Source of the DNA: Sphingomonas bacterium
Lineage (GTDB): Bacteria > Pseudomonadota > Alphaproteobacteria > Sphingomonadales > Sphingomonadaceae
Length of the DNA: 32,986 nucleotides
Direction of reading: 5' to 3'
Assembly: GCF_028292945.1 (NCBI RefSeq)
Contig: NZ_JAQGLJ010000109.1
Coordinates: 1 to 32,986, forward strand
Shown: piece after piece, positions 1 through 32,986 of the stretch
Layout: each line of letters begins with the position of its first letter
Position numbering within the stretch: the stretch's first letter is position 1
Made by a program: the position numbers and the translations under genes
The notes under the pieces: model-generated
Told to the model about the DNA's origin: nothing
The model's input: only the letters and a program-made list of their open reading frames with translations
Database searches by the model: none

Positions 1-1
1 T

Positions 2-526
2 ATCGACACCGATCCTTATGGCCGGACCAATGTCGAGGGCATCTGGGCGATCGGCGATGTGACCGGCCCGCCATGGCTGGCGCACAAGGCGAGCCATGAG
101 GGCGTGATCGCGGCGGAGGCGATTGCCGGGCACGCCGGGGTGCATCCGATGGACAAGGCGAACATCCCGGGCTGCACCTATTCGCGCCCGCAGGTGGCGT
201 CGGTCGGGCTCACCGAGGCGAAGGCCAAGGAGGCGGGCTACGAGCTCAAGGTCGGCAAATTCCCCTTCATCGGCAACGGCAAGGCCATTGCGCTTGGCGA
301 GGCAGAGGGCTTCATCAAGACGGTGTTCGACGCCAAGACCGGCGAGCTGCTGGGCGCGCACATGGTGGGCGCCGAGGTGACCGAGCTGATCCAGGGCTAT
401 GTCGTCGCGCGCCAGCTGGAGACGACCGAGGCGGAGCTGATGGAGACGGTCTTTGCGCACCCGACGCTGAGCGAGATGATGCACGAGAGCGTGCTCGCCG
501 CCTATGGCAAGCCGATCCACATCTAG
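2..526 (+). CDS. lpdA: Dihydrolipoyl dehydrogenase (E3), 3' part only
   Basis: This is the C-terminal 174 residues of a flavoprotein disulfide reductase; the 5' part lies left of the window. E3 reoxidises the dihydrolipoyl groups of 2-oxo acid dehydrogenase complexes with NAD+ in the cytoplasm. The visible part begins in the FAD-binding segment (VEGIWAIGDVTGPPWLAHKA), where the GD binds FAD, and continues into the dimerisation domain (YSRPQVASVGLTE). It ends with the catalytic His-Glu region (FAHPTLSEMMHE). The HPTxSE signature and the PPWLAHKASHEG stretch favour LpdA over glutathione or mercuric reductase. Which complex (pyruvate or 2-oxoglutarate dehydrogenase) it serves cannot be told, because its upstream neighbours are missing. 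It converges with the minus-strand glycosyltransferase gene 75 bp away. Confidence 0.95.
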   Translation: MDTDPYGRTNVEGIWAIGDVTGPPWLAHKASHEGVIAAEAIAGHAGVHPMDKANIPGCTYSRPQVASVGLTEAKAKEAGYELKVGKFPFIGNGKAIALGEAEGFIKTVFDAKTGELLGAHMVGAEVTELIQGYVVARQLETTEAELMETVFAHPTLSEMMHESVLAAYGKPIHI

Positions 527-550
527 CGGACGATCAAACCGCACTAGGTG

Positions 551-574
551 CTTCCCCTGCTTCCGCCGGGGAGG
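551..574. terminator. Candidate bidirectional hairpin between convergent genes
   Basis: CTTCCCC at 551-557 pairs with GGGGAGG at 568-574 with one G-U pair, around a 10-base loop. It lies in the 74-bp gap between the stop codons of lpdA and the glycosyltransferase gene. There is no T-tract, so it may be a processing or REP-like hairpin and not an intrinsic terminator. Confidence 0.3.
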
Positions 575-600
575 GCCGATCTGGCAGCGTTGGATCGGGT

Positions 601-1836
601 CTAGCCGTTGACGATCGCGTGCAGCCGCCTCGCTGCATTTGCCCAGCTCGCCTCGTCGCGCGCCGCCCAGGCGGCATCGCGCAGGCGGTGATAGGCGTCG
701 CCGCGCCGAGCGAGATCGACCAGCAGCGCGGCGATGTCCGCCGGAGTGGCGTCGGCAGCCACCAGCAGCGCGCCGGGGCCGGCATGTTCGGGCGCGCCGT
801 CGACCGCCGGACCGATAGCGGCAAGCCCAAGCGCGGCGTATTCGCGCTGCGCCATGCCGCCGAACTCCGCCCGGCTGAGCAGGCAGCCGACCTCCGCCCC
901 TGCGACGGCGGCCACGAAACGGTCAGCGTCGCGACGCTTGTCGATCTGGCCCAGCCACTCGACCCCGGCGGTGGCAGCGAGCGGGGCCGGTAGCGCATCC
1001 GGCGGGCAGCCGATCACCGTCAGCGTCAACGTCGCGCCGCCCGCGCGCGCGATCGGCATGGCCTCGATCAGCCGATCCAAGCCCTTGCGCATCCCGCCCA
1101 TGCCGACGAACACGAGACGCAAGGGTCCTCCGGGCGTTGGCGGCCGAGGCTGACCATGCCACCGGCCATAGCTGTCGGGCTCGAGGTTCGCGCCCGGCAC
1201 GACGACATGAACGCGCTCGGGCGAAACGCCATAGTCGGCGACCACGCTGTCCGCGGCCCACCTGCTGTGGCAGATCACGCCGGCAGCGGCATGGTAGCCG
1301 CGCCGCTCGCGGACCAGGGTCTCCTCGACAACGGACGGCGGCAGCGGGCGTGGCGTGTAGTCGGCGGAGGCCCAGAGCTGCGTCAGCGTACCGTCGACAT
1401 AATACCAGCGGGCAAGATCGGGGGCGTCGATGACGCGGTCCGGCAGCACCTGATAGCAACTCATGATCGTCCGCCCGGCCAGCGGCTGACCGCGCCACAG
1501 CCGGTCGAGGAACAGCGACGAATATTGGAAGCCGCCGACTTTGCCGGTGCGGAGCAGCCGCATCAGGTTCCAGGCGCGACGCAGCCGCTCGCCAGGCCGA
1601 TCCAGTACCAGCCCGTCGAACGCCAGCCCCTCCGATCCCGCGCTTTCGATCAGGTGCGCCGCCGTGCCGCTCCACTGCGCACGATCGTTCGCGTTTCCGG
1701 CGATCGCCATCCAGATCGTCGCAGGTACGGACAATGACAACGCCTCGCGGTTCACGCCATGCTGCGGCATCGGTTCAACCGGGGCAAGCAGCGATGGTCT
1801 TCGCGCGGTTGCTGACGTCAGGCGGGCGAGCGGCAC
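601..1836 (-). CDS. Glycosyltransferase, GT4-like (GT-B fold)
   Basis: A 411-residue protein that resembles family 4 glycosyltransferases, which use nucleotide-sugar donors to build surface glycans. The C-terminal half shows the usual GT-B donor domain. A strand-turn LRLVFVGMGGMRKGLDRLIEA opens it at about residue 240, where the conserved basic residue after the glycine-rich turn sits (RKGLDRL). The acidic donor-binding region follows near FGGMAQREYAALGLAAIGP. The N-terminal acceptor domain carries WYYVDGTLTQLW. The frame opens at a GTG 27 bases after the stop of the upstream GGDEF-EAL gene. An ATG at 1770 (MPQHGVN) would give 389 residues and is a fair alternative, since neither start has a clear Shine-Dalgarno sequence. 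The acceptor and sugar cannot be read from the sequence. It is probably cotranscribed with the gene upstream. Confidence 0.75.
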   Translation of the reverse strand: MPLARLTSATARRPSLLAPVEPMPQHGVNREALSLSVPATIWMAIAGNANDRAQWSGTAAHLIESAGSEGLAFDGLVLDRPGERLRRAWNLMRLLRTGKVGGFQYSSLFLDRLWRGQPLAGRTIMSCYQVLPDRVIDAPDLARWYYVDGTLTQLWASADYTPRPLPPSVVEETLVRERRGYHAAAGVICHSRWAADSVVADYGVSPERVHVVVPGANLEPDSYGRWHGQPRPPTPGGPLRLVFVGMGGMRKGLDRLIEAMPIARAGGATLTLTVIGCPPDALPAPLAATAGVEWLGQIDKRRDADRFVAAVAGAEVGCLLSRAEFGGMAQREYAALGLAAIGPAVDGAPEHAGPGALLVAADATPADIAALLVDLARRGDAYHRLRDAAWAARDEASWANAARRLHAIVNG

Positions 1837-1863
1837 CGCTGCGGGTCAGGCTCATTCAGCCGA

Positions 1864-4221
1864 TCAGGCGGCGTTTCGCTCCATGTACTGGCGATTGGCC
1901 AGCTCGCGGGCTTCGGCCACGGGCAGGGGGCGGCCGAAGAAATATCCCTGCACCTTGCTGCAACCCAGTTCCTGGACCAGCTCATGCTCGGCTTCGGTTT
2001 CGACTCCCTCGGCCGTGGTCGCCATGCCCAGGCTTTTGGCGAGTGCCACCACCGCGCGGATGATCGCGATCGCCTCGCGGACACCCTTGGCCGCGCCCTG
2101 CACGAAGCTGCGGTCGATCTTGATGGTGGAGAACCGCGTCCGCGACAGATAGCCGAGCGACGAATAGCCGGTGCCGAAGTCGTCGAGGCTCAGTTTCACG
2201 CCCAGGTCGAGCACGCGGTCGAGCACCTTGGTCGCGCCCAGCTCCTCGTGCATGAACACGCTTTCGGTGACTTCCAGCTCGAGGCGTTCGGCGGGCAGGC
2301 CGCTATTGGCCAGGGCCGACGTCACGGTGGAAACGAATTGCGGGTTCTGTAACTGCTCCGCCGAGACGTTGACCGCGACCCGCACGAAATGTGGCCACTG
2401 CGCCGCCTCGTGGCAGGCGGTGCGCAGGACCCAGGCCCCGATCGGCTCGATCAGGCGAGCCTCTTCGGCAAGCGGGATGAACTTGGCCGGGCTGACATTG
2501 CCATGTTCGGGCGATTGCCAGCGCAGCAGCGCCTCGAAGCCGGTCAGCCGGCCGGTGCCCGCATCCACCACCGGCTGATAGTGGAGGTGCATCTCGCCCT
2601 TCTCCAACGCGCCACGCAGCGAGATTTCCAGCACGCGGCGCTCCTCGGCCTGGACGTGCAATGCCGGTTCGTAGGATTGAAAGACGCCACGGCCGGCATC
2701 CTTGGCGCGGTACAGCGCCAGATCGGCGGAGCGGATCAGCATCTCCGCACTGCGACCGTCGCGCGGGCCGGTGGCCAGCCCGACCGATGCGCCGATGTAC
2801 AGCGTGTGCTGGTCGACCTCGTAGGGACGCGACAGCGTCTCGATGATCGAGCGTGCGAGCTTTTCCACTGCGGCGGTGTCCGTGGCGTCGCGCACCACGA
2901 CCGCGAACTCGTCGCCGCCCAACCGGCCGCACATGGAATTGTCGCCCATCAGTTGTGCCAGGCGCTCCGACACGCGGCTGAGTAGCCGGTCGCCGACGGG
3001 ATGACCAAGTGTGTCGTTGACCGCCTTGAACCGATCAAGGTCGATCATCATGAAGGCGCAGCGCTTGCCCCATTTCTCCGCCTCGTTGATTGCCCGGACC
3101 AGCGTCTCGTTGACCATCAGGCGATTGGGCAGGCCGGTCAGCGTGTCGAACCGTGCCATGCGGTTGATCTTGTCGGCCGACGCGCGCTGTTCGGTGACAT
3201 CGGAGCCGACGCCCCGAAACCCGGTGAACGCCCCGCGCTCGTCCTGGCGCGGACTGGCGGACAGTTCCCACCAGCGTTCTTCGCCGTTGATATGCACGGG
3301 GAGTCGGAGATCGCGGAAGCTCTCGCGTGCCTTGAGCTTCTCCGCCAGCACGCGCAGCCCGCTCGCGAAATTGCCATTCTCCCAAGTCGGGCCGGCGAGC
3401 ACCTGCAGGAACGGCATGCCGTTGATCGAGAGCGAGTCGAGCCCGCACGCGACTGCGAAGCGGGGCGAGGCCTTGATGACCCGGCGGGCGGCGTCGGTCT
3501 CCCACAACCAGTCGGCGCTCTGGTCCTCGAACTCGCGCAGCAGCATGCTGACGGTCTCGTCGCGCTCTTCCAGCGCCATCTGCGCGGCGCGGATCAGGAC
3601 CAGGCTGCGCGCGCGGCCGGCGCAGACCAGCGTCATGATCGCGACGAACAGGCCGACGCCGCCAGCCGCGGCAGGGGCGCCGTGCCAGCTGAGCGAGCCG
3701 GCCAGACTGAGGCCAACCGTCGCCAGGAAGGCGAGTGTGGCCAGGGCGAGCGGGGCCATCGCCAGTGCCGCCGCGCTCATCAGGACCACCAGGATGAGAC
3801 CCAGCCCAGCCAGCGCGCCGACCGGCGCATGCGGTGCCAGCACGACCGGAACGATGGCCCAGGCGATTCCCAACGCGAGCCCTCCCCATACGGTGGCGCG
3901 CAGGTCCTCCTGACGGGCGTAACCGTCGGAGCGATGATGCGAGGCGAGCCGCTGCACGGTGACGAGCGTCGCGATCACGCAGGTGGCGACTGACCAGGCG
4001 GCGAGCAGCCACCAGGGCACCGTCGTCGACAACAGCAACAGGGTCCCGACCGCGGCGACAAGGTTCGTTCCGAGAAGAAACAGCGCCAGCTCGCGCCCTG
4101 CCTGTAGCTGGGTGGCGCGGATGCGGCCCCACTCGGCCGGATCGGCCCCCTCCTTCAGCCCAAGCAGCGTCAGGAGCGAGAACCCGACGGGTCCGGCAGC
4201 GGGAGAGGAGACTTGGGCCAC
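1864..4221 (-). CDS. Membrane PAS-GGDEF-EAL cyclic-di-GMP signalling protein
   Basis: A 785-residue protein that probably makes or breaks down cyclic di-GMP at the inner membrane. Residues about 45-205 hold several hydrophobic helices, an unnamed membrane sensor region. A PAS-like domain follows (about 230-345, ending GFRGVGSDVTEQ). The GGDEF domain carries an intact GGDEF at 435-439. The RxxD product-inhibition site is absent (GDNS lies in its place), so feedback control by c-di-GMP at that site is unlikely. The EAL domain has EALLRW at 563-568, EVTES, DDFGTGYSS, KIDRSFV and TAEGVET, so the phosphodiesterase residues look complete. Which activity dominates cannot be told. The start is a GTG with AGGGAG just upstream. 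The gene opens a minus-strand pair with the glycosyltransferase, which could link c-di-GMP to surface polysaccharide output, but that is inference. Confidence 0.95.
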   Translation of the reverse strand: MAQVSSPAAGPVGFSLLTLLGLKEGADPAEWGRIRATQLQAGRELALFLLGTNLVAAVGTLLLLSTTVPWWLLAAWSVATCVIATLVTVQRLASHHRSDGYARQEDLRATVWGGLALGIAWAIVPVVLAPHAPVGALAGLGLILVVLMSAAALAMAPLALATLAFLATVGLSLAGSLSWHGAPAAAGGVGLFVAIMTLVCAGRARSLVLIRAAQMALEERDETVSMLLREFEDQSADWLWETDAARRVIKASPRFAVACGLDSLSINGMPFLQVLAGPTWENGNFASGLRVLAEKLKARESFRDLRLPVHINGEERWWELSASPRQDERGAFTGFRGVGSDVTEQRASADKINRMARFDTLTGLPNRLMVNETLVRAINEAEKWGKRCAFMMIDLDRFKAVNDTLGHPVGDRLLSRVSERLAQLMGDNSMCGRLGGDEFAVVVRDATDTAAVEKLARSIIETLSRPYEVDQHTLYIGASVGLATGPRDGRSAEMLIRSADLALYRAKDAGRGVFQSYEPALHVQAEERRVLEISLRGALEKGEMHLHYQPVVDAGTGRLTGFEALLRWQSPEHGNVSPAKFIPLAEEARLIEPIGAWVLRTACHEAAQWPHFVRVAVNVSAEQLQNPQFVSTVTSALANSGLPAERLELEVTESVFMHEELGATKVLDRVLDLGVKLSLDDFGTGYSSLGYLSRTRFSTIKIDRSFVQGAAKGVREAIAIIRAVVALAKSLGMATTAEGVETEAEHELVQELGCSKVQGYFFGRPLPVAEARELANRQYMERNAA

Positions 4222-4321
4222 GTCTCCCTGTTAGCGACAGTAGGTTATCGCTTGGTTTCCGACGCCCCCCGCCGCGCAAATAATGACGATGTTGAGTGGG
4301 TCACGGGGTCCGCGCCAGGGG

Positions 4322-6085
4322 TCAGGCTGCGATGTCGTACGGCTTGATCTCGCCCGCGAGGTACAGGTTGCGCGCCTTGGCGCGGCTGAGCTTGCCCGAG
4401 CTGGTGCGTGGCAGCGTGCGGGGCGGGATCAATTCGATGACGCAGTTCATGCCCGTCACCGAGCGGACGCGCTCACGGATCTCGTCGCGGAGCCGGCCGC
4501 GCTCGGCGTCGTCGAGGCTGCGGCACTGCACCAGCACCGCGGGCGTCTCCTCGCCCGACGGCGTCGTGATCGCGAACGCGGCGATGTCGCCAGCCTTGAA
4601 GCCGGGCAGCTGCTCCACCGCCCATTCGATATCCTGGGGCCAGTGATTGCGGCCGTTGACGATGATCATGTCCTTGGCGCGACCGACGATGTAGATATAG
4701 CCGTCGGACATATAGCCCATATCGCCGGTATCGAGCCAACCATCGCCCATGCACGCGGCGGTCGCGTCGGGGTCGCGGAAATAGCCGACCATCACCGATG
4801 GCCCCTTGCACCAGAGCTTGCCGATTGCGCCTTCCGGCAGAAGCGCACCGTCCTCTTCGCGAATCTCGACGGTCATGTCGCGCACCGGCTTGCCGCAATT
4901 GACGATCGCGCGGAACCTGGGCGGGCGAGGACCGCCGCTGCCACCCAGATCGCCGCCGCCAGACAGCTGCGTCTCCTCGACCAGTTCGACCCGGATGCCT
5001 TCGCCCGGCGGCATCAGCGACACCGCGAGCGTCGCCTCGGCCAGTCCATAGGAGGGAAGGAAGGCCGAAGCCTTGAAGCCCGCATGGTCGAAGGCATCGA
5101 CGAAGGCCTGCATCACATCGGGCCGGATCATGTCCGCCCCATTGCCCGCGACGCGCCACCGGGACAGATCGAAACGTTCGGAGGCCTTGGTCTGCGACGA
5201 CATGCGGCGGGCGCAGATGTCGTAGCCGAAGGTGGGGGAGTAGGAGAGCGAGGTGCCGGGATTGCGCGTGATCAGATCGAGCCACGCGAGCGGACGCCTC
5301 GCGAAATCCTCCGTCTTCATGTAATCGGTCGAGACCTGATTGGCGACGGGCGACAGAAAACAGCCGACCAGCCCCATGTCATGATACCAGGGCAGCCAGG
5401 ACACGCAGCGATCGCTTGGCTGCAACAGCATGCCATGGCCGTGCGCGGCAAGATTGTTGAGCAGGGCGTGGTGCGTGATCGCAACGCCGTGGGGAAAGCG
5501 CGTCGAGCCGCTGGAATATTGCAGATAGGCGATGTCGGCACCGTCGGCCTGCGGCAGCGGCGCCTCGGATGGGACGCTGTCGGCGAACACTACCCAGTCG
5601 ATCGCCTCGACGCCTGCCAGTCCGGCGGCCTCGGTTGCGAAGGTGGCGAGTTCTGGCGGAAACAGCAGCAGCTTGGGATCGCAGCTGGCCAGCTGCACGC
5701 GCAACTGCTCGACATAGGATTCGCGGCCCCCGAACGAGGTCGGCAACGGCAACGGCACCGGCCACGCACCGGCATAGATCGCGCCGAAGAACAGGGCCGC
5801 GAACTCCGGCCCGGTCTCCGCAACCAGCGCGACGCGATCCTCCGGCGCGATACCGGCGGCGACGAGCCGTCCCGCAGCGGCGAGCGCATCGGCACGAAGT
5901 TCGCTGAATGGGTAAGGGCGGGTCAACGTCCCGCGCGGGTCATGGAAGTTCAGGCCGCGCTTGCCGTTGGCGGCATAGTCCAGCGCTTCGCCCAAGGTCG
6001 CGAAGTCGGCGTACCGGCGCGGTCGGCCGTCATCGGTCAAGGTCGGGGTCAGGGCGGGGGTGCCGGCCGGGGGGTCGCTCGCCAT
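4322..6085 (-). CDS. Fatty acyl-AMP ligase (FAAL)
   Basis: A 587-residue ANL-superfamily adenylating enzyme. It activates a fatty acid with ATP to acyl-AMP, normally for transfer to an acyl carrier protein and not to CoA. The ATP-binding P-loop is YSSGSTRFPHG (about 189-199), a form typical of FAALs. Downstream come the YGLAE motif, DTGDMGY, and GRAKDMIIVNGRNHWPQDIE; the last is characteristic of FAAL/FadD32-type enzymes. A lysine in SSGKLSRAK near the C-terminus fits the catalytic lysine. The ATG at 6085 is preceded by AAGGA at a 5-base spacing; an in-frame extension upstream has no such support. Homologues serve polyketide, lipopeptide or, in sphingolipid-making alphaproteobacteria, sphingolipid synthesis. 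No carrier protein or serine palmitoyltransferase is nearby, so the product here is unknown. It is transcribed divergently from recX. Confidence 0.9.
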   Translation of the reverse strand: MASDPPAGTPALTPTLTDDGRPRRYADFATLGEALDYAANGKRGLNFHDPRGTLTRPYPFSELRADALAAAGRLVAAGIAPEDRVALVAETGPEFAALFFGAIYAGAWPVPLPLPTSFGGRESYVEQLRVQLASCDPKLLLFPPELATFATEAAGLAGVEAIDWVVFADSVPSEAPLPQADGADIAYLQYSSGSTRFPHGVAITHHALLNNLAAHGHGMLLQPSDRCVSWLPWYHDMGLVGCFLSPVANQVSTDYMKTEDFARRPLAWLDLITRNPGTSLSYSPTFGYDICARRMSSQTKASERFDLSRWRVAGNGADMIRPDVMQAFVDAFDHAGFKASAFLPSYGLAEATLAVSLMPPGEGIRVELVEETQLSGGGDLGGSGGPRPPRFRAIVNCGKPVRDMTVEIREEDGALLPEGAIGKLWCKGPSVMVGYFRDPDATAACMGDGWLDTGDMGYMSDGYIYIVGRAKDMIIVNGRNHWPQDIEWAVEQLPGFKAGDIAAFAITTPSGEETPAVLVQCRSLDDAERGRLRDEIRERVRSVTGMNCVIELIPPRTLPRTSSGKLSRAKARNLYLAGEIKPYDIAA

Positions 6086-6179
6086 GATGATCCTTATGTA
6101 GCCCGACCGCTCATTCGCCCATGTGCATCTTGCCGTGCCGCGTTCGCAATCGGGTGCTACTGTGGCACAAACATGGCGC

Positions 6180-6722
6180 ATGAAACCGCCTCGATCCCAA
6201 CTGCCGCCATTGGACACGGTTGCGCTGGAGCGCCTCGCGCTTCGATATGTGGAGCGGTTCGCGACGACGCGCGGCAAGCTGTCCGACTATTTGCGGCGCA
6301 AAATCCGCGAGCGGGGCTGGGAGGGCACGCCGGCGGACCCGACAGCGCTTGCGGAGCGGATGGCGGCGTTGGGCTATGTCGACGATCTCGCCTGGGCGCA
6401 GGGCAAGGCGGCGGCGCTCAACCGGCGCGGCCTCGGCGCACGCCGCGTGTCGGGCGCGCTGATGCAGGCGCGGGTGGAGGAGGCCGATCGCGAGGCGGTG
6501 GCCCCCGACGTGGCGGCACGCGCGGTCGAGGCGGCGTTGGCGTTCGCGCGGCGCAAGCGGCTGGGGCCATGGGCACGCGAGACACTCGATCGGTCCTCGG
6601 ATCGGGTCGCGTACGACAAGCAGCTCGGGGCGATGCTGCGTGCGGGGCACCCCTTGGACCTCTCGCGCCGGGTCCTCGCTTTGCCCCCCGGAGTTGACCC
6701 GTCCCTGGACGACCTGCGTTAG
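6180..6722 (+). CDS. recX: RecX-family regulatory protein
   Basis: A 180-residue protein of the RecX family, which binds RecA filaments and limits RecA activity. It has the family's three-helix tandem repeats: RLALRYVERFATTRGKLSDY, then a region with DPTALAERMAALGYVDDLAWA, and a final repeat with ALAFARRKRLGPWAR. The start is set at ATG 6180 (MKPPRSQLPP). A GTG at 6123 in the same frame would add 19 residues of unconvincing sequence. Neither has a strong Shine-Dalgarno sequence. recA is not adjacent, so it is not a recA-recX operon here. No LexA box was seen in its 94-bp upstream region, which it shares with the divergent FAAL gene. Confidence 0.85.
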   Translation: MKPPRSQLPPLDTVALERLALRYVERFATTRGKLSDYLRRKIRERGWEGTPADPTALAERMAALGYVDDLAWAQGKAAALNRRGLGARRVSGALMQARVEEADREAVAPDVAARAVEAALAFARRKRLGPWARETLDRSSDRVAYDKQLGAMLRAGHPLDLSRRVLALPPGVDPSLDDLR

Positions 6723-6792
6723 GTTTTGACCGACTACCGATTGCGGCGCGGCGCTGGGGTCGATAGCACGCCTCCAGGGGTTTGTAGCGTGT

Positions 6793-7374
6793 ATGCGTGA
6801 CGAGACGCGACCATTCGACGAGAATTTCGACGCCGGTTCGCTGGCGCCTGTCGGCGTGCCTGATCCGGTCGCGATAGCGGGCGTAGTGAAATGGTTCGAT
6901 GTCACCCGCGGGTTCGGCTTCGCGGTGGCGGACGATCCCGCGATCGGCGACGTGCTGATCCACTTTTCCGTTCTGCAGCCGCACGGCCGCCGCTCGCTTC
7001 CCGAAGGTGCCAGGGTGGAAGCGTTGGCGGTGCAGCGCGGTCGCGGTTTTCAGGCGCGCGAGATCACCGCGATCGATCTGACCGACGCGGTCGCCGAACC
7101 GCTGCCACGGCGCGCGCGAGAGGGGGAGCGCGTCGATCCGGCCGCGCTGGTCGACATGGCGGGCCCGTTCGAACGGGTGACGGTGAAATGGTTCAATCGG
7201 CTGAAGGGCTATGGTTTCCTGATCAGGTCCGCCGATGGCGCGGACGTATTCGTCCACATGGAGACGCTGCGCCGGGGTGACGTCCATGCGGTCGAACCGG
7301 ACCAGCCGCTGCGCGCGCGGGTCGTTGAGGGCCGCAAGGGACCACTTGCGGTAGCGATCGAGGAGGACCGGTGA
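6793..7374 (+). CDS. Protein with two cold-shock domains
   Basis: A 193-residue protein with two cold-shock (OB-fold) domains that bind single-stranded nucleic acid. The first, about residues 32-95, has GVVKWFDVTRGFGF and DVLIHFSVLQ. These correspond to the RNP1 (KGFGF) and RNP2 (VFVHFS) motifs in slightly altered form. The second, about 125-190, has VTVKWFNRLKGYGFL and DVFVHMETL. The roughly 30-residue linker is Arg/Glu-rich. Tandem cold-shock proteins are common in alphaproteobacteria and are often growth-phase or stress regulated. The stop overlaps the next gene's GTG by 4 bases (GTGA), so the DUF192 lipoprotein is probably translationally coupled to it. Confidence 0.93.
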   Translation: MRDETRPFDENFDAGSLAPVGVPDPVAIAGVVKWFDVTRGFGFAVADDPAIGDVLIHFSVLQPHGRRSLPEGARVEALAVQRGRGFQAREITAIDLTDAVAEPLPRRAREGERVDPAALVDMAGPFERVTVKWFNRLKGYGFLIRSADGADVFVHMETLRRGDVHAVEPDQPLRARVVEGRKGPLAVAIEEDR

Positions 7375-7850
7375 GGCTCGGACTTGCGATCGCAATGCTG
7401 GCGCTCGCGGCCTCCGGCTGCACGCCTGGCGACACCGATGCTGCGGCGACCGGAACGGTCACGCGCACGCTGCCGGTGACGATCACGGGGCCGGGCGGCA
7501 CCCACCGCTTCGATGTAGAGGTGGTGGGAACTGCTGCCGCGCAGGAGCGGGGACTGATGTATCGCACCGACCTGAAGCCCAATGGCGGGATGTTGTTCTG
7601 GCCCTATCCCCCCGGCGGAGGCGCGCCGCGCCCGGCGAGCTTCTGGATGAAAAACACGCCAACGCCGCTCGACATCATCTTCATCCGCGCGGACGGCACG
7701 ATCGCGCGCCTGGCCGAGAACACCATCCCCTTTTCGGAAACGCCGATCGCGTCGGGGGAACCGGTGGCGGCGGTACTGGAGCTGGTCGGCGGCCGCGCCG
7801 CGGAGACCGGGGTGAGCGAGGGCGACAAGGTGAGCTGGCCGGGGCGCTAG
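7371..7850 (+). CDS. DUF192 lipoprotein
   Basis: A 159-residue DUF192 protein. It begins with a lipoprotein signal (LAIAMLALAASGC, lipobox ASGC, modified Cys about residue 17), so it should be anchored in the envelope. The domain is recognisable from QERGLMYRTDL, GMLFWPYPP and FWMKNTPTPLDIIFI, the most conserved stretch. It ends with GEPVAAVLELVGGRAAETGVSEGD. The function of DUF192 is not established. The GTG start overlaps the stop of the cold-shock gene. The ATG in GLAIAM would destroy the signal peptide and is unlikely to be the start. Confidence 0.9.
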   Translation: MRLGLAIAMLALAASGCTPGDTDAAATGTVTRTLPVTITGPGGTHRFDVEVVGTAAAQERGLMYRTDLKPNGGMLFWPYPPGGGAPRPASFWMKNTPTPLDIIFIRADGTIARLAENTIPFSETPIASGEPVAAVLELVGGRAAETGVSEGDKVSWPGR

Positions 7851-7926
7851 CCGCCATTGCTGGCGCGATGCGACTAGGCATGTCGCCGCTGTTGAACCCG
7901 TCGGGCCGCACCGCTACGGCATCATC

Positions 7927-8319
7927 ATGGGCATCAACCTCAACCCCTTCACCTGGTGGAACGGCGCCAGCTGGGGAACCATGCTTGGCCTTCGCGGCAA
8001 GACGCGGGTGGGCGAGGACGCACTGGGCAATGTATATTGGGTCGGCGGCCGCGACACGCATGGCAACCCGCGCCGCTGGGTGATCTATCAGGGCGCCAAT
8101 GACGGCAGCCGCGTGCCGCCCGACTGGTTCGCATGGTTGCATCATCAACTCGACGACGTGCCCGCGCAGACGCTACCCGTCGCGCGTAGCTGGCAGAAGC
8201 CGGCCGTCGCCAACATGACCGGCACCCCCTTGGCCTATCGGCCCGCGGGCGCCTTGGAGAAGGGCGGACGACGCGCGTCGGCCACCGGCGACTACGAAGC
8301 GTGGGTGCCTGACGAGTGA
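7927..8319 (+). CDS. NADH:ubiquinone oxidoreductase accessory subunit NDUFA12 homologue
   Basis: A 130-residue homologue of the complex I accessory subunit NDUFA12 (B17.2), which alphaproteobacteria share with mitochondria. The family core is visible: GEDALGNVYWVGG, then RRWVIYQGANDGSRVPPDWFAWLHH, read in pieces around residues 35-78. The later KPAVANMTGTPLAYRP matches the loop that lies along the hydrophilic arm in mitochondrial structures. The nuo operon is not in the window. The ATG start is 76 bp after the DUF192 gene. The stop overlaps the GTG of the DUF2155 gene (GTGA), an arrangement also common in related alphaproteobacteria. Confidence 0.93.
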   Translation: MGINLNPFTWWNGASWGTMLGLRGKTRVGEDALGNVYWVGGRDTHGNPRRWVIYQGANDGSRVPPDWFAWLHHQLDDVPAQTLPVARSWQKPAVANMTGTPLAYRPAGALEKGGRRASATGDYEAWVPDE

Positions 8320-8966
8320 GCACGCCCCTGCGCTGGCTCGCGGCCGCGCTGCTCGCTTTGGCACTGGCGACTTCCGGATGGTTCGGCTGGCGCGCGTGGC
8401 GTGGGCCTGATGCCGCGCCGGCGGTGGTGCAGGACCTCGCCGACGACGCGGCCGGGGCGGAGACGGTGCAGACCGTCCGCATGGACGCGCCGACGATCGC
8501 CACGACGGGCACGACGCCGATGGCGGAGCGGGTGACGGTGCTGGGGCTGCTCAACAAGCGCAACGGCGATGCGCGCGACGTGACGTTGAAGCCGGGCCAA
8601 GGCGTGGAGATCGGGGACGTGCGAATCCGGCTGCGCGCGTGCGAGCGTACCGCGCCGTGGGAACCCGAGCAGCTGACCGGCGCCTTTGCGCAGGTCGACA
8701 TCCGGGGCGTCGATCGCGTGTGGCGACGGCCGTTCTCCGGCTGGCTCTACAAGGAACGCCCGAACATCAATGTGGTGCAGCACCCCGTCTATGACGTCTG
8801 GGTCAAGAGCTGCACGATGTCCTTTCCCGTGAGCGGACCGGAGACGGAGCGGCTCGCCACCTCCGCGCCACCATCCAACGCGAAGAAGTCGACCGGTGGT
8901 GCCGGCGCGGTGGCGGCGGACACGCCGACGAAGCCGGTCAACGCCGCGGACAGCGCCACGAGGTAG
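8316..8966 (+). CDS. DUF2155 envelope protein
   Basis: A 216-residue protein with an N-terminal hydrophobic helix or signal (LRWLAAALLALALATSGW). A DUF2155 domain follows at about 65-170: VLGLLNKRNGDARDVTLKPG, then RLRACERTAPWEPEQ, and AFAQVDIRG...FSGWLYKERPNINVVQHPVYDVWVKSC. The two conserved cysteines (RACER, KSCTM) could form a disulfide in the periplasm. The function is unknown; in alphaproteobacteria the gene is typically next to NDUFA12 and aat, as here. The C-terminal 45 residues are low-complexity (Ala, Ser, Pro, Lys). They are encoded wholly on the strand opposite the aat 3' end, so their sequence may be dictated by aat. Confidence 0.9.
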   Translation: MSTPLRWLAAALLALALATSGWFGWRAWRGPDAAPAVVQDLADDAAGAETVQTVRMDAPTIATTGTTPMAERVTVLGLLNKRNGDARDVTLKPGQGVEIGDVRIRLRACERTAPWEPEQLTGAFAQVDIRGVDRVWRRPFSGWLYKERPNINVVQHPVYDVWVKSCTMSFPVSGPETERLATSAPPSNAKKSTGGAGAVAADTPTKPVNAADSATR

Positions 8967-9508
8967 TCGGCGCGATCGACCTCCTTCGCGCCCAGGCTGG
9001 CGAGGTGCGCGGTCTGGAACTGACAGTCGAGCAGGGAGTAGCCGCCGACGCGCAGGCGGGCGACCAGCCAGGCGAGCGCGACCTTTGAGGCGTCGGTGGC
9101 GCGGCTGACCATCGATTCGCCGAAAAAGGCGCGACCCAGCGCCAGTCCGTAAAGGCCACCGGCGAGCCGATCGCCATCCCAGCATTCGATCGAATGGGCG
9201 AAGCCTTGTGCGTGCAACTGCCCGAACACTTGCTCGATCGCGCCGTTGATCCAGGTGTCCGGGCGGTCGGATGCGGATTGGGCGCACAAGGCCACGACCT
9301 GCGGGAAGGCCTTGTCCACCGTGACCCGGAAACGATCGGCGGCGAGCGTGCGCCGAAGCGAGCGGCCGAGATGAAAGCCGTCGAGGGGCAGGACGGCGCG
9401 CCGGCGCGGCTCGACCCAATAGACCGAGCGCGCCTCGCGCGCATCCGCCATCGGGAACACGCCGACCGCATAGGCGCCCAGCACGAGCTGTGGGTCGAGC
9501 TGGTCCAT
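8789..9508 (-). CDS. aat: Leucyl/phenylalanyl-tRNA--protein transferase
   Basis: A 239-residue enzyme of the N-degron pathway. It transfers Leu or Phe from charged tRNA to proteins with N-terminal Arg or Lys, marking them for ClpS/ClpAP. Conserved features: GAYAVGVFPMAD near the start, VYWVEPRRRAVLPLDGFH, WINGAIEQVFGQLHAQGFAHSIECWD, LAGGLYGLALGRAFFGESMVSR, and LLDCQFQTAHLASLGA. All are full length. The last 60 residues overlap the DUF2155 gene on the other strand. The end, LTGKDIVQLLTQTS, resembles the usual C-terminus in this group as I recall it, which argues that the overlap is real. Confidence 0.95.
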   Translation of the reverse strand: MDQLDPQLVLGAYAVGVFPMADAREARSVYWVEPRRRAVLPLDGFHLGRSLRRTLAADRFRVTVDKAFPQVVALCAQSASDRPDTWINGAIEQVFGQLHAQGFAHSIECWDGDRLAGGLYGLALGRAFFGESMVSRATDASKVALAWLVARLRVGGYSLLDCQFQTAHLASLGAKEVDRADYLVALSAALTGFVGVSAATAPAPPVDFFALDGGAEVASRSVSGPLTGKDIVQLLTQTS

Positions 9509-9525
9509 GCGCGTCAGCAGGTGAC

Positions 9526-9560
9526 CCTCGTCATGCCGGCGTTGCGCCGGGATGACGAGG
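9526..9560. repeat. Near-perfect palindrome upstream of aat (REP-like)
   Basis: CCTCGTCAT-GCCGGCG pairs with CGCCGGG-ATGACGAGG around a TTG loop: a 16-bp stem with a single mismatch (9535/9551). It lies between the aat start and the stop of the next minus-strand gene. Palindromes built on CGTCAT..CCGG are common dispersed repeats in alphaproteobacteria. It may end transcription of the lipoprotein gene before aat, but it has no T-tract. Confidence 0.65.
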
Positions 9561-9574
9561 TGGCCGTCATCGGA

Positions 9575-9955
9575 TCAGGAGTGACATTCGATTGCCGACT
9601 TGCCGGGCCGCGTCAGGGTCACGCCCTTTTCGCTATCGCCGGTCATCGACCACCCGCCCTCTGCGGTCAGCGGCTCGCCGGCGGTCGCGGCCTTGAGCAG
9701 CGTGCCCGTGGCATCGGCGGCATCCTTGACGACCGCCTGCGTGTCGCCTTCGAAGAAAGTCACGAAGGCGAGGCTGTTGTCCTTGCAGCGAAAGCTCTTG
9801 TCCGCCTTGATTGCGGGCGGCAGCTCGATCGCGGCGAGGTTGGCGGCGGCGGCCTCGTTCGCCGCGGCGGCGGCGTTGGCGGCTTCCTGTTTGGAGTTGC
9901 AGGCGGCCAGCGGCAGCAGGGCCGCGGCGGTGAGGAGGAGAATGGCGTTCTTCAT
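9575..9955 (-). CDS. Small lipoprotein, possible MliC-type lysozyme inhibitor
   Basis: A 126-residue lipoprotein. Signal peptide NAILLLTAAALLPLAAC gives a lipobox LAAC with Cys at residue 19. An Ala/Asn/Glu-rich linker (about 25-48) follows. The remaining domain has a Cys near its start (FRCKDNSLAFVTFF) and one at the end (RPGKSAIECHS), with AEGGWSMTGDSEKGVTLTRPG between. This is the spacing seen in the MliC/PliC family of c-type lysozyme inhibitors (Cys-x-D-x-S, then LTRPG-x..C). The match is by eye and weak. ATG 9955 is chosen because AAGG lies 8 bases upstream and the signal peptide begins directly; an in-frame start at 9976 would put seven residues before it. Confidence 0.7.
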   Translation of the reverse strand: MKNAILLLTAAALLPLAACNSKQEAANAAAAANEAAAANLAAIELPPAIKADKSFRCKDNSLAFVTFFEGDTQAVVKDAADATGTLLKAATAGEPLTAEGGWSMTGDSEKGVTLTRPGKSAIECHS

Positions 9956-10009
9956 GACGAGCCTTGCTTCGCGCATGCAGCATAAGTCGTCAAGACCGAC
10001 ACAGAACCG

Positions 10010-11377
10010 TCATTCATGGAACTCGCTCAGTTCCGGAATGCGGCCGAACGCGATCTTGGTGCCGACCCGGTCGATGCGGCCGCCGCCCAACGGCCCGACG
10101 CTGACCGCGTTGCGACCCCAGCGTTCGTTGATCCGGTCCATAGCGCGGCTGAGCTGCAGCCCCCGCGTCTCGCGCGCGAGCGGGTCTTCCGGGTCGAGGT
10201 GCGCCCATAGCGACGCCTGCTCGCCGGAGACCGGCTCGATCTCGGCCAGCGTCACGCCGATCATGCGCAGCCGGAAGCCGCCGGTGCGCCGGCGGCTGGC
10301 GTCGAGCAGCTGTGGAAACAGCGCATCCAGTCGTGACAGGATGACGAAACTGTCCTCGGTCGCCGGCAGCTTGATGGAGGCGCGCCAGCTGGTCTTGTCA
10401 TCCTCCCACTTGCCGTGAAGGATCAGCAGCCGCGCCCGGCAGCCCTTGCGGCGCAGCCGGCTCCCCGCCTTGAGCGCGAGCCGGCGTGCGGTCAGACGTG
10501 CGGGCTCGGTGCCACGGTGCGAGGGCGACAGGACGTGGCTGTGGCCGATCGTGCGGCTCTGCGTCGGCTTGTTCGGGAGGTCGACGCCGTGAAGCAGATA
10601 CCAGAGCCGATCGCCGTCCTGCCCGCCCCAGGCGTGCCCCGCGTCGCGCGGCCGGCGGGCAAGCAACTGACGGATGTCGTTGACCCCATCGCGCGCGAGC
10701 CGTGCCTCCATCTTCGCGCCGATCCCGGCGATCTCGCGTAGGCCCAGGGGGAACAGCGCATGCGGCAGGTCGCGCGCCTCGAACACGACGAGCCCGTCCG
10801 GCTTCTGCAGATCGGACGCGAGCTTCGCAAGCAGGCGGTTGGGGGCGATGCCTACCGACGAGGTCAGTCGCTCGCCGACGTGCGCGCGGATGCCGGCCTT
10901 GATGCGCCCCGCCAGGGCGATCGCGGCCTCGCGACCGTTCTCGTTGTCGAGCAGCCGGCAGGCCATCTCGTCGATCGAGCAGACCTGCGTAACCGGGATG
11001 TGCTTCCACACCTCGGCGACGATCGCCTCGTGGAATTCGACATAGCGTTCGTGGCGCGCGGGCGTGACGATCAGCTCGCGGCATTTCTGCTTCGCCTCCC
11101 AGACCGGGGTGCCCGTCTTGATGCCGAACCGTTTGGCTTCGATCGACGCGGCGATGGCGACGGTGGTGTCCGAGCCGACCGGCGCGACGATGATCGGACG
11201 CCCACGCAGCGACGGCTGCAGCTGTTGCTCGACCGAGGCGAAGTAGGAGTTGAGGTCGAGGAACAGCCACCGCAAAGGGCGGGGAGGGAGATCGGGCGAC
11301 ACTTCCCAAAGGTCGCGCAGATCGCGTCTTTTCGCGTCAGTCTGTTCGATGGCGGCAAACGACTCGGACGCAGGCAT
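10010..11377 (-). CDS. Y-family DNA polymerase (DinB/Pol IV-like)
   Basis: A 455-residue translesion polymerase. The catalytic Asp lies in LFLDLNSYFASVEQQ (about 39-53), where Phe occupies the steric-gate position. The second acidic pair is in CSIDEMACRL (D, E). The thumb helix-hairpin-helix is LREIAGIGAKMEARL. The little-finger region continues to the C-terminal motif AMDRINERWGRNAVSVG. Catalytic residues are all present, so this is not ImuB. The long N-terminal lead (about 37 residues) and the C-terminal motif match the DinB-like enzymes of alphaproteobacteria and differ from short Pol IV. A LexA box overlaps the upstream region, 8 bases before the ATG. The gene lies 50 bp downstream of vapC. 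Confidence 0.9.
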   Translation of the reverse strand: MPASESFAAIEQTDAKRRDLRDLWEVSPDLPPRPLRWLFLDLNSYFASVEQQLQPSLRGRPIIVAPVGSDTTVAIAASIEAKRFGIKTGTPVWEAKQKCRELIVTPARHERYVEFHEAIVAEVWKHIPVTQVCSIDEMACRLLDNENGREAAIALAGRIKAGIRAHVGERLTSSVGIAPNRLLAKLASDLQKPDGLVVFEARDLPHALFPLGLREIAGIGAKMEARLARDGVNDIRQLLARRPRDAGHAWGGQDGDRLWYLLHGVDLPNKPTQSRTIGHSHVLSPSHRGTEPARLTARRLALKAGSRLRRKGCRARLLILHGKWEDDKTSWRASIKLPATEDSFVILSRLDALFPQLLDASRRRTGGFRLRMIGVTLAEIEPVSGEQASLWAHLDPEDPLARETRGLQLSRAMDRINERWGRNAVSVGPLGGGRIDRVGTKIAFGRIPELSEFHE

Positions 11378-11384
11378 GATTGCG

Positions 11385-11399
11385 GAACGTTAGCGGAAC
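11385..11399 (-). promoter_or_regulatory. LexA (SOS) box
   Basis: On the plus strand GAAC, seven bases, GAAC (GAACGTTAGCGGAAC); on the coding strand GTTC-N7-GTTC. This is the known alphaproteobacterial LexA operator with both half-sites perfect. It ends 8 bases from the polymerase ATG, so LexA bound there would block the promoter or initiating polymerase. It implies DNA-damage induction of the polymerase. Confidence 0.8.
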
Positions 11400-11427
11400 G
11401 CGCGCTTGTAGGACAGCATTGCTGGGT

Positions 11428-11841
11428 TCAGCGCGGAAACGCTGATTCCGGCGCGAGGAGCAAGTCGGTGTGGTTGAAGTCGTTGCCCTTGAAGAGCAGC
11501 GGCTCGCCGGTCACCTTTGATAGCGCATAGGCGAAACAGTCGCCGAAGTTGAGGCAGGCGCGATGACCGGAGCCGCGGCCGTAGGTCGCATAGCCGAGCG
11601 CGGCAGCAGCGGCCTGCCGCTCCTCGACAGGCGACGTCTGGATGTCGAGTGCTGCTGCGAAGCTGGCTTGGACGGTGGCAGGCGTCCGGATGCCGAACCG
11701 CCGCACCAGCACCGTGCCGAACTCCATCCAGCAACCTGCCGAAACCAAGCGGCCTTGTGCGCGCGAAAGTGACAGGAGGAAGCGCGGTCGCTCGGGCTCG
11801 TCTGCAAACATTGCCACGAGGGCGGAGGTGTCAATGATCAA
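11428..11841 (-). CDS. vapC: VapC-type PIN-domain ribonuclease toxin
   Basis: A 137-residue PIN-domain protein, the toxin of a type II toxin-antitoxin pair. VapC toxins are Mg-dependent endoribonucleases that cut tRNA or rRNA. The four acidic residues are in place: Asp4 (MIIDTSALVAMF), Glu40 (CWMEFGTV), Asp101 (NFGDCFAYALS) and Asp121 (KGNDFNHTD). The start is a TTG at 11841 that overlaps the antitoxin stop (TTGA), as expected for coupled translation giving antitoxin excess. No ATG or GTG would preserve the MIIDTS start. Active-site residues are intact, so the toxin should be functional. Confidence 0.9.
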   Translation of the reverse strand: MIIDTSALVAMFADEPERPRFLLSLSRAQGRLVSAGCWMEFGTVLVRRFGIRTPATVQASFAAALDIQTSPVEERQAAAAALGYATYGRGSGHRACLNFGDCFAYALSKVTGEPLLFKGNDFNHTDLLLAPESAFPR

Positions 11842-12113
11842 CGCGCGAAGCCGTCCGGCTCGTTATCGTCGTAGATCGACTCCATGATCTCCCACGATGT
11901 CATGGCGCGGGTCTCGGGCGGCATGTTCCGGCGGACCTCGTCGATGAGCTCGTTGGCTCGCCTGATCCGTTCGGCGATCTCCTCCTCGCGACGGCTGCGA
12001 TCGTTGCGGACCGCCTCGCGGATGGTGGCCGTCACCGTGCGCCCGGTTTGGGCAGCGTACTCTCTCACCTCCCGGACGGTAGCATCGTCCTTGATGTTCA
12101 GCTGTGATGCCAT
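11838..12113 (-). CDS. vapB: VapB-type antitoxin
   Basis: A 91-residue partner of the PIN toxin. The N-terminal half (SQLNIKDDATVREVREYAAQ, then TGRTVTATIREAVRNDRSRR) resembles the ribbon-helix-helix DNA-binding antitoxins of the Rv0623/PSK-operon type. It would bind its own promoter. The C-terminal part (RRANELIDEVRRNM and following) is the likely toxin-binding, protease-sensitive tail. The ATG at 12113 has a strong AAGGAGGT Shine-Dalgarno sequence 5 bases upstream, which rules out the longer in-frame extension into the cysK region. Confidence 0.88.
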   Translation of the reverse strand: MASQLNIKDDATVREVREYAAQTGRTVTATIREAVRNDRSRREEEIAERIRRANELIDEVRRNMPPETRAMTSWEIMESIYDDNEPDGFAR

Positions 12114-12122
12114 GTCTACCTC

Positions 12123-12162
12123 CTTCAGCGAAGATTCTACCATCGGTGACACTACGCGGCAA
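12123..12162 (-). promoter_or_regulatory. Candidate vapBC promoter and operator
   Basis: On the minus strand TTGCCG (12162-12157) and TAGAAT (12139-12134) are separated by exactly 17 bp, a plausible sigma-70 promoter ending about 20 bases before the vapB ATG. Between the -10 box and the Shine-Dalgarno sequence is a short perfect palindrome, CTTC-AGC-GAAG (12123-12133), a possible antitoxin-binding site. Seen in the sequence; function inferred. Confidence 0.5.
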
Positions 12163-12212
12163 CGCAGGCGAGGTTGCTTGGCCAGGGACGCGGGACCGAA
12201 TACACGGTCGTC

Positions 12213-13181
12213 ATGCCCACGCTTCCCGACACGCTCGCCCTGATCGGTAACACGCCGCTGGTCCGGCTCGCCGGCCCGAGCCAGGCAGCCGGCGCCGACA
12301 TCTTCGGCAAGTGCGAGTTCACCAATCCCGGCGCGTCGGTGAAGGATCGCGCCGCTCTGGCGATGGTCGAGGACCATGAGGCGCGGGGCAGCCTGACGCC
12401 GGGCGGCACCATCGTCGAGGGCACCGCCGGCAACACCGGCATCGGCATGGCGCTGGTGGCGAACGCAAAGGGCTACAAGACGATCATCGTCATGCCCGAG
12501 ACGCAATCGCGCGAGAAGATGGACACGCTGCGCGCGCTGGGCGCGGAGCTGGTGCTGGTGCCGGCCGCGCCCTATTCGTCACCCTGCCATTTCGTGCACA
12601 CGTCACGGCGCCTCGCGGAGGAGACGCCGGGCGCGGTGTGGGCGAACCAGTTCGACAATGTCGCCAACCGGCGCGCGCATGTGACCGGAACGGCGGAGGA
12701 GATCTGGACGCAGATGGACGGCCGGATCGACGGGTTTACCTGCGCGGTCGGCACCGGCGGCACGCTGGCAGGCGTCGGGCTCGGGTTGAAGGCCAAGGAC
12801 GAGCGCATCTGCATCGCGCTCAGCGATCCGCATGGCGCGGCGTTGTATGACTGGTACGCCCATGGCGAGCTGCGCAGCGAGGGGTCATCGGTAGCCGAGG
12901 GGATCGGACAGGGGCGGATTACCGCCAATCTGGAAGGCGCGCCGATCGACACGCAGTTCAGGATCTCGGATCAGGAAGGCTGGGACTGGACCCGGCGGCT
13001 GCTGGAGGAGGAGGGCCTGTGCCTGGGCCTGTCGTCGGGGATCAACATCGCCGGGGCGGTGCGGCTCGCGCGACAGCTGGGTCCGGAAAGCCGGGTGGCG
13101 ACGATCCTGTGCGATACGGGGTTTCGTTACCTGTCGACGCTGTACAATCCGGAGTGGCGCGCGGGGAAGGGGCTGAGCTGA
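12213..13181 (+). CDS. cysK: Cysteine synthase (O-acetylserine sulfhydrylase)
   Basis: A 322-residue PLP enzyme that makes cysteine from O-acetylserine and sulfide. PLP-binding Lys is in NPGASVKDRAAL (about residue 46). The substrate loop is EGTAGNTGIGMAL, with the GTAGNTG form in place of the common TSGNTG. The PLP-phosphate loop is GTGGTLAGVG. The C-terminal half keeps SSGINIAGA. The family includes cystathionine beta-synthase-like members, so the exact substrate is less sure than the fold. The ATG at 12213 fits the family N-terminus (PTLPDTLALIGNTPLVRL). It is divergent from vapBC across about 100 bp. Confidence 0.88.
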   Translation: MPTLPDTLALIGNTPLVRLAGPSQAAGADIFGKCEFTNPGASVKDRAALAMVEDHEARGSLTPGGTIVEGTAGNTGIGMALVANAKGYKTIIVMPETQSREKMDTLRALGAELVLVPAAPYSSPCHFVHTSRRLAEETPGAVWANQFDNVANRRAHVTGTAEEIWTQMDGRIDGFTCAVGTGGTLAGVGLGLKAKDERICIALSDPHGAALYDWYAHGELRSEGSSVAEGIGQGRITANLEGAPIDTQFRISDQEGWDWTRRLLEEEGLCLGLSSGINIAGAVRLARQLGPESRVATILCDTGFRYLSTLYNPEWRAGKGLS

Positions 13182-13249
13182 CGATCTTCGGAGCGCCAAG
13201 ACGAAGATTCGACAAGTCTGATCGGGTTCGATACGCTGGCGGCTTGAGC

Positions 13250-13504
13250 ATGGCGTCTTCACCTCAGACCAGCCAGCGCGTGAAGGTCGGAGCGATCGGC
13301 CTGGCGGTCGTCGTGCTGCTGATCGCCCTCGCCAGTGCCGTGCTCGGCTCCGCCAGCCGCGAGCGACCGGTCAGCGCCCCGGGTGGCGCCAAGGCCGACA
13401 TGGTCGCCAACATGGCGCTAGGCAACGATGCGGCATCCAGCGAGCCTTTGGCCGACATGGGCGTGTCGCCCGGCGGTCAGAACGAGTCCGCCGCGGACCA
13501 CTGA
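13250..13504 (+). CDS. Small single-pass membrane protein, unknown function
   Basis: An 84-residue protein I do not recognise. A short cationic N-terminus (SSPQTSQRVK) is followed by one hydrophobic segment (VGAIGLAVVVLLIALASAVL, about 13-32). A hydrophilic Ala/Gly/Ser/Asp-rich tail follows, which would be periplasmic by the positive-inside rule. It starts 68 bp after cysK and ends about 215 bp before mraZ. TTG 13244, two codons upstream, is an alternative start. Codon usage matches the neighbours, so I take it as real. Confidence 0.6.
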   Translation: MASSPQTSQRVKVGAIGLAVVVLLIALASAVLGSASRERPVSAPGGAKADMVANMALGNDAASSEPLADMGVSPGGQNESAADH

Positions 13505-13587
13505 TTCAGTCGTTATCGAGATGTCTGTCGGGCCGAGTTGCCCGGCGGGCTGCTGCACGCACCCTCATGCGTAATCATCAACAGGAT

Positions 13588-13622
13588 TCCCCTGAAATCC
13601 CCTAAAATCCCGTTGCATCCCC
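13588..13622 (-). promoter_or_regulatory. Candidate MraZ operator: four units, 10-bp period
   Basis: Read on the minus strand, GGGGA, GGGGA, CGGGA and GGGGA occur at 13592, 13602, 13612 and 13622 (5' base of each), separated by exactly 5-base spacers. The E. coli MraZ regulator binds direct repeats of TGGGN separated by 5 bases, and this array has the same unit, number and period, about 100 bp upstream of mraZ. It is in the opposite orientation to mraZ. A TTGCAT at 13613-13618 within it could be a -35 box (17 bp before TACACC), but that promoter is weak. Confidence 0.6.
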
Positions 13623-13662
13623 GAATGCTCCGAGATACACCCAGGTAACAGCAGGGGCATTC
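13623..13662. other. Inverted repeat in mraZ leader
   Basis: GAATGCTCC (13623-13631) and GGGGCATTC (13654-13662) can pair with one G-U across a 22-base loop, right after the MraZ-type repeats. It could be a leader hairpin or an operator; no known family is recognised. The rest of 13505-13719 shows no gene. Confidence 0.4.
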
Positions 13663-13719
13663 TCTTCGGTCGCGTCGTTCGCGGGCGGGAGGCGACGAAC
13701 GTCGCTTCTCGCAACGAGG

Positions 13720-14250
13720 ATGCATGCCCCGCTGGTGGGGATGTATGCGTTGTCGAATCGAGGCTGGTATCAAGGAGATGGCATCGGCCTTGTCGACGAC
13801 AAGGGCCGCGTTTCCATCCCTGCGGCCCTCCGCCAGACGCTCGCCGCCAACTACCCCAAGGCGAACGGCAAGGACGGCGGCACGGTGATCGTCGGCACGC
13901 ATCAGAAGCACCGTTGCCTGGTCGCCTATGACCCTGCCTATCTCGATATTCTGGTCGCCAAGCTGGAGAAGCGCGAGGCGGAGAACACCGCCGACGACGG
14001 CGAGCTGGATTACAACATCAAGCGTCGCGCCGCGGCCGGCGAAGCGGTGCCGTTCGACGGCTCCGGCCGTTTCATCATGCCCGCCTTTCCGCGCCACTAC
14101 GCCCGCATCAAGGGCCACGCCTTCTTCTACGGCGTCCTGGACATGATCGAGATCTGGGACCCGAAGACGCTGATCGAGACGACGGACTATCCCGACGTCG
14201 TGAAAGAGATGGCCGAGTTCCAAATGGCCGAACGGGGTGCGCAGCTGTGA
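13720..14250 (+). CDS. mraZ: Transcriptional regulator MraZ
   Basis: A 176-residue MraZ, the ring-forming AbrB-like DNA-binding protein that regulates the dcw operon. The first SpoVT/AbrB-like half has [16 protein letters not shown], where the DxKGRxxxP motif forms the DNA-contacting loop. The second half has [19 protein letters not shown], the paired motif. It is about 25 residues longer than E. coli MraZ. ATG 13720 (MHAPLVG) is used here; the in-frame ATG at 13741 ([14 protein letters not shown]) is about as likely, since most homologues begin some 10-12 residues before the first motif. The last codon overlaps the rsmH GTG by 4 bases. Confidence 0.93.
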
Positions 14251-15182
14251 ACGCCGCCCCCCAACACATCCCGGTCCTCCTCGACGAGGTCGTGTCCGCG
14301 CTCGCTGCTTCCCCCGGCCAGCGAATAGTGGACGCGACGTTCGGGGCGGGTGGGTACACGCGGGCGCTCCTGCAAAGGGGCGCCCGCGTGATCGCTTTCG
14401 ATCGCGATCCCGATGCGATCGCCGCCGGCCGCGCGCTGGCGTTGGACGACCTTACGCTGGTGGAGGGCAAGTTCTACGCGCTCGAACAGGCGGTGACCTA
14501 GCCGGTCGACGGGCTGACGATGGACGTCGGCGTCTCGTCGATGCAGCTCGACCAGGCGGAGCGCGGCTTCGCGTTCGGTCAGGACGGGCCGCTCGACATG
14601 CGGATGAGCCGGATCGGACCGTCGGCGGCGGACTTCTGCAACGAGGCGGACGAGGACGAGATCGCGAACGTGATCTTCCGCTACGGCGAGGAGCCGAAGT
14701 CGCGGCGGATCGCGCGCGCGATCGTCGCCGCCCGGCCGCTGACCCGTACCGGCGAGCTGGCGCGCGTCGTGCGGCGCGCGCTCGGCTGGCGCCCGCACGA
14801 CAAGAAGGACCCCGCGACGCGGACGTTTCAGGCGATCCGCATCCACATCAACCGCGAGCTGGACGAGCTGGCGGACGGGCTGGCAGCGGCCGAGCGCGTG
14901 CTCAAACCCGGCGGACGGCTGGCGGTGGTGACGTTCCACAGCCTGGAGGACCGGCTGGTGAAGCGGTTCCTGCGCGACCGGTCGGGTGCCACGCCCGGCG
15001 GCTCGCGACATCTGCCCGTCGGACCGGCGGAGCGCGATCCGAGTTTCGAGGGCGTCGGCAAGGCCGTGCGCCCCGGTGAGGCCGAGCTGGCGCGCAACCC
15101 GCGCGCGCGCTCGGCGACGTTGCGGACGGCGCGGCGGACAACCGCGGCGGCATGGTCGGAACCAGTAGGAGTAGGCGTATGA
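14247..15182 (+). pseudogene. rsmH: 16S rRNA m4C1402 methyltransferase gene interrupted by an in-frame TAG
   Basis: The reading frame covers a full-length RsmH (311 codons including the internal stop), which N4-methylates C1402 of 16S rRNA in the ribosomal P site. Codons 1-84 give the N-terminus and SAM-binding motif ([10 protein letters not shown], then [11 protein letters not shown] and AFDRDPDAI). Codon 85 is TAG (14499-14501). The frame then continues without a shift from codon 86 to 311 with [63 protein letters not shown] and [13 protein letters not shown], all good RsmH motifs. A single-base change (for example from CAG, GAG or AAG) explains it. A sequencing error, a true nonsense mutation, or readthrough are all possible. 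Restart at ATG 14520 would lack the SAM motif. Confidence 0.9.
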
Positions 15183-15856
15183 CGGCGGCGTATCGCCTGA
15201 AGGGCATCGGCTGGCTGGCGGCACTCGCCGTGGTCGTGCTCGGCTTCTACCTCGTCTCGTCACGGGTCGCGTCCGAGCGGCAGAAGCTGGACGTACTGAA
15301 CCGCTCGATCGCGGCCGCCGAGCGCGATATCCGCGCGCTGGAAACCGAGTTCGACACGCGGGCCAATCTGGCGCAGCTGGAACGGTGGAACGGCGATACG
15401 CTGTCGCTCGCCGCGCCCACGGCCGCGCAGTTCCTGCACGACGATGCCGCGCTTGCGTCGTTCGACCCTTACGCGGTCGGGCTGCCGGGCGTGAAGGTCG
15501 CGGCGCTGGTCGTGCCGGCGATGGCCCTCGAGGCCGCCCCTACGCCAGTCGAGGTGACCGCCGCTACGCAGGCCCCCGCGCTTGCACCGGCACCGGCACC
15601 GGCATCGGCAGTGATCAAGGTTGCTGCGCTCGCTCCGGTCCGCCCGGTCATCACCGATGCTGCAATTCGCGCTGTTGCGCCCAGCGGCCGCGACGCTCCG
15701 GCGATCGCGCGACTCGCCCAGGCGGCGCGAGCGACGGCGGCGGTGGCGAAGGTGCGGCCGCAGGCGGTGGCGATGCTGGACCGCCAGCTGCTGTCCGACA
15801 CGACATTTGGTGACATCATGAGCGGAGCGCGCCGGGAAGCGGGTCGCGGACGGTGA
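15179..15856 (+). CDS. ftsL: FtsL-like division protein
   Basis: A 225-residue protein in the ftsL position between rsmH and ftsI. FtsL is a single-pass inner-membrane protein that pairs with FtsB and joins FtsQ to the FtsWI synthase. It has a short cytoplasmic N-terminus, one membrane helix (about 12-32, [20 protein letters not shown]), then a coiled-coil stretch ([29 protein letters not shown]). FtsL is usually about 100-120 residues. Here a further 120 residues rich in Ala, Pro and Val follow ([12 protein letters not shown]). ATG 15179 overlaps the rsmH stop (ATGA). Identification rests on position, the helix and the coiled coil, since FtsL sequences diverge. Confidence 0.8.
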
Positions 15857-17559
15857 CCATGGTCGTCGCCCGCCCGCTGCCGGCGCGGCGCGGCAACCAG
15901 CGCGGTGCGCTGGTCGCGGTGGCACATACCCGGCTGATGATGGGGATGCTGCTGTTCGCCGCCGCGGTGGCGCTCGTGATCGGCCGGCTGGCCCTGCTGG
16001 CGGCGTTCGGCGGCGCGGAGGCGCGCGCGACCGTGGCGACGCTGGCGGCGCGCAGCGACATCGTCGACCGCAACGGGCATCCGCTCGCGCGCACGATCGA
16101 CGCATGGACGATCGCCGTCCATCCGCGCCAGATCATGGGCGACAAGTCGGAGCTTGCCGGCAGGCTCGCGGCGCTGATGCCCGATCGGGGCGATCAGACG
16201 TGGTTTCATGCACAACTGACCAAGGACGTCGCCTTCACCTATCTGCAGCGCCGTGCCGCGCCGGCACTGGTCGAGCAGGTCAACGCGCTGGGCGAGCCGG
16301 CGCTGGTGTTCGCGCGCGAGACGCAGCGGCTGTACCCGCAATCGACCATGGCTGCGCACGCGCTGGGCTTCCTGTCCGCCGACGGGCACGGGATGAGCGG
16401 GATGGAGCGGGTGCTGGATGCACAATTGCTCGATCCCAAGGCCCGCGGCGTGCCGGTGCAGCTGTCGCTCGATACGCGCGTGCAGGCGGCGATGGAGTCC
16501 GAGCTGGGCCGGGCGATGGGGGCCTATCAGGCAAAGGCCGCCTCGGGGCTGGTGCTGGACGTCCACACCGGCGAGCTGCTGGCGATGGTGTCGCTGCCGG
16601 TGTTCAACCCCAACCGCGTCGGCATGGCGGGCACGGAGCAGCTGCGCAACGTCAACACCCAGAGCGTCTACGAGCTGGGTTCGGCGTTGAAGCCGATCGC
16701 GATCGCGGCCGCGATCGACTATGGCGTCGTGACGTCGATGTCGCGCCGCTTCAATGCGGCGCAACCGCTGAAGGTCGGTCGGTTCACGATCAAGGACGAC
16801 CATGCGCAGAACCGCTGGCTGAACATCCCCGAAACGCTGATCCATTCGTCCAACATCGCCACCGCGCGCATCGCCGACGAAATCGGGGCGGCGCGGATGC
16901 AGGCGTGGTTCCGCAAGCTGGGCTTCGACAAGAAGCCGGAGATCGAGCTGATCGAGAAGGGGCGGACGCTGTGGCCGACCTTCTGGGCGCGGACGACGAC
17001 CATGACGACGGCGTACGGACATGGCATGGCGGTGACGCCGCTGCACCTCGCAAACGCCTACGCGACGCTCGTCAATGGCGGCATCGCCCGGCCCGCGACG
17101 CTGCTGAAGAAGCCGGCCGGACCGGTTCCGGGCACGCGCGTGATGAGCGAGGCGACCAGCGCGCGGCTGCGCCAGCTGCTGCGGCTGATCGTGCTGGAGG
17201 GCACCGGTCGCAAGGCCGAAGCGCCGGGCTATCGCGTCGGCGGCAAGACCGGCACCGCCGAGGTGGCGACCGGCGGGGGTTACGCCAAGAACGCCAACGT
17301 CTCCACCTTTGCCGCCGCGTTCCCGATGGATGCGCCGCGGTTCGTGGTGATCGCGATGATGGACTCGCCCAAGCGCGTCGAGGCGAACCAGTTCCAGACC
17401 ACCGCCGCCTATACCGCCGCGCCCGTGGTCAGCCGCGTGATCTCACGCACTGGCGCCATCCTGGGTGTGTTGCCCGACGAGCGCCGCGAGGTCGATCTCG
17501 CGGACCTTCGCCCGATGATCTGGCGCGCGCCGGGCGAGGTTGGCGCGCATGGCGAATAG
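15853..17559 (+). CDS. ftsI: Septal peptidoglycan transpeptidase FtsI (PBP3)
   Basis: A 568-residue class B penicillin-binding protein that crosslinks septal peptidoglycan with FtsW. One membrane helix (about 30-50, MGMLLFAAAVALVIGRLALL) anchors it. The pedestal domain has DIVDRNGHPLA. The transpeptidase motifs are SALK (in ELGSALKPIAIA), SSN (HSSNIATARIA) and KTG (VGGKTGTAEVA). All three are intact, although SALK replaces the SxFK seen in many FtsI. GTG 15853 overlaps the ftsL stop; an in-frame ATG two codons on (15859) is also possible. It ends 3 bases before murE. Confidence 0.95.
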   Translation: MTMVVARPLPARRGNQRGALVAVAHTRLMMGMLLFAAAVALVIGRLALLAAFGGAEARATVATLAARSDIVDRNGHPLARTIDAWTIAVHPRQIMGDKSELAGRLAALMPDRGDQTWFHAQLTKDVAFTYLQRRAAPALVEQVNALGEPALVFARETQRLYPQSTMAAHALGFLSADGHGMSGMERVLDAQLLDPKARGVPVQLSLDTRVQAAMESELGRAMGAYQAKAASGLVLDVHTGELLAMVSLPVFNPNRVGMAGTEQLRNVNTQSVYELGSALKPIAIAAAIDYGVVTSMSRRFNAAQPLKVGRFTIKDDHAQNRWLNIPETLIHSSNIATARIADEIGAARMQAWFRKLGFDKKPEIELIEKGRTLWPTFWARTTTMTTAYGHGMAVTPLHLANAYATLVNGGIARPATLLKKPAGPVPGTRVMSEATSARLRQLLRLIVLEGTGRKAEAPGYRVGGKTGTAEVATGGGYAKNANVSTFAAAFPMDAPRFVVIAMMDSPKRVEANQFQTTAAYTAAPVVSRVISRTGAILGVLPDERREVDLADLRPMIWRAPGEVGAHGE

Positions 17560-17562
17560 CAC

Positions 17563-18993
17563 GTGAAGCTCGGCGCGCTGACCGGCAACGGCGAGGGGGC
17601 CGCCGTGACCGGCTTCGCGATCGACCATCGCAAGGTGGCGCCCGGCACGGTGTTCGGCGCGTTCGCCGGCGCGCGGGTGAACGGGGAAAGCTTCATCGCC
17701 GACGCGGTGCGTTCCGGCGCGGTGGCGGTGGTGGCGCGTCCGGAGGCCGTCGTAGCCGGCGCGGTGCATGTTGCCGACGACGAGCCGCGACAGCGGTTCG
17801 CCGAGCTGGCAGCACGGTATTTCGCGCCGTTTCCCGACGCCTGCGTTGCGGTGACGGGAACCAACGGCAAGACTTCGACCGTAGAGCTGACGCGGCAGCT
17901 GTGGCGGATGGCCGGGCACCACGCGGCGTCGATCGGCACGCTGGGCGTAACCACGGCGGACGAGCGCGTGACGACGGGGCTGACCACGCCCGACGTGGTG
18001 ACCTTCCTGTCCAATGTCGCCGGGCTCGCGCGCGAGGGCGTGACGCACCTGGCGTTCGAGGCGTCGAGCCACGGCCTGACGCAGTATCGTACCGAGGGCC
18101 TGCCGGTGGCGGCAGCGGCGTTCACCAACCTGAGCCGCGATCATCTCGACTATCACGGCGACATGGCGGCGTATTTCACCGCCAAGCTTCGGCTGTTCTC
18201 GGAGGTGCTGAGTTCCGACGGCGCGGCGGTGGTGTGGGCGGACGACCCGGCGGCGGCGCGGGTGATCGATCTGGCACGCGAGCGGGGCAACCGGCTGCTG
18301 ACGGTCGGCGAGCGGGGCGACTGCCTGCGGCTGGTCGGGCGGGAGCCGACGCTGTTGGGGCAGGGGCTGACGATCGAGGCGGAGGGGCGCACGCATCATG
18401 TGCGCCTGCCGCTGATCGGCGGCTATCAAGCCGCCAACGCACTGGTCGCAGCGGGGCTGGTGATCGCGACCGGCGGGCCGGTGGCTGAGACGCTCGCCAA
18501 TCTGGCGCGGTTGCAGCCGGTGCGCGGGCGGCTGGAGCGGGCGGCGATCACGCGGTCGGGTGCGCCGGTCTATGTCGACTACGCTCATACCCCCGATGCG
18601 ATCGCGGCGGCGGCATCGGCGCTCAAGCCGCATGCGGGCAGCCAAGGATCGAAGGGCCGGCTGATCCTGGTGTTCGGCGCAGGCGGCGACCGCGATGCCG
18701 GCAAGCGCGAGGACATGGGGCGCGTCGCGATCGAAAGCGCGGATCGCGTGATCGTCACCGACGACAATCCGCGTACCGAAGACCCCGCCGCGATCCGCGC
18801 GGCCGTGCTGAAGGGCGCGATCGGTGCGGCCGAAATCGGGGACCGGCGCGACGCGATCGCGACGGCGGTGGCGGACGCCGGGCCGCAGGACATCGTGCTG
18901 ATCGCGGGCAAGGGCCACGAGCAGGGGCAGGTCGTCGGCGATCTGGTGCTGCCGTTCGACGATGTCGCCGTGGCGCGGGAGTGTTGTTCGTGA
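17563..18993 (+). CDS. murE: UDP-MurNAc-L-Ala-D-Glu:meso-DAP ligase
   Basis: A 476-residue Mur ligase that adds the third stem residue in the cytoplasm. ATP-binding loop VTGTNGKTSTVELT (about 100-115). The Mg/lysine region is SRDHLDYHGDMAAYFTAKLRLF, with the lysine that is carbamylated in Mur ligases. The C-terminal DNPR motif (DDNPRTEDP) marks specificity for meso-diaminopimelate over lysine. GTG 17563 is 3 bases after the ftsI stop. A REPIN-like element starts 3 bases after its stop. Confidence 0.96.
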   Translation: MKLGALTGNGEGAAVTGFAIDHRKVAPGTVFGAFAGARVNGESFIADAVRSGAVAVVARPEAVVAGAVHVADDEPRQRFAELAARYFAPFPDACVAVTGTNGKTSTVELTRQLWRMAGHHAASIGTLGVTTADERVTTGLTTPDVVTFLSNVAGLAREGVTHLAFEASSHGLTQYRTEGLPVAAAAFTNLSRDHLDYHGDMAAYFTAKLRLFSEVLSSDGAAVVWADDPAAARVIDLARERGNRLLTVGERGDCLRLVGREPTLLGQGLTIEAEGRTHHVRLPLIGGYQAANALVAAGLVIATGGPVAETLANLARLQPVRGRLERAAITRSGAPVYVDYAHTPDAIAAAASALKPHAGSQGSKGRLILVFGAGGDRDAGKREDMGRVAIESADRVIVTDDNPRTEDPAAIRAAVLKGAIGAAEIGDRRDAIATAVADAGPQDIVLIAGKGHEQGQVVGDLVLPFDDVAVARECCS

Positions 18994-18996
18994 CTG

Positions 18997-19144
18997 CCCT
19001 CTCCCGCAAGCGGGAGAGGGACAGCCGCCAAGGGCGGCAGGGGGAGGGTATGACGTACGTCGCTGAGCCCACGCCTGGTTCTCATGTCGGGCCTTCACCC
19101 TGGCCGCTTTGCGGCCTGTCCCTCTCCCGCGCGCGGGAGAGGGG
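18997..19144. repeat. REPIN-like pair of palindromes between murE and murF
   Basis: Left unit: CCCTCTCCCGC-AA-GCGGGAGAGGG (18997-19020), a perfect 11-bp stem, then ACA and a second hairpin GCCGCC..GGCGGC (19024-19038). Right unit is the mirror image: GGCCGC-TTT-GCGGCC (19102-19116), TGT, then a perfect 24-bp palindrome (19120-19143). The mirrored order of major and minor palindromes is the layout of a REPIN. GACGTACGTC (19052-19061) is a further palindrome in the middle. It fills the only long gap within the murE-ftsA part of the operon. Palindromes of this sequence are dispersed in sphingomonad genomes, from general knowledge. Confidence 0.8.
19136..19143 (+). promoter_or_regulatory. murF ribosome binding site supplied by the REPIN arm
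   Basis: GGAGAGGG, the last arm of the right palindrome, ends 4 bases before ATG 19148. It is the only Shine-Dalgarno-like sequence near the murF start. In RNA it can pair with the left arm of the same palindrome, so folding would hide the site and coupling from murE is lost. Confidence 0.6.
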
Positions 19145-19147
19145 ATG

Positions 19148-20509
19148 ATGTCGCTCTGGACCTCGCACGAGATCGTGACTGCAACGGGCGGTGCCGCATC
19201 GAGCGACTTCGCCGTCACCGGCGTCGCGTTCGACTCGCGCGAGGTCGGTCCGGGCGACCTGTTCGTCGCCCTCGGCGGCGAGGCCACCGACGGCCACCGC
19301 TTCCTCGATCAGGCATTCGCACAAGGCGCGGCCGGCGCGATCGTGTCGCAGCCTTGCGGGCAGCCACACGTCCTCGTTACCGACACCTTCGCCGCGCTCA
19401 ACGATCTTGCCCGTGCGGCCCGCGCGCGAACGCACGCCACTGTGATCGGCGTCACCGGGTCGGTCGGCAAGACGAGCGCCAAGGAGGCGCTGTACGCGGC
19501 GCTGGACCGGGGCACGCCGGGCCGCGTCCACCGATCGGTGAAGAGCTACAACAACCATGTCGGCGTGCCCTTGAGCCTCGCGCGCATGCCGCGCGACGGC
19601 GACTATGCGGTGTTCGAGATGGGCATGAATCATGCCGGCGAACTTGCTGAACTGACGCGGATCGTCCGCCCGCATGTCGCGCTCGTGACCACGGTCGCAG
19701 CGGTGCACATGGAGTTCTTCGCCGACGAAGCGGCGATTGCCGACGCCAAGGCGGAGATCTTCCAAGGACTGCAGCCCGGTGGCACCGCGATCGTCCCGTT
19801 CGACAACCCGCATCGCGACCGGCTGATCGCCGCCGCGCGGCCTCATACCCAACGGATCGTGACGTTCGGTACGGGTGAGGGCGCGGACGTGCGGGCGGTG
19901 GAGGCGATGCGATCGGGCGTCGGCGGCAGCTTCGTGACCGCGCGGCTCGGGGAGCGGGAATTGAGCTTCACGCTCTCGCAGCCGGGCACGCATTGGGTCT
20001 CGAACGCGCTCGGCGTGCTGGCAGCCGTGGACGCTGCGGGCGGCGATCTGGGACTGGCGGGTCTTGCGCTGGCGGAGCTTGGCGGGCTGCCGGGACGCGG
20101 CGCCCGGTTCCAAGCGGCGGTGGCGGGCGGGACGGCGCTGGTGCTGGACGAGAGCTATAACGCCAACCCGGCGTCGATGCGCGCGACGCTGGCGGTGCTT
20201 GGCGATGAGCCGGGGCGGCATGTCGCGATCCTCGGCACGATGGCCGAACTGGGCGACGATTCAGCTGCTTACCATGCGGAGCTCGCGCAGCCGGTGATCG
20301 ACGCGCGCGTCGAAACGATTCTCCTCGTCGGTGAAGCGATGGCACCCCTCGCCGACGCGCTTGAGCAAAAGGTTAACGTGGTGCATGTGCCCGATGCGTC
20401 GGCAGCGATCGTTGTGCTGCCGGATGTCGTGCAAGCCGGCGACACGGTGCTGGTCAAGGGTTCCAATTCGGTCGGTCTGTCGCGCGTCGTCGCGGCGCTC
20501 GGGGGTTAG
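19148..20509 (+). CDS. murF: UDP-MurNAc-tripeptide--D-Ala-D-Ala ligase
   Basis: A 453-residue Mur ligase that adds D-Ala-D-Ala to complete the pentapeptide. N-terminal region MSLWTSHEIVTATGG and GVAFDSREVGPGDLFVAL; ATP loop GVTGSVGKTSAKEAL (about 100-115). Then KSYNNHVGVPLSLARM, EMGMNHAGELAEL and the late DESYNANPASMRATL, all MurF hallmarks. ATG 19148 is preferred over the adjacent ATG 19145 for spacing. An in-frame extension into the repeat (to 19109) is just palindrome translated. It abuts mraY with no gap. Confidence 0.95.
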   Translation: MSLWTSHEIVTATGGAASSDFAVTGVAFDSREVGPGDLFVALGGEATDGHRFLDQAFAQGAAGAIVSQPCGQPHVLVTDTFAALNDLARAARARTHATVIGVTGSVGKTSAKEALYAALDRGTPGRVHRSVKSYNNHVGVPLSLARMPRDGDYAVFEMGMNHAGELAELTRIVRPHVALVTTVAAVHMEFFADEAAIADAKAEIFQGLQPGGTAIVPFDNPHRDRLIAAARPHTQRIVTFGTGEGADVRAVEAMRSGVGGSFVTARLGERELSFTLSQPGTHWVSNALGVLAAVDAAGGDLGLAGLALAELGGLPGRGARFQAAVAGGTALVLDESYNANPASMRATLAVLGDEPGRHVAILGTMAELGDDSAAYHAELAQPVIDARVETILLVGEAMAPLADALEQKVNVVHVPDASAAIVVLPDVVQAGDTVLVKGSNSVGLSRVVAALGG

Positions 20510-21580
20510 ATGCTGTTCTGGATTGCCGAGCAGCTGGGTTTCCCGGGGCTGCTCAACCTCATCCGCTACCAGTCGTTCCGGACCGGCGCGGCGGTGGCGA
20601 CGGCGCTGTTCATCGGCCTGCTGATCGGGCCGAAGTTCATCGGCTGGCTGCGCGTGCGGCAGGGCAAGGGCCAGCCGATCCGCGCCGACGGCCCGCAGAC
20701 GCATCTCGCCAAGCGCGGTACGCCGACGATGGGCGGGTTGATGATCCTGACCGCGATGGGGTGCTCGATCCTGCTGTGGATGGACCTCGCCAATCCCTAC
20801 GTCTGGGCGTGCCTGTTCGTGACCTTCGGGTTCGGCGCGATCGGGTTCATGGACGATTACGACAAGGTCAAGAAGGCGACGACGGCGGGCATTCCGGGTC
20901 GCGTTCGGCTGCTGCTGGAATTCGTCATCGCCGGCATTGCGGCGGTCATCATCATGGGTGAGAACGGGCCGCATCTGTACCTGCCGTTCACGCAGCGGAT
21001 GTATTTCGACCTGGGCTGGTTCTTTCCGATCTTCGCCGCCTTCACGATCGTCGCCTTCGGCAATGCGGTGAACCTGACCGATGGGCTGGACGGCCTCGCG
21101 ACGATGCCGGTCATCATCGCCTCGGTCGCGTTCATGGTCATCGTCTACCTCGCGGGCAACGCGAAGTTCGCCGAGTATCTGGGTATCCCGCATGTCGCGC
21201 GGGCCGGCGAGCTGGCGATATTCTGCGGTGCGGTCGTGGGCGCGGGGCTGGGCTTCCTGTGGTACAACGCGCCCCCGGCGGCGGTGTTCATGGGCGATAC
21301 CGGCTCGCTTGCCCTGGGCGGCGCACTGGGGACGATCGCGGTGGTCGCGCATCACGAGATCGTGCTGGGCATCATCGGCGGGCTGTTCGTGGTCGAGGCG
21401 CTGTCGGTGATCATCCAGGTGTTCTGGTACAAGCGCACCGGCAAGCGCGTGTTCCGGATGGCGCCGATCCATCACCATTTCGAGGCGCTGGGCTGGAGCG
21501 AGCCGACGGTGGTGATCCGGTTCTGGATCGTCTCGTTGGTCTTGGCGCTCGCCGGGCTTTCGACGTTGAAGCTGCGGTGA
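20510..21580 (+). CDS. mraY: Phospho-MurNAc-pentapeptide transferase
   Basis: A 356-residue integral membrane enzyme that makes lipid I from UDP-MurNAc-pentapeptide and undecaprenyl phosphate. About ten hydrophobic helices. Conserved loops: [32 protein letters not shown] (the DDxxK catalytic aspartates), [13 protein letters not shown], and the C-terminal [11 protein letters not shown], all intact. It starts at the base after the murF stop and overlaps murD by GTGA. Confidence 0.97.
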
Positions 21581-22929
21581 TCACCGCGCGCGCCTGGGCT
21601 GGGCAGCGGTACGCCGTGTTGGGGCTGGCGCGCTCGGGCCTTGCAACCGTTGACGCGCTGCTACGGTCTGGCGCCAGCGTCAGCGCTTGGGATACCGACT
21701 TTGCGAACCGTGAGGCAGCTCTCGACGTGGCGATGCGGTACTTCTCCGCGCTACCCGCGCGTTCCGAAGGTGCAGATCAGTCGTTTAGCGACGAGGATCT
21801 ACTGGGAGACAAGCTGGACTACGACATCGCGGCCTTTGACGCGCTGATCATGTCGCCCGGCGTGCCGCTCAACACGCATCCGCTTGGCGCGACAGCGCGC
21901 GATGCCGGGGTGCCGGTGATCGGCGACATCGAGCTGTTCGCGCAGGCGCGCGCCGCGCTGCCCGCGCACAAGGTGGTCGGGATCACCGGCACCAACGGCA
22001 AGTCGACCACCACCGCGCTGGTCCACCACATCCTTCAGACAGCTGGCGTGCCGACGTTGATGGGCGGCAATATCGGTCTGCCCATTCTCGCGCAGGAGCC
22101 GCTGCCGGAGGGCGGGGTGTATGTGCTGGAGCTGTCGAGCTATCAGCTCGATCTGACGCAGACGCTCGACTGTGACGTGGCGGTACTGCTCAACGTCACG
22201 CCCGATCACCTCGATCGCTATGAGAGCTTCGAGGCTTACGCCGCGTCGAAGGCCCGGCTTTTTGCCATGCAATCTCCGAAGCATGAGGCGATCGTCGGCA
22301 TCGGCGACCTGCCCTCCGCCAAGATCGCCCGGAGTCTCGCCGATCGCGGCGAGCATCTGACCAAGATCGCGCCGGGCGTGTGCCTGGACCAGCGCCACTG
22401 GCCGGCATTGCAGGGACCGCACAATGCGCAGAACGCGCTGGCGGCGATCGCGGTGGCGAAGGCGCTGGGCGTAAGCGAGCACCACATCGACGCAGGGCTG
22501 GCGAGCTTCGCCGGGCTGGCTCACCGTATGGAGCGGGTGGGCGAGCGCGGCGGCGTGCTGTTCGTCAACGATTCCAAGGCGACCAACCCGGACAGTGTCG
22601 CGCCTGCGCTTGCCGCCTTCGAGCGCGTGCACTGGATCTTGGGCGGGCGCGCAAAGGGCGACGATCTCGACGCCTGCGCTCCGCATTTCGGGCATGTGGC
22701 GCGCGCCTATACGATCGGCGAGGCGGGGCCGGTATTCGCGCGCGCGCTCGCTGGACGTGTTCCGGTGGAGGAAGCTGGCACGCTCGACCGCGCGGTGACG
22801 CGCGCCACGGCGCAGGCGAAGGCCGGCGATACGGTGCTGTTCAGCCCGGCCGCCGCAAGCTTCGACCAGTTCCGCGACTATGAGCACCGCGGCGACACGT
22901 TCCGCACGTTGGTGGAGGCGCTGCCATGA
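21577..22929 (+). CDS. murD: UDP-MurNAc-L-Ala--D-Glu ligase
   Basis: A 450-residue Mur ligase that adds the second stem residue. N-terminal uracil-binding domain [20 protein letters not shown] loop [15 protein letters not shown]; then [26 protein letters not shown], and [13 protein letters not shown]. The N-domain between AWD (about 44-46) and DALIMSPG has about 47 residues, against about 31 in E. coli MurD. The extra segment is polar and its codons are less GC-rich. GTG 21577 overlaps the mraY stop; the stop overlaps ftsW (ATGA). Confidence 0.95.
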
Positions 22930-24164
22930 CCGATGCCAGGGTGGACGGGGCGGCGCGGCTTACGGGCCGCGATCTGGTGGCGAGGGTGAAGCGGCGTGGC
23001 GGGCGTGGCGACCGGTCGCCGCTGGGGACCTGGTTCTGGGACATTGACCGGATGCTGCTGGGCCTGACCTTTGCGCTGATCGTCATCGGGCTGGTCGCGG
23101 TCGCCGCCGCCAGTCCGGCGACCGCGCTGCGCTATTCGGGCGAGAAGCATCAGGTCGCGCCGCTCTATTATTTCTGGCGGCAGCTGATGTGGGTCGGCGT
23201 GTCCGCGCCGGTGCTGATCGCGGTGTCGATGCTGCCGGTCGCGACCGCGCGTCGCTTCGCGCTGGCGGGCGCGGTGTGCTTCGGGGTGCTGCTGGCGCTG
23301 ACACCGTTCCTGGGTTCGGTCGTCAACGGCGCGCGGCGCTGGCTCGATCTGGGCGTATCGCTGTTCCAGCCGTCGGAGTTCCTGAAGCCATTCTTCATCG
23401 TCGCGGTCGCCTGGATCCTGTCGCTCAAGTCCAAGGAGGAAGAGCTGCCGGTGGTGGCGATCACGATGGCGATGACCGGCGTCGTCGCGGGTCTGCTGAT
23501 GATGCAGCCCGATTTCGGGCAGACGGTGATCTATTGCACCGTCTGGTTCGCACTGCTGTGCATTGCGGGCACGCCCGTGCGCGTGCTGGCCGGCCTCGCA
23601 TCGCTGGCGCCAGTGGGGCTGGTGACGGCATATTTCTTCTACGGCACGGCACGCGAGCGGATCGATGCGTTCCTGTTTCCGGGCCTGGAGGGCGACGGCG
23701 CAGCCGATCACTTCCAGACCGACGCCGCGCACGCGACGCTGACCGCGGGCGGCTGGACCGGGACGGGACCCGGCGGCGGGGTGCGCAAGTTCGGGCTGCC
23801 CGAGGCGCACACCGACTATATCTTTTCGGTGATCGGCGAGGAGTTCGGGCTGATCGCGTGCATGGTGATCGGCATGGTGTTCCTGGCGATCGTGGTGCGG
23901 GTGTTCGTCAAGCTGCTGGACGAGCAGGACGAGTTCAAGCTGCTCGCGGCGTCGGGGCTGGCGGTGCAGTTCGGGTCGCAGGCGCTGGTGTCGATGGCGG
24001 TCAATACCGGGCTGGCGCCGTCGAAGGGCATGACGCTGCCGTTCATCAGCTATGGCGGGTCGTCGATGATCGCGCTGTCGCTCGGCATGGGGCTGCTGCT
24101 GGCGTTCACGCGGCGCAACCCGTTCCTGACGCGCAGCCCCTATGTCGTGAAGTGGGGCAGTTGA
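22926..24164 (+). CDS. ftsW: Septal peptidoglycan polymerase FtsW
   Basis: A 412-residue SEDS-family glycosyltransferase that polymerises lipid II at the septum with FtsI. A 35-45-residue basic cytoplasmic lead precedes about ten membrane helices. SEDS signatures: [22 protein letters not shown], read in two halves, then [15 protein letters not shown], and [17 protein letters not shown] near the end. The catalytic Asp is expected in the large periplasmic loop (near the [16 protein letters not shown] region) but was not pinned down. ATGA overlap with murD; a TGATG overlap with murG. Confidence 0.95.
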
Positions 24165-25312
24165 TGCGCGGCAAGCACTACGTCCTGGCCGCCGGCGGCA
24201 CGGGTGGGCACATGGTCCCGGCGGCCGCGCTCGCGACCGAACTGACCGCGCGGGGGCATCGCGTGGCGCTGGTGAGCGATGCGCGCGGCGTGCGGTTTCC
24301 GGGGCTGTTCGAGGGCATCCAGACGCACGTGCTCCCGGCCGGGCGGTTCCAGACCCGCAAGCCGCTGGGCTGGCTGCCCGCGGCGCGCGAGATGTGGCGT
24401 GGGCGGGCAATGGCGCGCGAGCTGTACGCGACGTTCAAGCCCGCCGCCGTGATCGGGTTTGGCGGCTATCCTGCGTTCCCCGCGCTGCTGGCCGCCTTTG
24501 CGGACAAGATCCCGACGGCGGTGCACGAGCAGAATGCGGTGCTGGGGCGCGTCAACCGGCTGGTCGCGCGCCGCGTCGACGCGATCGCGACGTCGTACGA
24601 CAGCACCGAGCGGCTCTCGGCGAAGCTGGCGGGCAAGGTCCACACCGTCGGCAATCCGGTGCGCGAGGCGGTGCTGGCGTTGCGCGCCAAGCCGTATCCG
24701 CTGCTGGAGGAGGACGGCATCTTCCGCGTGCTCGTCACCGGCGGCAGCCAGGGTGCGAACGTGCTGAGCCAGGTGGTGCCCGACGGGCTGGCGATGCTGC
24801 CCGTCACGTTTCGCCGCCGGCTGCAGGTGACGCATCAGGCCCGGATCGAGGACATCGACGCAGCGCGCGCGAGCTATGCCGCGCACCAGATTCCCGCCGA
24901 TCTGGCGACCTACATCCCCGACATGCCCGAGCAGCTGGCCTGGGCGCATCTGGTGATCGCGCGCGCAGGCGCCTCGACGATCGCCGAGCTGACCGCTGCG
25001 GGCCGACCGGCGATCCTGGTGCCGCTGCCCGGTGCCACCGACGACCACCAGACCGCCAATGCGCGCGAGATCACGCAAGCCGGCGGCGCGCGGACGATCG
25101 CGCAGGGGCAGTTCACCGCGGTAGAGCTGGCCAAGCAGATGCAGAAGCTGGGGCTCGACCCGGCCGCGCTGGAGAATGCCGCAGGGCGCGCCAAGAGCGT
25201 CGGCAAGCCCAGGGCGGTCAGCGATCTCGCAGACCTGGTCGAAAGCCTCGACGCGCCGGTGTCGCGCCTGCCGGTGGTGGCACGCGGGCCGGTGAAGGAG
25301 GCCTGGGCGTGA
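24164..25312 (+). CDS. murG: Lipid II-forming GlcNAc transferase MurG
   Basis: A 382-residue GT28 enzyme at the cytoplasmic membrane face that adds GlcNAc to lipid I. The G-loops are [12 protein letters not shown] (start) and [11 protein letters not shown]. Other signatures are [38 protein letters not shown] and [14 protein letters not shown]. The C-terminus has about 15 residues past the usual end ([15 protein letters not shown]). ATG at 24164 overlaps the ftsW stop, and its stop overlaps the murC GTG. Confidence 0.96.
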
Positions 25313-26727
25313 AACAGCTCGCCACCGACATCGGCACGATCCACTTCGTCGGCATCGGCGGGATCGGCATGTCGGGCATCGCCGAGGTGATGAAGAACCT
25401 CGGCTACCGCGTGCAGGGGTCGGACGTGGCGGAGGGCTATGTCGTGCAGGGGTTGCGCGACAAGGGCATCGCGGTTGCCATCGGGCACCATGCCGACAAC
25501 CTGGGCGACGCGGCGGTGGTGGTGGTGTCGACCGCGATCGTGCGCTCGAACCCGGAGGTCGAGTGTGCGCTGGAGCGGCGCATTCCCGTGGTGCGGCGCG
25601 CGGAGATGCTGGCCGAGCTGATGCGGCTCAAGTCCACCGTCGCGGTCGCGGGGACGCACGGCAAGACGACGACGACGAGCATGATCGCCGCGCTGCTCGA
25701 CGCGGGCGGGGTCGATCCGACCGTGATCAATGGCGGGATCATCAACAGTTACGGCTCGAACGCGAGACTGGGTGCGAGCGACTGGATGGTGGTGGAGGCG
25801 GACGAGAGCGACGGCTCGTTCCTGCGGCTGGACGGCACGGTCGCGGTGGTGACCAACATCGACCCCGAGCATCTGGACCATTATGGCTCGTTCGACGCGG
25901 TCAAGGACGCGTTCGTCGAGTTCGTCGAGAATGTGCCCTTCTATGGCGCGGCGCTGCTGTGCCTCGATCATGCGGAGGTGCAGGGCATCCTGCCGCGGCT
26001 GCGCGACCGGCGTATCGTCACCTATGGCTTTTCCGCGCAGGCGGACGTGCGCGGCGTCAACGTGCAGCCGGTGGCAGGTGGCAACCGCTTCGAGGTGATC
26101 GTGCGCGAGCGCGACGGCCGCACGCGCTCGATCGAGGGCATCGAGCTGCCGATGCCGGGTCGTCACAACGTCCAGAACGCGCTGGCGGCGATCGGGGTAG
26201 CGCTGGAGCTGGGGATCGACGACGCGACGATCCAGCGCGGCTTTCACGCGTTCGGCGGGGTCAAGCGGCGCTTCACCAAGGTCGGGGAGGTGGCGGGCGC
26301 CTCGATCATCGACGATTACGGCCATCACCCGGTCGAAATCCGCGCGGTCTTGGCGGCGGCGCGCGAGAGCGCGGTCGGGCGGGTGTTCGCGGTGGTGCAG
26401 CCGCATCGCTATTCGCGGCTGGGCGCGCTGATGGAGGACTTCCAGACCGCCTTCAACGACGCCGATCGCGTGCTGGTGACGCCGGTCTATGCGGCGGGCG
26501 AGCAGCCGGTCGACGGGGTTGATTCGGACGCGCTCGTCGAGGGACTGAAGCGACGCGGCCATCGCGGCGCGGCGACGGTGGCGGACGCGGACGCGCTGGC
26601 GGCGGAGCTGGCGGGCGAACTGCGCGACGGCGATCAGGTGGTGTGTCTGGGGGCGGGCGACATCACCAAGTGGGCCGCCGGGTTGGCGGATGCGATCGCC
26701 GCGCGGCGCGAGCGGGTGGTGGCGTGA
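25309..26727 (+). CDS. murC: UDP-MurNAc--L-Ala ligase
   Basis: A 472-residue Mur ligase that starts the stem peptide. N-terminal [16 protein letters not shown] binds the uridine nucleotide. ATP loop is [46 protein letters not shown], and [14 protein letters not shown] are all in place. GTG 25309 is used with the GTGA overlap. Its stop overlaps murB. Confidence 0.97.
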
Positions 26728-27674
26728 GAGCCGCTGTCTCAACACCGTTCGTCCCGAGCGAAGTCGAGGGACCATGTGTCCCGACTGCGCTCGACACGAA
26801 GGGGGTCAATGGCCGCCTCACACCTTCAGCCCCGCTCGCCCCGCTCGTCTGGTTCAAGTCCGGCGGCGCGGCGGAACAGCTGTTCGAGCCGGCCGATTCG
26901 GGCGACCTCGCGGCGTTCCTGCGTCACCTGGACATCGCCGTACCGGTGCTGCCGCTCGGGCTGGGCTCCAACCTGATCGTGCGCGACGGCGGCGTGCCGG
27001 GCGTTGTCGTCCGCTTGGGCAAGCCGTTCGCGCGCGTCGAGGCGATCGACGCGACCACCTTGCGCTGCGGCGGTGGGGCGAGCGGGATCCTGGTGTCCTC
27101 GACCGCGCGCGACGCGGGGATCGCGGGCGTCGAGTTTCTGCGCTCGATCCCCGGCACCGTCGGCGGGTTCGTGCGGATGAACGGAGGTGCGTACGGGCGC
27201 GAGACGGCGGACGTGCTGGTCGAGTGCGAGGTGGTGCTGCGCTCGGGCGAGCGGCAGAAGCTGCCGGTGGCGGCGCTCGGCTATAGCTATCGTCACAGCG
27301 AACTGCCGGCCGGCGCGATCGTGGTGAGTGCGACCTTTCGGGGAACACCGGGAAACCCGGCGGCAATCCAGGCGGAGATGGAACGCATCGCGGCGCAGCG
27401 AGAGGCATCGCAGCCGCTGCGCTCGCGCACCGGTGGATCGACGTTCAAGAACCCGGCCGGCCACAAGGCGTGGGAGGTGATCGACGCCGCCGGCTGTCGC
27501 GGCCTGCGCCGCGGCGACGCGCAGGTGAGCGAGAAGCATTGCAACTTCCTGCTCAACCTGGGCGGCGCGACGAGCGCGGACATCGAGGCGCTGGGGGAAG
27601 AGGTGCGGGCGAGGGTGAAGGCACATTCGGGCGTGGAACTGGAATGGGAGATACAGCGGGTGGGCGAGCCATGA
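26724..27674 (+). CDS. murB: UDP-N-acetylenolpyruvoylglucosamine reductase with a palindrome-coded insert
   Basis: A 316-residue FAD enzyme that reduces UDP-GlcNAc-enolpyruvate to UDP-MurNAc with NADPH. Core: [60 protein letters not shown], and the catalytic [23 protein letters not shown] 26724 overlaps the murC stop and is the only in-frame start before the FAD domain. Residues 9-26 come from a palindromic element (listed separately). They lie before the first conserved residue of the fold, so the insert should sit in a flexible tail. Conserved catalytic Ser and Glu regions remain. Confidence 0.95.
26748..26800. repeat. Palindromic element inserted in-frame in murB
   Basis: Arms 26748-26772 (TTCGTCCCGAGCGAAG...) and 26776-26800 match as inverted repeats at about 19 of 25 positions around a CAT loop. 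Units starting TTCGTCC(T/C)GAGCGAAGTCGA are common dispersed repeats in sphingomonads (general knowledge). It is translated as [18 protein letters not shown] within MurB, with no frameshift or stop. Confidence 0.8.
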
Positions 27675-28588
27675 GCCTCCACATCGTCGTCCTCCACGGC
27701 GGCTGGTCGGCCGAGCGTGAGGTGTCGCTCCTCTCGGGTGCGGGGGTCGCCGACGCGCTGGAGTCGCTCGGTCATCGCGTCACGCGGATCGACATGGGTC
27801 GCGACGTCGCCGCCCGGCTCGCCGAGGCCAAGCCCGACCTCGTCTTCAACGCGCTCCACGGCACGCCGGGCGAGGACGGCAGCATCCAGGGCCTGATGGA
27901 TCTGATGGGGCTGCGCTATACCCACTCCGGCATGGCGACGTCGGTGATCGCGGTCGACAAGCAGCTGACCAAGCAGGTGCTGGTGCCGCACGGCATCCCG
28001 ATGCCCGGCGGACGCATCGTCAAGTCCGCCGAGCTGTTCGAGGGCGATCCGCTGGCGCGACCCTATGTGCTCAAGCCCGTCAACGAGGGCTCGTCGGTCG
28101 GCGTCGCGATCGTCACGGCGGAAGGCAATTACGGCAACCCGATCGGGCGCGACGTCGCGGGGCCGTGGCAGGATTTCGACGAGCTGCTGGCCGAGCCGTT
28201 CATCCGCGGACGCGAGCTGACCACCGCCGTGCTGGGCGGACGCGCGTTCGGAGTCACCGAGCTGCGGCCCAAGTCCGCCTTCTACGACTATGACGCCAAA
28301 TATACCGAGGGGATGACCGAGCATCTGTACCCCGCGCCGATCCCCGACGAGATCGCCCGCGCCTGCGAGGATGTGGCGCTGGAGGCGCACCGGCTGCTGG
28401 GGTGCAAGGGGGCGAGCCGCGCCGATTTCCGCTGGGACGACGAGCGCGGCGTTGACGGCCTGTTCCTGCTGGAGGTCAATACCCAGCCGGGGATGACCCC
28501 GCTGAGCCTCGTGCCCGAGCAGGCGCGGCACAACGGCATCGACTATCCGCAATTGGTGCAGATGATCGTGGATGAGGCGCTCCAATGA
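27671..28588 (+). CDS. ddl: D-alanine--D-alanine ligase
   Basis: A 305-residue ATP-grasp ligase that makes the D-Ala-D-Ala substrate of MurF. The first domain starts VVLHGGWSAEREVSLLSG, then FNALHGTPGEDGSIQGLMD. ATP-grasp features: YVLKPVNEGSSVGVAIV, and the metal site FLLEVNTQPGMTPLSLVPEQA, with the Asn and Glu. Position in the dcw cluster suits the DdlB form. ATGA overlaps at both ends. Confidence 0.96.
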   Translation: MSLHIVVLHGGWSAEREVSLLSGAGVADALESLGHRVTRIDMGRDVAARLAEAKPDLVFNALHGTPGEDGSIQGLMDLMGLRYTHSGMATSVIAVDKQLTKQVLVPHGIPMPGGRIVKSAELFEGDPLARPYVLKPVNEGSSVGVAIVTAEGNYGNPIGRDVAGPWQDFDELLAEPFIRGRELTTAVLGGRAFGVTELRPKSAFYDYDAKYTEGMTEHLYPAPIPDEIARACEDVALEAHRLLGCKGASRADFRWDDERGVDGLFLLEVNTQPGMTPLSLVPEQARHNGIDYPQLVQMIVDEALQ

Positions 28589-29505
28589 GCCGTACGATCA
28601 AGCGCGGCACGCCGCCCAGGAAGACGCTGAGCCGGGGGCCGCCGCGCCGGCGGGCGAAGCCGAAAGCGTCGCGGCTCGACCGGCTGATCGCGAAGCTGCC
28701 GGTGCGCGAGGAAACGCTGCGCAAGGTGGCGACACGCGGCATCCTGACGCTGGGTGGCGTCGCCGCGCTGACGGCGGCGGCCTATGCGGGTGTCCCGGCG
28801 ATGGTCGGCACCGCGATGGGCGAGGCGGCGGGGCGCGCCGGCTTTCGGCTGGACGAGGTGCAGGCGCCGGGGCTCAAGCAGATGGATTTCATGACGGTCA
28901 ATGCGATCGTGCTGGAACAGCAGACGCGCGCGCTGCCGCTGGTCGACCTCGAACGGATCCGCGAACGGCTGCTCCTCTATGGCTGGGTCAAGGACGCGGC
29001 GGTGTCGCGGCGCTATCCCAACAAGATCCTGGTGCGGATCACCGAGCGCGTGCCGGCGGCGGTGTGGCAGCATCAGGGTGAGCTGACGCTGATCGACGCG
29101 GAGGGCGTGCTGCTCGAACCGGTCGATCGCGATGCCATTCCCGACCTGCCGTTGGTGATCGGGCCGGGCGCGGACAAGCAGGAGGCGCAGTACCAGAAGC
29201 TGCTCGCCGCCGCGCCGGCGTTGAAGCCGCGCATCGTGGCGGCGACCTGGATCGGCAACCGGCGCTGGGACCTTCGCTTCGATTCGGGCGAGACGCTGAA
29301 GCTACCGGAGGAAGGCGCGGGCGCCGCGTTGCTCGACTTCGCCAAGCGCGACGGGGCCAACCCGCTGCTGGGACGCGGTTGGCTGAGCTTCGACCTGCGC
29401 AACCCGGACAAGATGGTGGTGCGCAAGCCGCCCGGCGGCGTGCGGCAGGTGGCGGATCCGGGTGAGCCCGTGACTGTCGCCAAGGTACAAGGGATGGAGG
29501 GGTAA
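28585..29505 (+). CDS. ftsQ: Division protein FtsQ
   Basis: A 306-residue bitopic membrane protein that recruits FtsL/FtsB and regulates the FtsWI complex. The N-terminus is cytoplasmic and very basic (RTIKRGTPPRKTLSRGPPRRR). One membrane helix follows (about 51-72). The POTRA domain starts at GFRLDEVQAPGLKQMDFMTV, followed by the FtsQ domain (WVKDAAVSRRYPNKILVRITERVPAAVW, read in parts). The C-terminal 25 residues are less conserved. It ends 2 bases before ftsA; the Shine-Dalgarno sequence of ftsA (GGAGG) lies in its last codons. Confidence 0.93.
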   Translation: MSRTIKRGTPPRKTLSRGPPRRRAKPKASRLDRLIAKLPVREETLRKVATRGILTLGGVAALTAAAYAGVPAMVGTAMGEAAGRAGFRLDEVQAPGLKQMDFMTVNAIVLEQQTRALPLVDLERIRERLLLYGWVKDAAVSRRYPNKILVRITERVPAAVWQHQGELTLIDAEGVLLEPVDRDAIPDLPLVIGPGADKQEAQYQKLLAAAPALKPRIVAATWIGNRRWDLRFDSGETLKLPEEGAGAALLDFAKRDGANPLLGRGWLSFDLRNPDKMVVRKPPGGVRQVADPGEPVTVAKVQGMEG

Positions 29506-29507
29506 TC

Positions 29508-30776
29508 ATGGCCAAGGCGGCACCCGAGGGACTGATCACGGCGCTGGACATCGGCTCGTCAAAGGTATCGGCGATGATCGCGCAGCCCGGGCCGGAAGGT
29601 TCTGGGGCGAGCGAACTGATCGTGCTGGGCACCGGCCAGCGCGAGAGCCGCGGCGTCAAGCGCGGCTATATCGCCGACATGGTCGCCACGGAGGCGGCGG
29701 TGCGCGAGGCGGTGGAACAGGCGGAACGGATCGCCGGGCTGAACATCGAGGATGTCTGGGTCGGCTTTTCCGCCGGCGGGCTGATCAGCGATGTGGCCGA
29801 GGTCGAGTTCGAACTGGGCGGGCACCGCGTCGAGCAGAGCGACATCGACGCGCTGCTGCATGCCGGGCGCAACTCGATCGACCCGCAGGGCCGCATGGTG
29901 CTGCACGCGCAGCCGGCGCTGTACACGCTGGACGGGCTGACGGGGGTCAAGAAGCCGTTGGGGCTGCACGCGGACCGGCTGGGCGTGCACATCCATGTCG
30001 TTGCCGCCGACGGCTCCCCGGTGCGCAATCTGGACCTGTGCGTCCGGTCGGCGCATCTCGAGGTCAAGTCGATCATCGCCGCGCCGGTGGCGACCGGGCT
30101 GGCGTGCCTGAGCGAGGAGGAGCGCGAGCTGGGCGTGGCGCTGGTCGAGATGGGGGCGGGGATCACCAATGTCAGCCTGTTCGCGGGCGGGATGCTGGTC
30201 GGGCTGACCTCGATCGCGATGGGCGCGGCCGACATCACCGACGACATCGCGTCGGCGTTCGGCACAAGGCGCACGCAGGCGGAGCGGATGAAGTGCTTCC
30301 ATGGCTCCGCCAATGCGTCGCCGCGCGACAATCACGAGATGATCCCGCTGGGCGCGTCGGGTGAGGACGGGGCCGGCGAGGGCAGCCAGATCACCAAGGC
30401 GCAGCTGATCGGCGTCATCCGCCAGCGGCTGGAGCATCAGATGGCCGAGATCAGGCAGGCGCTGGCGCGGCTGAAGTTCGACGGCCCGGTCGGGCGGCAG
30501 GTGGTGCTGACCGGCGGCGGCGCCGAGCTGAAGGGCGTCGCCGATTACGCGCAGGCGGCGCTCGGCCGATCGGTGCGGATCGGGCGACCGCGCGGGCTGA
30601 CGGGACTGCCGGAGGCGCATAGCGGCCCGGCGTTCGCGACGCTGGCGGGGCTCGCCTTTTACGCGGCGTCCGATCCGATCGATCTGCGCAGCGTGGCGCC
30701 CGTCACCACCGTGCATCGGCCGCGCGGTGCCGGGCTGGTTCGCAAGCTGATCCAGGCGGCGCGGGCAAACTATTGA
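29508..30776 (+). CDS. ftsA: Cell division protein FtsA
   Basis: A 422-residue actin-like ATPase that tethers FtsZ to the membrane. Phosphate 1 region ALDIGSSKVSAMI; the FtsA-specific 1C domain spans about 80-170. Phosphate 2 is VEMGAGITNVSLFAGG, and the adenosine region is LTGGGAELKGVADYA. The C-terminal amphipathic membrane-targeting helix is GLVRKLIQAARANY. The stop (30774-30776) is followed by a 105-bp gap, the largest in the later part of the operon except for the REPIN. Confidence 0.96.
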   Translation: MAKAAPEGLITALDIGSSKVSAMIAQPGPEGSGASELIVLGTGQRESRGVKRGYIADMVATEAAVREAVEQAERIAGLNIEDVWVGFSAGGLISDVAEVEFELGGHRVEQSDIDALLHAGRNSIDPQGRMVLHAQPALYTLDGLTGVKKPLGLHADRLGVHIHVVAADGSPVRNLDLCVRSAHLEVKSIIAAPVATGLACLSEEERELGVALVEMGAGITNVSLFAGGMLVGLTSIAMGAADITDDIASAFGTRRTQAERMKCFHGSANASPRDNHEMIPLGASGEDGAGEGSQITKAQLIGVIRQRLEHQMAEIRQALARLKFDGPVGRQVVLTGGGAELKGVADYAQAALGRSVRIGRPRGLTGLPEAHSGPAFATLAGLAFYAASDPIDLRSVAPVTTVHRPRGAGLVRKLIQAARANY

Positions 30777-30836
30777 CGAAGCGCAACGCTTTTCGGCTGG
30801 AATGACCGGAATCGTTGGGGCAGGAAGGTTAATCAA

Positions 30837-30861
30837 CCCGCCAGAAATGGCGGGCGTTTTT
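30837..30861 (+). terminator. Intrinsic-terminator-like hairpin just before ftsZ
   Basis: CCCGCCA (30837-30843), a GAAA tetraloop, TGGCGGG (30848-30854), then CGTTTTT. This is a textbook GC stem with a T-tract. It ends 20 bases before the ftsZ ATG and just upstream of its GGAGGAG Shine-Dalgarno sequence. It may end or attenuate the upstream operon, leaving ftsZ dependent on a local promoter in the ftsA-ftsZ gap. No clear promoter was found there. Confidence 0.75.
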
Positions 30862-30881
30862 CGGGGGCGGAGGAGCAGCGC

Positions 30882-32339
30882 ATGAGCATCGAGTTTCTGG
30901 CACCGGAAGTGGACGAACTGACCCCACGCATCGCGGTGATCGGCGTCGGCGGCGCGGGCGGCAACGCCATCGCCAACATGATGCGCGCCGATGTGCAGGG
31001 CGTGGACTTCCTGGTGTGCAACACCGACGCGCAGGCGCTGAAGCAGTCCAACGCGCCCACGCGCATCCAGCTGGGCACCAAGATCACGCAAGGCCTGGGC
31101 GCGGGTTCGCGACCGGAGATCGGGCGCGCGGCGGCCGAGGAGTCGATCGACGACCTGGCCAAGCGGCTGGAGGGCGCGCACATGTGCTTCATCGCCGCCG
31201 GCATGGGCGGTGGCACCGGCACGGGTGCGGCGCCGGTGATCGCCAAGGCGGCGCGCGACATGGGCATCCTGACCGTCGGCGTCGTCACCAAGCCGTTCGC
31301 CTTCGAGGGCAACCGCCGCGCGAAGAGCGCCGAGGGCGGGATCGAGGAGCTGCAGAAGTACGTCGACACGCTGATCGTCATCCCCAACCAGAACCTGTTC
31401 CTGATCGCCAACGCCAACACCACCTTCAAGGAAGCGTTCGCGATGGCGGACGAGGTACTGCAGCAGGGCGTGCGCGGCATCACCGACCTGATGGTCATGC
31501 CCGGCCTGATCAACCTCGACTTCGCCGACGTCCGCTCCGTGATGCAGGAGATGGGCAAGGCGATGATGGGCACCGGCGAGGCGAGCGGCGACAACCGCGC
31601 GCTCGAGGCGGCGCAAAAGGCGATCGCCAACCCGCTGCTCGACGGCGTGTCGATGCAGGGCGCCAAGGGCGTCATCATTTCGATCACCGGCGGCGACGAC
31701 ATGCGCCTGCTGGAGGTCGACGAGGCGGCGAACCACATCCGCGACCTGGTCGATCCCGATGCCAACATCATCTGGGGTTCGGCGTTCAACCAGGAGCTGG
31801 AGGGCCGCATCCGCGTGTCGGTGGTGGCGACCGGTATCGAGGCGGTGGCGAGGCCGGCGGCGCAGTCGCAGCCCGAGACCAACCGCTTTTCGTTCGGCGG
31901 TGGCCGTCGCGAGGAGCCGCAATCCTTCCGTCCCAGCGAAGCACAGCCGGCGGCTCCGGCCTCCGCGCCCGAGCCGGAGCCGGAAGTCGCCGCTCTCGGT
32001 AGCGAGCCGACCGACGTCGGCGCGGTGGCCGATCAGCAACCCGAGACGGCCGACGCGGCGGACGAGGAGCTGGTGCTGGGCACGGAGGCGATCGTCGCGA
32101 CGCCCCCCAAGACCTTTTCCGACGACGCCTATGGCGCGCCGCCCGCCGACGCCGACCGTCGTCGGATCGCGCCGGGCAGCGAGGCCGAGGATGTGCCGAC
32201 CAAGCCGGCGCCGCGCGTCAAGCTGGGCGGCACGCTGTTCGAGCGCATGTCTGCCGCCCGCTCCGCGCAGCGCGAGGACCGGGCCGCGGAGGATGCAGTC
32301 GATATCCCGAGCTTCCTGGGCAAGCAGGGCAACCAGTAG
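30882..32339 (+). CDS. ftsZ: Cell division GTPase FtsZ
   Basis: A 485-residue tubulin-like GTPase that forms the Z-ring. N-terminal nucleotide-binding [15 protein letters not shown]; tubulin signature [15 protein letters not shown] (about 107-121); GTPase T7 loop [11 protein letters not shown] with the catalytic Asp. A long (about 150-residue) acidic, Pro/Ala-rich linker follows. The conserved C-terminal peptide is DIPSFLGKQ, which binds FtsA. The ATG has GGAGGAG 7-13 bases upstream. This is the last gene of the cluster. Confidence 0.98.
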
Positions 32340-32537
32340 CGTCAGTTGCATGCGGACGGCGGGCGCCCGGCGCGGGAGCTCGGCCGGGACGCGGCTGCTC
32401 GGCTTGCTCCGGATGCGCCGGCGGGTGGGGCAGTCTGCCCATGTCCGGTCTGGCCGATCGATCGTGTTACCGGCTGGGGTCCAGAACACTCCACGCCCGG
32501 CCAATGCGCCGGCCGTGCGGAGCGTCTGATCGCACAC
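32340..32537. other. Gap between ftsZ and the CRISPR array
   Basis: 198 bp, GC-rich, with no recognisable gene. A stem CCGGC-CAATGC-GCCGG lies at 32498-32513 with no T-tract. No clear cas gene, tracrRNA anti-repeat or AT-rich leader was found. Stop-free frames here run on into the array and are not convincing. Confidence 0.6.
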
Positions 32538-32986
32538 GTTGCCATTGGACCGCGATGCCTGAGCGGTTATGACCGCCGCGTACCACGAGACGAGCGACGG
32601 AACCGTTGCCGTTGGACCGCGATCTCTGAGCGGTTATGACCGCCGATCGCCGCCCTATTGAGGCGCATAAGTTGCCGTTGGACCGCGATCTCTGAGCGGT
32701 TATGACGTCGCGGTGGTGCTTCTCCATCTTTCGTAGGTTGCCGTTGGACCGCGATCTCTGAGCGGTTATGACAATGCCAGCCGAAGCTACGGTGCGGCAT
32801 TGGTTGCCGTTGGACCGCGATCTCTGAGCGGTTATGACCGCGGCTTCACGCCACGAGCGCAGCAGTTGGTTGCCGTTGGACCGCGATCTCTGAGCGGTTA
32901 TGACGGGCAACGGTTACACCGAAGGCCAATGCGCGTTGCCGTTGGACCGCGATCTCTGAGCGGTTATGACCTTCCGCTTTCACGAT
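32538..32986. CRISPR. CRISPR array, 36-bp repeats, cut by the window end
   Basis: Seven repeats at 32538, 32605, 32671, 32737, 32803, 32869 and 32935, each 36 bp. Repeats 2-7 are identical: GTTGCCGTTGGACC at the left, GATCTCTGA in the middle, GCGGTTATGAC at the right. Repeat 1 differs at positions 7, 20 and 21. Spacers 2-6 are 30 bp and unrelated; spacer 1 is 31 bp; spacer 7 is cut at 16 bp. ACCGC (repeat 12-16) pairs with GCGGT (26-30). Sizes fit type II; the GTTG start and partial dyad suit II-C with crRNA read along the plus strand. Orientation is inferred, not shown. cas genes must lie right of the window or be absent. Confidence 0.95.
32612..32640 (+). promoter_or_regulatory. Repeat-internal promoter (shown in repeat 2, present in all)
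   Basis: Within each repeat TTGGAC (positions 8-13) and TATGAC (31-36) lie exactly 17 bp apart. They resemble -35 TTGACA and -10 TATAAT, each matching only in part. Transcription would begin about 7 bases into the next spacer. Promoters inside repeats are known from Neisseria type II-C arrays. The three changes in repeat 1 fall outside both hexamers. Confidence 0.4.

Follow-up and report, generated by a model that had tools for sequence, protein, structure and literature searches.

RsmH, also named MraW (PF01795; 3TKA in E. coli), is the N4-methyltransferase of C1402 in 16S rRNA. Young pseudogenes formed by a single nonsense change are of an ordinary kind. In B. subtilis, a laboratory loss-of-function truncation of mraW by a premature stop is described in a living strain; this allele is a one-base insertion in suppressor isolates, through which the last 109 residues are lost (PMC13317604). 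Knock-outs of rsmH in E. coli are viable with reduced growth (PMC5053481), and an rsmH deletion in Pseudomonas was unobtainable for the authors (PMC13245932).

The rsmH gene described here lies in a stretch of 32,986 nucleotides (the window), which is contig C89 in a 130-contig, 2.79 Mb draft genome of a Sphingomonas bacterium. It resembles the B. subtilis allele in having a premature stop in the same gene of a living strain (PMC13317604), and differs from it in that no frameshift is present and the cut falls after residue 84. It shares with an ordinary young pseudogene a single stop, with the reading frame and sequence conservation preserved to either side of it, but rsmH is a gene kept by nearly all genomes examined. 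With survival without rsmH and premature-stop truncation of mraW already in print, the case can be regarded as a rare event of an ordinary kind. The features of the locus are as follows.

14499..14501, + strand: in-frame TAG at codon 85 of rsmH (open reading frame and Pfam profile)
14247..14501, + strand: 5' portion of rsmH, made up of 84 codons plus the TAG, including the motif FDRDPD (Methyltransf_5 profile positions 3-85)
14502..15182, + strand: downstream part of rsmH, the rest of the enzyme, in frame to TGA (Methyltransf_5 98-308 on 14520-15179)
14520..14522, + strand: first in-frame ATG past the stop, a predicted possible restart (weak ribosome-binding-like site)
13720..14250, + strand: mraZ, its stop overlapping the GTG of rsmH (Pfam)
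15179..15856, + strand: ftsL, its ATG overlapping the TGA of rsmH (position only, no Pfam match)
15853..17559, + strand: ftsI, an open frame ending in TAG (position and reading)

Counted from the GTG at 14247, the frame is open to the TGA at 15180-15182 apart from the TAG that follows its first 84 codons. A whole-genome search with the PF01795 profile returned a single Methyltransf_5 locus and no second copy or paralogue; the match covers profile positions 3-308 of 309 with 285.7 bits and contains one TAG. The full domain of RsmH is thus present in a frame that is interrupted at codon 85, and the two pieces still match the profile when they are searched separately. The read-through frame aligns with E. 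coli RsmH over residues 6-300 (E 3.2e-70), and the nearest named RsmH relatives in a protein search are from Sphingomonas. The position of the locus between mraZ and ftsL-ftsI is that expected for the dcw cluster, and only the TAG departs from the described gene. Open frames are also seen for mraZ, ftsL and ftsI, and for the dcw genes that follow as far as ftsZ. The first-pass annotation, which had reported a TAG in an otherwise open rsmH within an intact dcw operon, is therefore borne out by the frame reading and the Pfam profile, and the stop is real in the assembly.

Several other elements were seen at a distance from this locus. A CRISPR-like array of seven repeats of about 36 nt, with a spacing of 66-67 nt, stands at the contig end (window 32538-32986); its exact repeat had no match in viral contigs, and a gene of the Cas9 family (TIGR01865) is found on contig C77. 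On the minus strand, a PIN-domain gene adjoins an Rv0623-like gene (11428-12113), and the two are probably a toxin-antitoxin pair.

Comparisons with relatives were made in four overlapping samples of genomes. In the first, rsmH was matched in 59 of 61 genomes, and the only full-length match with a stop was that of the present genome; a fragmentary match in G038 carries a TAG that lies no more than 16 bases from a contig end. In the genus sample, 293 of 295 genomes gave a match, two of them very weak (G219 and G290). Among about 150 of the best matches listed, the other stops were TGA codons in G011, G030, G194 and G299, all beyond query residue 304-305 and thus in the tail. Of the 147 genomes in the order sample, 143 matched, with the gene in pieces in G038, G401 and G403, and a stop was present in 1 of 140 full-length matches, again the present genome. 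The phylum sample, composed of genomes with a completeness of 95 or more, gave 150 matches in 150 genomes (six as partial matches only), and among the matches listed the present genome was the only one of 144 full-length matches with a stop. An alignment of 139 related loci, in which some species are possibly present twice, with the read-through protein showed a single stop within the aligned part, at residue 305 of one locus (L026). Codon 85 is a sense codon, of many kinds, in 138 of these 139 loci and is uncovered in the remaining one. The rsmH of G401 (G401:C53:3836-4800), a draft that is 62% complete, is split over two reading frames, indicating a frameshift or an error in that draft. Among plasmid records, 14 matched, and one of them, from S. 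parapaucimobilis with 74% identity, covered 80% or more of the query. An internal stop in a full-length rsmH is therefore very rare among the matches listed, and the near-universal retention of the gene implies that its loss is selected against.

The age of the lesion can be approached through the conservation of its two halves. Among the best 120 of 8000 scored candidate proteins, the most similar is 91% identical. The three nearest proteins are intact, are 87-91% identical (87-89% over the alignment), and have Glu at the site of the stop, where the best 120 show Ala in 70, Glu in 18, Gly in 16, and other residues. Intact closest relatives and the lack of a second copy are both features of a young pseudogene. 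Departures at conserved positions number 9/218 in the interrupted protein and 10/217, 6/217 and 8/218 in the three nearest relatives. Divided at the stop site, these counts are 2/47 before and 7/171 after it here, 3/47 and 7/170 in the intact P0002, 2/47 and 4/170 in P0003, and 2/47 and 6/171 in P0004. Relative-rate counts over seven outgroups were about equal against P0002 (7-13 here, 7-10 in P0002), and were higher here against P0003 (13-20 versus 4-9) and P0004 (11-20 versus 7-13). Since a closely similar excess is seen in the intact P0002 (12-18 versus 4-10 against P0003, and 10-19 versus 6-13 against P0004), it is not particular to the interrupted gene, and the idea that this rsmH has changed faster than intact copies was rejected. 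The GC3 values of the upstream and downstream parts, 0.85 and 0.90, stand beside 0.82-0.92 in eight neighbouring genes. Each half is as well conserved as its counterpart in the closest intact proteins, which indicates either a young lesion or an error, and the gene gives no sign of long decay. The earlier proposal that the change is recent, an error, or tolerated fits all of these findings.

Just before the stop, the unusual residues K75, Y77 and T84 were observed (window 14469-14498). Relative to the three nearest relatives, four private changes fall in codons 75-84, with P 0.006 for a place that was chosen afterwards and P 0.126 for any place, so that this cluster is a hint only. Y77 is absent from the best 120 protein matches and present in 2 of the 139 related loci, and the idea of concentrated change near the stop was set aside as soft. 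A duplicated or chimeric patch at this place was also rejected, because the 131 bases of 14430-14560 have no match in the genome other than themselves.

Two consequences of the stop had been proposed, a separation of the SAM-binding motif from the rest of the enzyme and a disturbed translational coupling into ftsL and ftsI. The SAM-contacting residues of E. coli RsmH fall on both sides of the stop; a division of the site is thus retained, but the whole site does not lie upstream. In B. subtilis, the D52A and D100A variants of MraW act as mutants (PMC13317604), and the equivalents of D52 and D100 would, by their positions, lie on either side of the stop. With the SAM residues divided in this manner, the 84-residue product is predicted to be inactive, as is a restart product from the ATG at 14520. 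As for coupling, the overlaps exist: GTGA at the mraZ/rsmH junction, ATGA at the rsmH/ftsL junction, and the GTG of ftsI at 15853 with the ftsL stop at 15854-15856. The ribosome-binding-like sites were estimated at -8.6 kcal/mol for the rsmH start, -6.8 kcal/mol for ftsL, and a weak -3.1 kcal/mol for the ATG at 14520, which lies 18 nt past the stop. With a site of its own before ftsL and a weak one at the possible restart, the effect of the stop on ftsL and ftsI expression is uncertain as judged from these sites.

The explanation that we favour, at a probability of roughly 55%, is a recent single-base nonsense allele in the only rsmH found, which would abolish N4-methylation of 16S C1402. The near-universal retention of rsmH and the unobtainable deletion in Pseudomonas (PMC13245932) count against it. 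Of the readings considered it is the most likely, with a base error close behind. Under this second reading, a possible one to which we give somewhat less weight, the TAG stems from a wrong consensus or base call in the 130-contig draft and the organism has a whole rsmH. It would explain why no other full-length match listed in the order and phylum samples has an internal stop; the assembly has visible gaps, in the middle of prfA and among the tRNAs, and the odd residues clustered before the stop could mean a poor local consensus. Some odd residues recur among relatives, however, Y77 in the 2 related loci mentioned above and N141 in 15 of 139. A reference-free scan for same-frame coding on either side of a stop was run on twenty 20 kb stretches, equal to 400 kb or 14% of the genome; it is blind to frameshifts and detected 2345 of 2998 positions in its own training genes. 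It returned 43 candidate stops, of which 21 are flanked by 60 or more codons in each direction. In the window it gave five: the stop in rsmH, those that end ftsI and murF, and two more. Pfam searches on the pieces around 9 of the 21 identified six pairs as adjacent genes, with a match for each partner; among them, a LapA match is below the curated cut-off, and the flagellar rod pairs share domain families yet have a separate N-terminal domain in each piece. Of the other three, one has a complete enzyme on the downstream side alone, and two are without any match. The remaining 12 candidates were judged by eye, and most resemble antisense frames. Thus, no second gene split within one family domain like rsmH was found among the 9 of 21 candidates tested with Pfam in the 400 kb sample, and none of 25 ABC-transporter domain matches in the genome contains a stop, which suggests that stop-making errors are apparently uncommon in this assembly. 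The gene of the partner methylase, rsmI, is intact as well. We infer that the base is probably a true allele in the organism, although a single error at this codon is plausible too.

The other readings retain a working enzyme, and all are unlikely. The first is that read-through or suppression of the amber codon is frequent enough to yield full-length RsmH. The site of codon 85 accepts many residues, and nearly every residue inserted there would probably be functional; in addition, the gene for RF1 is interrupted by a gap in the assembly, and the tRNA set is incomplete. Suppressors with a CTA anticodon have the one-step parents Ser-CGA, Gln-CTG, Tyr-GTA, Leu-CAA, Lys-CTT, Glu-CTC and Trp-CCA, and tRNAs with each of these anticodons are present in the genome. 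The search for an amber suppressor that the first-pass annotation had advised gave no CTA anticodon among the 41 tRNAs found (tRNA loci L032-L072), in a set from which at least four expected tRNAs, Ile-GAT, Ala-TGC, Gly-GCC and Ser-GGA, are missing. The Ser-CGA tRNA was found twice, with one copy at a contig end. TAG terminates ftsI, murF and ftsZ, that is 3 of the 17 window genes read, and no second internal TAG appeared in the tested part of the 400 kb sample. Amber recoding is therefore without support in the tRNAs found and the window genes read, the tRNA set and the RF1 gene being incomplete in the assembly, and it was set aside. A related and still less probable reading, the least likely of all, is that UAG termination is weakened by an altered or lost RF1 and that the amber-interrupted rsmH is made by read-through; if true, it would tie ribosome methylation to termination efficiency. 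The prfA gene is split over two contig ends (G000:C105:15-248 and G000:C85:3-425), with residues 8-87 and 218-358 present and about 130 middle residues unassembled, while it is whole in each of four relatives searched. The flanking frames resemble hisS and prmC (named by eye), as they do in the relative's locus L214, and a plain assembly gap is thus the simple reading. A link to RF2 autoregulation, suggested by the Pseudomonas report (PMC13245932), was also discarded: prfB is matched without a break, starting at residue 2 or 3, in the present genome and four relatives, so there is no programmed frameshift site to connect with rsmH. Very improbable too is the separate production of two fragments that assemble into a working split enzyme. 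The in-frame ATG shortly past the stop, the family matches of both pieces, and the position of the stop near a length difference between the present protein and E. coli RsmH speak for it; against it, the site before that ATG is much weaker than that of the rsmH start, and no full-length relative listed in the order and phylum samples is split likewise. The Met at this ATG is invariant in 21 aligned relatives, so the ATG was not gained with the stop.

According to the favoured nonsense-allele reading, a single-base change would have created the amber at codon 85, and translation would end after 84 residues. Because neither fragment is expected to be active, N4-methylation of 16S rRNA C1402 would be lost. 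The cell would tolerate the loss of RsmH in the manner of the mutants of E. coli and B. subtilis, and expression of ftsL and ftsI is predicted to continue from the ribosome-binding-like site of ftsL, perhaps aided by restart at the ATG at 14520. Should the base be an error, the finding would serve solely as a caution in gene annotation. A real base would mean the natural loss of a ribosomal P-site methylation retained by almost all relatives, in a strain that could show the role of the methyl group outside laboratory mutants.
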